Of a DNA stretch of 64,000 nt, positions 1 to 64,000 are shown in pieces. The stretch covers positions 1 through 64,000 of the forward strand of contig JAUWPV010000008.1 in NCBI GenBank assembly GCA_030611385.1. The letters run 5' to 3'. The position numbers and the translations under genes were made by a program. The stretch is from Bacillota bacterium. Lineage in GTDB: Bacteria > Bacillota > Dethiobacteria > DTU022. Numbering within the stretch: position 1 is the first letter of the stretch; each line of letters opens with the position of its first letter. The notes under the pieces are model-generated. The model saw only the letters and a list, made by a program, of their open reading frames with translations, was not told the DNA's origin and did no database searches.

Positions 1-117
1 GTTAATATGCAGATTGAATTGATCACCCCGATCGCGATCGAAGAAGGTGTGCGCTTCGCTATTCGCGAAGGCGGCCGCACTGTCGGCGCTGGAGTAGTCA
101 CCTCAATCACAAAATAA
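1..117 (+). CDS. tuf: Elongation factor Tu, C-terminal fragment (5' truncated by window)
   Basis: Frame 1 translates to [38 protein letters not shown], the conserved EF-Tu C-terminus; lies just upstream of rpsJ. Confidence 0.95.
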
Positions 118-232
118 GCAGGGGATTAGAGGATACACGGAAGCAATGAAGTAAAAGGTTGCCGGAGAAATTAAACCGGGGAATTTTTATGGAGCAGCTC
201 TGATACAATCAGGCAACAAGGAGGATTCATCC

Positions 233-541
233 ATGGTTAACCAAAAAATCAGGATCAGGCTGAGAGCTTTTGATCACCACCTGCTGGACCAGTCTGCCGG
301 TAAAATTGTTGAAACGGCGCGACGGACCGGAGCCGATGTTTCCGGGCCGATACCTTTACCGACAGAAAGAAGCCTGTATACGGTCATTCGGGCACCGCAT
401 AAATATAAAGACTCCCGGGAGCAATTCGAAATGCGCACTCATAAGCGTTTGATTGATATTATTGAACCGACTCCGGAGACTATCGACGCTTTAATGAGGC
501 TTGATTTGCCAGCCGGTGTGGACATTGAGATTAAGCTCTAA
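233..541 (+). CDS. rpsJ: 30S ribosomal protein S10
   Basis: [17 protein letters not shown]...GPIPLPTE...THKRLIDI; operon position. Confidence 0.98.
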
Positions 542-561
542 CTGATGGGCGGGAGGTATTT

Positions 562-1197
562 GTGGTTATGAACAAAGCAATCTTGGCACGTAAAGTAGGA
601 ATGACTCAGATCTACAATGAACAGGGACGGGTAATTCCGGTAACAGTACTGGAAGCAGGTCCGTGTCTTGTCGTTCAGGTAAAAAATAAGGACAATGACG
701 GTTACAGCAGCATTCAGCTCGGTTTCATAAATAAGAAAGAACAGCGTGTAAATCGTCCGTTAAAAGGTCATTTTGTGCGGGCAAAGCTTAAGCCGCTGCG
801 CTACCTGCGTGAATTTAGAGTTGATGATCCTAACGGGTACAAACCCGGTCAGGAGATTAAAGCAGATTGTTTTTCAGCCGGCGATTATGTTGATGTCAGC
901 GCAGTTGCCAGGGGAAAAGGGTTTGCCGGTTCGATTAAGAAAATGGGATTCAGCGGTGGTCCGAAAACACACGGTTCACATTATCACCGTGGTCCCGGTT
1001 CTTTGGGCTCCGTTGACGCGGCGCGGGTCTTTAAAGGACGCCGACTCCCCGGCCGGATGGGTGGCTGGCGGCGCACTATTCAGCGCCTTTATGTCGTGGA
1101 AGCCGATGCGGAGAAAAATATTTTACTGGTCAGGGGTAATGTGCCCGGACCAAGGGGTGGCCTGGTCGAAGTTAAAGAGACGGTGAAAAGCAAGTAA
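562..1197 (+). CDS. rplC: 50S ribosomal protein L3
   Basis: KAILARKVGMTQIY, RGKGFAG, GPKTHGSHYHRGPGSLG motifs. Confidence 0.98.
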   Translation: MVMNKAILARKVGMTQIYNEQGRVIPVTVLEAGPCLVVQVKNKDNDGYSSIQLGFINKKEQRVNRPLKGHFVRAKLKPLRYLREFRVDDPNGYKPGQEIKADCFSAGDYVDVSAVARGKGFAGSIKKMGFSGGPKTHGSHYHRGPGSLGSVDAARVFKGRRLPGRMGGWRRTIQRLYVVEADAEKNILLVRGNVPGPRGGLVEVKETVKSK

Positions 1198-1230
1198 ACG
1201 GCTAGCCCAAAGAAAGGAGATGCCCTGAAT

Positions 1231-1857
1231 ATGCCTAAATTATCGCTTTACAATAGAGACGGTGAACAGGTCGACGAGATCGAAGTCCAGGCTGGAATAT
1301 TTGAAGCTCCGTTTAAACAAGGAGCACTCCACCAGACGGCTGTTTCGCAGGCGGCAAATCGCCGGCAGGGTACGGCATCAAGCAAGGATCGCAGTGAAGT
1401 ACGCGGTGGTGGCAGCAAACCGTGGCCGCAAAAAGGAACCGGCCGAGCCCGTCATGGCAGTATCCGCTCCCCAATATGGGTTGGCGGCGGCGTCACTTTC
1501 GGCCCGCATCCACGCGATTTCGGCACCAAGGTACCGAAAAAAATGCGCCGTGCTGCCCTTAAGTCTGCTCTGAGTGACAAGGTTAAGGAAGGGAAGCTTT
1601 TAGTTGTCAACGATTTTGCTATCGATACGCCGCAGACAAAAAAAATGGTTGCCCTGCTCGCCAAGTTGAAAGTAAGCGGAGGAGCCCTGATTGTCAGCGA
1701 TCAACCCGATCTGAACGTAATCAAGGCGGCGCGTAACCTGCCGCGGGTCAAGACTATTCTGGCCCGGCAGCTAAACGTGCTCGATATACTTACCTATAAC
1801 TATCTGGTTATGAGCAAGGCGGCAATAGAGCAGGTTGAGGAGGTGTTCGGCGGATGA
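1231..1857 (+). CDS. rplD: 50S ribosomal protein L4
   Basis: [43 protein letters not shown]. Confidence 0.98.
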
Positions 1858-2147
1858 AAGATGCAAGAGATATCATTATCCGTCCTCTAATCAGCGAGAA
1901 ATCTTCCGACTTGATGGAAGAAAACAAGTACACCTTTGTTGTTTCCGTCAGAGCGAATAAAATTGAAATTGGGCGTGCCCTTGAGGAGATTTTTGACGTC
2001 AAAGTTAAGGCGGTCAATACAGCAAACTTTAAAGGCAAGAAGAAACGCCTGGGTCGTTATCCGGAAGGGAAGCAGCCCAGCTGGAAAAAGGCGGTTATTA
2101 CTCTGGCTGAAGGCAGCAAACCGATCGAGCTGTTTGAAAGCCGCTAG
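1854..2147 (+). CDS. rplW: 50S ribosomal protein L23
   Basis: [25 protein letters not shown]; overlaps the rplD stop. Confidence 0.97.
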
Positions 2148-2166
2148 TAGAAGGAGGGTGTATTAA

Positions 2167-2997
2167 ATGGCTGTAAAACGTTTTAAACCTACTTCGCCGG
2201 GGCGGCGGTTTGCCACCGTATCGACGTTTGAAGAAATCACCAGAAAGGAGCCGGAAAAATCACTCCTGGCCCCTTTAAAAAAACAAGCTGGCCGAAATTG
2301 CTACGGCAGGATCACCGTCCGTCACCAGGGAGGCGGTCACAAACGCAGCTACCGGATCATCGATTTCAAGCGGAATAAAGATGACATTCCGGCAAAAGTT
2401 GCCGGTATCGAATATGATCCGAATCGTTCGGCCAATATTGCCCTGTTGCATTATGCTGACGGGGAGAAGCGCTATATTCTTGCGCCGCTCGGTTTAAGGG
2501 ACGGGCAGATTGTGATTTCCGGGATCAAGGTAGAAGTGAGACCGGGCAATACCATGCCGTTGCGTTCGGTGCCGGTAGGCACATTTATCCATAATATCGA
2601 GATGAAACCGGGACATGGCGGGCAGTTGGCCCGTTCAGCCGGAGCCGCGGCCCAGTTAGCGGCGAAAGAAGGCGATCGCGGACACCTGCGGCTTCCTTCA
2701 GGTGAGGTGCGCCTGGTGCCTTTAGACTGCCGGGCCACAATTGGTCAGCTTGGCAATATCGAGCATGAAAATATTACTATCGGCAAAGCCGGTCGCAGCC
2801 GCTGGCTGGGTCGGAGGCCGACAGTGCGCGGCTCGGCAATGAACCCTTGCGATCATCCCCATGGTGGTGGTGAGGGAAAAGCGCCGATCGGGCTAAAACG
2901 GCCGGTAACCCCCTGGGGCAAACCAACCCTGGGCTATAAGACCCGTAAAAAGAACAAGGATTCGGATAAGTTAATTGTCCGCCGCCGTAAGAAGTAG
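2167..2997 (+). CDS. rplB: 50S ribosomal protein L2
   Basis: [17 protein letters not shown] and [18 protein letters not shown]. Confidence 0.99.
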
Positions 2998-3070
2998 TCG
3001 GGATCCGGTGGACAGCGCTGCTCCGGCAGCAGTTGGTCCGGTTTCCGTCTGAAAGGGAGGTTGTTTTCAA

Positions 3071-3355
3071 TTGTCGCGTTCACTTAAAAAAGGCCCCTAT
3101 ATCGAGGCCAGCTTGATGAAAAAGATTGAGCAGATGAACGAAAAGGGAGATAAAAAGGTTATAAAAACCTGGTCTCGCCGTTCCACTATATTTCCCGATA
3201 TGGTCGGACACACCATTGCCGTTCACGATGGTCGCCGGCATGTGCCTGTCTATATCAGTGAAGATATGGTTGGACATAAGTTGGGCGAATTCGCCCCGAC
3301 CCGCACCTTCCGGGGGCACGGGCATCATACCGAACGCTCTACCAGTTTAAAGTAG
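3071..3355 (+). CDS. rpsS: 30S ribosomal protein S19
   Basis: [21 protein letters not shown] start after GGGAGG. Confidence 0.98.
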
Positions 3356-3377
3356 GGCAGAGGAGGCAGGAAGACTG

Positions 3378-3719
3378 ATGGAAGCAAAAGCACATGCCCG
3401 CTACGTACGCCTGGCGCCGCGTAAGGTGAGAGCTGTTGTTGACCTTATTCGCAGCAAAAATCTGGATGAAGTTTTGGGTATATTACGCTATACACCGCGT
3501 CGTGCTGCTGAGGTAGTGGCCAAGGTGGTTAAATCCGCGGCAGCCAATGCCGAGAATAACCTGGAGATGAAACGTGGTTCGCTATACGTTGACCAGGTTT
3601 ATGTTGATGACGGCCCGACCCTTAAAAGGGTTCAACCGCGGGCGAGGGGAAGACGTTTTATGATTTTGAAACGAACCAGCCACATTACGGTTGTAGTTAA
3701 AGAAAGAAAGGGGGTCTAG
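3378..3719 (+). CDS. rplV: 50S ribosomal protein L22
   Basis: [39 protein letters not shown]. Confidence 0.98.
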
Positions 3720-3721
3720 TC

Positions 3722-4402
3722 GTGGGACAAAAAGTAAGCCCCATTGGTTTTCGGATCGGAATAACCCGTGATTGGGACGCGCGCTGGTTTGCCAGTAAAA
3801 ATTATAAAGAGCTGCTGCACGAAGATTTTAAAGTTCGTGATTATCTCCAGAAAAAGCTGGAGGGTACTTCTCTATCGCGGATTGAAATCGAACGGGCAGC
3901 CAGTAATTTACGGATCAATATTCACACCGCCAAGCCGGGTATGGTCATTGGCCGTGGCGGAACCGGCGTCGAAGAACTGCGCAAGCAGCTGGAAGCGATG
4001 ACTGAGAAAAAAGTGCACTTAAATATTATCGAAATAAAGAAGCCTGAGCTGGATGCAAAACTGGTTTCTGGAAATGTCGCTTCACAGCTTGAGCGACGGA
4101 TTGCCTTTAGAAGGGCGATGAAACAGTCTGTTTTTCGGACCATGCGCAATGGCGCAAAAGGCATTAAAATTGCGTGCAGCGGCAGGCTCGGTGGTTCCGA
4201 AATGGCCCGCAATGAAAGTTATCATGAAGGATCGGTTCCCCTGCAGACACTACGCGCCGATATCGACTATGGTTTCACAGAAGCCCGAACCACTTATGGG
4301 CGGATTGGGGTTAAGGTTTGGATCTATAAGGGTGAAATATTACCTTCAAAACCGAGCAAGGAGAAACCTGCGGAGGAGGTAGACAGCAGTGTTAATGCCT
4401 AA
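3722..4402 (+). CDS. rpsC: 30S ribosomal protein S3
   Basis: [26 protein letters not shown] domain GMVIGRGG. Confidence 0.98.
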
Positions 4403-4817
4403 GCGGGTTAAATATCGCCGCCAGCATCGCGGTAGGATGAAAGGTCGGGCCAAAGGCGGCACCGTTGTCCAGTTTGGTGAATTTGGTTTGCAGGCCATGG
4501 AACCTTCATGGATTACAAGCCAGCAAATTGAAGCTGCCCGTATTGCCATGACCAGGTTTATTAAAAGGGGCGGTAAGGTTTGGATTCGCATCTTCCCTGA
4601 TAAACCGGTCACTGAAAAACCTGCCGAAACCAGGATGGGAAAAGGTAAGGGTTCACCGGAATACTGGGTAGCCGTGGTCAAACCGGGCCGGATAATGTTT
4701 GAACTGGCCGGTGTAAGCGAGGAGCTGGCCAAGGAGGCCCTGCGCCTGGCAGCAAACAAACTGCCGATCAAAACCAAGTTTGTGAAAAGAACTGAAGCGG
4801 GTGGTGTGTCTGAATGA
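4389..4817 (+). CDS. rplP: 50S ribosomal protein L16
   Basis: [24 protein letters not shown]; start may be 4395. Confidence 0.97.
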
Positions 4818-5005
4818 AAATAAAAGATGCGCGTGAACTTAATGAGCAGGAGCTGGAAGTAAAAATCAAAGAGTTGAAGGAAGAGCTCTTCAATCTTCGT
4901 TTCCAGCAAGCCACCGGTCAGTTGGAAAATTATATGCGTATTAAAGAGGTCCGCCACAGTATTGCCCGGGTTAAAACTGTGCTCAGGGAACGGGCCCTTA
5001 GCTGA
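4814..5005 (+). CDS. rpmC: 50S ribosomal protein L29
   Basis: [27 protein letters not shown]. Confidence 0.96.
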
Positions 5006-5033
5006 GCTTAAAGAAGAAGGGAGGCCCATCGGT

Positions 5034-5291
5034 TTGGAAACAGGAAAACGTAAAGTACGCAGCGGCCAGGTAGTCAGCGACAAAATGGATAAGACTAGGG
5101 TGGTAGCGATTGAAAGAGTGACCCGCCATCCACTGTATGGCAAGACTATCCGCCGGACAAAAAAGTACAAGTTTCACGATGAAGCAAATGAATCCCGAGT
5201 AGGCGATCTAGTGCAGATTATGGAAACCAGGCCCCTGAGCAAGGATAAAAGGTGGCTTTTGGTAGAAATTGTGCAGAAGTCGAAGCTGTAA
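5034..5291 (+). CDS. rpsQ: 30S ribosomal protein S17
   Basis: [45 protein letters not shown] at 5034 after GGGAGG preferred over the longer track ORF starting at 4962. Confidence 0.94.
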
Positions 5292-5342
5292 GATTCTCTT
5301 TCCGAATAGATAGTCAGGAAGGGAATGAAAGGAGAGGCAACG

Positions 5343-5711
5343 ATGATTCAAAGCGAAACCATCTTAAATGTAGCTGACAACTCGGGAGCAAAAAAGATCC
5401 TTTGTATCAGGGTCTTGGGAGGATCAAAGCGCAAATTCGGCCGGATTGGCGATATTATTGTTGCTACGGTCAAGGAAGCTACCCCGGGTGGAGTGGTTAA
5501 AAAAAGTGAAGTGGTCCGGGCCGTAATCGTACGCACGAGCAGCCGGCTTAACCGTAGAGACGGTTCCCATATTCACTTCGATGAGAATGCAGCAGTAATA
5601 ATAAATGAACAGAATAATCCGCGGGGTACCCGTATTTTTGGACCCGTTGCCCGTGAGCTGAGGGAGAAAGATTTCATGAAGATTGTTTCCCTGGCGCCAG
5701 AAGTGATTTAG
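5343..5711 (+). CDS. rplN: 50S ribosomal protein L14
   Basis: [28 protein letters not shown]. Confidence 0.98.
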
Positions 5712-5740
5712 ATGTTCAGTATGGAGGTGGCGAAAAACCG

Positions 5741-6070
5741 GTGGAAATGAAAAAGTTGTCTGTCCGTCGTGGGGATAAAGTTATTGTTCTTTCCGGAAAA
5801 AGCAAAGGGAAAAAGGGGAAAGTGATCGCAACTTTTCCCCGCCTTGGTAAGGTTAAAGTGGAAAGTGTAAATTTGATTAAGAAGCATGCCAAGCCGACGC
5901 GTAAGGTCCCTCAGGGGGGAATCAGGGAGATGGAAGCAGCATTCCCGGCATCAAAAGTCATGGTTGTCTGCCCGGCCTGTAGTAAACCGACCCGGGTTGC
6001 CCGAAAAATACTTCCTGATAAGAGCCGGGTGCGCACATGTCGTAAGTGCGGCGAATCGCTGGATAAGTAA
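5741..6070 (+). CDS. rplX: 50S ribosomal protein L24
   Basis: KOW motif [22 protein letters not shown]-terminal CxxC pairs. Confidence 0.97.
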
Positions 6071-6090
6071 GGAGGGTTAAAGCTAAGAAG

Positions 6091-6633
6091 ATGTCACGAA
6101 TGAAGCAGAAATATCTGGAAGAAGTAAGACCCGCCCTTGTGAAGCGGTTTGCCTACAAGAACAAACTACAGGCGCCGCGGATCGAAAAAGTAGCAATCAA
6201 CATGGGCTTGGGTGAAGGAAAAGAAAATCCGAAGATACTGGATGCAGCGGTAAGCGACCTCTCGATTATAGCCGGTCAGAAACCGATTATAACCCGGGCG
6301 CGCCGTTCAGTGGCCAGTTTTAAAGTTCGCGAAGGTATGCCCATTGGTTGTAAACTGACTCTGCGTGGTGTCCGCATGTATGACTTTTTGGACAAACTTT
6401 TTAGTATCGCCCTGCCCAGAGTCAGAGATTTCCGGGGTATATCACCGCATTCTTTTGACGGGCGTGGTAACTTTACCATTGGTATCAAGGAACAGTTAAT
6501 TTTTCCCGAGATTGAATACAGTAACGTGGAAAGGGTTCTTGGCATGGATATCACCATTGTGACCACCGCCAGGACCGATGAAGAAGCACGCGAGCTTCTG
6601 GCTTTGATGGGCTTGCCCTTTCGGGCAGCTTAA
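6091..6633 (+). CDS. rplE: 50S ribosomal protein L5
   Basis: [47 protein letters not shown]. Confidence 0.98.
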
Positions 6634-6669
6634 AGCCGGTGCTTTCGCGGAAGTTTAAGGAGGGAAAGG

Positions 6670-6855
6670 ATGGCCAAGAAATCATTAATTGCCAAGGCCA
6701 AGAGAGAGCCCAAATTTACAGTCCGCGGCTATAATCGTTGCCACATCTGCGGCAGACCGAGGGCTTACTTACGTAAATTCGGCCTGTGCCGCCTTTGCTT
6801 TCGTCATCTGGCCAACGAGGGGAAAATTCCAGGAGTAAAAAAAGCCAGCTGGTAG
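6670..6855 (+). CDS. rpsN: 30S ribosomal protein S14 (zinc-binding, type Z)
   Basis: 61 aa with CHIC/CRLC motifs, [25 protein letters not shown]. Confidence 0.97.
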
Positions 6856-6877
6856 ATGATGAAAGAATGAGAGGAGG

Positions 6878-7285
6878 TTGTTATTGCCAATGATGACAGA
6901 TCCGATTGCCGATATGCTGACACGTGTGCGTAATGCCAATACCGTGCGGCATAAAACAGTGGAAATACCTGCTTCGAATGTGAAGCGTTCGATTGCGGCC
7001 ATTATGAAGCAGGAAGGTTTTATCAGGGATTTTGAATTTATCAAAGATAGCAAACAGGGCGTTTTGCGCGTTCATCTGAAGTATGGCCCTAAGCAGGAAA
7101 GAATTATCAGCGGCTTGAAAAGAATCAGCAAGCCCGGTTTACGGGTCTACATTAAGAAAGATGAATTGCCCAAAGTCCTGGGAGGACTGGGGATAGCTGT
7201 TATTTCCACCTCTCATGGTTTAATGAGTGATCGCCAGGCCCGGGAAACCGGAAGTGGCGGCGAAGTTTTATGCTATATCTGGTAG
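6878..7285 (+). CDS. rpsH: 30S ribosomal protein S8
   Basis: [16 protein letters not shown]...[26 protein letters not shown]; the start could be slightly downstream. Confidence 0.97.
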
Positions 7286-7305
7286 CATAGCGAGGAGGTT
7301 TACCG

Positions 7306-7842
7306 ATGTCTCGAACCGGTAAAAAACCTGTCGTTGTACCTGATAAGGTTGAGGTACAGCTTGACGGAAGGTATATTGGTGTAAAAGGTCCAAAAGGGCA
7401 TCTCTCTATGGAGCTGCCCCGGGACATGATTATTGAACAGGAAACAGGCTGGCTCTTTGTCAGGCGGCCATCCGATAGTCCGCAGCACAGGGCGTTACAC
7501 GGCCTGACCCGGACCCTCATCGACAATATGATTACAGGCGTAACTGAGGGTTATAGCCGTAAACTCGAACTTGTCGGTGTTGGTTACAAGGCTACACTGC
7601 AGGGCAGGAAACTGGTCCTGAATGTCGGCTATTCTCATCCTGTTGAGTTCGATCCCAGCGAAAATATGGAAATAGAGGTTCCCAGTGCCACTAAGATCGT
7701 GGTTAGGGGTATTGACAAGCAGAAGGTGGGTAACCTCGCTGCAGTTATTCGCAAGACCTTCCCACCCGAACCTTACAAGGGCAAGGGTATTCGTTATGAA
7801 AATGAAGTCGTCCGCCAGAAAGTTGGTAAAGCGGGCAAATAG
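7306..7842 (+). CDS. rplF: 50S ribosomal protein L6
   Basis: [42 protein letters not shown]. Confidence 0.98.
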
Positions 7843-7862
7843 TCACCTGGAGGTGTAATATT

Positions 7863-8231
7863 GTGCTTAAGGTAAAATCGCGTTTAATCAGCCGGAAGCG
7901 GCGTCACCGCAGAGTTCGGACTAAAATAAGCGGAACACCGCTACGTCCCCGGCTGAATGTATTCCGTAGCAGCAAACATATTTATGCCCAGGTGATCGAT
8001 GATCAATCCGGAAAAACCCTGGCTGCTGCCTCCAGCCTCGATCCAAAGCTGCGTTCGGATCTGCCCAGCGGCAGTAACCGTGAGGGTGCCCGTAAGGTGG
8101 GGGCGTTGTTGGCCCAACGGGCCGTTGATCACGGTATTAAAGATGTAGTATTCGACCGGGGTGGTTACCTCTATCACGGCCGGGTCAAAGAACTGGCTGA
8201 AGGGGCCCGTGAGGCCGGGTTAAACTTCTAG
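7863..8231 (+). CDS. rplR: 50S ribosomal protein L18
   Basis: [55 protein letters not shown]. Confidence 0.98.
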
Positions 8232-8249
8232 AAAGGGGGAATTGCACGG

Positions 8250-8747
8250 GTGTCAAAGATTGAACCATCACAAGAGTTGGTAGAAAAAGTAGTCAAGGTC
8301 AACCGTGTGGCCAAGGTGGTCAAAGGCGGGCGCCGTTTCAGTTTTAATGCTCTGGTTGTAGTCGGAGATAAGAATGGGGTAGTCGGATCTGGAATGGGCA
8401 AGGCCGGTGAAGTGCCAGAGGCGATTCGCAAAGGCATCGAGGATGCTAAGAAGAACTTGATTCGCGTGCCCATGGTTGGAACCACTATCACCCATCCGGT
8501 AACCGGTCGTTTTGGTGCCGGAAAGGTTATGCTCAAACCGGCTTCCGAAGGAACAGGTGTCATCGCCGGCGGTCCGGTGCGTGCGGTCCTGGAACTGGCT
8601 GGAGTAAGGGATATTCTCACCAAATCTCTCGGCTCTTCCAATGCGATCAATGTTGTTAGTGCAACAATGGAAGGTTTAAAATCGCTCAAGCGGGCTGAAG
8701 AAGTAAGTGCCCTGCGCGGTATCGAAGTAGAGAAGCTGCTCGGTTAA
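8250..8747 (+). CDS. rpsE: 30S ribosomal protein S5
   Basis: [46 protein letters not shown]. Confidence 0.98.
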
Positions 8748-8762
8748 GGAGAGTTAACTGCT

Positions 8763-8948
8763 ATGGCAAAAAAAATAAAAATTACCCTGATCCACAGTCC
8801 GTTGGCCTGTAAACCGAACCACCGCCGCACAGTGCGGGCACTAGGTTTAAGGAAAATTGGCCAGTCTGTAGTTCATGATGATACGACGCCAATCAGGGGT
8901 ATGGCCAATACAATTAATTACCTGGTTAATGTTGAAGAAAGCGATTGA
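8763..8948 (+). CDS. rpmD: 50S ribosomal protein L30
   Basis: ITLIHSPLACKPNHRRTVRALGLRKIGQSVVHDDTTPIRGM. Confidence 0.96.
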   Translation: MAKKIKITLIHSPLACKPNHRRTVRALGLRKIGQSVVHDDTTPIRGMANTINYLVNVEESD

Positions 8949-8980
8949 TTCAAGTTGCTGTATAGAGGGAGGTGTAGCCG

Positions 8981-9421
8981 ATGCGTTTACACGAATTAAG
9001 GCCTCCTGAGGGAGCCAGGAAAGCGGCTAAACGTAAAGGAAGAGGTATGGCTTCGGGTTTGGGTAAGACTTCCGGCCGGGGACAAAAAGGACAGGGATCC
9101 CGCTCGGGTTCAGGCATACGCCGCGGATTCGAAGGCGGCCAGATGCCTTATTTCCAGCGCCTGCCAAAGCGCGGTTTTACCAATATATTTAAACAAAAGT
9201 GGAACATCGTTAATTTAAGCGATCTGAGTAACTTCAACGAGGGAACCGTAGTTACACCGGCCCTTTTGCTGGAAGCGGGACTGCTAAAAAGTCTGCGCGA
9301 TCCTCTTAAAGTGCTCGGTAACGGTGAACTGGAATATAAGTTGGAGATACATGCTCACCGCTTCAGTAAGCAGGCTCAGGCTAAAATTGAAGCAGCTGGC
9401 GGAAAGGCAGAGGTGATTTAA
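8981..9421 (+). CDS. rplO: 50S ribosomal protein L15
   Basis: [43 protein letters not shown]. Confidence 0.98.
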
Positions 9422-10678
9422 TTGCTGGAAACAGTTCGTTCAGCGTGGCGGATTAAAGAACTCAGACAGCGTATCCTTTTCACCCTGGCTATGTTTGTGG
9501 TTTTCAGGGTTGGATCGGCGATTCCTGTACCCGGTGTTGATGCATCCAGGTTGGCGGAATTTTTCCAGCAGGATACCATCTTTGGGTTTGTTAATATTAT
9601 CGGTGGCGGAAACCTGAGCAACTTTACGATCTTTGCTCTGGGTATTATGCCTTACATTAACGCTTCCATTATCATGAACCTGTTGACGATAGTTATACCG
9701 AAACTTAAGGAATGGAGCCAGGAAGGTCCCGAGGGCCGCAAAAAAATATCGCAGATTACCCGCTACAGTACTGTTGTGATTGCCGTTATTCAGGCCTTGG
9801 GTCTATCAACAATTATTGCCGGTGAAGCCGTCCTCGATAAAACCCTTCTTTCTTATGCGACGATTATTATTTCGTTGACGGCCGGTACCGCTTTTCTGAT
9901 GTGGATGGGCGAACTGATTACTGAAAAAGGAATCGGTAACGGTATCTCGCTGATCATTTTTGCCGGTATTGTCGCCGGATTCCCCATTGGTGTGGCCCTG
10001 GCAACGGAACAGTACCGCTTCGGCCAGATAAACTTGCTGGTCATCATTGTCGTGCTGATCATGCTGCTTGGTCTGATTATCGGCATTATCGGGCTTGATC
10101 AGGGTCAGCGCAGGGTTAACGTGCAGTACAGCAAGCGCGTAGTTGGTCGGCGTATGTACGGTGGTCAGGCTACGCATATTCCGATGAAAGTAAACCAGGC
10201 AGGGGTTATTCCGGTTATTTTTGCTTCGGTGATTTTAAGTTTTCCGCAAACCCTGGTTAGCTTTATCCAGCATCCGCTAGCACAGAGAATTGCTGCCAGC
10301 CTCAGCTGGGGCACGAACCTGAACCTGGTTTTATATATGACTCTGATCATTCTGTTTGCTTATTTTTACACCGCGGTTCAGTTTGATCCTTTCCAGGTAG
10401 CCGCTAATATCAAGAAGTATGGCGGATTCATCCCTGGCCTACGGCCGGGTCGCCCGACAGCCGAGTACCTGGCCAGGGTAACATCGCGCCTGACTACAGC
10501 AGGGGCATTTTCGCTCGCATTCATAGCTGTCTTCCCGATTCTTTTAGAACGGGTTACGGGGATGAACATTATTTTCAGTGGCACCGGCCTGATTATTGTG
10601 GTCGGCGTGGTCCTGGAAACATTCAAACAAATCGAAAGCCATATGCTGATGCGTAGTTATCGTGGTTTCATGAAATAG
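9422..10678 (+). CDS. secY: Preprotein translocase subunit SecY
   Basis: RILFTLAMFVVFRVGSAIPVPGVD; multispanning; operon position. Confidence 0.98.
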   Translation: MLETVRSAWRIKELRQRILFTLAMFVVFRVGSAIPVPGVDASRLAEFFQQDTIFGFVNIIGGGNLSNFTIFALGIMPYINASIIMNLLTIVIPKLKEWSQEGPEGRKKISQITRYSTVVIAVIQALGLSTIIAGEAVLDKTLLSYATIIISLTAGTAFLMWMGELITEKGIGNGISLIIFAGIVAGFPIGVALATEQYRFGQINLLVIIVVLIMLLGLIIGIIGLDQGQRRVNVQYSKRVVGRRMYGGQATHIPMKVNQAGVIPVIFASVILSFPQTLVSFIQHPLAQRIAASLSWGTNLNLVLYMTLIILFAYFYTAVQFDPFQVAANIKKYGGFIPGLRPGRPTAEYLARVTSRLTTAGAFSLAFIAVFPILLERVTGMNIIFSGTGLIIVVGVVLETFKQIESHMLMRSYRGFMK

Positions 10679-10687
10679 AGAAATGGT

Positions 10688-11443
10688 ATGATCAAACTAA
10701 AATCGACGCGCGAAATAAAATTGATGCGGGAAGCGGGTAAGATCGTAGGCGAAGTGCTGCAGGAGATGGAGAACTCGATCAACATCGGTATAACCACCGC
10801 TATGCTGAACAAGATCGCCGAGAAACTGATCCGCAGGTACGGGGCCGAACCGGCTTTCTTGGGTTATAATAATTATCCGGCATCGATATGCACTTCCGTC
10901 AATAACGAGGTTGTGCATGGCATACCCGGCTTGCGCAAGCTTGAAGAGGGCGATATAATCAGCATTGATGTCGGTGTACGCCTGAAGGGATATTACGGTG
11001 ATGCTGCTGCTACTTTTGCGGTAGGGAAAATATCACCGCAGGCCCGAAAATTGATTAATGTAACGAGGATGTCTCTGCAGAAAACCATTGAGGTAATGCA
11101 GGCGGGTAAGCGGCTTTCAGATCTTTCTCATGCGGTCCAGGCTTATGTTGAGCAGAATTCTTTTTCAATAGTCCGTAATTATGTCGGTCACGGTATCGGT
11201 GAAGAGATGCATGAAGAACCACAGGTGCCAAATTTTGGATTACCGGGCCATGGTCCTCTACTGCAACCGGGAATTGTGTTGGCCATTGAACCGATGGTCA
11301 ATGCCGGCACCTGGGAGGTCAAAGTGCTTGAAGACCAGTGGACTGTGGTGACCTGTGATGGTAGTCTCTCCGCTCACTTTGAGCATACGGTGGCACTAAG
11401 TGAAAACGGGCCTGAGGTGCTTACCTCTTCCAGCCTTTCTTAA
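10688..11443 (+). CDS. map: Type I methionine aminopeptidase
   Basis: IKLKSTREIKLMREAGKIVGEVL; VVHGIPG, YVGHGIGEEMHEEPQVPNF, HFEHTVAL. Confidence 0.97.
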   Translation: MIKLKSTREIKLMREAGKIVGEVLQEMENSINIGITTAMLNKIAEKLIRRYGAEPAFLGYNNYPASICTSVNNEVVHGIPGLRKLEEGDIISIDVGVRLKGYYGDAAATFAVGKISPQARKLINVTRMSLQKTIEVMQAGKRLSDLSHAVQAYVEQNSFSIVRNYVGHGIGEEMHEEPQVPNFGLPGHGPLLQPGIVLAIEPMVNAGTWEVKVLEDQWTVVTCDGSLSAHFEHTVALSENGPEVLTSSSLS

Positions 11444-11456
11444 GGGGGACGAAGTG

Positions 11457-11744
11457 ATGGTAGAACTAAAGCCGGGGCAACTGGTCCGTTCTCTGGCCGG
11501 CCGTGATAAAGGCAAACATTATCTGGTGCTCCAGGAGACAAGTCCTGTTTATGTGCTTTTGGTCGACGGGCGCAGCCGCCCGGTTGACCGGCCAAAAAAG
11601 AAAAACAAGGCTCATCTTCAGCACTACGAACGCAAGGCAGATTTGGGGGAGCCGCCTGAAGTTGACACTTTGAATGATAGTCAGGTAATCAGATGTTTAA
11701 AAGAACTGATACCGCTAATCGAAGCCCCCGCTGAGGAGGTTTAA
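11457..11744 (+). CDS. KOW-domain RNA-binding protein (L14e/L6e/L27e-like)
   Basis: [53 protein letters not shown]; between map and infA. Confidence 0.85.
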
Positions 11745-11752
11745 CTGGTAAC

Positions 11753-11974
11753 ATGAGCAAAAAAAAAGATGTGGTTGAAGTTGAAGGCATTGTGGTTGAA
11801 CCGCTGCCGAATGCTATGTTCCGGGTTGAATTGAAGAACGGGCACAGGGTTCTGGCTCATGTATCGGGGAAGATCAGAATGAACTTTATTCGTATTCTGC
11901 CGGGTGACCGGGTGTTAATTGAACTATCGCCTTACGATTTATCTCGGGGGCGTATTACCTATCGTTACAAGTAA
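11753..11974 (+). CDS. infA: Translation initiation factor IF-1
   Basis: [64 protein letters not shown]. Confidence 0.98.
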
Positions 11975-11988
11975 GGAGGCTCATGATC

Positions 11989-12102
11989 ATGAAGGTGAGG
12001 CCCTCAGTAAAAAAAATGTGTGAAAAGTGCAAGATAATCCGGCGCAAGGGCAGGGTTGTGATTATTTGTCAAAACCCGAAGCATAAGCAAACGCAGGGAT
12101 AG
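11989..12102 (+). CDS. rpmJ: 50S ribosomal protein L36 (absent from the ORF track)
   Basis: ATG at 11989: [37 protein letters not shown]; zinc-binding C+ form; between infA and rpsM. Confidence 0.97.
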
Positions 12103-12151
12103 TGATCGCGTATATGCCAAGAGAATTACTTTTTAAGGAGGTGTTAAATTA

Positions 12152-12523
12152 TTGGCCAGAATTGCAGGTGTAGACTTACCGCGTGACAAAAGAGTGGAAG
12201 TTGCGCTGAGCTATATTTACGGTATCGGGAGAAACCGGGCGGTGGCGATCCTGTCCCACACTGGGGTTAGCCCCGACACAAGGGTCAAAGATCTGACCGA
12301 AGATGAACTCGGTAGACTGCGTGAATTTGTTGACAAGAACTATAATGTCGAAGGTGATTTACGCCGTGAGGTCGCTTTGAATATCAAGCGATTGGTCGAA
12401 ATCGGTTGTTATCGAGGCATTAGGCACCGGCGTGGTATGCCGGTCAGGGGTCAGAAAACCAAGAATAATGCTCGCACTCGTAAAGGCCCTCGCAAAACAG
12501 TCGGCATCCGCCGCAAGACATAG
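12152..12523 (+). CDS. rpsM: 30S ribosomal protein S13
   Basis: [55 protein letters not shown]. Confidence 0.98.
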
Positions 12524-12554
12524 GATTTGTGGAGAAGGGAGGAAATAAAATAAA

Positions 12555-12947
12555 TTGGTCAAGAAAAAAGGTACCCGCACTAAACGGCGAGAAAGAAAGA
12601 ATGTTGAACGCGGGATTGCTCATATTAAATCGACTTTCAACAATACCTTTATCAGCATTACCGATGTTGACGGAAATAGTATTTCCTGGTCCAGTGCTGG
12701 CAATGTTGGCTATAAAGGATCCCGTAAATCGACACCTTTTGCCGCCCAGCTTGCTGCTGAAGCTGCAGCCAAGGTGGCCATGGATCACGGGATGAAACAG
12801 GTGGAAGTATGTGTTAAAGGACCGGGTGCCGGGCGCGAAGCGGCTATCCGCTCACTGCAGGCTGCCGGCCTGGAGGTTAATGCGATTAAAGATGTCACGC
12901 CGATACCGCATAATGGTTGTCGTCCTCCGAAAAGGCGGAGAGTTTAG
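12555..12947 (+). CDS. rpsK: 30S ribosomal protein S11
   Basis: [40 protein letters not shown]. Confidence 0.98.
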
Positions 12948-12981
12948 TAATTCTATTTAAAGGAGGTGTAACATTATTTAA

Positions 12982-13608
12982 ATGGGACGCCACACTGGAG
13001 CAGTTTGTCGTTTGTGCCGCAGAGAAAAAGATAAGCTTTACCTCAAAGGAGATCGCTGTTATTCTGTTAAATGTGCATTGGAGCGCCATGCTTACCCGCC
13101 TGGAGAACACGGCCAAGGCCGTCAGAAGTTTACCGAATACGGTCAACAGCTGCGCGAAAAGCAAAAAGCGCGCCGTATTTACGGAGTAATGGAGAGACAA
13201 TTTCGCCGCTATTTTAAAGAAGCTGACCGCCGTAGAGGGGTTACCGGTGAAATATTATTGCAGTTATTGGAAAGCCGCCTGGACAGTGTTGTCTATCGCA
13301 TGGGATTGGGAAGATCCCGTGCCGAGGCACGGCAGTTAATTAACCATGGTCATTTTCAGGTTAACGGCCGCAAAGTTGATATTGCCTCTTTTTTAACCAG
13401 GGTCGGCGATGTTGTTGCCGTCCGGGAAAGGTGTCGAAACAAGCCGGTATTTAAACTAATTGTTGCTGCAAGAGAGCAGCAGGGAGTTGTAGGCTGGTTG
13501 GAAGTGGATCATGAAAAACTGGAAGGACGGGTTTTAAGGGTGCCGCAGCGTGAAGAAATTGACGTTTCGGTAACTGAACACCTTATTGTCGAACTTTATT
13601 CCCGTTAA
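12982..13608 (+). CDS. rpsD: 30S ribosomal protein S4
   Basis: [26 protein letters not shown]...S4 domain [38 protein letters not shown]. Confidence 0.98.
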
Positions 13609-13660
13609 GTGAACAGTTAACCCTCAATATATCAAACGAGGAGGGTAAATAGGATATATT

Positions 13661-14608
13661 ATGATTGAAATAGAAAAGCCGAAAATCGAATTTGTAGAAA
13701 AAGATGATCAGAACAATTATGGTCGGTTTGTTGTTGAACCTCTGGAAAGAGGATACGGCACTACCCTTGGCAATGCGCTGCGTAGAATACTGCTGTCATC
13801 ACTGCCAGGAGCAGCGATAACTAATGTAAAATTCGACGGAGCCCTGCATGAGTTTTCCAATCTGCCCGGAGTGTTGGAAGATACGATCGAAATCATCCTC
13901 AACTTAAAGGCCGTTTCTTTGAAAATACATTCTGATGAACCGCAAACTCTGGTTTTGGACACCGATAAGGCCGGTGTAATCAAAGCGAAAGATATCAGAG
14001 TGTCTTCTGATGCGGAGATTTTAAACGGGGAACAGCACATCTGTACTTTGGAAGAAAATGCCAGACTCTATATGGAAATGACTGCCATCAATGGACGGGG
14101 TTACGTTCCTGGCGAACGCAATAAACTGCCGCAGCAACCAATTGGTGTAGTACCTGTGGACTCGATGTTTTCACCGATGCGTAAAGTTAATTATCAGGTT
14201 GAAAACACCAGGGTTGGACAAGTAACCGACTACGACAAACTCACTTTAGAGGTTTGGACCGATGGCAGTATCAGGCCTGATGAATCGATCAGCCTGGCGG
14301 CAAAGATATTGAGTGCCCATATTGCTCTTTTTGTCAATCTTGCAGAGCAGGTTGATGAGGTTGAGATGCCTGCTTATCCCCCGGAAGAAGACCGTAAGCG
14401 GATCCTTGATATGACCATAGAAGAATTGGATTTATCGGTGCGGTCATACAATTGTCTCAAGCGAGCCAGCATTAACATGGTTAAGGAATTGGTTTGCAAG
14501 ACAGAGGATGAAATGATCAAAGTACGCAACCTGGGTAAAAAATCGCTGGAAGAAGTTGAACAAAAGCTGGATGAGCTTGGGTTCAGCTTCAACAAGAGTG
14601 GAGAGTAA
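13661..14608 (+). CDS. rpoA: DNA-directed RNA polymerase subunit alpha
   Basis: [30 protein letters not shown]; alpha-CTD present. Confidence 0.99.
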
Positions 14609-14630
14609 GCCTTTAAGGAGGAAGTAGAGC

Positions 14631-14975
14631 ATGCCCTATCAGAAACTGAGCCGAAAAAGCGGGCCCAGGCGAGCCCTTTTACGCGGACTGGTTACATCGT
14701 TTTTAAGGACAGGCAGTATTGAAACAACTTCAGCCAGGGCAGCGGCAATTCGTTCGCTGGCCGAGAAAATGGTCACCCTGGCCAAACGGGGGGATCTGCA
14801 TGCCCGCCGCCAGGTTCTGGCCTACTTACTGGATGAGGATGTGGTGACTCTTCTTTTCGAGAAAATCGGCCCGAAAATGGAAGGCCGGGAAGGCGGCTAC
14901 ACACGTATTATCAAAAAAGGTCCGCGCCGTGGAGATGGAGCACCAATGGTTATTCTGGAACTCGTGTCCGAGTAG
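14631..14975 (+). CDS. rplQ: 50S ribosomal protein L17
   Basis: [30 protein letters not shown]. Confidence 0.97.
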
Positions 14976-14982
14976 TTGACCA

Positions 14983-15843
14983 ATGGTTAACCGTCCTGAG
15001 ATAATAGTCGAAGCCAGAAATTTGGCCTATCATTACCCAGGTGAAGAAGCAACTTCTTTTCCTGCCCTTTCCGGGATCAACGTGGCCGTTTACAGGGGAG
15101 AATATCTGGCCCTGATCGGTCCGAACGGTTCCGGAAAAACTACTTTACTGAAGCTTTTTAATGCCCTGCTGGTCCCTTCGGATGGTGAGGTACGGGTTGA
15201 GGGTGTTTCTACGATAGATGAAGTGGAAATACCCCGGATTCGCCGAATCTGTGGAATGATCTTCCAAAATCCCGACAATCAGCTTGTAGCGACAACAGTC
15301 GAGGAAGACATTGCTTTTGGTTTGGAGAACCTGGCCCTACCCTCTGCTGAAATCAGGCAGAGGGTAGGTGAGGTGGCCCGCATGCTGAACCTGGAGCATC
15401 TGCTACAGCAGCCACCCCATTTACTTTCCGGTGGTGAAAAACAAAGAGTGGCTATAGCCGGTGTTTTAGCGATGCAGCCAGGTTGTATCCTGATGGATGA
15501 ACCGACTGCAATGCTTGATACGGCTAGCCGCCGGGATGTAAATGACATGGTCCGCATGCTCAGGCAGAATCATAATATTGCAGTGGTTCACGTAACCCAT
15601 TTTCCGGAAGAGGCGGCTTTTGCTGAACGGGTTATTGTCTTAAATCAAGGCAGACTGGTCAGGCAGGGTCCTCCGAAAGCAGTGCTGACAGACCTTTCTC
15701 TTCTGCATAGTCTTGGATTACAAAGTACAGCCGCAAGCGAACTGGCTGCTTTGCTTCGTGAAGATGGTTTCGAACTGCCTTCACAATTACTACACAACCG
15801 GGAGCTGGTTGACAGCCTATGTTCATTGGAACTGAAAAGCTGA
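14983..15843 (+). CDS. ecfA1: Energy-coupling factor transporter ATPase
   Basis: Walker A GPNGSGKTT, LSGGEKQRVAIAG, Walker B CILMDEPTAMLD; position after rplQ. Confidence 0.92.
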   Translation: MVNRPEIIVEARNLAYHYPGEEATSFPALSGINVAVYRGEYLALIGPNGSGKTTLLKLFNALLVPSDGEVRVEGVSTIDEVEIPRIRRICGMIFQNPDNQLVATTVEEDIAFGLENLALPSAEIRQRVGEVARMLNLEHLLQQPPHLLSGGEKQRVAIAGVLAMQPGCILMDEPTAMLDTASRRDVNDMVRMLRQNHNIAVVHVTHFPEEAAFAERVIVLNQGRLVRQGPPKAVLTDLSLLHSLGLQSTAASELAALLREDGFELPSQLLHNRELVDSLCSLELKS

Positions 15844-16679
15844 CCTATACCTATATGTCCGGTACCCCCTTTGCCGCAACAGCTTTAAACGAAGTCTCTT
15901 TCAGCCTGGGAAAGGGCGAAATTACCTTGATTATCGGACCTTCCGGGTCAGGCAAATCAACCCTGATTCAACATTTGAATGGACTGCTTAAGCCATCCTC
16001 CGGTCGGGTATATTTTAAAGGGCAGGCGATTGGTTCGGATAAAGGTGAGCTGCTTCGCCTGAGGCGTCGCATCGGCCTTGTTTTCCAGATACCCGAAGAA
16101 CATTTTTTTTCGGAAACCATATACGATGAAATCGCTTTTGCTCCGCGCAATCTCGGCCTTGCCGAGAGCGAAGTTCGGATCAGGGTTAAGGATGCCCTGG
16201 AAAAAGTCGGCCTGAGAGCAGAACAGCTTCAGTATCGGCATCCTTTTCAACTCAGTGCGGGGCAAAAACGCCTTGTAGCTGTAGCATCAGTTCTTTCCAT
16301 GAATCCGGAAGTACTTATTCTCGATGAACCGACAGCGGGGCTTGATCCTTCCCATCGGCGAAATCTCTTTGCTTTACTGGACAACCTTAACCGCAGTGGC
16401 GGGTTGACTGTTATTATTTCCACCCACCACCTTGACGATGTCGTTGCTTTGGCCCACAGCGTTTTCGTACTGCAGGGGGGCAGAATGGTTTTAGCCGGTC
16501 CGCCATCGGAAATATTTACTACACGCGAAAAGCTTTACGATCTGGGTCTGTCCCTGCCGTCGGTAACCGAGATTATGCACAGTGTGAAGGAAAAAGGTCT
16601 GCCGGTTAAAACAAACATTTATACCCTGGCCGGGGCGAGGCAGGAGATAAACAGATTAAAGGGGCGGCCTGGGCGATGA
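15819..16679 (+). CDS. ecfA2: Energy-coupling factor transporter ATPase
   Basis: GPSGSGKST, LSAGQKRLVAVAS, VLILDEPTAGLDP. Confidence 0.92.
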   Translation: MFIGTEKLTYTYMSGTPFAATALNEVSFSLGKGEITLIIGPSGSGKSTLIQHLNGLLKPSSGRVYFKGQAIGSDKGELLRLRRRIGLVFQIPEEHFFSETIYDEIAFAPRNLGLAESEVRIRVKDALEKVGLRAEQLQYRHPFQLSAGQKRLVAVASVLSMNPEVLILDEPTAGLDPSHRRNLFALLDNLNRSGGLTVIISTHHLDDVVALAHSVFVLQGGRMVLAGPPSEIFTTREKLYDLGLSLPSVTEIMHSVKEKGLPVKTNIYTLAGARQEINRLKGRPGR

Positions 16680-17473
16680 GCCGAAGTATTACTTTGGGAC
16701 AGTACCTGCCGGGCGAAAGCCTTATCCATCGCCTTAATCCCCGTATGAAAATATTAGCGCTGCTCTTATTTCTGATTCTGCTCTTCAGCCTGAAAACTTA
16801 TGGTGGTTTGACTGCCCTGTTTTTTATAGCGCTGGGTATGATTGCAGTCGCGAAAGTTCCATTCCGCTATTTCTTGCGCGGTTTAAAGCCAATACTTTAT
16901 ATCGTTGTATTTGCCCTGATTATCTATTTGTTTTTTACCAAGGGTGGCGTAGTCTTGCTGAGAATCGGTTTCATTACGGTAGAATCAGAAGGGGTGCGGG
17001 AAGGGATATTTGTAATTGCACGCCTGTTTACCCTGATTCTATTCTCCCTTTTGGTCACCCTGACGACTACACCGCTTTCCCTGACTTACGGGATGAGTTA
17101 CTTCTTGAAGCCACTACGATACTTTGGCCTACCCACCGAAGAGGTAGCCATGATCATGGCTATAGCCCTGCGGTTTATACCGACATTGATGGAAGAGAGC
17201 CAGCGGCTGATGCGTGCCCAGGTTGCCCGGGGGGCAGATTTTGAGACTGGCTCGATTTTCCGCAAAGCAAAAAGCCTGGTCCCGCTGATTGTCCCGCTCT
17301 TCGTCAGTGCTTTCCGGAGGGCTGATGAACTGGCTTTAGCTATGGAAGCGCGCGGTTATCGCCTCGGCGCCAGGCGTACCCGGATGTATGAAGATTTAAT
17401 TGCGCCCAGAGACTGGGCTGTTCTCTCTTTCATCCTGGTACTATTCTCCGCCGCTCTGGCCTTTGGCCTGTAA
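16676..17473 (+). CDS. ecfT: Energy-coupling factor transporter transmembrane protein EcfT
   Basis: RLNPRMKILALLLFLILLF; C-terminal ALAMEARGYRLGARRTR motif. Confidence 0.92.
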   Translation: MSRSITLGQYLPGESLIHRLNPRMKILALLLFLILLFSLKTYGGLTALFFIALGMIAVAKVPFRYFLRGLKPILYIVVFALIIYLFFTKGGVVLLRIGFITVESEGVREGIFVIARLFTLILFSLLVTLTTTPLSLTYGMSYFLKPLRYFGLPTEEVAMIMAIALRFIPTLMEESQRLMRAQVARGADFETGSIFRKAKSLVPLIVPLFVSAFRRADELALAMEARGYRLGARRTRMYEDLIAPRDWAVLSFILVLFSAALAFGL

Positions 17474-17484
17474 AGGAGTATGCA

Positions 17485-18231
17485 ATGACCAATACACTGA
17501 TTCGGATCACCTATGATGGTACTGCCTACAGCGGTTTTCAACTCCAGATCAACGCGCCGACTGTTCAGGAAGCCCTGGAGCGGGCTCTCGAAGTAATTTA
17601 TAAGCAGCCGGTGCGCGTTATCGGCGCCAGCCGTACTGATGCCGGTGTGCATGCCCGCGGTCAGGCTGCAAATTACCAGGCCCCTTTTCGCATTGCAGCT
17701 GAAAAATTGCCGTATGCCTTAAACACCCTGTTGCCGCCGGATATTGTTGTTACTGAAGCGCAGGAAGTTGGAGAAAAATTTCACGCCCGTTTTGATGGCC
17801 GTCGCAAAATATATAGCTATAGTATCGATCTTGCAGCGTACCCACAGGTAATGAAGCGGTCCTCTAGCTGGCATCTGCTCGACCGGATGGATCTGAAGGT
17901 TCTTGATGAAGCGGCGCGTTTATTTGAAGGAACCCATGATTTTAAACCCTTTCGGGCAACCGGCACGGTGATTGCCGATACAACCAGGACCATCTACCGT
18001 GTAGAACCGCTGGAACTGCCCGAAGAGCAGTTCATGGTCATCTATTTTGAAGGCAGTGGTTTTCTCTACCGCATGGTCCGTTTAATAACCGGTAGCCTGG
18101 TCCGCGCCGGTAAAGGCTTGGTTACCCTGAACGAAATAAAGGCCGCCCTGGCCGGGATTAATCCCGCGGCTATCGGCCCTACAGCTCCGGCCCACGGTCT
18201 CTGTCTCGAAAAAGTGTTTTATGAGTTGTAA
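17485..18231 (+). CDS. truA: tRNA pseudouridine(38-40) synthase
   Basis: ITYDGTAYSGFQLQ, GASRTDAGVHARGQ. Confidence 0.96.
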   Translation: MTNTLIRITYDGTAYSGFQLQINAPTVQEALERALEVIYKQPVRVIGASRTDAGVHARGQAANYQAPFRIAAEKLPYALNTLLPPDIVVTEAQEVGEKFHARFDGRRKIYSYSIDLAAYPQVMKRSSSWHLLDRMDLKVLDEAARLFEGTHDFKPFRATGTVIADTTRTIYRVEPLELPEEQFMVIYFEGSGFLYRMVRLITGSLVRAGKGLVTLNEIKAALAGINPAAIGPTAPAHGLCLEKVFYEL

Positions 18232-18276
18232 CGGTAATTATTTAATGGAAAATAGTGTTTTAGCGGCTCAATTAGC

Positions 18277-18305
18277 TTGACAGGCACTGTCTGGTATATT
18301 AAAAT
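18277..18305 (+). promoter_or_regulatory. Predicted sigma-A promoter for rplM-rpsI
   Basis: TTGACA (18277-18282), 17-nt spacer, TAAAAT (18300-18305), upstream of rplM. Confidence 0.7.
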
Positions 18306-18349
18306 ATGGTTTGTAGCTTTACTGGAACAGGCAAAAGGAGAGGGTAGAA

Positions 18350-18817
18350 ATGCGCACCACTTACATGGCTAAACCTCATGCAATAAACCGCAGCTGGTAT
18401 ATTATCGATGCCGCCGGACGATCCCTGGGAAGGGTGGCTACGGAAGCAGCCCGGCTGCTAAGAGGAAAGCACAAACCAGAGTTTACTCCCCATATTGACA
18501 CCGGCGATCATGTAATTATTCTCAATGCCGGCCGGGTTGTTTTGACCGGGCGTAAACTGGAACAAAAATTTTACTATCGCCATTCCGGATTTCCGGGAGG
18601 CCTGAAAAAAATTGATTACGCGACCCTGATGGACCAGAAACCGGAGAAAGCGGTATACATGGCTATTAGCGGTATGCTTCCCCACAATCGTCTGGGCCGG
18701 GCAATGCTTAAAAAATTGCGTGTATACAGAGATAACAAGCACGAGCAACAGGCTCAGAAGCCGCAGCGATGGGGTGAAGGGCTGGATGAAAAGATGGAAG
18801 GAGGCCCTGACTCTTGA
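18350..18817 (+). CDS. rplM: 50S ribosomal protein L13
   Basis: [47 protein letters not shown]. Confidence 0.97.
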
Positions 18818-19206
18818 GCGAAGTGCAATATTTGGGTACCGGGCGTCGTAAAGAATCGGTAGCGAGAGTTCGTATGATGTCTGGTAGTGGAAAAATCGTA
18901 GTTAACGGAAAAGTGATGGACCAATACTTTGGTCTGGAAACACTGAAGCTGATTATCAGGCAGCCGCTGGTGGCTACAGAGACCGAAGGGCGTTTTGATA
19001 TCATCGCCAAGGTTGAAGGAGGCGGTTTTTCAGGACAGGCCGGAGCAATCAGGCACGGTATAGCCCGGGCGCTTTTACAGGTCGATGGTGAGTTCAGGCC
19101 GGCGCTGAAAAAAAACGGTTATCTTACGCGCGATCCGCGAATGAAAGAGCGTAAAAAATGCGGCTTGAAAAAAGCCCGCCGCGCTCCCCAGTTTTCCAAG
19201 CGGTAA
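18814..19206 (+). CDS. rpsI: 30S ribosomal protein S9
   Basis: [29 protein letters not shown]-terminal RRAPQFSKR. Confidence 0.98.
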
Positions 19207-19232
19207 ACTTTCAACTTCTTCAAATATTGACG

Positions 19233-19276
19233 TAAACCCACTTAAAGCATTTTATAACGCTTCCGGTGGGTTTTTT
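19233..19276 (+). terminator. Intrinsic terminator after rpsI
   Basis: AAACCCAC...GTGGGTTTTTT inverted repeat with T-run. Confidence 0.7.
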
Positions 19277-19411
19277 ATGTCAGGCGGAGAAACACACTTA
19301 AAATAATAATAAATCCCGATCCGGCCCAGCTAAAAGAAGAGTATATTTCAATAATTGAAGGTAAACAGCAGTGCATCTGGTTTTGACGAAACATAAGGAG
19401 CTGAAGAGACA

Positions 19412-20281
19412 GTGAAAGAGATCAGACCGGGAGTCTGGTTTGTCGAAGCAGAAAATAAAGGCCGCTATCCTTACTCCCATTCCCTTTATCTCAAGGGGGC
19501 GGGAAACCTGTTAATCGACACCGGTGCCGGCCTGGTCTTAGAAGAGCTGGCTGCCAAAACAGAACAGGTGGTTTTGAGCCACTATCACCGCGACCATGTT
19601 ACCTTTAATTATCTCTTTAAGGGGGCTTCAATCTCAATTCACCGGGAAGATGCCCCCGGGGTGGAATCGCTGGAAGGGTTTTTACGCTTAAGCGGTTTTG
19701 ATCAGGTCGATATCGAAGCTTACTGGAAGATGATCCGGCAAATTGATTTTTCGGCCACAAAGGTCGACCGTTATCTAGTCGACGGTGATTATTTCGATCT
19801 CGGCAGGCTGAAGGTTAGGGTACTTCATTTCCCCGGGCATACTCCCGGGCACTGCGGTTTTCTGGTTGAAGAATATAACCTTATTTATGCTTCTGACATA
19901 GATTTGACCGCTTTTGGCCCCTGGTATGGTAATCCTTCATCAGATCACGATCAGTTCCGCCTCTCGATTCGCCGCTTGCGCGACCTGAAACCCGAGCTGT
20001 TAGTGACCGGTCACAATACGATGGTTGCTAATAAAATTGATCAAAAACTGGCTGCCTATGAAGCTGTGCTCGATCAGCGTGATGAAGCAATCCTGGCTGT
20101 TTTAAAAGAAAAACCGGCTACTCTGGAACAGCTTGCGGCAAAAAAAATAATCTACCGGCGCCACTTCGACCAGGAAATACTGCGTTTCTTTGAAAAAAGC
20201 ATGATCAACAAGCATTTAGAAAGTCTGCTTAAAAGAGAAATGATCGCTAAATCGGAAGAAGGGCTTTTTGTGGCGCTTTAG
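19412..20281 (+). CDS. MBL-fold metallo-hydrolase
   Basis: LSHYHRDHVTFNYLF motif, FPGHTPGHCGF, VTGHNTM; helical C-terminal extension. Confidence 0.85.
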   Translation: MKEIRPGVWFVEAENKGRYPYSHSLYLKGAGNLLIDTGAGLVLEELAAKTEQVVLSHYHRDHVTFNYLFKGASISIHREDAPGVESLEGFLRLSGFDQVDIEAYWKMIRQIDFSATKVDRYLVDGDYFDLGRLKVRVLHFPGHTPGHCGFLVEEYNLIYASDIDLTAFGPWYGNPSSDHDQFRLSIRRLRDLKPELLVTGHNTMVANKIDQKLAAYEAVLDQRDEAILAVLKEKPATLEQLAAKKIIYRRHFDQEILRFFEKSMINKHLESLLKREMIAKSEEGLFVAL

Positions 20282-20433
20282 ATAGCGCTTTCATGCTCCT
20301 TTGCTCAGTTGTCAAAGTGATTGATCTAAACTATAATATGTTTGAGATCAGGATAAAATAAAAAGGAATGGTTTTAGGGTTACTTACCGGTAGCCGGAAA
20401 ATTGTCAGGTGATGAACAGCTAAAAAGAAGGTA

Positions 20434-21174
20434 ATGGCGATGAAAATTCAAAATTACATTGAAGAAAAATTAAACCAGGGCGCAGTTCATGTCACCCTGA
20501 TCGACCCCTCACGCCAGACCCCTGATGCAGCTGCCCGGCTGACCGAAACCGCCCAGGAAGTAGGTAGTGATCTGATTTTTGTCGGCGGGGCAACCGGGAT
20601 TACCCAGCACGCTCTTACTGAAACAGCTAAAGCGGTAAAGGAGCGGGTTTCTATTCCGGTGCTGTTTTTTCCGACAGGCACTGAATCGATCAGCCTCAAC
20701 CTTGACGCTTTCCTTTTTTTGAGTCTGCTCAATTCCCGTAATGCACAGTTTTTCAGCGGAACCCAGTCGCGGGTGGCTCCGGTCTTAAAACGCCTTGAAA
20801 TTGAGATATTATCAGTTGGTTATATCGTGGTTGAACCGGGAATGAAGTTGGGGGAGATTGGTGAAATCGATCTTGTTGCCCGGGATAATTTCTGGCAGGC
20901 GGTTGGCTATGCCCTTACCGCCCAATTTATGGGAATGTCCTATGTTTATCTTGAAGCCGGCAACGGGGCAGCCCAGCCGGTTCCGGCCGGGATGATCCGG
21001 GCAGTTAAGCGGGAAATTGCGGTGCCGCTGATTATCGGAGGCGGCATTCGCACGGCGATCGATGCTCGCCGGGTGCGCCAGGCCGGCGCCGATATTGTGG
21101 TAACCGGCACCGTCATTGAAACGGCCGGTTACCGCGAACGACTCCGCTCGATCTTAAGCGCGTTGAAAGACTGA
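20434..21174 (+). CDS. Geranylgeranylglyceryl/heptaprenylglyceryl phosphate synthase family protein
   Basis: VTLIDPSRQ, FVGGATGIT, VLFFPTGTESIS, YLEAGNGAAQPVP, PLIIGGGIRTAIDARRVRQAGADIVVTGTVIE: TIM-barrel GGGPS signatures. Confidence 0.85.
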   Translation: MAMKIQNYIEEKLNQGAVHVTLIDPSRQTPDAAARLTETAQEVGSDLIFVGGATGITQHALTETAKAVKERVSIPVLFFPTGTESISLNLDAFLFLSLLNSRNAQFFSGTQSRVAPVLKRLEIEILSVGYIVVEPGMKLGEIGEIDLVARDNFWQAVGYALTAQFMGMSYVYLEAGNGAAQPVPAGMIRAVKREIAVPLIIGGGIRTAIDARRVRQAGADIVVTGTVIETAGYRERLRSILSALKD

Positions 21175-21209
21175 AAACATGGAAAAAAATTGAATGCATA
21201 CCTAATGTC

Positions 21210-21238
21210 AAAAAACACCCGAGACATGGGTGTTTTTT
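21210..21238. terminator. Hairpin downstream of precursor 1
   Basis: Perfect 11-bp stem AAAAAACACCC / GGGTGTTTTTT, 7-nt loop. Confidence 0.75.
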
Positions 21239-21325
21239 ATGATACTAAAACCAGATATGCAAACACGAGCTATCTAATAAATGCTGTTTTCTGCCTGATG
21301 ATGGCAAGTTATGGATTTAATATTA

Positions 21326-21430
21326 TTAGACTGGCTGATCATTTACAACTATTCCCGAGACATTTCCTGCCGTCAAGCTCTTCAAATCCGCGTATTCGAC
21401 CAGTTCAGGTTTTTCATATTCCCGCTTCAA
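21326..21430 (-). CDS. Lasso-type RiPP precursor peptide 1 (absent from the ORF track)
   Basis: TTG start, 34 aa: MKREYEKPELVEYADLKSLTA|GNVSGIVVNDQPV*. YxxP leader motif, Thr at -2 of the predicted cleavage site; AGGAAG Shine-Dalgarno; near-identical leader in precursors 2 and 3. Confidence 0.82.
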   Translation of the reverse strand: MKREYEKPELVEYADLKSLTAGNVSGIVVNDQPV

Positions 21431-21482
21431 AGAATCACTTCCTATTGATAATATTTGCATTGCGCAGACTATTTATGCTTGT

Positions 21483-21511
21483 ATTGTAATCAAGGCATAG
21501 TATTGTGTCAA
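21483..21511 (-). promoter_or_regulatory. Predicted sigma-A promoter for precursor 1
   Basis: On the minus strand: TTGACA, 17-nt spacer, TACAAT. Confidence 0.6.
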
Positions 21512-21552
21512 TGGTTTGGATACAAAAAGTCAAGCAAATTCAATGATTAAGA

Positions 21553-21655
21553 GGAAGGCAATTTGAAAAGCCATGCCTGGCTCGAAGTGGCCGGCCTGAC
21601 TTATAAAGAAAATCTGGAGCATTTAAACACCTACACTCCAATACTGGAAGGATAA
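21553..21655 (+). pseudogene. Relic of lasso biosynthesis B2 protein (3' end only)
   Basis: Encodes LKSHAWLEVAGLTYKENLEHLNTYTPILEG*, nearly identical to the C-terminus of the intact B2 gene at 25630-26064 (LQSHAWFEVAGLPYKESKEHLNTYTPILEG*). Confidence 0.85.
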
Positions 21656-21659
21656 TACG

Positions 21660-22673
21660 ATGTCTCAGAAAAAAACAATTGTTAGAAATTATGCTTTCGA
21701 GGATATCTCAATTAGTGTAACAAGTGACAATTTATCCTGGGCGGACTCATTCGCTTCATATCTTTCCCTTACCCCGGGTGAAAGTTGTAATAATACCAAA
21801 TCAATTGAGCTTACTTTATCGGAAACCGGCCCGGAAGAGCTGGAACAGCTGATACCGCTTCCTGCTGAGCAGTTTTTCAAGCGCGAAAAAACCCTGCTGG
21901 TTGACCGTCCCATACCCTACCGTGTCTACGCCGGAAACGGGCAGCGCTGGGTCGATTTCAGCGGGTTCGGGCGATCCTGGATCGATAGCAATAACAAAAA
22001 GGCTCGGGTTGTGCGCCTAAACAATAATGGTATTTCGCCGGTATATGCAGATGTTATATTTGGTTATAACCCACTGCTAAGTTTATTGGATGAATATGGT
22101 TATTTTACTGTTCATGCATCCTGCGTTCAGGTCGGCGGCAGAGGAGTACTTTTTACCGGAAATAGCGGCAGAGGCAAGTCAACTGCCGCCTATGCAATGC
22201 TGAGAAGAGGACATCCGATTTTAGCCGATGACAGAATTTTGATCAAGAAAGATGCTTCATACAGAGCGTTGGCTATATCTGACGTGATCAAGTTGGAACG
22301 GGCAGCCCAGCAGGCCTTTTTCCCCGAGCTAAGGACAATAAAACCGCTGCATCAGGTAAATGATGAATTGTACTACAAGATTACTTCAGTCGGTAACCTG
22401 CCCTACCTGAACAGCACCCCGGCAAACTATCTCATGATTTTCGAAAGAACCGCTACGGCCGAAAGCAGGTTGGAGCAGGTTAACCCTTCCAGGGTGGTTG
22501 GTGAACTATTTCCTGTAACCATGGGTGATTATAGCCCAGAGGTGATGGAAAAGGATTTCAATTATTTAATGGATCTGCTGGAAAATATCCAGTGCTACCA
22601 GGTCTATTTCGGCACCGACATGAACCATTTTGCCAACTGCATCGAGAATCTTGTAACAGGCGGAGCCTGCTGA
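21660..22673 (+). CDS. HPr kinase-like P-loop kinase of lasso-type clusters (PadeK-like)
   Basis: Walker A FTGNSGRGKSTAAYAML, HPILADDRILI; adjacent to RiPP precursor and B2 relic. Confidence 0.8.
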   Translation: MSQKKTIVRNYAFEDISISVTSDNLSWADSFASYLSLTPGESCNNTKSIELTLSETGPEELEQLIPLPAEQFFKREKTLLVDRPIPYRVYAGNGQRWVDFSGFGRSWIDSNNKKARVVRLNNNGISPVYADVIFGYNPLLSLLDEYGYFTVHASCVQVGGRGVLFTGNSGRGKSTAAYAMLRRGHPILADDRILIKKDASYRALAISDVIKLERAAQQAFFPELRTIKPLHQVNDELYYKITSVGNLPYLNSTPANYLMIFERTATAESRLEQVNPSRVVGELFPVTMGDYSPEVMEKDFNYLMDLLENIQCYQVYFGTDMNHFANCIENLVTGGAC

Positions 22674-23902
22674 TGTTTAAACGAAAGCGCTCGCCTGAAA
22701 ATGAATTTATAGTGGAGTTGATCAAAACTACTCTCGGTAACGGTAATCGGGAACAACTTAGGCTGTACCTGGCCAATAGCAACCCCCAAATATTAAATAA
22801 TCAGATCAGGAGACACGGCCTTGGTGCCTATTTTTACAAAAGTGTTACGGAAAAAGATTTCCCCCTGGAAATGCCGGTTCAACTGTTCGATGCCTGGAAA
22901 CAGTACTCCGCCCAGATTGCCCTGCAGAATACCCTCATCGAACAGGAAGGGGCGGCAATCTTCAAATATCTTAATAAGCAAGACATTGAATATACTCTAC
23001 TGAAGGGGTTTGCCTATGCGGAAGAGCTTTACGGCAGCAAATGGATTCGCCCGGTCGGCGATCTCGATATCCTTATCTCCCGCGAGAATTATCCTCAAAT
23101 AAAAGAGTATCTTTTTCAAAACGGTTATACCTTCACCATCGACAGCGACAACCCGGAACTGCTGGAACAGATGGTCGAACTAAATGAAACCTTCCATAAT
23201 CAAATGCATTTCAGCCGGTCGATCGGTGTATGTGAGGTTCACATCGATGTCCACTGGGATATCGCTGACCTGATTCAGGAAGGTTCTCCTCTACGGCAGA
23301 TCTACCCCTTAAATGATTACAACTGGTTTGACCGTAGCTCAACGATCCGCCTTGGCGGTGTTGACGTTAACTGTCTGAACAGGGAGATGCATTTTATTCA
23401 CATAGTCTACCATTATGCACTCGGCCACCAGTTTGCTGGTATCAAGTGGTTTTTAGATCTCTGCCTGTTTCCAGTCAAACTGGGGCCACAGCTTGACTGG
23501 TCTTTCATCAGTGGTGTGATTTCCTGCCGGGCCTGCAGAAAACTCTTTGCCATTACCGGGCGAATGGTTGCAGATGTTGCTGGAGTACAGCATGATGGCA
23601 TAATGAAGTGGTGTGAGCTATACCCTGGTGCAATAAAAGCCCTTGAATATAGATATTATCATAGCAGGTTCTTCAGGGGTCGTACTCACAGTGGAACGTA
23701 CATCAGCTTCATCCTGCTGTCTCCCAGTATGGCCGACAAATGGCGTATGCTCTACTATATCTTTTTTAATCCGGAAGCCATCCCCGAATGGCGAATGACC
23801 GGCAAGAAAGTATTTCCGCTGCTCCAGCCGCTCTATATTATATATTGGGGTTTGCTAGAGGTAATGACAAAGGGTAAAAAAAGAAGGAAATCCGCGCTTT
23901 AA
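22673..23902 (+). CDS. Nucleotidyltransferase-fold family protein (PF14907-like)
   Basis: YTLLKGFAYAEELYGSKWIRPVGDLDILI (GxxDxDI motif), CEVHIDVHWDI; start overlaps kinase stop (TGATG). Confidence 0.8.
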   Translation: MFKRKRSPENEFIVELIKTTLGNGNREQLRLYLANSNPQILNNQIRRHGLGAYFYKSVTEKDFPLEMPVQLFDAWKQYSAQIALQNTLIEQEGAAIFKYLNKQDIEYTLLKGFAYAEELYGSKWIRPVGDLDILISRENYPQIKEYLFQNGYTFTIDSDNPELLEQMVELNETFHNQMHFSRSIGVCEVHIDVHWDIADLIQEGSPLRQIYPLNDYNWFDRSSTIRLGGVDVNCLNREMHFIHIVYHYALGHQFAGIKWFLDLCLFPVKLGPQLDWSFISGVISCRACRKLFAITGRMVADVAGVQHDGIMKWCELYPGAIKALEYRYYHSRFFRGRTHSGTYISFILLSPSMADKWRMLYYIFFNPEAIPEWRMTGKKVFPLLQPLYIIYWGLLEVMTKGKKRRKSAL

Positions 23903-24738
23903 TTACTTGTATAGTAACGCTTGCGTAAGAGGTTGATGTCCGCTTTGAGGTCATTGCGGTAATCCATGTAATGCGTGTCAAAGGGGGTTTGCACGTGCAG
24001 GCAGCGCAGGTTCCGGTTATGGACTGTAGTCAGTACACCCCGGGCACGGGTAAAGAAATCGGCATGATCGAGACGTTTAATTTTGGGATCCCAATTCACG
24101 AGCAGTAAGCGCTCGGTGCGTGCAATGTAGAAATTAGGGGCCTTATCAAAAACGGGGAAAGGACCGATATAGCTGCCGAGCGGGCGTACAGGTTTTGCGG
24201 TAGTGGGATAAAGCTTAATAGTGCTATAATCGGCTTTGTGGAAGAGCGGTAATTTCAGAACGGTGCCGCCCATGATGTCGATTTCGGGGTACTGAACCAT
24301 GAAAGCAAGGGCCGCTCGCAAGCCTGTTCTAAGATAAAAGACAAAGTCGTCATCGAGCAGTAGGGTGAATGGAGTCCCTACCTGGCGCAGACCCGCGCTT
24401 CGGCCTGCTGAGACACCGGAATCGAAGGGCAGGGTAAGCCATTCAATGCCCGGGATTAGCTTTGGTTGGCGGCTGTCATCAACAACGAGGGTATTCATGC
24501 CCGGGTAGCGCCGTTGAATACTTGCCACGAGTCGGGCTAATGTACGCGGTCGTTCGAAGGTTTTGATCAGGGCGGTTAGCTGCTCTAAACCGCCACCTTC
24601 AGGCAATATTTCAGGGCTGGAAAGGCTGTCCAGCATCTGCAATGTAGCCAGTTCGAGGTTAATAATGGTGCGGTATGCCACCCCGGCAAAGGACCGGAGT
24701 CGTGATGTCAGCAGCAACCGCTTCACGGCAGGATTCAT
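23899..24738 (-). CDS. Family 2 glycosyltransferase
   Basis: LTALIKTFERPRTLARLVASIQRRYP, VVDDS, SAGRSAGLRQVGTPFTLLLDDDFVF; start at MNPAVK with an AAGGAG site. Confidence 0.82.
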   Translation of the reverse strand: MNPAVKRLLLTSRLRSFAGVAYRTIINLELATLQMLDSLSSPEILPEGGGLEQLTALIKTFERPRTLARLVASIQRRYPGMNTLVVDDSRQPKLIPGIEWLTLPFDSGVSAGRSAGLRQVGTPFTLLLDDDFVFYLRTGLRAALAFMVQYPEIDIMGGTVLKLPLFHKADYSTIKLYPTTAKPVRPLGSYIGPFPVFDKAPNFYIARTERLLLVNWDPKIKRLDHADFFTRARGVLTTVHNRNLRCLHVQTPFDTHYMDYRNDLKADINLLRKRYYTSN

Positions 24739-24853
24739 GGAAACTCCTTTCGAAGCATTATTCATCGGGTGAGGCGAAATATATACCAATCTCCGTTGTG
24801 GTGAAGATGATTCTCCGGCAATTTATGATCTTTTGCATTGTAAATGTGCGCCT

Positions 24854-24894
24854 ATTGTTTAAAAACACCCGGATTGCGGGTGTTTTTAAACAAT
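24854..24894. terminator. Hairpin downstream of precursor 2
   Basis: Perfect 18-bp stem ATTGTTTAAAAACACCCG / CGGGTGTTTTTAAACAAT, 5-nt loop. Confidence 0.8.
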
Positions 24895-24976
24895 ACTTAA
24901 ACCAAATATGCAGAGACAAGCTATTTAGTGAATGCTGTTTTCTGCCCTATGCTGGCAAGCTAGGGATCTAATATTA

Positions 24977-25072
24977 TTAGGATCGGCCATTAATTCCAGA
25001 GCCATTTCCTGCTGTCAAGTTCTTCAAATCCGCGTACTCGACTAATTCAGGTTTTTCATATTCCCGCTTCAA
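24977..25072 (-). CDS. Lasso-type RiPP precursor peptide 2 (absent from the ORF track)
   Basis: TTG start after GGAGG; 31 aa: MKREYEKPELVEYADLKNLTA|GNGSGINGRS*. Divergent from pqqD/B2. Confidence 0.85.
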   Translation of the reverse strand: MKREYEKPELVEYADLKNLTAGNGSGINGRS

Positions 25073-25125
25073 TGAGTTGCCTCCTTTGTGATAGTATTCA
25101 TATTGCTTGGACTATTCTTAATCTT

Positions 25126-25153
25126 ATTATAATCGCGGTATCTAAAAAGTCAA
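25126..25153 (-). promoter_or_regulatory. Predicted sigma-A promoter for precursor 2
   Basis: On the minus strand: TTGACT, 16-nt spacer, TATAAT, about 50 nt upstream of the start codon. Confidence 0.65.
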
Positions 25154-25327
25154 GCAGGTTCAAATTAAATATATTTATCAAAAATCAAAGGTGTGGAAGA
25201 TCCGATGCGATGCAATTACTATCGTTAACAGCAGGAATTACTGTTAAGTATCCAGAATAACCAAGTGGAAGCCGGATCTGGAGGAAGACTCCAAAATCAA
25301 TGATTAAGAGGAAAGAGGGTTTGATTA

Positions 25328-25597
25328 ATGAATCGGATTCCTGTCCGTAATGAAGAGATCGTCTGGCGCAATCTTGACGGTGAAGCGGTTCTGCTAAACT
25401 CTCATAACGGGAAGTATTACGGCATGAATGCCGTTGGATGCTCTTTCTGGGAAAAGGTAGATGGGGCCAGGACTCTTGGGCAGATCACCGATCTTCTTTT
25501 CGAGGAATATAATGTTGAGCGCGAAATCCTTGAAAGCGATATCCAGGAGCTGGTGAACTCTCTGGAAAAAAGCGCTATCATCACCCTGAACATTTAA
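25328..25597 (+). CDS. PqqD-family peptide recognition protein (lasso B1 / RRE)
   Basis: 89 aa: EEIVWRNLDGEAVLLNSHNGKYYGMNAVGCSFWEKVDGARTLGQITDLLFEEYNVE..ILESDIQELVNSLEKSAII. Confidence 0.9.
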   Translation: MNRIPVRNEEIVWRNLDGEAVLLNSHNGKYYGMNAVGCSFWEKVDGARTLGQITDLLFEEYNVEREILESDIQELVNSLEKSAIITLNI

Positions 25598-25629
25598 TCC
25601 TGCCGTATTCAAACAGGGAGGAGAATTAC

Positions 25630-26064
25630 TTGTTTTCTCATAAAGGGTTTGTGCTGCCCCGAGATCTATCGCTCCTGATGAGCGTATTTTTTCTTTTAAT
25701 ATACTATTCTATCCTGATCGGGTTATTGCCGATTCGGAAATTACTCGACCTGATCGAACGTAACCGGTTTGGCAGCGATGAAAAGATCGGGCTTGGTCAT
25801 CCTGAAGAGGAAACTCTTGGTAAAATCTACCGAGCTGCCACTTATTTTCTCAGGCGCGTTTGGCACAGTGAGCGCCCCTGCCTGCGGCGCACCCTGATTC
25901 TCTACCGCTGGTGCTGTCGCCAGGGAATACCTTCACGGGTTATGATTGGAGTAAGGAAAGAGAAAGGCAAATTGCAAAGCCATGCCTGGTTCGAGGTGGC
26001 CGGCCTGCCTTATAAAGAAAGCAAGGAGCATTTAAACACTTACACTCCAATATTGGAAGGATAA
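25630..26064 (+). CDS. Lasso peptide biosynthesis B2 protein (transglutaminase-like leader protease)
   Basis: RPCLRRTLILYRWCCRQGIPSRVMIGVRKEKGKLQSHAWFEVAG: Cys and SHAW His motifs of B2 proteins; follows PqqD. Confidence 0.9.
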   Translation: MFSHKGFVLPRDLSLLMSVFFLLIYYSILIGLLPIRKLLDLIERNRFGSDEKIGLGHPEEETLGKIYRAATYFLRRVWHSERPCLRRTLILYRWCCRQGIPSRVMIGVRKEKGKLQSHAWFEVAGLPYKESKEHLNTYTPILEG

Positions 26065-26135
26065 TAATTTCCCGCAGTCAGGCTGTTCAAATCCCCGTAT
26101 TCGATTAGCTGAGGTTTTTCGTAATCCTGCTTCAT
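26040..26135 (-). CDS. Lasso-type RiPP precursor peptide 3 (absent from the ORF track; overlaps the B2 3' end antisense)
   Basis: ATG after GGAGGT; 31 aa: MKQDYEKPQLIEYGDLNSLTA|GNYYPSNIGV*. Leader matches precursors 1 and 2. Confidence 0.75.
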   Translation of the reverse strand: MKQDYEKPQLIEYGDLNSLTAGNYYPSNIGV

Positions 26136-26184
26136 TGATTTACCTCCAGATCTCTTATTTAAACTTCAATATTTACCTGATCTT

Positions 26185-26212
26185 ATGATAATAACTACTG
26201 AGAAAAAGTCAC
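26185..26212 (-). promoter_or_regulatory. Predicted (weak) sigma-A promoter for precursor 3
   Basis: On the minus strand: GTGACT, 16-nt spacer, TATCAT; same architecture as the precursor 2 promoter. Confidence 0.4.
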
Positions 26213-27630
26213 TAGAATATTATGGTTATTGGCAAAAGTCTCCAAATTTTACCCAGCAACAGCCGGAGAATTAGTGTTGGCGGGTTGTGCCGCAGGATAG
26301 CCAGGCGGTTTCTGCGCCGCGCTACGGCCTTGAAATATTTTTTGTGCCATTTTGTTCTTTCGGCGGGGGATACAGCAGAAAGATGATCCTGCTGATAGTA
26401 AGCGGTCACTGCTTCTTCAGTCCAGGGATTTTCTTCAAAAAACGAATTACCATATTTCTGGTAGAGCCGTGTGCCGGGATACAGCTGCAGCATGCTCAGG
26501 GCGACGGTAAAGTGGCTACCGGCCTTCTTTAGCCAGTTTAAATGTCTTTCCAGATCAGACATGGTCTCACCCTTGAAACCCTGCATCAGGTAAGCATGAG
26601 CAGCTAGGCCTGCTCTGCGGCACATCTCAAGGGCTTGCCTGTTCATACCTACGGTTGTTCCCTTATGTACGGAATCTAGTTGAGCTTGCGAAGAGGTTTC
26701 AATCCCCATTTCCAGCAGGATACACCCGGCTTTTTTAAGCAGTTTTACGATTTCCGGGTCGATGCAGCTAACTCCGGTCTGGATGGCAAACTTGATTTTG
26801 CGGTGCAGGCCGGTGGTGATTAACTTTTCACAAATGGCGGCGGCCCTTTCACGGTCAACCAAGAAGTTATTATCCAGGAAGTAGAAGCCCTTGATTGGGT
26901 ATTCGGTGATTAGCCTGCTGATCCATTCCAGCACGTATTCAGAGCTGTGCAGGCGTACGCCCTGCCCGTATGTCATTGATTCCGTGCAGAAATCACATTT
27001 TTTTAGGCAGCCTCGTGAGGTTATCAACGACATTGCCGAGAGGTGATGAGCCTTGATCACCGCTCTGCCGGGCCGGGTATAAAAATTCATGTCGAGCAGG
27101 TCAAGAGCGGGGAAAGGTAGGTTGTCAAGGTCGGTAACTTGTTCAGGAGGAGAACCGGCAATGGTATCGCCATCTTTCCACCAAACCCCGGGCAGAGTTA
27201 AAGGATCTGCTCCACCGGCCAGGCGGGTCAACGCCAGTTCGCCTTCTCCTTGGATTACCCCATTGAGTTCCGGTATTCTGCGCAGGGTTAGTTCGGGCAA
27301 TGCAGTGACATGATGTCCCCCGGCTATGATCAGGCCGGAGTGCTCACGGCGCACCAGGGTTGCACATTCGGCAGTATCGTAAATCTGCGGTGTGGTGGTG
27401 TTAAAGCCGACCAGGTCGGGCTTGAATTCCTGAAGTTTTTTCAGCATTAAAGAGTTGATCTTTTCCCTGTCGGGGCCAACGGTAGCCGCGGTAGCGAAAC
27501 GATCGAAAATTGATACTCTGTGGCCCTCTTTTTGCAAGGCGGCAGCGATAAAAGAGAGCCCCAGGGGCAGCCAGTGGGAGCCGGGCTTACGGGTCAGTTG
27601 CGGCAGGGGATAGATCAGCATTATTTTCAC
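26212..27630 (-). CDS. B12-binding domain radical SAM protein
   Basis: N-terminal LPLGLSFIAAALQKEGHRVSIFD, GGHHVTALPE; radical SAM SRGCLKKCDFCTE. Confidence 0.88.
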   Translation of the reverse strand: MKIMLIYPLPQLTRKPGSHWLPLGLSFIAAALQKEGHRVSIFDRFATAATVGPDREKINSLMLKKLQEFKPDLVGFNTTTPQIYDTAECATLVRREHSGLIIAGGHHVTALPELTLRRIPELNGVIQGEGELALTRLAGGADPLTLPGVWWKDGDTIAGSPPEQVTDLDNLPFPALDLLDMNFYTRPGRAVIKAHHLSAMSLITSRGCLKKCDFCTESMTYGQGVRLHSSEYVLEWISRLITEYPIKGFYFLDNNFLVDRERAAAICEKLITTGLHRKIKFAIQTGVSCIDPEIVKLLKKAGCILLEMGIETSSQAQLDSVHKGTTVGMNRQALEMCRRAGLAAHAYLMQGFKGETMSDLERHLNWLKKAGSHFTVALSMLQLYPGTRLYQKYGNSFFEENPWTEEAVTAYYQQDHLSAVSPAERTKWHKKYFKAVARRRNRLAILRHNPPTLILRLLLGKIWRLLPITIIF

Positions 27631-27633
27631 TGG

Positions 27634-28641
27634 TTATACCTCTGCTGTCGGATTGTTATAAGCGCCCGCCCAATCAACTGTTTGGTAACCGTTCCATGGT
27701 TCGCCGCCAACGCCGATATCACGGGCGTGACGCAGTTGGGTCAGTGAAAACGGGTCCTCACTGAAACCTTTGAGGCAGTTGTTTTTTTCTTTTAACCTAT
27801 ACAGCAGACGGTAGGCTTCAAGGTCGATTGCCAGGGGGTTTTCACCCACCAGGATCAGATTACCGGCGGCAGTTCGCCCGTAATCGGGGCCGTCCGTAAT
27901 CATGACGGTACGGGCGTCCATGACACAGAGATCCGGCTGCAGGGCCAGGTTGATCTCGGCGATTTTTTCCTGGAGATGATCCCGATGCAGGGGTATTCGT
28001 TCCAGCGGGTGCATGAAGCCCACGGAGAGCTTCAGGGCACCGGTATATGCGGCATATTGGTGGGTTTTCAGATTGGACAGAGCTACGATGCAATCTGCCT
28101 CGAGGGCAGGGCGGGGAACAGTGATGCTTTCCAGGTAACGGCCGGGTATCGGTACATTAACCCAAGGGGTTTCGTCAAAACAGATCACTTTTGCTCTGTC
28201 TTTAAGGGCACGCGCCAGTCCTGCTTTTTTAACCTGGGACCGGGTGGGTAGTAGACCAATTGTGCAGCAGTCGCCGGCTGTAACTTCTCTGGCGCCGAGG
28301 TTCAATAAAATATCTGCCAGGGTACGGAGCATTCTGGGGCAGACCGATGCGGGGTAGGGGTTGGCCGTATTCAGGTTGAATTTGATAAGCACTTTACGGC
28401 CGGTAATCAGTTCTGCATATTGCTTGCAGAAGAGGTGCTCCAGTTTTTTCGCGGCTTCGTCCGGGTTGCCGGCGGCGCCGAGGCGGTAGACCACCGGTTG
28501 AGCGGTTTTACTTCCAGACAGATGGGCCGGTATTCTTGGAGCGGAGGTCCCTTCGCTGATGATGCTACGCAGGATCCGGGGTTTAAAGAACTTTCGTTTA
28601 ACCCAGATAAGCAGGCTATAAATTTTTCCGGGTATAGTCAA
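27634..28641 (-). CDS. DUF362 domain-containing protein
   Basis: VLIKFNLNTANPYPASVCPRMLRTLADILLNLGAREVTAGD; SNLKTHQYAAYTGALKLSVGF. Confidence 0.75.
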   Translation of the reverse strand: MTIPGKIYSLLIWVKRKFFKPRILRSIISEGTSAPRIPAHLSGSKTAQPVVYRLGAAGNPDEAAKKLEHLFCKQYAELITGRKVLIKFNLNTANPYPASVCPRMLRTLADILLNLGAREVTAGDCCTIGLLPTRSQVKKAGLARALKDRAKVICFDETPWVNVPIPGRYLESITVPRPALEADCIVALSNLKTHQYAAYTGALKLSVGFMHPLERIPLHRDHLQEKIAEINLALQPDLCVMDARTVMITDGPDYGRTAAGNLILVGENPLAIDLEAYRLLYRLKEKNNCLKGFSEDPFSLTQLRHARDIGVGGEPWNGYQTVDWAGAYNNPTAEV

Positions 28642-28730
28642 TGGGTGGAGGCCTCCAGTGATGAAAATTTCACAATATTCAGGCTTCTATTGATTATTAT
28701 ATGCTGCAGATTCTGAAAGTCAAGTTATAT

Positions 28731-29645
28731 TTACCTCGCGCATTCACCGCTACGCCCGGTTAGGGTCTCTAGGGTATGGTTCAAAATCGGGGTTAAAACG
28801 GCCAGGCATTCGGTCACTGCTTTCGGGCTGCCAGGCAGGTTTACGATCAGGGTTGCGCCGCTGATACCGGCTATACCGCGCGATAACATCGCCCTGGCTG
28901 TCACAGCAGCGGTTTCCCGGCGAATTGCTTCGGGGATACCCGGTACCAGGCGATCGATAACATCTAAAGTTGCCTCTGGGGTAACATCACGCGGGCTCAG
29001 TCCGGTTCCGCCGGTGGTGAAGATAGCATCTACCTCTCTACCGATCATCTCGCGCATCACTTTGGCCAAAGCGGCACGGTTGTCCGCAATGATGACGTAA
29101 TCAATCACATCGCCCCAGGGCAGTAGGATCCCGGTCACTGCCGGGCCGCTCAGGTCTTCTCGTTCCCCGCAGGCCCCCTTGTCACTGGCAGTAATTACCC
29201 CGAAACGGTAGGAATGTTTGATCTCAAGTTTATCACCAACTTTAATTCTTCCGCCCAGCAGAACCTCGGTGAAAATGCCTTCACGCGGCATCACGCAATC
29301 ACCGGCCTGCTCATAAATGGCACAGCGGTCATGACATTCTTTGCCGATCTGAGTTACCCTTAAAACAGTTTCCAGCCCAGCCTGCAGCCTGGTGCCGATT
29401 GGCAGGTTGACCAGATCGATCCCGGTCGTTGTCAGGTTTTCGGCGAAATCACCGGGGCCGACATCCAAGCCTTTGGCAGTCATTTTGGCGATACTTTCCT
29501 CGGCCAAAAGGCTAACCTGGCGGTGGGCGAAACCGGCATGTGCATCACCCTCCAGTCCCTGATTTTTGATCAACATGCTTTCTCCGACATTCTGCTTGCG
29601 CTGCCCTTTCTGCGGGCTCGTGCATACAGCAACTATTTCTGCCAT
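28731..29645 (-). CDS. MOSC domain - MogA/MoaB molybdenum cofactor protein fusion
   Basis: N-term GLEGDAHAGFAHRQVSLLAEESI...GDFAENLTT; C-term FGVITASDKGACGEREDLSGP...DAIFTTGGTGLSPRDVTPEAT. Confidence 0.9.
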   Translation of the reverse strand: MAEIVAVCTSPQKGQRKQNVGESMLIKNQGLEGDAHAGFAHRQVSLLAEESIAKMTAKGLDVGPGDFAENLTTTGIDLVNLPIGTRLQAGLETVLRVTQIGKECHDRCAIYEQAGDCVMPREGIFTEVLLGGRIKVGDKLEIKHSYRFGVITASDKGACGEREDLSGPAVTGILLPWGDVIDYVIIADNRAALAKVMREMIGREVDAIFTTGGTGLSPRDVTPEATLDVIDRLVPGIPEAIRRETAAVTARAMLSRGIAGISGATLIVNLPGSPKAVTECLAVLTPILNHTLETLTGRSGECAR

Positions 29646-30643
29646 TATTTCTGCTCGCGGCGGTAATGCCCGGAGCGCCCTCCCTTCTTCTCCACTAAGC
29701 GGATATTTTGGATCACCATATTTTTATCGATTGCTTTGCACATATCGTAGATGGTCAGGGCAGCCACGCTTACCCCGGTCAGCGCCTCCATTTCGACCCC
29801 GGTCTGCCCGGTCAGTTTGACCCTGACCCCGATCTCAACTTTCGCTTCTTTACCTTCAACGGTTTCGAAATCGACCGCAACTCCGGATATGCCCAGCGGA
29901 TGGGCCATTGGGATTAACCGGCCAGTCTCTTTCACGGCCATGACTGCTGCCACCTGGGCTACTCCGAAGATATCGCCCTTGGCTATGCTGCCGGCCAAAA
30001 TGCGGGCCAAAGTAGTGGGGGCCATAGAAATTTCACCCCGGGCGTAGGCTTCGCGCAGAGTCTGTCTTTTTGCCGTGACATCGACCATTCGCGGTCTTCC
30101 CGCCTGGTCGAAATGGGTCAGGTCGTCGGCGGAGGCAGCAGATTCCGGCCTGGAGACAAAATAGCGCTCACAGATAAAATCGGACAGGGCGGCGCTCTCA
30201 TCAAGGCCGAATACCGGAATGTCGAGGTTTAAATCCACCCGATCGCTGACCACGGCGATTGTATTATCGAGCAACAGCGGTTCGCGGTTTACTGCGCTGC
30301 GCACCACCTCTATCTTCGGATTTTCACTTTTTTTATTGCCTTCGATGATCAGCAGGTCGAGATCCTGAAGCAGCCCGGCAGCAGCATCGATTCCGCTTTT
30401 TGTCTCGCTCGAACCAATTAGAATGTAGCTGTCAGGGGTAGTCATACCGGCCACTTCAGCTCCAGCCCGGGCAAAACGCCAACTGTCTTTGCCGGGCAGA
30501 TCGAGGTCGTAATGCTGAAGATGCCCTTTAAGGGCGGCAACGCGCAACCCGTGTTTTTTCAGCTCGGGCAGCAGCTTTTCGAGAATAGTTGTTTTTCCGG
30601 TTTCCGATTGGGCGGCAACCAGGTTAATCATTACTGGTGGCAA
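29645..30643 (-). CDS. MobB - MoaC fusion protein
   Basis: N-term P-loop-like AAQSETGKTTILEKLLPEL; C-term RMVDVTAKRQTLREAYARGEI...LIPMAHPLGISG...VEMEALTGVSVAALTIYDMCKAIDK. Confidence 0.9.
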   Translation of the reverse strand: MPPVMINLVAAQSETGKTTILEKLLPELKKHGLRVAALKGHLQHYDLDLPGKDSWRFARAGAEVAGMTTPDSYILIGSSETKSGIDAAAGLLQDLDLLIIEGNKKSENPKIEVVRSAVNREPLLLDNTIAVVSDRVDLNLDIPVFGLDESAALSDFICERYFVSRPESAASADDLTHFDQAGRPRMVDVTAKRQTLREAYARGEISMAPTTLARILAGSIAKGDIFGVAQVAAVMAVKETGRLIPMAHPLGISGVAVDFETVEGKEAKVEIGVRVKLTGQTGVEMEALTGVSVAALTIYDMCKAIDKNMVIQNIRLVEKKGGRSGHYRREQK

Positions 30644-30656
30644 ACCAACACCTCCT

Positions 30657-31652
30657 TTACCCTCCTGTTTTAGACATTCCGCGCATTGTTCCCGGTTTTA
30701 CCGAACCGCAGATGCCGTCTGGGGCCATCTGGTGTTCGACCGGTTTACTGCTCAACACTTCTCTGATCAGCGCCTGCAGGGCTTCTTTGTTGCCCAGCAC
30801 CGGCCGGACTGGTTTTTCATCCTGCCAGTAGAGACAGGCCTTCAGGTTTCCCTCTGCCGTCAGGCGCAGGCGGTTACAGGAGTCACAAAAATGTTTGCTG
30901 ATCGGGTGAATCAGGCCAACTGTCCCTTTACTGCCCGGAATGGTATATGATTCGGCCGGGCCGGCCCCTCCCGGCAGCGGAACCGGCGATAAAGACAGCC
31001 CGGCGTTTTTAGCAACCTCTTCGATGTAACCAAGTGACAGGTAATGGTTACGGTAGCCCCGGTCGTGGTCACCGATCGGCATATATTCGATGAAGCGCAC
31101 GTGCAGCTCTTTTTCCAGAGTCATCTGCAAAAAATCGAGTGCTTCCCGCTCGTTGATTCCTTTCATCAACACGATATTCAGTTTAACCGGCTTCAGATCG
31201 TGTTCCAGGGCTGCTTCGATCCCGTCCAAAACCGGCTGCAGTTCCCCACAGCGGGTAATCCGTTTATATTTTTCAGGCTGCAGAGAATCGAGGCTGATAT
31301 TGACCCGGTTCAATCCGGCCTTTTTAAGTTTAGCGGCGAAGCGGGCCAATAAAATGCCGTTGGTGGTCATGGCCAGATCGGTTATACCGGTTATTGAGGT
31401 GATTTCCCTGACCAGCCCGACAATGCCCCTGCGGACCAATGGTTCACCGCCGGTGATCCTGATTTTGCTGATACCCAGCTCTGCTCCGGCGGCAACTACT
31501 TCCAGGATCTCTTCATAGCTGAGGATATCGTCGTGAGGAAGCTGTTCGATGCCTTCATCGCCCATGCAGTACACACAACGCAAGTTACAGCGGTCGGTTA
31601 CCGATATTCTTAAATAATCGTGATTTCTTCCGTGTGCATCGATTAGGGCCAT
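30657..31652 (-). CDS. moaA: GTP 3',8-cyclase MoaA
   Basis: YLRISVTDRCNLRCVYCMGDEG; HFCDSCNRLRLTAEGNLKACLY; start re-set to MALIDAHG with AAGGAG. Confidence 0.95.
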   Translation of the reverse strand: MALIDAHGRNHDYLRISVTDRCNLRCVYCMGDEGIEQLPHDDILSYEEILEVVAAGAELGISKIRITGGEPLVRRGIVGLVREITSITGITDLAMTTNGILLARFAAKLKKAGLNRVNISLDSLQPEKYKRITRCGELQPVLDGIEAALEHDLKPVKLNIVLMKGINEREALDFLQMTLEKELHVRFIEYMPIGDHDRGYRNHYLSLGYIEEVAKNAGLSLSPVPLPGGAGPAESYTIPGSKGTVGLIHPISKHFCDSCNRLRLTAEGNLKACLYWQDEKPVRPVLGNKEALQALIREVLSSKPVEHQMAPDGICGSVKPGTMRGMSKTGG

Positions 31653-31677
31653 CGCCTGTACTCCTTTTGTTTTTCTT

Positions 31678-33576
31678 TCATTCGATGATCTGTCCGGCAT
31701 CACGCATACTGTAGCCGCCCATTGCTTCGACCTGCCGGTGAAAAGTGGGGTCGGTGATGATCTCCAGCAGTAGCTTTGCCGCGGGGCTGTTGTAGAATGA
31801 ATCACTCAACAGCAGGTCGTAACGCTCCTCGACCAGGGGGATAAAATCGAGGTCGAAAGCCCTGGCTGCCGGTAAAATGCCCAGGCCGACCTGGGCAGTA
31901 CCGGCAGCGACAGCGGCAGCGACATTCAAATGGGTATATTCTTCACGCGCATAACCGTAAATCTGGTCTGGTGAAAGCCCCGCTTCCCGGAGCAGGTGGT
32001 CGAAGAGCAGGCGGGTGCCCGCCCCCTTTTGGCGGTTGATAAAACTGAGTTTTAAGTCAGCCAGCTGGCCGATCATTTTTATTCCGTCGGGATTGCCCGC
32101 CGGTACTATCCAGCCTTGCATCCGGTAGGTCAGGTTAACCAGGTGCAGTTTTTTATGCGGGAAGAGTTTCCTGATATAAGGGCGGTTATATTCTTTTGTT
32201 TCGGGGTCGAAAAGATGTACTCCGGCCAGATGAGTTTGACCGCGCCCCACGGCGGTAATCCCGCTCATACTGCCCAGATGAGTTGAAGAAAGGTTCATCT
32301 GTGGGTTGCGCTCCTTTATGGCTGTGGCCAGAAGATCGATGATCAGGTCGTGACTGCCGGCAGCCAGCAGGTTGCAGCGCAGTTGACTCTGCGGACGGTA
32401 AAGTTCAATCTCCACTGTTTCATCCTGCTCGAAACCGAGCAAGTTGGCCGGAATCACCAGCAGTCCGTCGGCCCGCACCAGCGACATCGTTATTCCGGCC
32501 CCCCGGGTCAAGGGGTTGGCGATATAGCGGCCGTCCACAAAGCCGACTGTCATCCGCACGAACTCCTCGACACCAATTTCTGAAACAACTCTACGGCCCA
32601 GAATTACCGGCAGCTTGTCGCGCTGCGGCAGAGGCAACCCCAGGCAGCGGAAGATCAGCGGCTGTACGAACCATTCCAGGCTCAGGTAAGCGGAAACAGG
32701 GTAACCCGGCAGGCCGATTACCGGCTTATTGCGGGCCTGTCCCAGAATCGTCGGTTTTCCTGGCCGGGTAGCCACTCCGTGTATAAAAACCTCTCCCAGA
32801 TCCTCAATAGCAGTGCAGGTGTAATCTTTTTCTCCGGCAGAGGAGCCGGCATTGATGATAACCAGGTCGGATATTTCTAAAGCAGCGCTGATCGCTTCTT
32901 TAATTTGATCGGGGTCGTCCGGAACAATGGAATGAATAGAGGGTTCAGCGCCCCATTCTTGCAGATAGGCGGCGATAACCGTGCTATTAAAATCGGGAAC
33001 ACTACCTTTTCCCCTTTCCCCGCCGGGATCGACTATTTCTGAACCGCTGGGGATGATCGCTGCTTTCGGTTTAGCCAGCAACCTGACTGTGGTTATACCT
33101 CCGGCCAAGAGGGCGCCGAGATCCGGCGGTCTCAGGCGGTGCCGGGCAGGGACAATCAGCTCGCCGGCGACAACATCTTCACCCACGGCGCGAACATGCT
33201 GCCAGGGGGTGGCCGGGGCCAGAATTTCTACGCGGTTATCTTCAAGAAACTGAAGTTCTTCTATTTTTATTACAGCATCAAAACCGGCCGGAAGAACTCC
33301 CCCGGTATTGATATTACAGTAGTCTTCTACCGGATCTAATACGAGCGGATTCTGGTCGGATGCTCCAAAAGTTTTCTCAGCCCGTATAGCGATTCCGTCC
33401 ATGGCGGCGGCGTGGTAACCGGGCATCGACAGGCGGGCAAAGACCGGTTCGGCCGTGACACGGCCCAACGATTTCGCCACCGCTTCAGTTTCGATGCGGC
33501 GGGGTATCTCTACCCCACTCAAAAACTTCTCCAGCGCTTCCTGTCGGGGGGTATTGCTCAGGTAGATTTTACGCAC
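31678..33576 (-). CDS. MoeA-like molybdopterin biosynthesis protein with C-terminal PBP-like domain
   Basis: MoeA signatures (INAGSSAGEKDYT, VIGLPGYPVSAYLS) followed by FINRQKGAGTRLLFDHLLREAGL...VAAAVAAGTAQVGLGILPAA; GTG start after AGGAGG. Confidence 0.9.
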   Translation of the reverse strand: MRKIYLSNTPRQEALEKFLSGVEIPRRIETEAVAKSLGRVTAEPVFARLSMPGYHAAAMDGIAIRAEKTFGASDQNPLVLDPVEDYCNINTGGVLPAGFDAVIKIEELQFLEDNRVEILAPATPWQHVRAVGEDVVAGELIVPARHRLRPPDLGALLAGGITTVRLLAKPKAAIIPSGSEIVDPGGERGKGSVPDFNSTVIAAYLQEWGAEPSIHSIVPDDPDQIKEAISAALEISDLVIINAGSSAGEKDYTCTAIEDLGEVFIHGVATRPGKPTILGQARNKPVIGLPGYPVSAYLSLEWFVQPLIFRCLGLPLPQRDKLPVILGRRVVSEIGVEEFVRMTVGFVDGRYIANPLTRGAGITMSLVRADGLLVIPANLLGFEQDETVEIELYRPQSQLRCNLLAAGSHDLIIDLLATAIKERNPQMNLSSTHLGSMSGITAVGRGQTHLAGVHLFDPETKEYNRPYIRKLFPHKKLHLVNLTYRMQGWIVPAGNPDGIKMIGQLADLKLSFINRQKGAGTRLLFDHLLREAGLSPDQIYGYAREEYTHLNVAAAVAAGTAQVGLGILPAARAFDLDFIPLVEERYDLLLSDSFYNSPAAKLLLEIITDPTFHRQVEAMGGYSMRDAGQIIE

Positions 33577-33621
33577 GGGATACCTCCTAAACCGATCTCT
33601 CAAATATTTTTTGTATTAACT

Positions 33622-34848
33622 TCATTCCCAAAGCTTTATTTCCACCAGTTCTCCGGCGCCCAGGCCTTCTTTGGCTGCCGGGATGATCAGCAAGCCGTCT
33701 GCTTCGGCCAGAGGGCGCAGCAGACCGGATCTTCCAAAAACGGGATGAGCCGTCCATCCAGCGACGCCTGCTTCCAGCCTGACTCGCACATAGTCTGTGC
33801 GGCCCGAGCGCGAAGACACGTTGCGGGCCAGGATTGCTTTAACCGTTGGGATAAACGTTATTTCTTTCCGTCCGGCCAGGCGATCGATAACGGCTCGGCC
33901 GAAGATAGCGAAAATATTCAGGGCCGAGACAGGGTGGCCCGGCAGCCCGAGTACAGGTTTGCCATCGCAGTTGGCCAGCAGGGTCGGTTTACCCGGTTGA
34001 ATGGCTATCCCTTCGACCAGCAGTCCCGGTTTGCCCAGCTCCTGCATCGTGCGGGCGGTATAATCGCGGCTGCCGACCGAGCTGCCCCCGGAGAAGACAA
34101 GAAAATCTACTTCTTCAAGCATGGCACGGCTCTGCCCGAGAAAGGTTTCAAACCGGTCGGGCAAAATGCCCCCGTATTTTACAGCAGCTCCATACTGCCC
34201 GGCCAGATAAATCAGGGCCGGGGCATTGCTATCCCTGACTTTTCCCAATTCAAGCTCACGGCTGTTGTAATCTACCAGCTCGTCACCGCTGGAAAAAAAA
34301 CCGACAACTGGCTGACGGTGCACAGCCACGATATTAATACCGAGTGAAGCGAACAGGCCAATTTCCGGCGCCCGCAGGCGGTGACCTTCGGGGAGGGCGA
34401 CAGTCTCCTTTTTAAGATCCTCGCCGCGGTGAATGACATTTTCACCCGGTGCAACTTGGCGGAAGCTCTGAACCATAGCACCGGTAATATCTGTATCTTC
34501 AACCATGATCACGGCATCGGCGTCCTTGGGAAGCATCCCGCCGGTATGAATTAAGCAGCACTGGCTGTTACTGAGTGACGGAGCGGTTTTGCCCATCAGC
34601 ACTTCTCCGACAGATTTAAATATAGCCGGTATTCCTTCACCTGCCCCGAAAGTATCCCGAGCGGCGACCGCATAGCCGTCAACCGTTGAGCGGTTAAAGC
34701 CGGGAACGTCCTCGGGAGCATAAACAGTTTTAACCAGGCAGCGTCCGCCAGCCTGAGTCAGGGGCAGTTTTTCGCTTTCCAGCGGCTTGAACTGTTCGGT
34801 AACCAGTTTCAAAACCCGATCAGGGTCAGTGACCTGCATCAGCTTCAT
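33622..34848 (-). CDS. moeA: Molybdopterin molybdenumtransferase MoeA
   Basis: FNRSTVDGYAVAARDTFGA, MVEDTD, FSGGSSVGSRDYT, VLGLPGHPVSALNIF. Confidence 0.93.
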   Translation of the reverse strand: MKLMQVTDPDRVLKLVTEQFKPLESEKLPLTQAGGRCLVKTVYAPEDVPGFNRSTVDGYAVAARDTFGAGEGIPAIFKSVGEVLMGKTAPSLSNSQCCLIHTGGMLPKDADAVIMVEDTDITGAMVQSFRQVAPGENVIHRGEDLKKETVALPEGHRLRAPEIGLFASLGINIVAVHRQPVVGFFSSGDELVDYNSRELELGKVRDSNAPALIYLAGQYGAAVKYGGILPDRFETFLGQSRAMLEEVDFLVFSGGSSVGSRDYTARTMQELGKPGLLVEGIAIQPGKPTLLANCDGKPVLGLPGHPVSALNIFAIFGRAVIDRLAGRKEITFIPTVKAILARNVSSRSGRTDYVRVRLEAGVAGWTAHPVFGRSGLLRPLAEADGLLIIPAAKEGLGAGELVEIKLWE

Positions 34849-34865
34849 CAAAGCACCTCTGCACA

Positions 34866-34905
34866 AATAAATAAGCCGCATCCTCCCGAACAGGGAGACG
34901 CGGCC
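34866..34905 (-). terminator. Expression-platform hairpin of Moco riboswitch
   Basis: On the minus strand: GCCGCGTCTCCC-tgtt-CGGGAGGATGCGGC followed by TTATTTATTT, just upstream of moeA. Confidence 0.6.
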
Positions 34906-35014
34906 TGATGGCATAGTCTCCTTTCCAAGCACGGGAGGCGGGGGGATTTCTCCCCCAGCCCAGGCCTTCCACCATAGCTTAACTAAGCATTAGGTGATCA
35001 GGCTCGGAGTCTGC
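34900..35014 (-). promoter_or_regulatory. Moco (molybdenum cofactor) riboswitch aptamer
   Basis: On the minus strand: ACTCCGAGCC...GCCTCCCGTGCTTGGAAAGGAGACTATGCCATC, matching the Moco RNA motif core; precedes a Moco operon. Confidence 0.88.
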
Positions 35015-35130
35015 TATTGCTTTTACAGCAGTATTATATCATATCTTCATTATTGTTGCTGGAAGATAACGAGAAATTTAGATATAAATGATCCCTGCAG
35101 AATAACCGGACGGTCTATATTCGAAGGTCT

Positions 35131-35661
35131 TTAATAGGGGAAAAGGAGCAGGCCGAGAATGGCTCCGGCAGCGATAAAATAGAGCGGGCTGACCGGGCGC
35201 AGCAGGCTGACAATCAGCAGCGCGGTAAAGATTAAAGCCGTCGGAATATCAATAATTGCGGTCTGTCCCAGGTTAAAGGAGGCGAGCAAAATCAGGGCCA
35301 CCAGCGCGGAACGCAGACCGTTTATAAAGCTTTCCGCTCTGGGATTATGAATAAGTTTGTTTAAAAGGCGCGAAAACAGCAGTAATAAAACCAGCGAAGG
35401 GGTAATTACGCCCAGAGTTGTGATCAGTGAACCGGTTACACCGGCCAGGCGGTAACCGATAAAGGTGGCTGCATTGATCGAGACCGGCCCGGGGGTCATT
35501 TCAGCCACGGCGATGATATCGAGGAATTCAGCAGGACTCAGCCAGTTGTGGGAGTTGATTACTTCCGCTTCCATCAGCGGGATCATGGCATAACCGCCGC
35601 CGATGGTAAAGAGGCCTATCTTCAAAAAAGTCCAGTACAGTAAAAGTAAAATAGATAGCAT
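35131..35661 (-). CDS. chrA: Chromate transporter, half-size ChrA
   Basis: FLKIGLFTIGGGYAMIPLMEAEVI; EFLDIIAVAEMTPGPVSINAATFIGYRLAG. Confidence 0.9.
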   Translation of the reverse strand: MLSILLLLYWTFLKIGLFTIGGGYAMIPLMEAEVINSHNWLSPAEFLDIIAVAEMTPGPVSINAATFIGYRLAGVTGSLITTLGVITPSLVLLLLFSRLLNKLIHNPRAESFINGLRSALVALILLASFNLGQTAIIDIPTALIFTALLIVSLLRPVSPLYFIAAGAILGLLLFPY

Positions 35662-36230
35662 CAGTTATATTGCCTCCTGCAGACCGCCAGCCCGGCCAGC
35701 CCGCCTGCCAGCAGCACAACAATCGGGTGGATCCGGGTTATTATGGCAATAGCCAGCAGTACTGCGCATAGAATAATCCCGATCCAGCCGTGCAGGATAT
35801 CACGGCCCATCTTGATTGCCGCAGTGGCAATCAGGGCTACTATGGCTGGTCTGAGCCCATAGAAAACTGCTTGTACGTAAATATTGTCACGGAATAGCGG
35901 ATAGAAAAAGGCGGCAATAGCCAGCAGAATTACAACCGAGGGGGTGGTAACCCCCAAAGCGGCGACCAGGCCGCCGACAGTACCGCGTAGGCGGATACCG
36001 ATTTGAATGGCGCTGTTTAATGCCAGTTGGCCGGGCATGCCCTGGGTGATTATCAGAATATCGGAGAAGCAGGCCGGGCTGACCCATTTACGGCGTTCGA
36101 CCACCTCCTGCTGAATTACCGGCAAGATGGCGTAACCGCCCCCGAAAGTAAAAGCGCCCACTTTTAGAAACGTGAGCAGAATAGACCACAGCGACTCGGT
36201 TTTTAAAGTATCAGATTCATGGGTCGGCAA
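35661..36230 (-). CDS. chrA: Chromate transporter, half-size ChrA
   Basis: FLKVGAFTFGGGYAILPVIQQEVVERRKWV; ILIITQGMPGQLALNSAIQIG. Confidence 0.9.
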   Translation of the reverse strand: MPTHESDTLKTESLWSILLTFLKVGAFTFGGGYAILPVIQQEVVERRKWVSPACFSDILIITQGMPGQLALNSAIQIGIRLRGTVGGLVAALGVTTPSVVILLAIAAFFYPLFRDNIYVQAVFYGLRPAIVALIATAAIKMGRDILHGWIGIILCAVLLAIAIITRIHPIVVLLAGGLAGLAVCRRQYN

Positions 36231-36290
36231 TGGCGGCGCCTCGCTTTGTGCAGCGGATTCAAGATATTATTCCAGTTTTACTATCCCAGG

Positions 36291-36791
36291 TTACTTTACC
36301 CGGTAATGATTATAGTTATAAGCAGGCGGCTCGCCCATTTTCTCCAGTTCTTCAAAAACGCGCATCACTGACTGCAGTGAAACGATCAGGTTTTCACGCT
36401 CGGTTGGTTCAAGATGTTGAGACAGGTTATTGAAACGGTATGAACGTCTTTCAAAGACCAGGCGCGATAGCTGCCGGCCGTAAGCAGTCAGCATTACCCG
36501 CACGACCCGGCGATCTTTATCGTCTCCGCGCCGTTTGACCAGATTAAGGTTGACCAGGCGGTTGACCAGGCGGGTGGCCGCGCTTTCGGCCAGGTAGATC
36601 TCGGAGCTCAGCTTGCCCATGGTCAGGTCATCGTTAAAATATAGCACCAGCAGAGCGTTAATCTGACTCGGAGTGATCCCCAGTCCGGTCAGTTCACGGT
36701 TTTCTTCGGTGCTCAGGTAATACATTAATTTAGGGAAAATAGCCTGAATGGCTGCAGTAAACTTATCGGCGTCACGGTATTGATTGCTCAC
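36291..36791 (-). CDS. MarR family transcriptional regulator
   Basis: ITPSQINALLVLYFNDDLTMGKLSSEIYLAESAATRLVNRLVNLNLVKRRGDDKDRRVVRVMLTAYG winged helix. Confidence 0.88.
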   Translation of the reverse strand: MSNQYRDADKFTAAIQAIFPKLMYYLSTEENRELTGLGITPSQINALLVLYFNDDLTMGKLSSEIYLAESAATRLVNRLVNLNLVKRRGDDKDRRVVRVMLTAYGRQLSRLVFERRSYRFNNLSQHLEPTERENLIVSLQSVMRVFEELEKMGEPPAYNYNHYRVK

Positions 36792-37097
36792 AGCATTTGC
36801 TCCTCATTGCCGCGGAACTGTCTATCCGCAGATGAACTTGATCATAGGTTAGGTGATTTACATAAATCTGTCAAGTTTCTCTCTGGCCGTTGACAGTTTC
36901 TCTCTGGGGATTGTTTCCGAAGGTCTATTTTACTGCCTGTTATAGTTTAAGATAAATGACTTCAATTTGTGCAGCAATTGTTAGGCGTTCGACTATTTGA
37001 TATACTTTATTCAGAAATCTAACCATACGGCCGGAACGCAGGCGGTCTTACCACCCTTACCGTTCTGGCTCTCAGACAGAAGGCAGGTGTTTGATCA

Positions 37098-37922
37098 GTG
37101 CTTTCGATGATCGGTATCGCCCCGCACCCCCCGATAATTATTCCGGCAATCGGCCGTGGCGAGCTGAGTAAAGCCCGGGCGACCGTTGAAGGTATGAAAC
37201 TGCTGAGCAGTCGTATCAAGAAAGCGGCTCCGGAACTGCTAATTGTGATCACCCCGCACGGCCAGGTATTCAGGGAAGGGCCGGCAGTGTTGACCCAGGG
37301 ACACCTGAGCGGCGATTTTGGCCAGTTCGGTTTTCCCGATATCCGGATCGAATTTCAGACCGACCTTAAGCTTGTTGAACTGCTCGAACAGGAAACAAAG
37401 TCCGAACCCCGGCAGCCGATTTTTGTAGATGACCAGAAACACTTTAGCCGCAGCGGCCAGGTACTCGATCACGGGGCCATGGTTCCGCTCTACTACCTGC
37501 AGGAGGCCGGAGTAAGAGTTCCCGGTCTGCACATCACCTTTGGTTTTAACCCCTATCGCCAGCTATACCAGTTCGGCCGCACCTTGCGGCAGGCTGTTGA
37601 CAGAAGAGAAATGACAACGGTGGTAGTAGCCAGCGGCGATCTTTCGCACCGACTTATTCCCGGTGCACCGGCCGGCTACAGTCCGCGTGGCGCCGAATTC
37701 GATCAACTTTTAGTAGATCTGCTGCGTGACGGCCGCGTTGAAGATATCCTTGGACTTGATTCGCAGCTGATCAACGAGGCCGGTGAATGTGGCCTGCGCT
37801 CTTTTGTTATTGCTCTCGGTATGCTGGATGGCGAAACTTTTAAAACCGAAATAATATCGTATGAAGGGCCTTTTGGTGTCGGCTACCTGGTTGCTGCTCT
37901 TCATCCAACTCAGATCAGTTAA
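37098..37922 (+). CDS. Class III extradiol dioxygenase-like protein (LigB/Memo superfamily, AMMECR1-associated)
   Basis: IGIAPHPPIIIPAIG, VVVASGDLSHRL, DHGAMVPLYYL; next to AMMECR1 and radical SAM genes. Confidence 0.82.
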   Translation: MLSMIGIAPHPPIIIPAIGRGELSKARATVEGMKLLSSRIKKAAPELLIVITPHGQVFREGPAVLTQGHLSGDFGQFGFPDIRIEFQTDLKLVELLEQETKSEPRQPIFVDDQKHFSRSGQVLDHGAMVPLYYLQEAGVRVPGLHITFGFNPYRQLYQFGRTLRQAVDRREMTTVVVASGDLSHRLIPGAPAGYSPRGAEFDQLLVDLLRDGRVEDILGLDSQLINEAGECGLRSFVIALGMLDGETFKTEIISYEGPFGVGYLVAALHPTQIS

Positions 37923-37950
37923 ACGCTTCAGGTAAAAGGGGGTCTGGCTA

Positions 37951-38481
37951 ATGAGTGATGCAAGTCCAAAAATGAATCCGGCCGCTCTTGCCCGGAATGT
38001 TTTAAAACACTATCTAGAAAAAGGCCGAATGCCTGAACTGCCTGCCCCGCTGCCTCCGGAGTATCGAGAAAAGACCGGGGCCTTTGTTTCCCTGAAAAAA
38101 AGAGGGAGGCTGCGTGGCTGTATCGGCACCATCGAACCGGTGCGTGAGAACCTGGCCGCTGAAATTGCAGCCAATGCTGTTAGCGCCGCTCTGCGGGATC
38201 CTCGTTTTCCACCGGTGAACCGGGAAGAACTGCCCGAACTCAGCATCTCGGTCGATATATTAAGTCCGCTGGAACGAATCAGCAGTGAAGGAGACCTCGA
38301 TCCCAAAAAATATGGTGTAATGGTTTGCAGTGGCTTGCACAGTGGCCTGCTGCTGCCTGATCTGGAAGGGATTAACACCGTCAGCGAACAGATCAGAATA
38401 GCTTGTCAGAAAGCTGGTATCGAGCCGGGTGAGCCGGTTGAACTCTACCGCTTCAAGGTTACCCGTTACAGAGAGAAATAA
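37951..38481 (+). CDS. amrA: AMMECR1 domain protein (AmmeMemoRadiSam system protein A)
   Basis: GAFVSLKKRGRLRGCIGTIEPVRENLAAEIAANAVSAALRDPRFPPV. Confidence 0.93.
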   Translation: MSDASPKMNPAALARNVLKHYLEKGRMPELPAPLPPEYREKTGAFVSLKKRGRLRGCIGTIEPVRENLAAEIAANAVSAALRDPRFPPVNREELPELSISVDILSPLERISSEGDLDPKKYGVMVCSGLHSGLLLPDLEGINTVSEQIRIACQKAGIEPGEPVELYRFKVTRYREK

Positions 38482-38625
38482 CCGCGGTCAGGGGACCGGT
38501 TCCCCGGCCCGGTTGTTGTTAGCAAAGTATCCAGGCAATACTGAGAATCCGGGAAATCGTGATTGCCGGGCGCAGTTTTAGTGTAGCAATGTATCCATAA
38601 ACAATTTGGCCGGGAGAGAATAGCA

Positions 38626-39633
38626 TTGCAGAAAGCTATGTTTTATATAAAAGAAGGAAATCGGGTCCGCTGCCTGCTTTGCCCCCACCGCTGCCTGCTC
38701 GGCGAAGGCCAGGTCGGCAGTTGCGGTGTACGCCAGGTCGAGGAGGGAGAGCTTTTAACATGCAATTACGGTTGCCTGGCAGCAGCCCACTGGGATCCTG
38801 TTGAAAAAAAACCGCTCTACCACTATTATCCGGGCCGCTCGATCTTGTCATTAGGCACCTTCGGCTGCAACCTGCACTGCACTTTCTGTCAGAACTGGTC
38901 CCTGGCCCGCGGCAAGCCGGATCAGTGTGTGGATCTGGTCAGCCCTGCCGCAGTTCTGGCCATGCTGGAAAGTGAAGGAGGCCCGGATGAAATCCTGGGT
39001 GTGGCCTATACTTATAATGAACCGCTGATCTGGTATGAATTCGTCTATGACACCGCCCGCTTGCTTCATGAGCATGGCTATAAAAATGTTTTGGTGACCA
39101 ACGGCTATATCGACTGTGAGCCACTGGAAGAGCTTTTACCGTATATCGATGCCATGAATATTGATGTCAAGGGTTTTACTGATTCCTTTTACCAGCAGTA
39201 CTGCCGTGGCAATAAAGAACCGGTATTAAGAACAGTCGAAACAGCGGTGCAGGTATGCCATGTTGAAATCACCTGTTTGTTGATCCCGACCCTGAATGAT
39301 AGTACTGCCGAACAGGAAGAACTGGCCAGCTGGCTGGGTGATCTCAGTCCCGACCTGGTCCTGCATTATTCCCGCTATTTTCCCCACTATAAGCTTGACC
39401 TGTCACCGACCCCGCTGAAGGTAATGGAACAGGCCCGGGTAATAGCTCAAAAACATTTGCATTATGTTTTTCTGGGCAATCTGGAATTGCCTGGTTCTGC
39501 TGATACAATTTGCCCAAACTGCGGTAATCTCCTGATCACTCGCAGTGGTTACCGGGTCAGGCTGATCGGTCTTGATGGGGTGCACTGCAATCGTTGCCAC
39601 AACCGGATTAGTATTATTCAGCCCGATCTATAA
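38626..39633 (+). CDS. amrS: AmmeMemoRadiSam system radical SAM enzyme
   Basis: RCLLCPHRCLLGEGQVGSCGVRQ; LGTFGCNLHCTFCQNWSLARG. Confidence 0.93.
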   Translation: MQKAMFYIKEGNRVRCLLCPHRCLLGEGQVGSCGVRQVEEGELLTCNYGCLAAAHWDPVEKKPLYHYYPGRSILSLGTFGCNLHCTFCQNWSLARGKPDQCVDLVSPAAVLAMLESEGGPDEILGVAYTYNEPLIWYEFVYDTARLLHEHGYKNVLVTNGYIDCEPLEELLPYIDAMNIDVKGFTDSFYQQYCRGNKEPVLRTVETAVQVCHVEITCLLIPTLNDSTAEQEELASWLGDLSPDLVLHYSRYFPHYKLDLSPTPLKVMEQARVIAQKHLHYVFLGNLELPGSADTICPNCGNLLITRSGYRVRLIGLDGVHCNRCHNRISIIQPDL

Positions 39634-39762
39634 TCTTAACTTTTCAGAACTATTGCAGGTATTTACTGTATGAAAAGCGAATAAAATTTTTAACAGTGAA
39701 AAAACAGTAAAAGTCAGGACAGCCTTGATTATTTAAATCTATAAAAGAGGGTTCAGGGGATA

Positions 39763-40596
39763 GTGGCTATTTGGGAACGGATTGTGGCAGCAGTTCTTCA
39801 GTTAAATGTCGGGTGGCGCGATATTGTAGATATTGTGATCATGTCTTATGTCTTCTATCGCCTGGTCCTGATTATTCGCGGCACCAGGGCTGAACAACTG
39901 GTCAAGGGATTGATGATTCTGCTCCTGGCCATGGTCATCAGCGACCAATCCGGTCTTGATACAATCCACTGGACCTTGCGTCAGACGATGACAGTCGGCC
40001 TGATTGCCATTCCGATTGTCTTTCAACCTGAACTGCGGCGTGCCCTCGAGCACCTTGGCCGGGGTAAAATATTTAAATCGACCTACTGGAACTGGAACAC
40101 GCAGGAATTCGAGAAAATGCTTGACGAGTTGATCAAGGCCATCTCGGTTCTGGTCAAAAAACGGATCGGTGCGCTGATCGTTATGGAATGCTCTACCGGT
40201 TTGAAAGAATGGATTGATACTGGCATTTCAGTTGAGGGTGTTGTTTCAGCAGAACTTCTTGTGAATATCTTTTTCCCTCGCAGCCCCTTGCATGACGGGG
40301 CTGTCATAATTCAGGGCAACCAGATCGTTGCTGCCGGATGCTACCTCCCCCTGACCGAAGATCCAAACCTGGGTAAAGAACTGGGCACCAGGCACCGGGC
40401 TGGTATCGGTATTACCGAGTATTCCGATGCGGTGGCTATTATAGTATCTGAAGAAACTGGTATTATTTCTGTCGCCCATGATGGTGTGTTAATCCGTTAT
40501 CTCGATGAGAAAAAATTGCAGGCAATGCTGATGAAACTATGTTCTCCCGAGCGCGCCGAGGGCTTTAGTCTCTTGTCATGGAAGGGTAATAAGTAG
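39763..40596 (+). CDS. cdaA: Diadenylate cyclase CdaA
   Basis: DAC domain: FFPRSPLHDGAVIIQGNQIVAAGCYLPLTEDPNLGKELGTRHRAGIGITEYSDAVAIIVSEE. Confidence 0.96.
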   Translation: MAIWERIVAAVLQLNVGWRDIVDIVIMSYVFYRLVLIIRGTRAEQLVKGLMILLLAMVISDQSGLDTIHWTLRQTMTVGLIAIPIVFQPELRRALEHLGRGKIFKSTYWNWNTQEFEKMLDELIKAISVLVKKRIGALIVMECSTGLKEWIDTGISVEGVVSAELLVNIFFPRSPLHDGAVIIQGNQIVAAGCYLPLTEDPNLGKELGTRHRAGIGITEYSDAVAIIVSEETGIISVAHDGVLIRYLDEKKLQAMLMKLCSPERAEGFSLLSWKGNK

Positions 40597-40598
40597 CT

Positions 40599-41294
40599 AT
40601 GGGAAAAATTTTACGCAGCAACAATTTTGCCCGACTTATAGCCGTTTTTCTGGCTGTAATTCTCTGGCTTTTTGTAACCGGCGATAAGATCACCCGCACC
40701 ACTCCCTCGCTCAAAGTCTGGCAGGATGTGCCTCTGCGGGTCGAAAACCTGAACCAGGATTACGTGATTACCGATATACTGGCGTCTGTTGATATCACTC
40801 TGGAAGGCCTTCCCGAAGCATTTGAAGATTTGCCAATTCAGGAAATCGATGCTTTTGTTGATCTGACCGGCAAAGAAACGGGTAACCACCTGATCAGGGT
40901 CCAGGGGCAGCCGCCGCGCGGCCTGAATTTAATCATGATCGAACCAGAACAGGTCAGGGTCACCATCGAAGCCTACCATTCTGCAGACTTTACGATGGAG
41001 ACTGAAATTATTGGAGAACCGGCCCCCGGGTGGGCTCTTGTGGGTTACACTATCGTTCCCGAAGAAGTTTTAATTGGTGCTCCCGCTTCGCTTTTCGAAA
41101 AGATCGACCATATTATTCTGCTGATTGATATTACCAGTATGGGATTGATTGAAGTCGTTGAACTGTCACCGCTAGGCTACAATGAAGAAGGGACCCGCAT
41201 CAACGGATTGGTTATCGATCCGAACCTGATCACTGTGCGGCTTGAATTTGAAAGGATTATCGAATCTGATTCTGTCAGTAACAATGGCAATTAA
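40599..41294 (+). CDS. cdaR: YbbR-domain protein CdaR
   Basis: N-terminal TM anchor ARLIAVFLAVILWLFVTGD; between cdaA and glmM. Confidence 0.88.
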   Translation: MGKILRSNNFARLIAVFLAVILWLFVTGDKITRTTPSLKVWQDVPLRVENLNQDYVITDILASVDITLEGLPEAFEDLPIQEIDAFVDLTGKETGNHLIRVQGQPPRGLNLIMIEPEQVRVTIEAYHSADFTMETEIIGEPAPGWALVGYTIVPEEVLIGAPASLFEKIDHIILLIDITSMGLIEVVELSPLGYNEEGTRINGLVIDPNLITVRLEFERIIESDSVSNNGN

Positions 41295-41379
41295 AGAGGC
41301 TGTTCCGATAGCAGAACGGTTAAGCTAGAAAACCATTATTTTATTGATCCGCTAAGTCGCTTGGACAGGAGGTTTTTTA

Positions 41380-42720
41380 TTGGGCAAATTATTTGGTACA
41401 GATGGAATCAGGGGTGTAGCCAATCGCGATTTAACCCCCGAGATGGCTTTTAGAATTGGACGGATAGCGGCCTGGATGCTGGGTCGGGAACACACTAACC
41501 CTGTTTTTCTGATCGGCCGCGATACGCGTCTTTCCGGCTCGATGCTGGAAGGCTCTCTCACGGCGGGAATAACCTCTGCCGGCGGTCAGGTGCGGCTATT
41601 AGGCGTCGTTTCCACACCGGCAGTGGCTTATCTGACCAGGGAGCTTAATGCCTCAGCAGGAGTAGTCATCTCTGCTTCACATAACCCCATTGAAGACAAT
41701 GGTCTGAAAATATTTGACGGCCGCGGGTTCAAACTGCCCGATGCCCTGGAAGAACAGATTGAAAACTACTACTTTCAGGAGTCAGATAGTTTGCCACGAC
41801 CGGAAGGACCACTACTCGGCCAGGCTTTCTTTCACGAAGAGGGTATTGATAAATATTTAAATCACTTGAAAGATAGCGCTGTTTCACTTAAAGGTTTGAG
41901 CTTGGTGGCCGACTGTGCTCACGGTGCCGTTTGCCAGGTGGCTGGTGTCCTGCTGCAGAGCCTCGGTGCAACTGTTAAAGTGCTCCATGACGATCCCGAT
42001 GGTAGTCGAATTAATGTCAACTGTGGCGCCACCGATACCGCAGACCTGCAACGCGAAGTGGTCAGCAGCCGGGCCGCTCTCGGTCTCGCCTTTGACGGTG
42101 ATGCCGACCGCCTTATTGCTGTCGATGAAAAAGGTGCAGTCGTTAACGGTGACGCGATGATGGCAATCTGCGCTATCAATATGGCTTATAAAGGTTTACT
42201 CAAGCATAACACTCTTGTGACTACGGTGATGAGTAACGGAGGCCTCGACATCCTGGTCGAAAAACACGGATTAAAGGTAATCCGCACGGCAGTAGGCGAC
42301 CGCTATGTTCTTGAAAAAATGATTGAGGGTGGGTTTAACCTTGGTGGAGAGCAATCTGGGCACATTATATTTTCAGACTATGCCACCACCGGAGATGGCC
42401 TGCTAACTGCGCTGCAGCTGCTAAAAGTAATCCAGGAGGAACAGAAGCCCCTTTCCGAACTGGCTTCCCACCTGGAACAACTGCCCCAGGTTCTGGTTAA
42501 CCAGAAAGTGGCGACCAAGCATGGCTGGACAGAAAACTTAAAAATAAGTGCCGCGATTGACCAGGTTAAGCAGGAGCTGGGCCATCATGGTCGTATCCTG
42601 GTTCGCCCGTCAGGAACCGAACCTAAAATCAGGGTGATGATTGAAGCACCCCTGCCTGAAGAAAAATTGGAAGAATATGCCCACTATGTTGCCGAAGTGA
42701 TTGCCAGTGAGCAGTCTTAA
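41380..42720 (+). CDS. glmM: Phosphoglucosamine mutase
   Basis: GKLFGTDGIRGVANRDLTPE; SASHNPIEDNGLKIF; DGDADRLIAVDE. Confidence 0.97.
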   Translation: MGKLFGTDGIRGVANRDLTPEMAFRIGRIAAWMLGREHTNPVFLIGRDTRLSGSMLEGSLTAGITSAGGQVRLLGVVSTPAVAYLTRELNASAGVVISASHNPIEDNGLKIFDGRGFKLPDALEEQIENYYFQESDSLPRPEGPLLGQAFFHEEGIDKYLNHLKDSAVSLKGLSLVADCAHGAVCQVAGVLLQSLGATVKVLHDDPDGSRINVNCGATDTADLQREVVSSRAALGLAFDGDADRLIAVDEKGAVVNGDAMMAICAINMAYKGLLKHNTLVTTVMSNGGLDILVEKHGLKVIRTAVGDRYVLEKMIEGGFNLGGEQSGHIIFSDYATTGDGLLTALQLLKVIQEEQKPLSELASHLEQLPQVLVNQKVATKHGWTENLKISAAIDQVKQELGHHGRILVRPSGTEPKIRVMIEAPLPEEKLEEYAHYVAEVIASEQS

Positions 42721-42942
42721 GGCATTCTCTTTCAGAGTTGACAGGAATAGTGACAAACTCTCTAGTTTATGGGGGAGGGGCACAGCATCCTCCCCCCGTT
42801 GCGTCAGGCATACCGGCAGGTGTTTTACAATGGCCGGTGGTAGCGCCAAACTGCTGTCCCTGGCTATCTTTTCAAGTTATCGCGCTGTGGCGTTTTACTT
42901 CTGTATTTTGAGTATGTTTTTTTGCAAACGGAGGTTTATACT

Positions 42943-44781
42943 ATGTGCGGCATTGTCGGCTATACCGGAAAGAAAGAAGCATGCGCTGTGATCATTGACG
43001 GTTTAAAAAAACTGGAATATCGCGGATATGATTCAGCCGGAGTTGCTCTACAGAAGAATGGCCGGCTGGTTATAGCCAAGGGCGCTGGTTCAGTTGCTGA
43101 CCTCGAAGCAAAGCTCGGTGATCAATTCAAGGCAGTTACTGTAGGGATCGGCCACACTCGCTGGGCTACCCACGGCCGACCAACCGATGAGAATGCCCAT
43201 CCTCACAGCAGCTGTAATGATGAAATTGCATTGGTGCATAACGGCATCATTGAGAATTACCGTTCGCTGCGTCAGTGGTTGATCGATGAAAAAGGGCATA
43301 AGTTCCACTCGGAAACAGATACTGAAGTTTTAGCTCACTTGGTTGAAGAATACTATGCCGGTGACCTACTCGCGGCCGTGCGCATGTCACTAGCCATGGT
43401 GGAAGGCTCTTACGGGTTGGTTGTTCTTTCTTCCCACGAGCCTGGACGGATCATTTGTGCCCGCCAGGACAGCCCACTGATTATCGGTCTGGGTGAAGGT
43501 GAAAATCTGGTTGCTTCAGACATTCCCGCTCTACTGGCCCATACTCGCAGGACTATAATTCTCGAAGACGGTGAACTTGCTTCCATAACTGCCCAAAAGG
43601 TCGATATTTATAATGCCGATGGTTGCCTGATCGAAAGAGAAGTCTTCACGGTGACCTGGGATATTGAAGCCGCGGAAAAAGGCGGTTACGACCATTTTAT
43701 GCTCAAAGAAATCATGGAACAACCTGCTGCGGTTAAAGAAACCATGCGTCAGCGCATTGATACAACTACCGGGAAAGTGAATTTAAGCGAACTCGATTTT
43801 ACTGCCAAAGAGCTCTCCTCTCTGGAAAAAATCCACATAGTGGCCTGTGGCACCGCTTACCATGCTGGTCTTCTTGGCAAGGCGGTGATTGAAAAACTGG
43901 CCGGTATTCCGGTTGAAGTCGATGTAGCTTCGGAGTTTCGCTATCGTCAACCGCTTCTAAAAGAAAAGCAGCTGGTCATTGTGATCAGTCAATCCGGTGA
44001 AACAGCCGATACTTTGGCTGCCCTGCGCCTGGCTCGCCAGAAGGGCCTGAAAGTACTCGCTATCACCAATGTTGTCGGCAGTTCTGTATCCCGTGAAGCC
44101 GACCAGGTTCTCTACACCTGGGCCGGTCCGGAAATCGCTGTTGCTTCGACCAAGGCTTACCTGACCCAGCTGGTGGCCCTTTACCTGGTGGCTTTATACC
44201 TGGGTGAAACCCGCGGTAGTATTGAACCAGAACTGGCTGCCGAAATAGTTAGTGGCCTTAAATCCCTGCCCGGGCATTTAAAAACAATTCTTTCCGAAGA
44301 AAGCCTTTCCAGCCTACGCCCATACTGCGATCATCTGGCCAAATGGGAGAGTGCCTTCTTCGTCGGCCGCAATCTCGATTATCCGGTTGCTCTGGAAGGG
44401 GCTCTTAAATTAAAAGAGATTTCCTACATCCATGCCGAAGCTTATCCTGCCGGTGAACTCAAGCACGGCCCCCTGGCTTTAATTGTCAGAGGCATACCGG
44501 TTATAGCGATTGCCACCCAGAAAGCAGTTCTCGATAAGACTCTGAGCAACATACACGAAGTAAACGCCCGTGACGGTGCCGTATTTGCCATCACCCAGGA
44601 AGGGTTCGAAGACGTCGCCCGACAGGTCGACTCGGTTTTCTACCTACCCTCGATTAACGATATCCTCGCTCCGGTCTTGAGCGTGGTTCCGACCCAACTG
44701 ATTGCCTACTATACTGCCCTCGCCCGCGGTTGTTCGATCGACAAACCGCGCAACCTTGCCAAAAGCGTCACCGTCGAATAA
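42943..44781 (+). CDS. glmS: Glutamine--fructose-6-phosphate aminotransferase
   Basis: MCGIVGYTGKKEACAVIIDGLKKLEYRGYDSAG; C-terminal PRNLAKSVTVE. Confidence 0.98.
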   Translation: MCGIVGYTGKKEACAVIIDGLKKLEYRGYDSAGVALQKNGRLVIAKGAGSVADLEAKLGDQFKAVTVGIGHTRWATHGRPTDENAHPHSSCNDEIALVHNGIIENYRSLRQWLIDEKGHKFHSETDTEVLAHLVEEYYAGDLLAAVRMSLAMVEGSYGLVVLSSHEPGRIICARQDSPLIIGLGEGENLVASDIPALLAHTRRTIILEDGELASITAQKVDIYNADGCLIEREVFTVTWDIEAAEKGGYDHFMLKEIMEQPAAVKETMRQRIDTTTGKVNLSELDFTAKELSSLEKIHIVACGTAYHAGLLGKAVIEKLAGIPVEVDVASEFRYRQPLLKEKQLVIVISQSGETADTLAALRLARQKGLKVLAITNVVGSSVSREADQVLYTWAGPEIAVASTKAYLTQLVALYLVALYLGETRGSIEPELAAEIVSGLKSLPGHLKTILSEESLSSLRPYCDHLAKWESAFFVGRNLDYPVALEGALKLKEISYIHAEAYPAGELKHGPLALIVRGIPVIAIATQKAVLDKTLSNIHEVNARDGAVFAITQEGFEDVARQVDSVFYLPSINDILAPVLSVVPTQLIAYYTALARGCSIDKPRNLAKSVTVE

Positions 44782-44808
44782 ATTATCGCGGAAACGGGGT
44801 ATACTTTA

Positions 44809-45675
44809 GTGAGCCAAAAGAACAAGACCGGAGTAAATATATTCTACTTTTCTGGAACGGGAAATACCTGGTGGGTGGCCGACGAACTGGTCCGGCAGCT
44901 CAAAGGCAAGGGCCTGGCTGCTATGGCTTATTCGATAGAAACTATCTCATCGGCGGAAGCGGCCGTTTTGATCGGGGAGTCTGCCCTGGTCGGTTTCGGC
45001 TACCCCATTTATGGTTCAGATCTGCCCGATCCGATGAAAAATTTCATGGCTGGACTACCCGAGGTGTCTGCCAGGAAGACGTTAGTTTTTTGCACCCAGT
45101 GGTTATGGTCCGGTGATGGAGCTGCTATTGGTGCTTCCTTTCTAAAAGATAAAGGTTACAAGGTTGACTGGGGCGAGCACTTCCTGATGCCCAACAATGT
45201 TACGGTCAGTATCATTCGTCTGCCCTACACCAATGATCCTGCCCGCCTCAGCATAATTTTGAATAGAGCTCGTAAGAGGATCGAACATATTGCCGAGAAG
45301 ATTGTTTCCGGAAAACCATTTCGCCGCGGGTTTAACCTGATTTCTTTTTTATTGGGTTGTTTGCAGAGGTTGCCGTATCGCCGTTTCTATCACAAACTGC
45401 GAAACGATATTGCTGTTGATTCGCTCACCTGTATTGATTGTGGAGAATGTGTTCGGCTTTGCCCTGCCGAAAATATATATTATAACGGAAATGATTATCT
45501 TACCCGAGGCAGTTGTATCCTCTGCCTGCGCTGTTACAATTTTTGCCCCGTAACTGCGATAACCTATATGAAACGTTCTCACCTGCAAAGCCGGGGAGAA
45601 CCCTACAGGGGGCCAGTTGAAAACTTTGATCCCAACGTGCTGACAGGGACCAATAACCAGCGAACTGAATATTAA
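44809..45675 (+). CDS. EFR1-type flavodoxin/ferredoxin fusion protein
   Basis: Flavodoxin motif FYFSGTGNTWWVADEL plus two 4Fe-4S motifs CIDCGECVRLCP and CILCLRCYNFCP. Confidence 0.87.
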   Translation: MSQKNKTGVNIFYFSGTGNTWWVADELVRQLKGKGLAAMAYSIETISSAEAAVLIGESALVGFGYPIYGSDLPDPMKNFMAGLPEVSARKTLVFCTQWLWSGDGAAIGASFLKDKGYKVDWGEHFLMPNNVTVSIIRLPYTNDPARLSIILNRARKRIEHIAEKIVSGKPFRRGFNLISFLLGCLQRLPYRRFYHKLRNDIAVDSLTCIDCGECVRLCPAENIYYNGNDYLTRGSCILCLRCYNFCPVTAITYMKRSHLQSRGEPYRGPVENFDPNVLTGTNNQRTEY

Positions 45676-45689
45676 TTGGAAGGCTAATT

Positions 45690-46397
45690 ATGGAAAACCG
45701 AACAGTAATTTATAAAGATCAAGCTATTCCCTTCGTTCTCATCAGAAAGGATATTAAAAATGTCAATCTCAAGGTTTGCTCCGATTCAACTATTGTTGTA
45801 TCAGCAAACAAGAAGGTGTCATATGCTTTTATCGAACAGTTGATCAGGCAGAAAACCCCCTGGATATTAAAGAACCTACAGCGATTTGATGAAATACGTA
45901 ACAATAACAGTAAGCGAGTATACGCCAGTGGGGAGGCAATCCCATATCTTGGCAGACAGTACCGGTTGCAGGTGCTGCCGTCGGAAAACGGGGAAGCGGT
46001 TAAGCTCTATCAGGATGAGGTTCGCCTTTTTGTGCATGATCAAAGCGATTATGCCAGGAAAGAGCAGCTCATTGAACTATGGTATAAAGAAGAAGCCAGG
46101 TCAATCTTTAACGATTCTCTGGATAGAATGCATCTTGGATTAGCCGGATATGGAATCGAAAAGCCATCTTTCACGATCAGAACCATGAAAACCAGATGGG
46201 GTTCCTGTTCCTGGAAGAAGAATAAGATCACCCTGAGTACAGCTCTGGTCAAAACTCCGATCAACTGTATCGATTATGTTATCCTCCACGAGCTGGTCCA
46301 CTTCCGGTATCGCCAGCACGACAGTCACTTCTACAACTTCCTGTCCTCTCTGATGCCCGATTGGAAAGAGCGAAAAAAAATCTTGAAATTGAGATAG
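45690..46397 (+). CDS. YgjP-like M48-type metallopeptidase
   Basis: TRWGSCSWKKNKITLSTALVKTP...YVILHELVHFRYRQHDSHFYNFLSSLMPDWKERK. Confidence 0.9.
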   Translation: MENRTVIYKDQAIPFVLIRKDIKNVNLKVCSDSTIVVSANKKVSYAFIEQLIRQKTPWILKNLQRFDEIRNNNSKRVYASGEAIPYLGRQYRLQVLPSENGEAVKLYQDEVRLFVHDQSDYARKEQLIELWYKEEARSIFNDSLDRMHLGLAGYGIEKPSFTIRTMKTRWGSCSWKKNKITLSTALVKTPINCIDYVILHELVHFRYRQHDSHFYNFLSSLMPDWKERKKILKLR

Positions 46398-46562
46398 CCT
46401 ATTAACACTAATCCGATGTAAAGGAGCCTGGTATCTTCAGGCGGTAATATAACAGAATATACGGTTCAAGATATAGCTTAACTGGCGAATATAGACAACC
46501 GGGGCTACCTCGGACGTATCAGGAATAAAGCGGTATTATGCTTTGGATTAGCAAAATGGGGA

Positions 46563-47209
46563 GTGGTGATCAGTATGGTATTACTAATTATTTTGATAAT
46601 TGTAAGCCTGATATTTTTATACTTAGCTGTGATTATCTTTTTACCGATTTTGTCAATTGAGCCACAAACAATGGAGAAGAAAACTAAAGTCAGAAATGTT
46701 CCAAGCTGTCGGCAGGATATTACTATCACTCTGGATGGCACTGCGATCAGCGCCTGGTTGTATTTGCCCGAAGATAGATCAAAACCGGTTCCCTGTGTAA
46801 TTATGAGTCATGGTTTTGGTGGAACAAAAGATTTTGTGCTGGAAAAGTATGCCTTAAGATTTGCCGAAAGCGGTTACGCCGCCATCGCTTATGACTACCG
46901 TTATTTTGGGGAGAGTGGTGGTCAGCCGAGACAGTTATTTTTGGGGATCAAACAGCAGGAAGATTTAAAAGCCGTCATTAACTATGTCCGGAACCGATTA
47001 AGACATCTGAAAACGTTCAGTGCCCGGTATTAATCCTGGTTTGTGAGAATGATACAATCGTATCACCGGATTCTTATAAGCGAGTGGCTGAAATTTTGGG
47101 TGAAAAAGCAACGGTTGTTAAATATCCCATCGGCCATTTCGATATCTACGAGGGTGAGCATTTTGAACAAGCGGTGGCTGTTCAGCTGGAGTTTATAAAA
47201 GGGCTTTAA
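46563..47209 (+). pseudogene. Alpha/beta hydrolase with internal deletion and frameshift
   Basis: N-part ...VIMSHGFGGTKDFVLEKYALRFAESGYAAIAYDYRYFGESGG...KAVINYVRNR; C-part in another frame ENVQCPVLILVCENDTIVSPDSYKRVAEILGEKATVVKYPIGHFDIYEGEHFEQAVAVQLEFIKGL*. The expected central GxSxG region is missing. Confidence 0.82.
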
Positions 47210-47254
47210 AAGCGCTAATAGAACCGTCAGGAGGTAACGGAACTGAATAGCAAA

Positions 47255-48322
47255 ATGATTAATTTAGGCTTTAATGAGCATTATATCCGGGAGGCTGCTG
47301 TGTACGAGGGCCTTATTCTTGGCAGGGTGGTATCACAATCCAAAGAATTATATAAGGTTGCTACCGGGAATGCGGAGGTAACAGCGGAAATAGCGGGAAA
47401 GCTTCGCTTCGATGCCGGGACAGCTTCTGATTTACCCGCGGTCGGTGATTTTGTGATGCTCGACCGGGAAAGTAATGATAGCGGCAATGCAATCATTCAC
47501 CATATCCTGACCAGGAAAAGTATATTTGTGAGAAAAGCAGCTGGAACGGCCAGGAATGTGCAGGTGATTGCAGCCAATATTGATACGGTATTTATATGCA
47601 CAGCCCTTAATAACGATTATAACCTGCGCCGGATCGAGCGTTATCTTTCAATTGCCTGGGCCAGTGGAGCAATGCCAGTGATTGTGCTGACGAAGGCTGA
47701 TCTGTGTGATGATATGGAAGTCAGATTGGCCGAGGTTGGCGGTGTTACCACCGGTGCTGCTGTTTTAGTTACCACCAGTATGACTGAAGATGGCTATCAT
47801 TCAATAAAAAAATATATCACCAGCGGCAAAACAGTCGCATTTATCGGTTCGTCGGGGGTTGGAAAATCGACCTTGATCAACCGCCTGCTTGGTGAAGAGG
47901 TCATCGAAACCAGGGAAATCAGGAAAGATGACAAGGGCAGGCATACGACTGCCAGACGAGATCTGATTGTCATTCCATCGGGCGGTGCAGTAATCGATAC
48001 GCCGGGCATGCGTGAAGTGGGTATCGAAAGTGCGGACCTGGCCAGAACTTTTGCCGATATTGACCAGTTGGCCGGCAGCTGCAAGTTTGGTGATTGCTCT
48101 CATACCGGTGAGCCGCACTGCGCTGTACGAAAGGCGATTGCAGATGGTTTGATCATGGAGAAACGCTTGGAGAGCTACCTTAAGTTGAAGAAAGAGGCCC
48201 GCTACGATGGCCTTAACGCGAAGCAGATTGAAAAAAAGAAGATTACCGAGATGTTTTCCGGTGTTGGCGGCATGAAAAACGCCCGCAATCTCATTAAGAA
48301 TAAAAATAAACAGTCTCACTGA
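47255..48322 (+). CDS. rsgA: Ribosome small subunit-dependent GTPase A
   Basis: Circularly permuted GTPase: VLTKADL, FIGSSGVGKSTLINRLLGEE, DTPGMRE; zinc motif CKFGDCSHTGEPHC. Confidence 0.93.
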   Translation: MINLGFNEHYIREAAVYEGLILGRVVSQSKELYKVATGNAEVTAEIAGKLRFDAGTASDLPAVGDFVMLDRESNDSGNAIIHHILTRKSIFVRKAAGTARNVQVIAANIDTVFICTALNNDYNLRRIERYLSIAWASGAMPVIVLTKADLCDDMEVRLAEVGGVTTGAAVLVTTSMTEDGYHSIKKYITSGKTVAFIGSSGVGKSTLINRLLGEEVIETREIRKDDKGRHTTARRDLIVIPSGGAVIDTPGMREVGIESADLARTFADIDQLAGSCKFGDCSHTGEPHCAVRKAIADGLIMEKRLESYLKLKKEARYDGLNAKQIEKKKITEMFSGVGGMKNARNLIKNKNKQSH

Positions 48323-48362
48323 AAATGTTTTTGGTTATTTCTCCGTAATCTATGTAACCTGA

Positions 48363-48671
48363 TTAAGAATCGGGGATATTATCCAGGCTGCAGCCGCAGG
48401 TGTCACCGCAACACTTGCCCTTGATATTCAATTTATCCATCAAAATGCCATAAGCACAACCTACTCCCGGGCGGACGCTAACGGCCTGTTGTGGGCAGTT
48501 TCTGGCACAGGCGCCGCACTCCATGCAGGCATCACGATCGGTGATTGCGCTTATATGATCTGTCAGCGTAAAGACCTGCTGCGGGCATACATCCAGGCAC
48601 ATGCCGCAGCCGTTGCATTTGCTCTGATCCATCTGCAGGGTTACTACATCTTTCAGGTAAGTATATTTCAC
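48363..48671 (-). CDS. hgcB: Mercury methylation ferredoxin HgcB
   Basis: Two 4Fe-4S motifs CNGCGMCLDVCP and CMECGACARNCP, GVGCAYGI, C-terminal KCCGDTCGC; directly downstream of hgcA. Confidence 0.92.
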   Translation of the reverse strand: MKYTYLKDVVTLQMDQSKCNGCGMCLDVCPQQVFTLTDHISAITDRDACMECGACARNCPQQAVSVRPGVGCAYGILMDKLNIKGKCCGDTCGCSLDNIPDS

Positions 48672-48718
48672 TGGTCATAACCTCCAACAGGGGGCGCCGG
48701 TTAGGGCGCAGCGTTATT

Positions 48719-49858
48719 TTAAACGAAATAAGCTGTAATAAGGGTGATCAGGCCCAGGCTTGCCGACACTATAATCAGGGGCAGGGCGATGCCCATCTCT
48801 TTGGTCACTCCGGACAGGGAAGTATAGGTAGTTGCACCAGTAAAGTTCATGCCCAGAAAAGCCGTAATCGCCGGGATAATCAGAAAATAGGCGGCACTTT
48901 GCAGCCAACCTGCATTTGAAGCGGCAAACAGCGAGAAACAGAGAGCCCAGAACATACCCAGTACCCAGCCTTTCCAGGCGAGAGCGCGGCCGGGGATGTA
49001 GGGCAGTAGGGCAGGTACCAAGACAACACCGACCAGAACGGCGATTAAGAAAGGGATAAGATCGGAAAATGTTTGACCCGGTAACAGGTTGGGTGAAACC
49101 GGGTTTCTGCCGAATAGCATTGCCATAAGATTCAGCAGGAAGAAGAACGCCGTTAATCCGATTAGCGGTTTGATCGTGGCAACTAGTTCAACAGGAGCCA
49201 GGATTAAACGGTCGCGAAGGGTAAAGTGCGTCTGGCGCATTGAAGGCTCGACTTTACAATCGGCACCCAGAAAAGCGGGAATATCCGCAGCCCTGACCGG
49301 ACCATAGACTATTTTAAAGCCACATTGACGGCGGGCTTCGTGGGCCGACACCCCGGGCGCGGCCAGTTGAGGCAAGATCAGGGTGCGATCAGAAACAATC
49401 TCGGGTAATCGTGTACAGACAACCATTCTGGCCAATTCGGCAGTGCCGAATTGGCCTTTGCCGGCAGCGCACCAAACATTAATTCCTTTGGTGTCGATCA
49501 CTAAAACCCAGAGGTCCAGACCGGTAAGTTCCCGGCGCAGGAGGTCGAAACTTAACTTATAGTTTGCTGAAACCAGCACCGGTGAGGTCTTGTCAGGTTT
49601 GCCGATCGCATAAAGAGCAGGAGGGATAGCATAGTTCATTCGGCCTATACCACAGCGAGTCTTTGCAGAACCGGCCCGGTCGTGGTAGTCAAGCTCTGTG
49701 GAAACCTGGTAGATCGGGCCGACGACTGTTTCCAGCTGCCCGGTAACCCAGTTGGCGCCAGCCGCATCTCCGAAGGTTACAGCAGCTTGTTCTCCCAAAC
49801 CGCACACGGCTGTCTGGTGATCGTCGATCATCGGCAGTTTGATTTGTTTACTGTTCAT
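48719..49858 (-). CDS. hgcA: Mercury methylation corrinoid protein HgcA
   Basis: Cap-helix motif KGINVWCAAGKGQFGT with N-terminal corrinoid-domain sequence and a multispanning C-terminal membrane domain; paired with hgcB. Confidence 0.95.
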   Translation of the reverse strand: MNSKQIKLPMIDDHQTAVCGLGEQAAVTFGDAAGANWVTGQLETVVGPIYQVSTELDYHDRAGSAKTRCGIGRMNYAIPPALYAIGKPDKTSPVLVSANYKLSFDLLRRELTGLDLWVLVIDTKGINVWCAAGKGQFGTAELARMVVCTRLPEIVSDRTLILPQLAAPGVSAHEARRQCGFKIVYGPVRAADIPAFLGADCKVEPSMRQTHFTLRDRLILAPVELVATIKPLIGLTAFFFLLNLMAMLFGRNPVSPNLLPGQTFSDLIPFLIAVLVGVVLVPALLPYIPGRALAWKGWVLGMFWALCFSLFAASNAGWLQSAAYFLIIPAITAFLGMNFTGATTYTSLSGVTKEMGIALPLIIVSASLGLITLITAYFV

Positions 49859-50213
49859 TTTTTCAGCACCTTCCGGCGGCCGGAGCTTTTATTTATCTTG
49901 GTCCGCGCTATGATTGGCAGATCAACATTTTCTGCCGTCGGGAATATTCCTTTGTAAGAATAAAGCGGTAACTACTATTCGTTGGTTATTACTACGACTA
50001 AATTATACATCTAAACTTTGTTTTTTGGTAGTCCAAAATTTGACAGATTGTTGTATGTAACTAAAGTTATTTCCAGGTATTGTAAAGATGCCATGATCTC
50101 AGCTGTGCAGGAAACTGCCGGTACAGAGTTGAAGCTTAAACTAGAATTTGATGACCACGGTTTTCTTTAAACCGGATACGCCGACCAACCTGTGAAAAAC
50201 AAGGAGTATATTT

Positions 50214-51035
50214 ATGAAGGTTAACTCTGTCTACGCACATGGATTACAACCACCCCTTAAATGGGCCGGAGGGAAGAGGTGGCTGTTTTCCCACCTAAAA
50301 CCCCTTTGGGAGCCGTTTAAGCAATATCGGCTGGTTGAACCTTTTTGTGGTGGATTGGCGGTTGTCCTGGGTCTGCTACCGGCCACTGCTTTGCTTAACG
50401 ATAGCAATGTTCACCTGATCAATTTTTTTCGGTGGATGCAGAAAGGCTTATCCATAGATTTGCCGATGGAATATGATCAAGACCTTTATTATGTCTACCG
50501 TGATCGTTTTAACAAGTTCATTGAAGAGGGCAAAGAGAACACCAGAGAAGCAGCTGAACTGTTTTATTACCTCAACCGCACCGGGTACAACGGGCTCTGC
50601 CGCTTTAATAAAAAGGGTGGGTACAATGTTCCCTTCGGCCGCTACAACAAAATTAATTATGTTCGGGAATACGAATCCTACCGGGAGGTATTCCAAAGAT
50701 GGGAATTTAGCAGTGTTGATTTTGAACAACTAGCCCTGGGCAAAGGTGATTTCATCTATGCCGATCCGCCCTATGATGTTGAGTTTACTCAATACTCGAA
50801 GGATGGTTTTGACTGGGACGATCAGGTCCGCCTGGCGAAGTGGTTATCCAGGCATCCGGGGCCGGTCATCCTCTCAAATCAGGCTACAGAACGGATTGTT
50901 GAACTATATCTGGCCCAGGGCTTTGAAATAAAATACCTGGACGCGCCGCGTTTGATAAACTGCACAGGAGACAGGACACCGGTCAAAGAAGTACTGGCCA
51001 TGAAAGCAGTGTCTGGATTTGGATCTGCCCGGTAA
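50214..51035 (+). CDS. D12-class N6-adenine DNA methyltransferase (Dam-like)
   Basis: PPLKWAGGKRWLFSHL...FYYLNRTGYNGLCRFNKKGGYNVPFG...DFIYADPPYDVEFTQYSKDGFDWDDQ (DPPY). Confidence 0.94.
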   Translation: MKVNSVYAHGLQPPLKWAGGKRWLFSHLKPLWEPFKQYRLVEPFCGGLAVVLGLLPATALLNDSNVHLINFFRWMQKGLSIDLPMEYDQDLYYVYRDRFNKFIEEGKENTREAAELFYYLNRTGYNGLCRFNKKGGYNVPFGRYNKINYVREYESYREVFQRWEFSSVDFEQLALGKGDFIYADPPYDVEFTQYSKDGFDWDDQVRLAKWLSRHPGPVILSNQATERIVELYLAQGFEIKYLDAPRLINCTGDRTPVKEVLAMKAVSGFGSAR

Positions 51036-51287
51036 CCGAAAAACCAAGTTGTTCCAGATTTTGAGACAGCTCCCATTAATCAGATTTAAACAGCGGTTTA
51101 CAATTTGTGTTCAGTTGAGAAATTACGCTTACTCAAAATCGTTTTAGGCAGTGAACTCCTTCTGCTTATGTTCAATGTCACTGTCAACCGGCAGTCAGGG
51201 CAAAACAAAAAAGAGGGATCTCTTGAGCTTGGCGTAAGGATATAGTAAACTTAGTCTGGAACTGTAAAAGATTTGGAGGTACGGCTC

Positions 51288-52160
51288 ATGATCCTGATCA
51301 CAGGCGCGGCCGGTAAGACAGGACTGGCGGTTTTGAAAGCGCTGGTTCGCCGCGGTATATCTGTGCGGGTGTTGGTTCGCAGGCATGAGCAGGCTGAAAA
51401 ACTTATTAGGGAAGGCGCTGCCGAAGCTGTAACCGGAGACATGACCGCAGTCGAGAGCTATCGCCAGGCTATGGATGGGGTCAGATCTGTCTACCATCTT
51501 TGCCCGAATATGCACCCTGGCGAAACAGAGATTGGCCGCCTGGCTATAAATACTGCCTGTCAATACAGGATCGGACACTTCGTTTATCACTCCGTGCTCC
51601 ACCCGCAGACCGAAAAGATGCCCCACCATTGGCAGAAAATGCGTGTCGAAGAAGACCTCTTTGAATCAGGCCTTGGTTTTACCATATTACAACCGGCGCC
51701 TTATATGCAGAATATTCTTGCCAGCCGTAGTTCTATCATAAATGAAGGTTTATTCCAGGTGCCTTACCCCGGAGAATGTCGTTTTAGCCTTCTCGATCTT
51801 GAAGATCTCGGTGAAGCGGCGGCGATTGTTTTGACCGAGTCCGGTCACAAGGGAGCGACCTATGAGCTTGTCGGAACGCCGGCGTTGAGCCAGGCTGAAA
51901 TGACAGCTCTGATCGGCACGGTATTAGAAAAGGATATTACTTTTGAGGAAATAACGATTGAGCACTGGCAGAAAGATGCTGAAAAGGCAGGTCTGGGCCA
52001 GTATGCATTGGATACTTTACAAAAAATGTTTTTGTATTATGCCCAATATGGTTTGGATGGCAATTCTTTCGTACTGCGCAGTCTTATTGGACGAGAGCCA
52101 TATAGCCTGGCCGGTTTTATAAAACGAGAGTTTCTAGAATACCTGGAAAACGGGGGATGA
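51288..52160 (+). CDS. NmrA-like NAD(P)-binding oxidoreductase
   Basis: MILITGAAGKTGLAVLKALVRRGISVRVLVRR Rossmann motif. Confidence 0.87.
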   Translation: MILITGAAGKTGLAVLKALVRRGISVRVLVRRHEQAEKLIREGAAEAVTGDMTAVESYRQAMDGVRSVYHLCPNMHPGETEIGRLAINTACQYRIGHFVYHSVLHPQTEKMPHHWQKMRVEEDLFESGLGFTILQPAPYMQNILASRSSIINEGLFQVPYPGECRFSLLDLEDLGEAAAIVLTESGHKGATYELVGTPALSQAEMTALIGTVLEKDITFEEITIEHWQKDAEKAGLGQYALDTLQKMFLYYAQYGLDGNSFVLRSLIGREPYSLAGFIKREFLEYLENGG

Positions 52161-52163
52161 GCT

Positions 52164-52535
52164 ATGTATGTGACTGATCTGGTCAAAACCGAAGAAATTG
52201 ATATTACTCCTGATCACTTAAAAAGTAAAGGGCGGGCCACGGTGCGCTGGTTGCTCGGCGAACCGGAAGGTGCTCCTAACTTCGAGATGCGCTACTTTTC
52301 TCTCTCCGGCGATATCGCTACTGAGTGGCACAATCACGAATGGGAGCACCAGGTTTTTGTAATAAGTGGCAAGGGTAAATTCCGCAGTGCCGAAAAAGAA
52401 GTCGAACTCGAACCAGGCAGTGCAGTGCTTGTTGCACCCGGTGAGCAGCACCACTTCATTTGCGCCGGGAAACAGTTTGATTTTATCTGTGTAGTGCCTA
52501 AAGGCACCCGGGCCTGTATGGATCAACAGCACTAA
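52164..52535 (+). CDS. Cupin domain protein
   Basis: TEWHNHEWEHQVFVISGKGKFRSAEKEVELEPGSAVLVAPGEQHHF. Confidence 0.9.
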   Translation: MYVTDLVKTEEIDITPDHLKSKGRATVRWLLGEPEGAPNFEMRYFSLSGDIATEWHNHEWEHQVFVISGKGKFRSAEKEVELEPGSAVLVAPGEQHHFICAGKQFDFICVVPKGTRACMDQQH

Positions 52536-52689
52536 ATCTAAATAGCAGGCAATAGGCGAGTGTAAAAATACAACTGGTTCTCCTGGTTGCCGTACTCATT
52601 AAAGACGATCAGGGCGATTAATGCCGCTGTATCTTTAGCTAGAGCATCGCGGTTGTATTACTTATATCAACAGAATGGAGCTGGAAAAG

Positions 52690-53805
52690 ATGATCATTGG
52701 CGTTCCCAGAGAGATTAAAAGTGACGAGAACCGGGTAGCAATCACCCCGGGAGGAGTAGAAGTATTAGTTGCTTCCGGGCATAAAATTTTGGTGGAAGCG
52801 TCTGCGGGAGAGGGCAGCGGATTTTCCGATGAGTTTTACCGCGAGAGCGGCGCTGAAATATCTGCCAGACCCGCCGAAGTTTTCGGTAGTGCTGATCTGA
52901 TTTTGAAGGTAAAAGAACCGCAGGTTTCAGAATATATCTATTTCAGGGAAGACCTGATTCTGTTTACTTTTTTGCATCTGGGGGCGGCAGTTGCTTTGGC
53001 CAAAGCCCTTGTTGAAAAAAAGGTGACTGGCATATCTTATGATACAGTGCAAAAAGCCGACGGCTCTTTGCCACTGCTGGCACCGATGAGCGAAGTTGCC
53101 GGCAAAATGGCCGTACAGATTGGCGCCCATTACCTGGAAAAGCCCCACGGTGGTTCCGGCGTTTTGCTGGGCGGGGTACCGGGGGTTCCTCCCGGGCATG
53201 TTGTTATTGTCGGTGGGGGTATGGTCGGCATTAACGCGGCCAAAGTAGCTCTCGGCATGGGAGCAAGGGTCAGCCTTCTTGACATTGACGCGGCCAAGCT
53301 GCGTTATCTGGATGATATTTTCGGTGGTCGGATCGACACAGTGATGTCGAACCGCTACTGGGTTAGCAAGCTGGTTACCGAAGCAGACCTATTGGTCGGG
53401 GCAGTTTTAATCCCAGGGGCGAAGGCGCCTTGTATTGTTACAGAAGAAATGATTAAACGCATGCGGTCTGGTTCGGTAGTTGTCGATGTTGCCATCGATC
53501 AGGGTGGCTGTATCGAAACATGTGATTTGCCGACCACCCACAGTAATCCCATCATCGAAAAGCACGGGGTTATTCATTACAGTGTCGCCAATATTCCGGG
53601 AGCGGTACCGCGGACATCAACACTTGCCTTGACTAATGCTACCTTACCATACGTGCTCAGAATTGCCGATCGGGGAGTTACTCAGGCGGTTAGGGATGAT
53701 GCTGCTCTGGCCAAAGGAATGAATACCTATGGTGGAAAAATTGTTCATGAAACGGTTGCCCAATCTCTCGGTGTTGAATATACACCCCTGAGTCAGCTGA
53801 TTTAG
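52690..53805 (+). CDS. ald: Alanine dehydrogenase
   Basis: MIIGVPREIKSDENRVAITPGGVEVL; AMSEVAGKMAVQ-type motif; NAD-binding GGGMVGINAAKVALGMGA. Confidence 0.96.
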   Translation: MIIGVPREIKSDENRVAITPGGVEVLVASGHKILVEASAGEGSGFSDEFYRESGAEISARPAEVFGSADLILKVKEPQVSEYIYFREDLILFTFLHLGAAVALAKALVEKKVTGISYDTVQKADGSLPLLAPMSEVAGKMAVQIGAHYLEKPHGGSGVLLGGVPGVPPGHVVIVGGGMVGINAAKVALGMGARVSLLDIDAAKLRYLDDIFGGRIDTVMSNRYWVSKLVTEADLLVGAVLIPGAKAPCIVTEEMIKRMRSGSVVVDVAIDQGGCIETCDLPTTHSNPIIEKHGVIHYSVANIPGAVPRTSTLALTNATLPYVLRIADRGVTQAVRDDAALAKGMNTYGGKIVHETVAQSLGVEYTPLSQLI

Positions 53806-53896
53806 CTGGTGGATTTCATCTGCACAGTGCCTATAGACATCAGGGTTAGCAGGATCAGTAGCGTTCAATTAACAACAGAAAGAGGAGGTTTTTATT

Positions 53897-54751
53897 ATGT
53901 CACTCGTTTCGCTAGCCGATTTGCTTAAAAAAGCCGATCAGGGCGGTTATGCGCTCGGCGCTTTCAACTGCAACAACATGGAAATAGTTCAGAGCATCGT
54001 TATGGCTGCTGAAGCAGAGTGCTCACCGGTGATCATCCAGGCCAGCCAGGGGGCAATCAAGTACGCTGGTCTCAGTTATATCATTGCCCTGGCTCGCCAG
54101 GCCGCTGAAGGTGTTTCTGTTCCGGTTGTCCTGCACCTCGATCATGGCACCAGCTTTGATCAGGTGATGCAGTGCATCCGCTTCGGGTTTACCTCGGTTA
54201 TGTATGATGGTTCTCATCATCCGCTGGAAGAAAATATCGCTCAGACTCGCCGGGTAGTAGAAATTGCCCGGGTATTCGGGATATCAGTTGAGGCGGAACT
54301 TGGCCGCATTGGCGGAACCGAAGATGATATTAGTGTCAGTGATGCAGAGGCCTTTTTCACAGACCCGGCTGAGGCTAAACGGTTTGTTGAAGAAACCGAT
54401 GTTGACGCTCTCGCTGTTTCGGTTGGCACCGCTCACGGGCAGTATAAAGGTGACCCAAAGCTCGATTTTGAACGTTTGGCCGAGATCAGCAGGCAGGTAT
54501 CCTGTCCTCTGGTTCTGCACGGTTCTTCTGGAGTATCTGATGAAAGCATCACCAGGGCAATCGAGTGTGGGGTGCGTAAGATTAATATCGATACCAATAT
54601 CCGGGAGGCCTTCGTCGGGGCGATGCGCACAGTTCTTGTTAACAATCCCAAAGAAATCGATCCGCGCAAAGTTCTCGGGTCAGCCCGCGACGCCGGGGTG
54701 GAGATCATCCGCGAGAAAATTCGCCTTTTCGGTTCTTCCGGCAAAGCTTAA
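53897..54751 (+). CDS. fba: Class II fructose-bisphosphate aldolase
   Basis: ALGAFNCNNMEIVQSIV, HLDHGTSFDQ, DGSHHPLEENI, LVLHGSSGVSDE. Confidence 0.93.
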   Translation: MSLVSLADLLKKADQGGYALGAFNCNNMEIVQSIVMAAEAECSPVIIQASQGAIKYAGLSYIIALARQAAEGVSVPVVLHLDHGTSFDQVMQCIRFGFTSVMYDGSHHPLEENIAQTRRVVEIARVFGISVEAELGRIGGTEDDISVSDAEAFFTDPAEAKRFVEETDVDALAVSVGTAHGQYKGDPKLDFERLAEISRQVSCPLVLHGSSGVSDESITRAIECGVRKINIDTNIREAFVGAMRTVLVNNPKEIDPRKVLGSARDAGVEIIREKIRLFGSSGKA

Positions 54752-54770
54752 TCATTTTATTCGGCATATA

Positions 54771-56474
54771 TTATTTTATTTTGGCCCAGCTGTCGCGAAG
54801 TTTGACAATCCGGTTGAATATCAGGTTGCCCTCCCCGGTTGTTGCGGGATCAAGATAAAAATAGCCCTTGCGCAGAAATTGGAAGCGGCTGCCGGGATCG
54901 GCTTCTTTAACAGATGTTTCGGCGGGCACATTTTCACAGACGATGAGCGATTCCGGGTTTAGATGGTTGGTGAAATCGCTTTCGTCATCTTCTTCGGGAT
55001 TTTCGACTGTAAATAGAGTGTCGTATAGGTTTACAGTAATCCAGGTCGCGTGCCTGACCGCGACCCAATGGATCACCCCTTTGACTTTTTTCCCACTTGT
55101 ATCCGAGCCGCTCTTTGTTTGTGGGTCGTAAGTGCAATGCAGTTCAGTGATCTTACCCGCGGCATCTTTAATTACATTCTCAAAGCAGATAATATAGGCG
55201 CCCTTAAGGCGCACTTCCCTGCCTGGAGCCAGGCGGAAGAACTTTTTCGGGGGTTCTTCCATAAAATCTTCTCTCTCGATATAAATTTCACCGGCAAAGG
55301 GGACCAAGCGGGTTCCAGAGCTTTCATCACCGGGTAGGTTTTCCATAACAACCAGCTCAGTGTGATCGGCAGGCCAATTAGTAATTACCACTTTCAGGGG
55401 ATCGAGCACAGCCATCAGGCGTGGTGCCCTGGTTTCGAGATCCTGGCGGATACAATGTTCTAAGAAAGCCAGGTCAACGGTGCTGTCGGATCTGGACACT
55501 CCAATCTGTTCCTGAAAATTAGCGATAGCCTGCGGGGTGACTCCTCGCCGGCGAAGGCCGGCAATAGTCGGCATTCGCGGATCATCCCATCCGTTAACGT
55601 GATTCTCTTCGACCAAGCGCCGCAGTTTACGTTTACTCATAATAGTATAGGTCATATTCAGACGGGCGAATTCGGTCTGACGGGATCGGTATTTAATCGA
55701 TTCCGGCATCAGTTCGACAGCGTTATCGACCACCCAATCATAGAGAGGACGGTGATCACTGTATTCAATTGAGCAGAGCGAGTGGGTAATCCCCTCCAAA
55801 GCATCAGAGAAGGGATGGTCAAAGTCATACATCGGGTAGATGCACCACTGGTTGCCGGTTCGGTGATGGTCGGCATGCAGAATACGGTAAAGGACAGGAT
55901 CTCTCATGTTCAGGTTACCCGAAGCCATGTCAATTTTAGCCCTGAGGACCCTGCTGCCATTTGGAAATTTGCCGCGGCGCATCCGTTCGAAAAGGTCAAG
56001 GTTTTCTTCCACCGGGCGGTCACGGTAGGGACTTTTGGTGCCCGGCTCAGTCAGGGTGCCCCGGTACTGCCTGACCTCTTCCGGATTTAAATCACAGACA
56101 TAAGCACGACCGGCCTCGATTAAACGCAGGGCAAACTGGTACTTAGTCTCAAAGTAGTCGGAGCCGAAAAAGAGGCGATCGTTCCAATCCGCCCCTAGCC
56201 AGTGGATATCTTCAATGATCGAATCGACGAATTCCTGTTCTTCTTTGACTGGGTTTGTATCGTCGAAGCGTAGGTTGAATTTTCCATTAAAAATTTTTGA
56301 CATTGAGTAATTTAGAAGAATTGCCTTGGCGTGCCCTATATGTAAGTAACCGTTTGGTTCGGGGGGGAAGCGGGTGTGGACGCAGCTATCTTTCAGCAGT
56401 CCTTTTTCCAGGTCTTCCTTGATCATTGTGTAAATAAAATTTGTTTTAACTTCAGCTTCGTTGTTCTCGGTCAT
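54771..56474 (-). CDS. glnS: Glutaminyl-tRNA synthetase
   Basis: [56 protein letters not shown]. Confidence 0.96.
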
Positions 56475-56577
56475 TGAAATCTCCTTTTTCTATCCAGACG
56501 GCGCCGGCGACATTTTGGTTTCTCTAGCCAAGTTTAACTCTGGTATATAAGATTTCAACTTTTTTACTTTAAAACCT

Positions 56578-57924
56578 TTATCGATTCTGTGAGAAATCAA
56601 GTTTGATTTGTGCACCACCGGTGGGGTTTTCACCAGCGCTGATTGTGCCCCTGTGTTTATCAACTATTGCCCGGGAAATAGAGAGGCCAAGACCGCTGCC
56701 TCCGTTTTCACCCCGGTAAAAGAGGTCGAAAACTTTTTCTAACTCATCTGCTTTAAAACCTGGTCCGTCATCTTCAATTGTGATTGTTGGTCCATTTATA
56801 TTGATAGTGACATATTTGCGTGCATAACGCAGGGCGTTACTGAGGATGTTGAGGAGCAGCCGGTGGATTTTTTCCGGATCACCCTGAATTGTACTATTAT
56901 CAGAAACGATAGTAGTATCGATAGTGATTCCTTTCTCGAGAGCCAGACTCTGCACGGCGTGTACCGCCTCTCTGACAGCTTCATCAAGCGAGACCGGTTC
57001 AAAACTATAGTTTTCTTTCAGTGTTTCCATCTTGGAGAGGTAAATAAATTCATCAACCAGTGCTTTCATACGCCGTGATTCCCTGATGATAATTTCGAGA
57101 CTCTGTTCTGCTTCTTCCGGGGGAATAACCCCTTCGCGCATGGCCTCGGCATAACCCTGAACAGACATTAGCGGCGTTTTAAGTTCGTGTGAGGCATTTT
57201 GAAAGAATTCTTTTTGAACGCGATCGTATTCGGCCAGCTGATCGGCCATATCGTTAAAGGTATCAGCCAGCTCTTCAAGCTCGTCACCGGTGTTGATGGA
57301 CAGTCTTCCGGAGAATTTGCGCCGGGCCAGTTCTCCGGCCCGGTTTTTTAGCTGCTGCAAGGGACCTACTATAACCCGGGTGGCCAGCGCTCCGGCGATC
57401 AGAGAAACGGCGATGCCTGCACCCAGCGCCAGGGCCAGGATGTTTAAAAGACTGCGGTTGAGCTGGGTTAGCAAATCGAGTCGGGAATAGAGAATCAGGG
57501 CGGCTTTGCTGCTTTCTCCGGCGATGATGACTGGGTAAACAACAGCCACCAGATTTTTTTCAACAAAACTACCAGCGATTTCCGGTTTGGATACCAGATT
57601 TAAAAACGCTTCATTGCTGATTACGGTTCCGGGTGGGTTAACCTCCAGATCACTGCTGTCGATAACAGTACCGTCGGGCTGCACTAAAATATAGTCGGCG
57701 TAGGCGACGCGGTTGGCCAGATTAAAAAAAGCGCCACGCATATGGCCGCCACCTTGCATGCCTGGTTGGGTGGCGGTAGCGGATAGGGTTTCGGCAACTC
57801 GATGCAGGCTTTGGATTGTGTCGTTGATAAGGTATTGGCGAACGGTAAGGCTGAAGGCGAGAGCCAGCACTGCGAAGGAGATGAACAGAACAGCTATGTA
57901 GCTAATAAATATGCGTTTAAACAT
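56578..57924 (-). CDS. Sensor histidine kinase (HAMP, HisKA, HATPase_c)
   Basis: FFQNASHELKTPLMSVQGYAEAMREG; NILSNALRYA; GGSGLGLSISRAIVDKHRG; start at MFKRIF overlapping the regulator stop. Confidence 0.93.
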   Translation of the reverse strand: MFKRIFISYIAVLFISFAVLALAFSLTVRQYLINDTIQSLHRVAETLSATATQPGMQGGGHMRGAFFNLANRVAYADYILVQPDGTVIDSSDLEVNPPGTVISNEAFLNLVSKPEIAGSFVEKNLVAVVYPVIIAGESSKAALILYSRLDLLTQLNRSLLNILALALGAGIAVSLIAGALATRVIVGPLQQLKNRAGELARRKFSGRLSINTGDELEELADTFNDMADQLAEYDRVQKEFFQNASHELKTPLMSVQGYAEAMREGVIPPEEAEQSLEIIIRESRRMKALVDEFIYLSKMETLKENYSFEPVSLDEAVREAVHAVQSLALEKGITIDTTIVSDNSTIQGDPEKIHRLLLNILSNALRYARKYVTININGPTITIEDDGPGFKADELEKVFDLFYRGENGGSGLGLSISRAIVDKHRGTISAGENPTGGAQIKLDFSQNR

Positions 57925-58591
57925 CGAGCCTGTACCCATAGCCCCAGACTGTGGACAATTCCGGCAGGGCTTCTTTCTCGCGAATTTTTTTGCGAATCCG
58001 TTTAATTGTGTCGTCAACCGCTCTTTCTTCAACCTCGTAAGTGTAACCCCAGATTTTCTCCAGGATCAATTGTCTGCTGAATGGGCGACCCGGTGATGAT
58101 GCCAGCAAAATAAAAAGATCATATTCTTTGGCGGTGAAAGTAATTTCTTCGCCATTAATGGTGATTTTTCTCTGCTCGAGGTTAACGCTGATATTATTTA
58201 GGTTTAGCTGCTTGGTGCTGTTTTCCGTCGGCTGCAGTCTTTTAAAGATATTTTTTATACGCACCACCAGTTCGCGGGGACTGAACGGCTTGGCCAGGTA
58301 ATCATCGGCACCGAGTTCAAGACCGAGCACCCGGTCGAATTCTTCTCCGCGGGCTGAAACAAAAATTATCGGTTGGCTATACGATAGTCTAATTCTACGG
58401 CAGAGGTCCAGGCCGTCGGAACCGGGAAGCATGATGTCGAGAACAAACATATCTGGTGCACTGTTAACAAGAGCGCTCTCGACTGCTTCGGCAGAAGCAA
58501 AAGTGCGTATCGTGTAGCCCTCTTTTTCAAGGTAGCGTCTGATCAGCTCCCTGATATTTTCTTCATCGTCTACTACCCAGATAACAGCCAC
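57917..58591 (-). CDS. OmpR-family response regulator
   Basis: IWVVDDEENIRELIRRYLEKEGY, DIMLPGSDGLDLC, winged-helix EYDLFILLASSPGRPFSRQLILEKIWGY. Confidence 0.95.
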   Translation of the reverse strand: MAVIWVVDDEENIRELIRRYLEKEGYTIRTFASAEAVESALVNSAPDMFVLDIMLPGSDGLDLCRRIRLSYSQPIIFVSARGEEFDRVLGLELGADDYLAKPFSPRELVVRIKNIFKRLQPTENSTKQLNLNNISVNLEQRKITINGEEITFTAKEYDLFILLASSPGRPFSRQLILEKIWGYTYEVEERAVDDTIKRIRKKIREKEALPELSTVWGYGYRLDV

Positions 58592-58643
58592 TGATTATTC
58601 TCCTTACGTAGCGAGTTTACTCTATTGTATCTGATAGCATGAA

Positions 58644-58674
58644 GAAGTCCAGAGATTATCAATCTCTGGACTTC
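58644..58674. terminator. Perfect hairpin between the secreted protein gene and the response regulator
   Basis: GAAGTCCAGAGATT-atc-AATCTCTGGACTTC, 14-bp perfect stem, 3-nt loop; lacks a clean U-run. Confidence 0.55.
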
Positions 58675-58697
58675 CAGCTTATGCGGATCAAATCTTA

Positions 58698-59093
58698 CTA
58701 GCGGCTAAAGCACCCGCTGCCCTTTTCCCCACCGAAGTTACGCATACCCCCTCCGAAATTCTGGAAATGCTCTGCAAATTCTTCCGGTAGGAATTCACTT
58801 AATTCTTCCCGCTTGGCTTCCATCAAAGCGAAGCGGTTTTCCCGTAATTCCCCGAAGTTTTCACTGTCGCCGGCATCTCTCAAAGCATGCATTTCTTCCC
58901 GTAGTTTAAGCATGTCAGCGCGATATTTCTCAATAACTTCATTGAATTGTGCTTGCTGGTCATCGGTCAAAGATTCCCGTATACAGGGTCCGGTTTGGCC
59001 ACTTCCGAAGCCCCCGTAGTAGGCAAAAGCTGTTGAAGAAAGGGCTAAAACAAACAAGGTAACTAAAACTGCTGATAGCAATACTCTTTTCAT
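58698..59093 (-). CDS. Small secreted Spy/CpxP-like or DUF2680-like protein
   Basis: Signal peptide MKRVLLSAVLVTLFVLALSSTAFA; charged helical LTDDQQAQFNEVIEKYRADMLKLREEM. Confidence 0.6.
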   Translation of the reverse strand: MKRVLLSAVLVTLFVLALSSTAFAYYGGFGSGQTGPCIRESLTDDQQAQFNEVIEKYRADMLKLREEMHALRDAGDSENFGELRENRFALMEAKREELSEFLPEEFAEHFQNFGGGMRNFGGEKGSGCFSR

Positions 59094-59263
59094 ACTGGTT
59101 TACCTCCTCAGGTTGTTAATGTCTTGCAGATTCAGTATACGGGGTGAATAAGGCAGGAATACGTGATAAATATTAAGATTTAATAATATTTAGCGATTTT
59201 ATTGGCTGCTGTTTTAAGTCTTGTCTGGATCAGATATAATAAGCAGGTGTACAGATTGAAAAA

Positions 59264-60019
59264 GTGGGAGCGGAAAACGTGAACAATATTTTAATAATTA
59301 CTTTAATCGGTTTAGGTGCTGGGGTAATCGGAACCGGATCAGGTGCATTCATAGCCCTCTTTGTCAAAAAACCCAGCAAGTCACTGCTTGGTTTTATTCT
59401 CGGTTTTGCCGGTGGCATTATGCTGGCGATTGTCCTAATAGATCTGCTTCCCGAGTCGATGGAAGCAGGCAGTTTATTTACTGCTTTTCTTGGGCTGCTT
59501 GTTGGGGCTCTTTTTATTCTATTTCTTGACCTGAAAATGCCGCATTTTCATTTTTTCGAAACAACTGAAGAACTGGCCCGATTTATCCGCACCGGAACTG
59601 TTTTAGGACTTGGCATTGCCATGCATAACCTACCTGAAGGAATTGCTATCGGGGCCAGTTACGCCGCTTCTTCGACCCTCGGTTTTACTTTAGCCCTGAC
59701 TATTGCCCTTCATAACATCCCGGAAGGTATTGCCATGGCCTGCCCACTCTGCGCAGGCGGAATGCGACTGCGTTGGATTCTGCTTTATACCGCTATGGCC
59801 GGCCTGCCAATGGGTCTAGGGACCTTTATGGGCGCCAGTCTCGGTTCTATCTCTCCGGTAGTTCTCTCGCTTTCCCTCGGTTTTGCCGGCGGAGCAATGC
59901 TCTATATTATATTTGGTGAGCTGATCCCGGGCGCGCAGAATTCGGGCAGTGGTTATGCTGGTACCTTCGGCGCTGTTTTTGGTACCATCGCCGGTATTTT
60001 ACTTCTTTCGGTAATCTAA
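59264..60019 (+). CDS. ZIP family metal transporter
   Basis: IAMHNLPEGIAIGASYAA...IALHNIPEGIAMACPL; multispanning. Confidence 0.93.
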   Translation: MGAENVNNILIITLIGLGAGVIGTGSGAFIALFVKKPSKSLLGFILGFAGGIMLAIVLIDLLPESMEAGSLFTAFLGLLVGALFILFLDLKMPHFHFFETTEELARFIRTGTVLGLGIAMHNLPEGIAIGASYAASSTLGFTLALTIALHNIPEGIAMACPLCAGGMRLRWILLYTAMAGLPMGLGTFMGASLGSISPVVLSLSLGFAGGAMLYIIFGELIPGAQNSGSGYAGTFGAVFGTIAGILLLSVI

Positions 60020-60107
60020 CAGATGTTCCTGGTTATGAAGGTATTTCTAGAGGGAGATCCTACAGATATTGTCTACTTGATCTCAACTATTACTCATGAC
60101 TTAGCTT

Positions 60108-60509
60108 CTAATGGAGAGCATTTTTACTGCACTTCAGATGGGAACTGCGGATGGGTATAACTTTTCTCACCCCGCCACGTGGGTTTTCAACATCGCCCCG
60201 GTAACGGGGAATAATATGAATATGAAAATGGAAAACCGTCTGGCCGGCAGCTTGGCCGACATTAGCCCCGATGTTGTAACCGTCGGGGTTGAATTTTTTA
60301 TCTAATAAGAGCTTGGTTTCAATAATCAATTGGCTGATCGCGCTGTGTTCTTCAGGCAATGCGTCAAAATAAGTATCCATGTGCCGTTTCGGAATAACCA
60401 GAACGTGGCCTTTACTAACTGGGCAGGCATCATAAAAGGCCAGGGCAAGATCGTTTTCAGCAATTATTTCCAGGGAATCCCTGAGGCAAAATATACACTC
60501 CGTCATCAA
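60108..60509 (-). CDS. HIT family protein
   Basis: CIFCLRDS...VFHFHIHIIPRY histidine triad. Confidence 0.93.
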   Translation of the reverse strand: MMTECIFCLRDSLEIIAENDLALAFYDACPVSKGHVLVIPKRHMDTYFDALPEEHSAISQLIIETKLLLDKKFNPDGYNIGANVGQAAGQTVFHFHIHIIPRYRGDVENPRGGVRKVIPIRSSHLKCSKNALH

Positions 60510-60734
60510 TAATCCTCCTGAATTGTTCCTCGTTCTGTTAATAATTTTTCTTTATCATATCACAACGCTGATACCTGTTGAACTAAAGGCGCCGTTATTT
60601 GATCGCTGGAATGAACCATATTTAAACAGGGGCTATACTTGTAATGCTTGATTAAAACAAATAGTATTAGGGTATTAAGCAGGGTAAATGTATCTGGTTT
60701 ATTGGATCCAATAATAGCGATAGGAGGTTGTAGA

Positions 60735-61442
60735 ATGGGTGATTACAGGAATAGTATGTTTATGTTTGTGCTTGGTGCCATTGTCGCCCTTTTTGTTACA
60801 GTGCAGTCGATTGTTTTCTTGAAAAAGGCCTGGGAGGAGGGTAAGCGCAAGGGTATGCCGCCGGAAAAAATGCGCAAGGCTGTCGTATCTAGTGCTGTCT
60901 TTACTCTGGTCCCCTCGCTCTCGATACTGCTGACGATGCTGACCCTTTCTGGGGCGCTGGGTCTGGCGCTGCCCTGGATTCGCCTTTCCGTAATCGGGGC
61001 GGTGACCTATGAACTGCCGGCGGCGGAAGCAGCGGCACAGGCTGCGGGTGCCAGCCTGATGGGCGCCGGGGTTCCGGTTTCAGTTTTTTCGGTGATTGTC
61101 TGGGTGATGACCCTGGGAATTATGTCCGGCCCGCTCTTTATCATTGCTTATTTCAAAAAACTGCAAAGTAAAATTAACCAGATCAAGGTTGAAGATAACC
61201 GTTGGGGTGCCCTGCTCATATCTGCGATGTTTGTTGGTTTAATCAGTTCTTTTCTGGGCAGCGCCCTGGCCGGAGGCATGGTCTCGATATTGACCCTATT
61301 CTCATCAGCGCTGTTGATGGTTGTCTGCATTATGATCGAGCAGAAAGCGGGATTGAAAGTTTTCAAGGATTTTGCTCTGCCCCTGAGCATGATCGGGGCT
61401 ATGGCCCTGGCGATACTCTATTCCGGGTTACTGGGAGGTTAG
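60735..61442 (+). CDS. DUF5058-like membrane protein
   Basis: Multispanning; FLKKAWEEGKRKGMPPEKMRKAVVSSAVFTLVPSLSI. Confidence 0.6.
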   Translation: MGDYRNSMFMFVLGAIVALFVTVQSIVFLKKAWEEGKRKGMPPEKMRKAVVSSAVFTLVPSLSILLTMLTLSGALGLALPWIRLSVIGAVTYELPAAEAAAQAAGASLMGAGVPVSVFSVIVWVMTLGIMSGPLFIIAYFKKLQSKINQIKVEDNRWGALLISAMFVGLISSFLGSALAGGMVSILTLFSSALLMVVCIMIEQKAGLKVFKDFALPLSMIGAMALAILYSGLLGG

Positions 61443-61446
61443 TTCA

Positions 61447-62115
61447 ATGACAAACGGAAAAGTCAAAAATCAGGCTTATGAACTGTCAATTCACAGGATG
61501 GGGCGAATGTGGATGTCGGCAGCTCTGCTGGTAATCCTGGCGGTGCCGGTGGCCATTTCCTTTTATTTTAACAGTTGGCCGGCGGCGGGACCTCTGTTCG
61601 GTGGGCTGCTGCCGATCATGATGATTTATGTGCCGATTGGTATTATCGAAGTAATTACCTTTTCACCGATGCTGGGCAGTGGGGCAACTTACCTGGCTTT
61701 TACTACTGGGAACCTGACCAACCTGAAGGTGCCCTGTGCCCTTAATGCTTTGGAAATTGCCGATATCGAGCCTGGTTCTATCCAGGGTGAAATCATTTCG
61801 ACTATTGCAGTGGCCACCTCTTCATTGGTGACCAACCTTGTTCTCGTTTTAGGCGTGCTTCTGTTTGTCCAACTGACACCGGTATTAGCTTCCCCGGTGT
61901 TGAAACCGGCTTTTGAAAATATTTTACCCGCTCTTTTCGGAGCGCTTGGCTACCTTTATATTTCGAAAAACTGGAAGCTGGCAGTGGTGCCGCTAACACT
62001 GATGGTTGTCATTTTTCTCTTGATGCCGACAGCACCGGTCGGGATTCTTATTCCAGTCAGCGCACTATCCGCTATTGCTGCAGCCAGGTTTATGTATAAG
62101 AAAAGTATGCTTTAG
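61447..62115 (+). CDS. Multispanning membrane protein, partner of the preceding gene
   Basis: Hydrophobic; FSPMLGSGATYLAFTTGNLTNLKVPCALNALEIADIEPGSIQGEIISTIAVATSSL. Confidence 0.6.
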   Translation: MTNGKVKNQAYELSIHRMGRMWMSAALLVILAVPVAISFYFNSWPAAGPLFGGLLPIMMIYVPIGIIEVITFSPMLGSGATYLAFTTGNLTNLKVPCALNALEIADIEPGSIQGEIISTIAVATSSLVTNLVLVLGVLLFVQLTPVLASPVLKPAFENILPALFGALGYLYISKNWKLAVVPLTLMVVIFLLMPTAPVGILIPVSALSAIAAARFMYKKSML

Positions 62116-62129
62116 GGGAGGCAGAAAAC

Positions 62130-63635
62130 ATGACGTTATTAATGATTAGCGGAGGACTAATTACTCTCTGGGTGGTGATTCTTTTAGTCAGGGCGGCTCT
62201 ATACAGACCGCTCTCGGCAGAGGTTTATCCTGTTCAGCGATCGGTGGATTCAACCAGCCCGGATGTTAGCTATGAAGAAGCGGCTTGTCACCTGGCTGAA
62301 CTGGTGAGCTGCCGGACGGTCATTCCCAAAAGCGAAAACGGTGGTGGAAAAGAAGACGAAGGCGGTTATGAACAGTATAAAAAATTCCGTAGTCTGCTGA
62401 AGAAGTTTTACCCCCTGATCCACAGCAACCTCGACTTGGAACTTGTTAACGAACATTCTTTACTCTACCGCTGGGTTGGGCAGGGCAGTGAAAAACCGCT
62501 GGTACTGCTGGCTCACTATGATGTGGTGCCGGCCTTTAAAGAGCAATGGAAGCATCCCCCGTTTGACGGCGTGATTGTAGAAGGGGTAATCTGGGGCCGG
62601 GGCACGCTTGACACCAAGGGCACCCTCTGCGGTATTTGTGAAGCTGTTGAAGGCATGCTGATCAAAGGTTTTAAGCCGGCTCGCGATATATACTTTGCTT
62701 TCGGCCATGATGAAGAGACAATGGGTGCTGGTGCGCCCGGGATCGTGGAGATCTTGAAAAACAGGGATGTGTATCCGGAACTGGTTTTGGACGAGGGGGG
62801 GGCGATCATACAAGGAGTATTTCCCGGTGTCGACAGGCCAATTGCCGTGATTGGGCTGGCCGAAAAAGGAATTGTCGATATCGAAGTTGTCCTTGAGGGC
62901 AGCGGTGGGCATTCTTCAACGCCGGGACGAATTAACCCACTCAGTGAAATGAGCAAAATTATTCTTCGCCTTGACAAAAACCCATTTCGGTCTTATCTTC
63001 CGGGTGAAGTTAAAGAGATGTTTGCAGTTATCGGTCGGCACATGCCCTTTACATTCAGAATTATCTTTGCCAACATGTGGTGTTTTCAACCGCTGCTTAC
63101 CACTATTTTACCCCTGCTCGGTCGTGAATTGAATGCGCTTTGCCGCAGTACCTGTGTTTTTACCATGGTGGAAGGCAGTAAAGCGAGTAATGTAATTCCC
63201 GACAGGGTGCGCGCAGTAGCTAATCTTAGATTGGCCGCGATAGATCCGCTTGACGAGGCACTAAAGCATATTACCGAACAGGCATTTGCGGCTTCACAAA
63301 AAGCCCGTAAGGCCAGGGAACCCCTGAAACTGAAAGTCAGCCTGCTGCATGGACACAATGCTTCGGCTTCTTCAAGCACTGCTTCAGCTGCCTACCAAAC
63401 CCTGAAGCAAACGATCAGCGAGTCTTTTCGGGATACAATTGTCTCACCCTATATCATGCTCGGAGCTACTGATTCGCGTCATTATTGCGCTATTTGCGAT
63501 AACGTGTTTCGGTTTTCACCGATCCGGATGAATAAGGAAGAGCTGCACAGTATTCATGGGGTTGACGAGCGTATTACAGTTGAAAAGCTGGGTGGGATAG
63601 TTGATTTCTACCGGACTTTGATCGGTAAGTTCTAA
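62130..63635 (+). CDS. M20 family metallopeptidase (N-terminal TM anchor)
   Basis: LVLLAHYDVVPAF, IWGRGTLDTKGTLCGICEAVE, FAFGHDEETMG, SGGHSSTPGRINPLSEMSKII. Confidence 0.92.
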   Translation: MTLLMISGGLITLWVVILLVRAALYRPLSAEVYPVQRSVDSTSPDVSYEEAACHLAELVSCRTVIPKSENGGGKEDEGGYEQYKKFRSLLKKFYPLIHSNLDLELVNEHSLLYRWVGQGSEKPLVLLAHYDVVPAFKEQWKHPPFDGVIVEGVIWGRGTLDTKGTLCGICEAVEGMLIKGFKPARDIYFAFGHDEETMGAGAPGIVEILKNRDVYPELVLDEGGAIIQGVFPGVDRPIAVIGLAEKGIVDIEVVLEGSGGHSSTPGRINPLSEMSKIILRLDKNPFRSYLPGEVKEMFAVIGRHMPFTFRIIFANMWCFQPLLTTILPLLGRELNALCRSTCVFTMVEGSKASNVIPDRVRAVANLRLAAIDPLDEALKHITEQAFAASQKARKAREPLKLKVSLLHGHNASASSSTASAAYQTLKQTISESFRDTIVSPYIMLGATDSRHYCAICDNVFRFSPIRMNKEELHSIHGVDERITVEKLGGIVDFYRTLIGKF

Positions 63636-63727
63636 CTACTATCAGGACAAAGGCAGGACAATGTCTTCGCTTCGGTGAATTATTATTCGGAAATCAAGAA
63701 ACCGACTGGAGGAGGCCTGGTTGAGTT

Positions 63728-64000
63728 ATGGGGGAACCAAGTAACGCTGAACGTTTTTTAAACGCCTATTCGGCTATCGAGCATGAGATGGAAAGAATCC
63801 TTAATATCAAAGACCACCGCCGCTTTTTTTAAAAGAGGTCTTTACACTTTCGATCAGTCATCCCGTTTCGCGGGCGATCCGTAATTTCAGTCAAATGTCT
63901 TATACCCAGGCGCCTCTTCTCGACGACGGTAATATGGTCGGGCTTGTAACTTCCAATATGATTGTCAAATGGATGGGTATAAGCCTGGCAAACGATTCCT
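63728..64000 (+). pseudogene. CBS-domain protein, apparently frameshifted/internally deleted (3' end beyond window)
   Basis: MGEPSNAERFLNAYSAIEHEMERILNIKDHRRFF* then, -1 frame across T7-A4, LKEVFTLSISHPVSRAIRNFSQMSYTQAPLLDDGNMVGLVTSNMIVKWMG. Confidence 0.6.

Follow-up and report, generated by a model that had tools for sequence, protein, structure and literature searches.

Six enzyme genes and three short precursor genes lie together in the window, by which we mean the whole 64,000-nucleotide stretch of Bacillota DNA that was analysed. On the plus strand, an HprK-like kinase (PF07475, 21660-22673) with its catalytic residues kept is followed by an NTP_transf_5 nucleotidyltransferase-like protein (PF14907, 22673-23902, E=5.7e-43), and further along a PqqD-like RRE protein (PF05402, 25328-25597, E=4.4e-17) is followed by a B2 leader peptidase (PF13471/NF033537, 25630-26064), whose Cys84 and His118 were invariant in the alignment. 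A B12-binding radical SAM protein (26212-27630) and a DUF362 protein (PF04015, 27634-28641) are encoded on the minus strand and are conserved members of the cluster; a family 2 glycosyltransferase (23899-24741, minus strand) is a local neighbour that was not seen in the other clusters. The initial annotation had recognised the PqqD and B2 genes, and it had overlooked the B12-radical-SAM and DUF362 genes, the conserved core serine and the recombinant core of the third precursor. The HprK-related kinase A/B and SynChlorMet (ScmC/ScmD) families likewise contain HprK-like and PqqD-like proteins, and their NCBIfam models gave weak matches, all far below the curated cut-offs.

The three short minus-strand genes with lasso-type leaders proposed earlier are all present and encoded as described. 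Precursor p1 (21326-21430) starts with TTG and encodes the leader MKREYEKPELVEYADLKSLTA and the core GNVSGIVVNDQPV; p2 (24977-25072), also with a TTG start and divergent from the PqqD gene, encodes MKREYEKPELVEYADLKNLTA and GNGSGINGRS; p3 (26040-26135), with an ATG start and directly downstream of the radical SAM gene, encodes MKQDYEKPQLIEYGDLNSLTA and GNYYPSNIGV, its core overlapping the final B2 codons in antisense. Shine-Dalgarno sequences are directly visible, GGAGG before p2 and p3 and AGGA before p1. Candidate promoter-like sites were found upstream of all three on the minus strand, namely TTGACA-17-TACAAT for p1 (21483-21511), TTGACT-16-TATAAT for p2 (25126-25153) and a weak site, GTGACT-16-TATCAT, for p3 (26185-26212). 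The strong downstream hairpins described for the first two genes could also be located, 3' of p1 (21205-21245, minus strand, z=-4.4) and of p2 (24858-24895, minus strand, z=-5.3). As had been noted, the leaders carry YxxP and a Thr at -2 and adjoin the PqqD-like RRE and a B2 peptidase that has kept its Cys and His. All three passed the curated cut-off (19 bits) of NCBIfam NF033521 (lasso_leader_L3, "lasso RiPP family leader peptide-containing protein"), with 24.5 bits for p1, 27.0 for p2 and 28.0 for p3; this is a leader model only and is silent on the product, and at E up to 1 it matched 5 of the 14 family members. The leader codons of p1 and p2 differ by four synonymous changes and one nonsynonymous change (dS 0.38, dN 0.02), and the leader amino acids were kept relative to the Syntrophomonadaceae copies despite saturated synonymous sites there.

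The statement that the cores differ completely did not hold. The core of p1 begins with GNVSGI and that of p2 with GNGSGI, so that they are alignable paralogues (GN-x-SGI), and p1 and p2 are duplicates. YYPSNIGV in the core of p3 reads, in frame, the opposite strand of the final B2 codons; the two genes overlap by 25 nt. Diversifying cores within the window were therefore rejected; across genomes, unlike within the window, hypervariability around a fixed core serine does hold for the predicted cores. Self-comparison of the window showed that 24851-25141 repeats 21201-21498 (76%), that 25958-26066 repeats 21549-21657 (89%) and that 26067-26211 repeats part of the precursor region. The segment at 21549-21657 (plus strand) is a remnant of a second B2 gene, of which the C-terminal end only is left. 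The simplest history would be duplication of a precursor-PqqD-B2 unit, followed in the first copy by deletion of PqqD and the greater part of B2; p3 would then, again as the simplest history, have become fused to the end of the B2 gene that stayed intact, giving a recombinant core.

Leader conservation beside PqqD and B2 genes, on which the initial annotation had staked its proposal, was found in relatives. The shared set comprises the PqqD-like RRE, B2, the HprK-like kinase and NTP_transf_5, to which DUF362 and the B12-radical-SAM protein are added in five of seven genomes. Among 98 genomes of the class, B2 occurs in two, the host and a Syntrophomonadaceae MAG (G068), and a B2 scan of genome contigs gave SLRC01000164.1 as its sole match, which is the same G068 contig (C211) that carries the cluster. 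There, PqqD-B2-HprK is followed in order by a convergent precursor (core GDDPSGFLPK), the B12-radical-SAM gene, the DUF362 gene and a second precursor (core GVELS); as in the window, a precursor lies directly downstream of the radical SAM gene. In G456, G490 and G491, which belong to a different class within the phylum, the six enzyme genes share a single strand in the order PqqD-B2-HprK-DUF362-rSAM-NTase and are accompanied by two or three divergently oriented precursors; in G456, gaps of 6-16 nt separate the genes from HprK through NTase. The G456 cluster lies inside a polysaccharide locus with an epimerase, two GT4, Bac_transf and Wzy_C, neighbours that are also visible in G490 and G491. 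Two further genomes carry partial sets: in G517, PqqD-B2-HprK comes with two precursors, and its 4.4 kb contig shows neither a DUF362 nor a radical SAM gene, so these two genes may be optional; G519 has a B2-HprK-NTase fragment. Across the cluster members, the Cys and His of B2 and the His, P-loop and first Asp of the kinase are all kept. One relative (L087) also contains a frameshift-broken precursor copy (11030-11130) between two intact precursors. Extra precursors with the same leader were seen far from the cluster in three genomes of one genus (L116, L122 and L123), beside ytxC (PF08812, shown for L122); in one of these genomes, G489, no cluster kinase was detected. Weak leader matches in G011, G020 and G027 were treated as chance, as no cluster genes are nearby; those of G011 and G020 are antisense to a gene that we read as selA. 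Viral contigs scanned with the kinase gave no match, plasmids scanned with B2 gave one weak Butyrivibrio match only, and in the defence database the only match was a weak one of the B12-radical-SAM protein to a candidate model.

With 14 intact precursors at clusters and 7 elsewhere, 21 in all, the family leader motif can be written YxxPx[LVI]xx[YF]E..T[AG], and the predicted cores, whose boundaries assume the Thr(-2) rule, are 5-13 residues long, the shortest including GVELS and GGSSD. The 14 cluster precursors share the Y, the P, the Thr(-2) and a core serine. This serine stands at core position 3-6 in 14/14, a result matched by none of 200,000 composition-preserving shuffles, although the shuffles overstate independence because precursor copies within a genome are related. 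The seven precursors outside clusters (from G489, G490 and G491) were found by a leader search made after the rule had been noticed, and all seven again have Ser at 3-6. When any residue in any four-residue window was allowed, the best of 5,000 shuffles reached 18 of the 21 cores, as against the 21 observed.

The lasso identity given to these peptides was not supported, as no lasso cyclase was found in the host genome and most cores, at 5-13 residues, have no Asp or Glu at positions 7-9. In the host genome (1.76 Mb, 99.4% complete), the Asn_synthase domain matched only proteins that we read, from their sequences, as GuaA and LarE-type. A lasso cyclase is also absent from G456, G490, G491 (100% complete) and G519, where the Asn_synthase matches were only short and weak; G517 has one AsnB-sized protein, on a contig other than that of the cluster, and G068 has several Asn synthases, none adjoining it. 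Lasso peptides share with the present cluster a leader with YxxP and Thr(-2), a discrete RRE and B2, whereas their cyclase (the Asn_synthase-type C protein) was not found here and the Asp or Glu at core 7-9 is missing from p1-p3. We sampled ten other B2 loci of the phylum and read them with their flanks. In eight (L033-L040), an Asn-synthase-type protein lies beside the kinase, and the readable precursors have Asp at core 8 or 9; the remaining two are G456, which belongs to the set described here, and L042, a separate cyclase-less arrangement. At about 5981-9026 of L042 (G409:C1:1911000-1928000), B2, PqqD, a SPASM radical SAM protein and an HprK-like protein occur with the precursor-like sequence MSKKIYVKPEIIEIGNLETVVLSGGRSSSRCRTWCR. 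The B2, HprK and PqqD trees separated the cyclase-less sequences from the lasso sequences of the same phylum, with four lasso rows only in the B2 tree and a moderate split in the PqqD tree. That the peptides are nevertheless true lassos, as first proposed, with a cyclase encoded elsewhere or replaced by another enzyme, would fit the leader family and the RRE/B2 pair, which are those of lasso systems, and an Asp does occur at position 10 of the p1 core. Ring-closing Asp or Glu at 7-9, however, occurs in 0/3 of p1-p3 and 4/21 of the family cores, cores of 5-9 residues are too short for a threaded 7-9 ring plus tail, and a cyclase-sized Asn synthetase is missing in five cluster-bearing genomes, one of them complete, as opposed to the sampled true lasso clusters, all of which have the cyclase. 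We therefore regard a lasso product as very improbable.

Known phosphopeptide systems offer closer parallels. BsfK phosphorylates core Ser3, helped by its RRE (PMC10368454); PsmN, a relative of the NTP transferases, is required for the hexose on phospho-Ser (PMC9266682); and LppK polyphosphorylates core Ser3 of a linear peptide in a system that has no cyclase (PMC13381572). The phosphorylated lasso peptides paeninodin, pseudomycoidin and Bsf resemble the present cluster in having an RRE, B2, an HprK-like kinase, an NTP transferase and Thr(-2) leaders, and they differ in their macrolactam cyclase and core Asp or Glu at 7-9, which most or all members of the present set lack; DUF362 or B12-radical-SAM proteins are not described in their papers (PMC9266682, PMC10368454). 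The linear polyphosphorylated peptides (LPP), made with a signal peptidase (Popov et al. 2026, Nat Commun, PMC13381572), are similar in their discrete PqqD-like RRE, YxxP leader, HprK-like kinase and NTP transferase without a cyclase. They also have a Ser near the core N-terminus and 1-3 precursors per cluster with a constant leader and a variable C terminus, and they come from Bacillota, often from a polysaccharide locus. Their leader peptidase, in contrast, is the SipW-like LppS (SpI), as opposed to B2 in the present cluster, which contains no SipW-like SpI peptidase, TIGR02228 matching on other contigs in every genome. Of the LPP leader, YxxPxVLxHQxIxFETxxS, the present leaders share the YxxP part only, and the LppA core has 45 residues compared to 5-13 here. 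Furthermore, DUF362 and the B12-radical-SAM protein are additions of the present cluster, and no MsbA-like or dedicated exporter was seen among the genes scanned around L090 or in the window. Near one paeninodin-type lasso cluster of our sample (L034, G190:C10:93000-110000), about 6-7 kb away, lie two precursors with an LPP-like FETxxS motif, an arrangement that has been described in the LPP paper (PMC13381572). From these gene contents, we place the cluster in the phosphopeptide branch of lasso-related RiPPs, as a variant with an enzyme set that seems not to have been described together before.

The two added enzymes were compared with solved structures. The sequence search with DUF362 gave no solved relative; its predicted model (mean pLDDT 89.7) matched only LarA-type nickel-pincer racemases in the PDB (18/18 at E<=0.001), albeit with TM-scores of just 0.33-0.48, and the protein has a conserved LKTH and a downstream Lys/His. 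Because the matches of the model are of the LarA type only, an epimerisation step is conceivable, as a lead and not a demonstration. The resemblance seen for the window protein (27634-28641) may extend to DUF362 in general. The best solved matches of the radical SAM profile were AprD4, OxsB, a radical SAM core protein, TokK and a Trp-C2-methyltransferase, and thus methylation or a radical rearrangement would be possible. DUF362 alone was rejected as a marker, as homologues of about 300 aa occur elsewhere in the class without neighbouring B12-radical-SAM or RiPP genes. An association of DUF362, radical SAM and a RiPP was not reported in the open-access full-text literature searched.

These proteins could belong to a separate pathway that merely adjoins the phosphopeptide genes, as the stand-alone DUF362 relatives and the short G517 contig might suggest. 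We consider this unlikely, given that both genes are flanked by HprK and NTase genes of the same orientation in G456, G490 and G491, tightly spaced in G456, and that a precursor is directly downstream of the radical SAM gene in the window and in L006, the G068 locus. It could also be asked whether function lies in the leader, either as the final product or, as with PQQ, as the source of a cofactor, the variable core being discarded, since the leader is far more conserved than the core and cores can be as short as five residues; the core serine is, however, invariant in 21/21, and the leader positions that are conserved match what an RRE and B2 would be expected to recognise (PMC10368454), which makes such a role quite improbable. 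The B2 remnant and the antisense core of p3 in the window, together with the frameshifted copy in L087, are what a decaying, non-functional remnant would leave, and the system may indeed be in the course of being lost from the host genome. Against present decay, the host enzymes are all open with their catalytic residues kept, the p1 and p2 leaders are under purifying selection, and the cluster is intact in other genera; a dead remnant thus has hardly any likelihood in our view.

We consider it likely instead, from gene content and core conservation, that this is a RiPP cluster with a lasso front end and no lasso, and that it would yield a short linear conjugate built on phosphoserine, with further decoration. 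PqqD would bind the leader at YxxP, the HprK-like kinase would then phosphorylate, perhaps polyphosphorylate, the core serine, B2 would cut after the residue following Thr(-2), and the nucleotidyltransferase-like enzyme would add a hexose or a nucleotide to the phospho-Ser. As the cluster kinases are just 15-19% identical to the paeninodin-type lasso kinases compared, we can only infer that the serine is their target. DUF362 and the B12-radical-SAM protein would make a further change, epimerisation by a LarA-like DUF362 being one specific guess. A cell-surface role is possible because the cluster of the relatives sits in a polysaccharide locus.

The findings suggest that the lasso front end of RRE, B2, kinase and NTase also serves as a stand-alone route to very short peptides, and therefore the annotation "lasso leader" does not imply a lasso. 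Through the cluster, a RiPP becomes associated with a B12-radical-SAM enzyme and a DUF362 protein, and the core serine stands out as a clear target residue. More tentatively, and with somewhat less than even confidence, we propose a separate RiPP family of B2-processed, Ser-phosphorylated mini-peptides of 5-13 residues, in which the B12-radical-SAM protein and a LarA-like DUF362 would lead to a phosphate-linked structure, possibly joined to a cell-surface polysaccharide. If this is true, DUF362 would be placed in a pathway that allows tests of its chemistry.

Follow-up and report, generated by a model that had tools for sequence, protein, structure and literature searches.

Probable tandem duplication and complementary gene loss in a RiPP locus that lacks a lasso cyclase

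The RiPP locus lies within the window, the 64,000-nucleotide stretch of DNA analysed here, and is composed of two partial gene sets in tandem. Copy A contains precursor P1, a relic of the B2 gene, a kinase gene and a nucleotidyltransferase (NTase) gene; copy B contains precursor P2, pqqD and B2. A first-pass annotation had described this division, and the genes are found where it placed them. Its summary of the whole as one gene set with two diverged precursors holds as to complementarity but not as to content: there are three precursors, and a family 2 glycosyltransferase (GT2), a B12-binding radical SAM protein and a DUF362 protein enlarge the set. The latter two, also overlooked earlier, lie beside precursor P3 and are members of the locus in relatives; the right edge of the locus is at ~28641, beyond the limit previously drawn.

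The PqqD/B1 protein, a RiPP recognition element (RRE; 25328–25597, plus strand), matches PF05402 (4.4e-17) and, under that model's cut-off, lasso_PqqD_Bac (2.5e-16); its closest solved structure is TbiB1. The B2 leader peptidase (25630–26064, plus strand) scores 62 bits against NF033537 (cut-off 33), and C84, H118 and E130 are invariant in alignments. In the HprK-related peptide kinase (21660–22673, plus strand; PF07475, 3.7e-12), alignment to HprK (1jb1) places the His-Lys-Asp-Asp motif that marks lasso-tailoring HprK proteins at H152, K173, D190 and D191. It is followed by an NTP_transf_5 nucleotidyltransferase-like protein (22673–23902, plus strand; PF14907, 5.7e-43) and by the GT2 (23899–24738, minus strand; PF00535, 1.8e-5), which is weakly MftF-like (TIGR03965, 2.2e-5) and was not found at the relatives' loci. 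The radical SAM protein (26212–27630, minus strand; PF04055, 1e-20; PF02310, 3e-17) has orthologues at loci L012–L015 and is adjoined by the DUF362 protein (27634–28641, minus strand; PF04015, 4.9e-41). A sequence search of solved structures returned no match for B2 or DUF362.

All three precursors are encoded on the minus strand and exceed the cut-off of the lasso leader L3 model NF033521, with the YxxPxL...Thr pattern of lasso leaders. P1 (MKREYEKPELVEYADLKSLTAGNVSGIVVNDQPV; 21326–21430; 24.5 bits) and P2 (MKREYEKPELVEYADLKNLTAGNGSGINGRS; 24977–25072; 27 bits) both begin at TTG, and the differences between their leaders are mainly synonymous (4 against 2). P3 (26040–26135; 28 bits), missed by the first-pass annotation, consists of MKQDYEKPQLIEYGDLNSLTAGN followed by the tail YYPSNIGV. 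That entire tail is the antisense of the B2 3' end: homology of P3 to P1 and P2 begins at 26067, and the B2/relic homology stops at 26066. Such a chimaeric tail could stem from one deletion between the B2 stop and a point inside P3, or from a partial copy inserted there.

The two copies share the order terminator, precursor, promoter and B2 3' end, starting from 21201 in copy A and 24851 in copy B. Positions 21201–21491 align with 24851–25134 (blastn within the window, E = 4.6e-56) in blocks that correspond to the terminator, precursor 3' region, leader and promoter, bearing out the earlier remark that leaders, 3' regions and terminators are similar; homology thus extends past the leaders, and on to the B2 3' end. 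The terminator-like hairpin with T-runs after P1 (21203–21237), common to the PcrB 3' flank, belongs to repeat family D5 and is 76% identical to 24851–24887; its counterpart after P2 (24853–24895), also with T-runs, is inverted repeat I3, with 19 nt of 100% complementarity and a loop of 5. The promoter-like sites, both on the minus strand, are TTGACA-17-TACAAT for P1 (21483–21511), among the region's two best, and TTGACT-16-TATAAT for P2 (25126–25153), each with 11/12 consensus matches. A genome-wide search found one each of PqqD, B2 (plus the relic), NTase and kinase.

The B2 relic (21549–21657, plus strand) is identical to 25958–26066 at 97/109 positions (E = 1.6e-36) and corresponds to the C-terminus of Pfam Transglut_core3; the first-pass estimate of its length, ~30 codons of the B2 end, becomes ~33 by alignment. 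It is fused, as proposed, to the sequence that precedes pqqD: TCAATGATTAAGAGGAA occurs exactly at 21540–21556 and at 25297–25313. The breakpoint is an 8-nt near-repeat, represented by AAGAGGAA at 25306–25313 in the pqqD 5' region and by AAGAGAAA at 25958–25965 (7/8) in B2 codons. Copy A reads AAGAGGAA at 21549–21556 (plus strand), which joins the relic to the ribosome-binding region of pqqD, and 652 bp are absent, counted in copy-B coordinates. The earlier suggestion of a single deletion in copy A at short A/G-rich homology is therefore upheld for this junction but not as the sole difference, since a second lies upstream: ~128 bp of the pqqD 5' region (25164–25291, plus strand) occur in copy B only. 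That stretch is single-copy, with no dispersed repeat in the genome and no counterpart in any of 59 relatives; an Rfam search gave no match, and its fold z-score is -1.7.

The Shine-Dalgarno sequence of the kinase gene (GAAGGR or GGGAGG) lies within the final codons of B2 at 6/6 loci, and the copy A relic carries this ribosome-binding site, which would account for its survival. The relic also holds a 30-residue ORF (21563–21655) with a TTG start and a Shine-Dalgarno sequence directly upstream; this peptide may be an accident.

Five loci in relatives were recovered by an alignment-based kinase scan of genome contigs; a single-sequence scan gave no match. Only one further kinase relative was found among 98 genomes of the class, and likewise one among 399 of the phylum. 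In genome G068, pqqD-B2-kinase is unbroken, and a precursor in convergent orientation, radical SAM and DUF362 come next; the G068 kinase is 58% identical, and all five shared genes give dN 0.23–0.34 with dS > 1. Four Syntrophomonas loci likewise have contiguous pqqD-B2-kinase, in three of them within a single complete operon, pqqD-B2-kinase-DUF362-radical SAM-NTase. The comparison with relatives that had been proposed thus yields five uninterrupted arrangements, which indicates that the split in the window is the derived state. P1 resembles P2 (90% nucleotide identity, in the leader), and the relic resembles B2 (89%), more than either pair resembles G068 (60–69% for the leaders), which argues that the duplication is particular to this lineage. 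Tandem duplication followed by complementary loss, the interpretation first offered, is supported by the relatives and by the copy identities as the best account of the locus.

The machinery resembles that of lasso peptides in its leader, B1 (RRE) and B2, and the pathway looks like a lasso route that has given up its ring-closing enzyme. No asparagine-synthetase-like cyclase is encoded in the 99.4%-complete genome, where the Asn_synthase matches are GuaA-like and LarE-like. The G457 genome also has no cyclase (LarE- and MnmA-like matches), and G531 and G532 have only weak Asn_synthase matches, in ORFs of 276–397 residues. Full-length Asn_synthase proteins do occur in G068 (several) and in the genome carrying L016, so the absence is clean in only four of the six genomes. 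The P1 tail has no Asp or Glu at positions 7–9 of a G-initial core, and the tails of P2 and P3 lack acidic residues altogether. With both cyclase and ring residue missing, we reject membership among lasso peptide clusters.

The precursor tails vary freely except for a Ser, present in all 14 tails of the loci with its first occurrence 4–7 residues after the leader Thr. Four unlinked precursors have it at 3–7 (18/18 tails in total), so its position ranges over 3–7 and is not fixed. In residue shuffles, Ser in every tail has p = 8e-4, and the observed placement was reached in 0/200,000 shuffles, for a window of 4–7 that was picked after the tails had been seen. Together with the HprK-type kinase, this conserved Ser points to linear Ser-phosphorylated peptides, comparable to the linear polyphosphorylated peptides (LPPs; Popov et al. 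2026, PMC13381572) but probably cut by a lasso-type B2 and not by a signal peptidase.

Like LPP loci, this one combines a discrete PqqD-type RRE, an HprK-like kinase and an NTP transferase in a core set without a cyclase, and has one to three precursors, whose leaders are of YxxP type and whose tails vary, with a Ser close to the core start; location among polysaccharide genes holds here for the Syntrophomonas loci. LppK polyphosphorylates core Ser3 (PMC13381572). LPP loci differ in encoding a SipW-like signal peptidase, in place of which a B2 cysteine-protease homologue is found here; the assigned functions cover all enzyme genes between 21.6 and 28.6 kb and include no S26 peptidase. They also have an MsbA-type exporter, whereas no ABC exporter was found between 21.2 and 28.7 kb, and their precursors are 35–200 residues long, against 26–34 here; the B12-radical SAM and DUF362 proteins are additional here. 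The paeninodin-like and pseudomycoidin lasso peptides (PadeK, PsmK, PsmN; PMC9266682) share B1, B2, the HprK-like kinase, the nucleotidyltransferase, leader L3 and a conserved Thr immediately before the presumed cleavage site, and PsmK and PsmN phosphorylate and hexosylate a Ser (PMC9266682). Unlike those systems, the present one has no macrolactam cyclase or ring-forming Asp/Glu, and its Ser is internal, not always C-terminal.

A duplication history joined to a cyclase-less phosphopeptide pathway is, in our judgement, the best explanation and a probable one. In the ancestral locus, one or more precursors would have pointed away from pqqD-B2-kinase-NTase, with P3-radical SAM-DUF362 next in convergent orientation. 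The tandem duplication would have covered terminator, precursor, promoter, pqqD and B2, and would probably have extended to kinase, NTase and GT2 as well. A deletion between short A/G-rich repeats would then have removed the 652 bp from copy A, taking pqqD and the bulk of B2 but sparing the promoter and ribosome-binding region that lie upstream, as well as the terminal B2 codons with the kinase Shine-Dalgarno sequence. In copy B, fusion of the B2 stop to P3, whose former tail was exchanged for antisense B2 sequence, would explain the missing kinase and NTase. What resulted would be a single complementary gene set with three precursors, divided into two halves that are transcribed separately. 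Deletion from copy B is a presumed step, since the right end of the duplicated unit cannot be fixed.

Copy B could instead have been partial from the outset, a terminator-precursor-pqqD-B2 unit placed into the P3 tail that never had kinase or NTase, with one deletion following in copy A. This history, possible but not favoured, requires one event fewer, and the joint between the B2 unit and P3 is clean at 26066/26067; it leads one to expect the displaced P3 tail left of ~24837–24851. There, in two tests that are both weak, the four reading positions tried run on without a stop over ~20 codons and yield no short tail, and no homology to the 3' flanks of the relatives' precursors was found left of copy B. 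It is unlikely that the complementary pattern reflects chance erosion of a decaying remnant with no product. The relic, shortened 5' region and chimaeric tail would suit such decay, as would the decayed third precursor of one relative (L015), yet the ancestral enzymes are each still present in exactly one copy with intact catalytic residues, the P1/P2 leader changes are mostly synonymous, the promoter-like sites are strong and the relic retains the kinase ribosome-binding site.

An ordinary lasso locus with its cyclase encoded elsewhere could be suggested by the fit of leaders, PqqD and B2 to lasso models and by the several Asn_synthase proteins of G068; the lack of any AsnB-type protein in this genome or in three relatives' genomes, and of Asp/Glu in the tails at the ring position, makes this very improbable. 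Hardly credible is an assembly chimaera, to which 54 contigs and the 17-nt exact repeat in the junction might lend themselves: the copies are only 77–89% identical, their longest exact common word is 27 nt, and the relic differs from B2 at 12/109 positions, so the two do not derive from the same template.

In the phosphopeptide pathway that we favour, PqqD would bind the YxxP leader, the HprK-like kinase would phosphorylate the Ser 3–7 residues past the conserved Thr, and the NTase, perhaps with the GT2, would decorate the phosphate. B2 would cut the leader off near T-[A/G]-G, radical SAM and DUF362 may contribute a further modification, and the product would be linear because there is no cyclase. 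Lasso-type B1/B2 machinery is found in anaerobic syntrophs with no cyclase but with a kinase and a tail Ser that is conserved, so the main modification there may be phosphorylation and not lasso closure. The recently described LPPs would be tied to lasso peptides through an intermediate, B2-processed form. At the level of DNA, the locus preserves a base-resolution record of operon-level duplication with complementary loss, a 33-codon relic whose survival has a visible reason in the ribosome-binding site of the next gene, and a precursor tail, that of P3, arisen from antisense DNA. The pattern recalls duplication-degeneration-complementation, in which each copy loses other parts and the two jointly cover the ancestral set; here, however, whole operon genes, and not the sub-functions of one gene, are divided between tandem copies.

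A bolder proposal, which we consider rather doubtful, is a separate RiPP class of very short peptides with lasso leaders and no cyclase, Ser-phosphorylated and perhaps also glycosylated, that are further modified by the B12-radical SAM protein and by the DUF362 protein, the latter with a nickel-pincer-type cofactor, the P3 tail having been created by deletion between duplicated operons. No paper in the library searched names DUF362 together with RiPPs. The DUF362 protein has a predicted LarA-like fold, the top Foldseek matches all being LarA (TM 0.28–0.43, for a model with pLDDT 69), and in a comparison with the LarA nickel-pincer superfamily, defined by the LarA fold with a catalytic His and a Lys that tethers the cofactor, its invariant H194 and K204 lie 10 residues apart, as do H174 and K184.

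The tandem copies of the RiPP locus represent a real, lineage-specific duplication with complementary loss. The left end of copy A adjoins PcrB, just after it, and that of copy B lies directly upstream of a GT2 gene. The copies align through their terminator, 3′ region, leader and promoter (21201–21491 versus 24851–25134, 231 of 298 columns matching, E = 4.6e-56), and the relic in copy A (21549–21657) is identical to 25958–26066 at 97 of 109 positions (E = 1.6e-36), both matches being within the window. These alignments uphold the tandem duplication proposed in the first-pass annotation and its reading of the relic, which corresponds to the C-terminus of the B2 leader peptidase. Precursors P1 and P2 are closer to one another than either is to the locus of a Syntrophomonadaceae bacterium (G068), as are the relic and B2, and the duplication is therefore recent relative to the split from G068.

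Five loci from relatives place this arrangement in context. G068, a member of the same taxonomic order, carries pqqD (truncated at the contig end), B2 and kinase; next come a precursor gene convergent with them, radical SAM, DUF362 and a further precursor. In four Syntrophomonas loci, divergent precursors accompany pqqD–B2–kinase. Only these three genes are seen in L016, whereas DUF362–radical SAM–NTase follows them in L013, L014 and L015; L013 and L014 additionally contain a galE-like gene and lie among glycosyltransferase genes. The comparison with relatives suggested earlier thus finds pqqD, B2 and kinase together in all five loci and the split arrangement in none. The distribution of the locus is patchy: of 59 other genomes from the family and order, none contains B2, and just one of 97 other genomes of the class has the kinase. 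At approximately 7900–8000 in L015, a third precursor (MYKLSYEKPQLITFEACVK*), apparently decayed, adjoins two intact ones.

At the copy A breakpoint, the left homology extends through TCAATGATTAAGAGGAA (21540–21556, equal to 25297–25313), and the right homology begins at AAGAGGAAGGCAA (21549) in copy A and AAGAGAAAGGCAA (25958) in copy B. The two homologies overlap by 8 nt with one mismatch, so that a single deletion of 652 bp, counted in copy-B coordinates, accounts for the absence of pqqD and the bulk of B2 from copy A. The original proposal of one deletion therefore holds for these genes, but it does not cover a further ~128 bp of the copy B pqqD 5′ region (25164–25291) that is missing from copy A. 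This difference may be either a gain in copy B or a loss from copy A. The stretch has no other copy in the genome, none in 59 relatives and no match in an Rfam search, and its fold z-score is −1.7. It contains the nested inverted repeats AGATCCG...CGGATCT and TTAACAG...CTGTTAA.

The persistence of the relic is probably tied to translation of the kinase. In all six known loci, the last codons of B2 hold the kinase Shine–Dalgarno sequence, which is GAAGGATAATACGATG in the window locus and GGGAGGTTGAAAGATCAGTG, GGAAGGGTAATGCTATG, GAAGGATGATCAAATG, GAAGGATAATCATATG and GAAGGGAGCAATCAATG in the other five, and we offer this placement as the likely reason that the relic remains. The deletion also left the AAGAGGAA of pqqD just upstream of an in-frame B2 TTG, creating a 30-codon ORF that runs straight into the kinase and, judging from this layout, may be translated.

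Three precursors are present rather than the two reported initially. The third, P3 (26040–26135, minus strand), has the top score among P1–P3 with the lasso leader model. Its homology to P1 and P2 starts at 26067, and the B2/relic homology stops at 26066. When read codon by codon, the P3 residues YYPSNIGV and stop lie wholly antisense to the last codons of B2 plus two bases past the B2 stop. G068 has a precursor with its own tail at the equivalent position, right after B2–kinase and convergent with it, which argues that, in this genome, either the sequence that separated the B2 stop from the P3 tail is gone or a partial copy was inserted at this position.

Past the leader Thr, hardly any feature other than a Ser is shared by the 14 locus tails. 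The first Ser lies 4–7 residues past this Thr in all 14 tails. Shuffling gives p = 8e-4 for every tail having a Ser, and the observed placement was reached in 0 of 200,000 shuffles, with the 4–7 window picked after viewing the data. Four precursors found later, off-locus in two Syntrophomonas genomes, also have Ser at 3–7. The kinase carries the HprK His-Lys-Asp-Asp set (H152, K173, D190 and D191). In the linear polyphosphorylated peptides (LPPs), core Ser3 is polyphosphorylated by the same kind of kinase (PMC13381572), and PsmN adds a hexose to phospho-Ser (PMC9266682). The conserved tail Ser, the HprK set and these two precedents suggest that the product would be a short linear peptide, phosphorylated on Ser, possibly glycosylated, and freed by B2. 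In two Syntrophomonas genomes, stand-alone precursor genes with the same leader lie apart from the biosynthetic locus (L041 1–3069, with three in tandem, and L045 around 1500) and in both cases adjoin the same conserved 311-aa ORF of unassigned function.

The locus is a cyclase-less, lasso-like RiPP. A search of this genome with the Asn_synthase model, representing the asparagine-synthetase-like lasso macrolactam enzyme, matched only proteins read as GMP synthase and LarE. Among relatives, the same search of G457 returned LarE- and MnmA-like proteins, and G531 and G532 gave only weak matches to ORFs of 276–397 aa; G068 and the genome of L016 are uninformative on cyclase absence because full-length Asn_synthase proteins are present there. 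The ring-forming acidic residue is missing from P1, P2 and P3. By analogy, our verdict is that the locus probably works most like the LPPs, although it lies outside LPP membership by the peptidase and exporter criteria.

The DUF362 protein (27634–28641, minus strand) provides a lead toward LarA. Its top 16 structural matches, obtained with a modest AlphaFold model as query (pLDDT 69), are all LarA nickel-pincer racemases, and its invariant H194 and K204 are as far apart as His174 (catalytic) and Lys184 (tethering) of LarA. Pfam places DUF362 in a single clan with the LarA N-domain (PMC11770544). A LarE-like gene is present in the genome (L002).

Elsewhere in the window, map directly follows secY in the ribosomal-protein cluster (9422–11443), with no adk between them; adk commonly occupies this position in Bacillota. 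A molybdenum/tungsten (Moco) riboswitch (34902–35021, minus strand; Rfam RF01055, 66 bits) lies upstream of molybdopterin genes.
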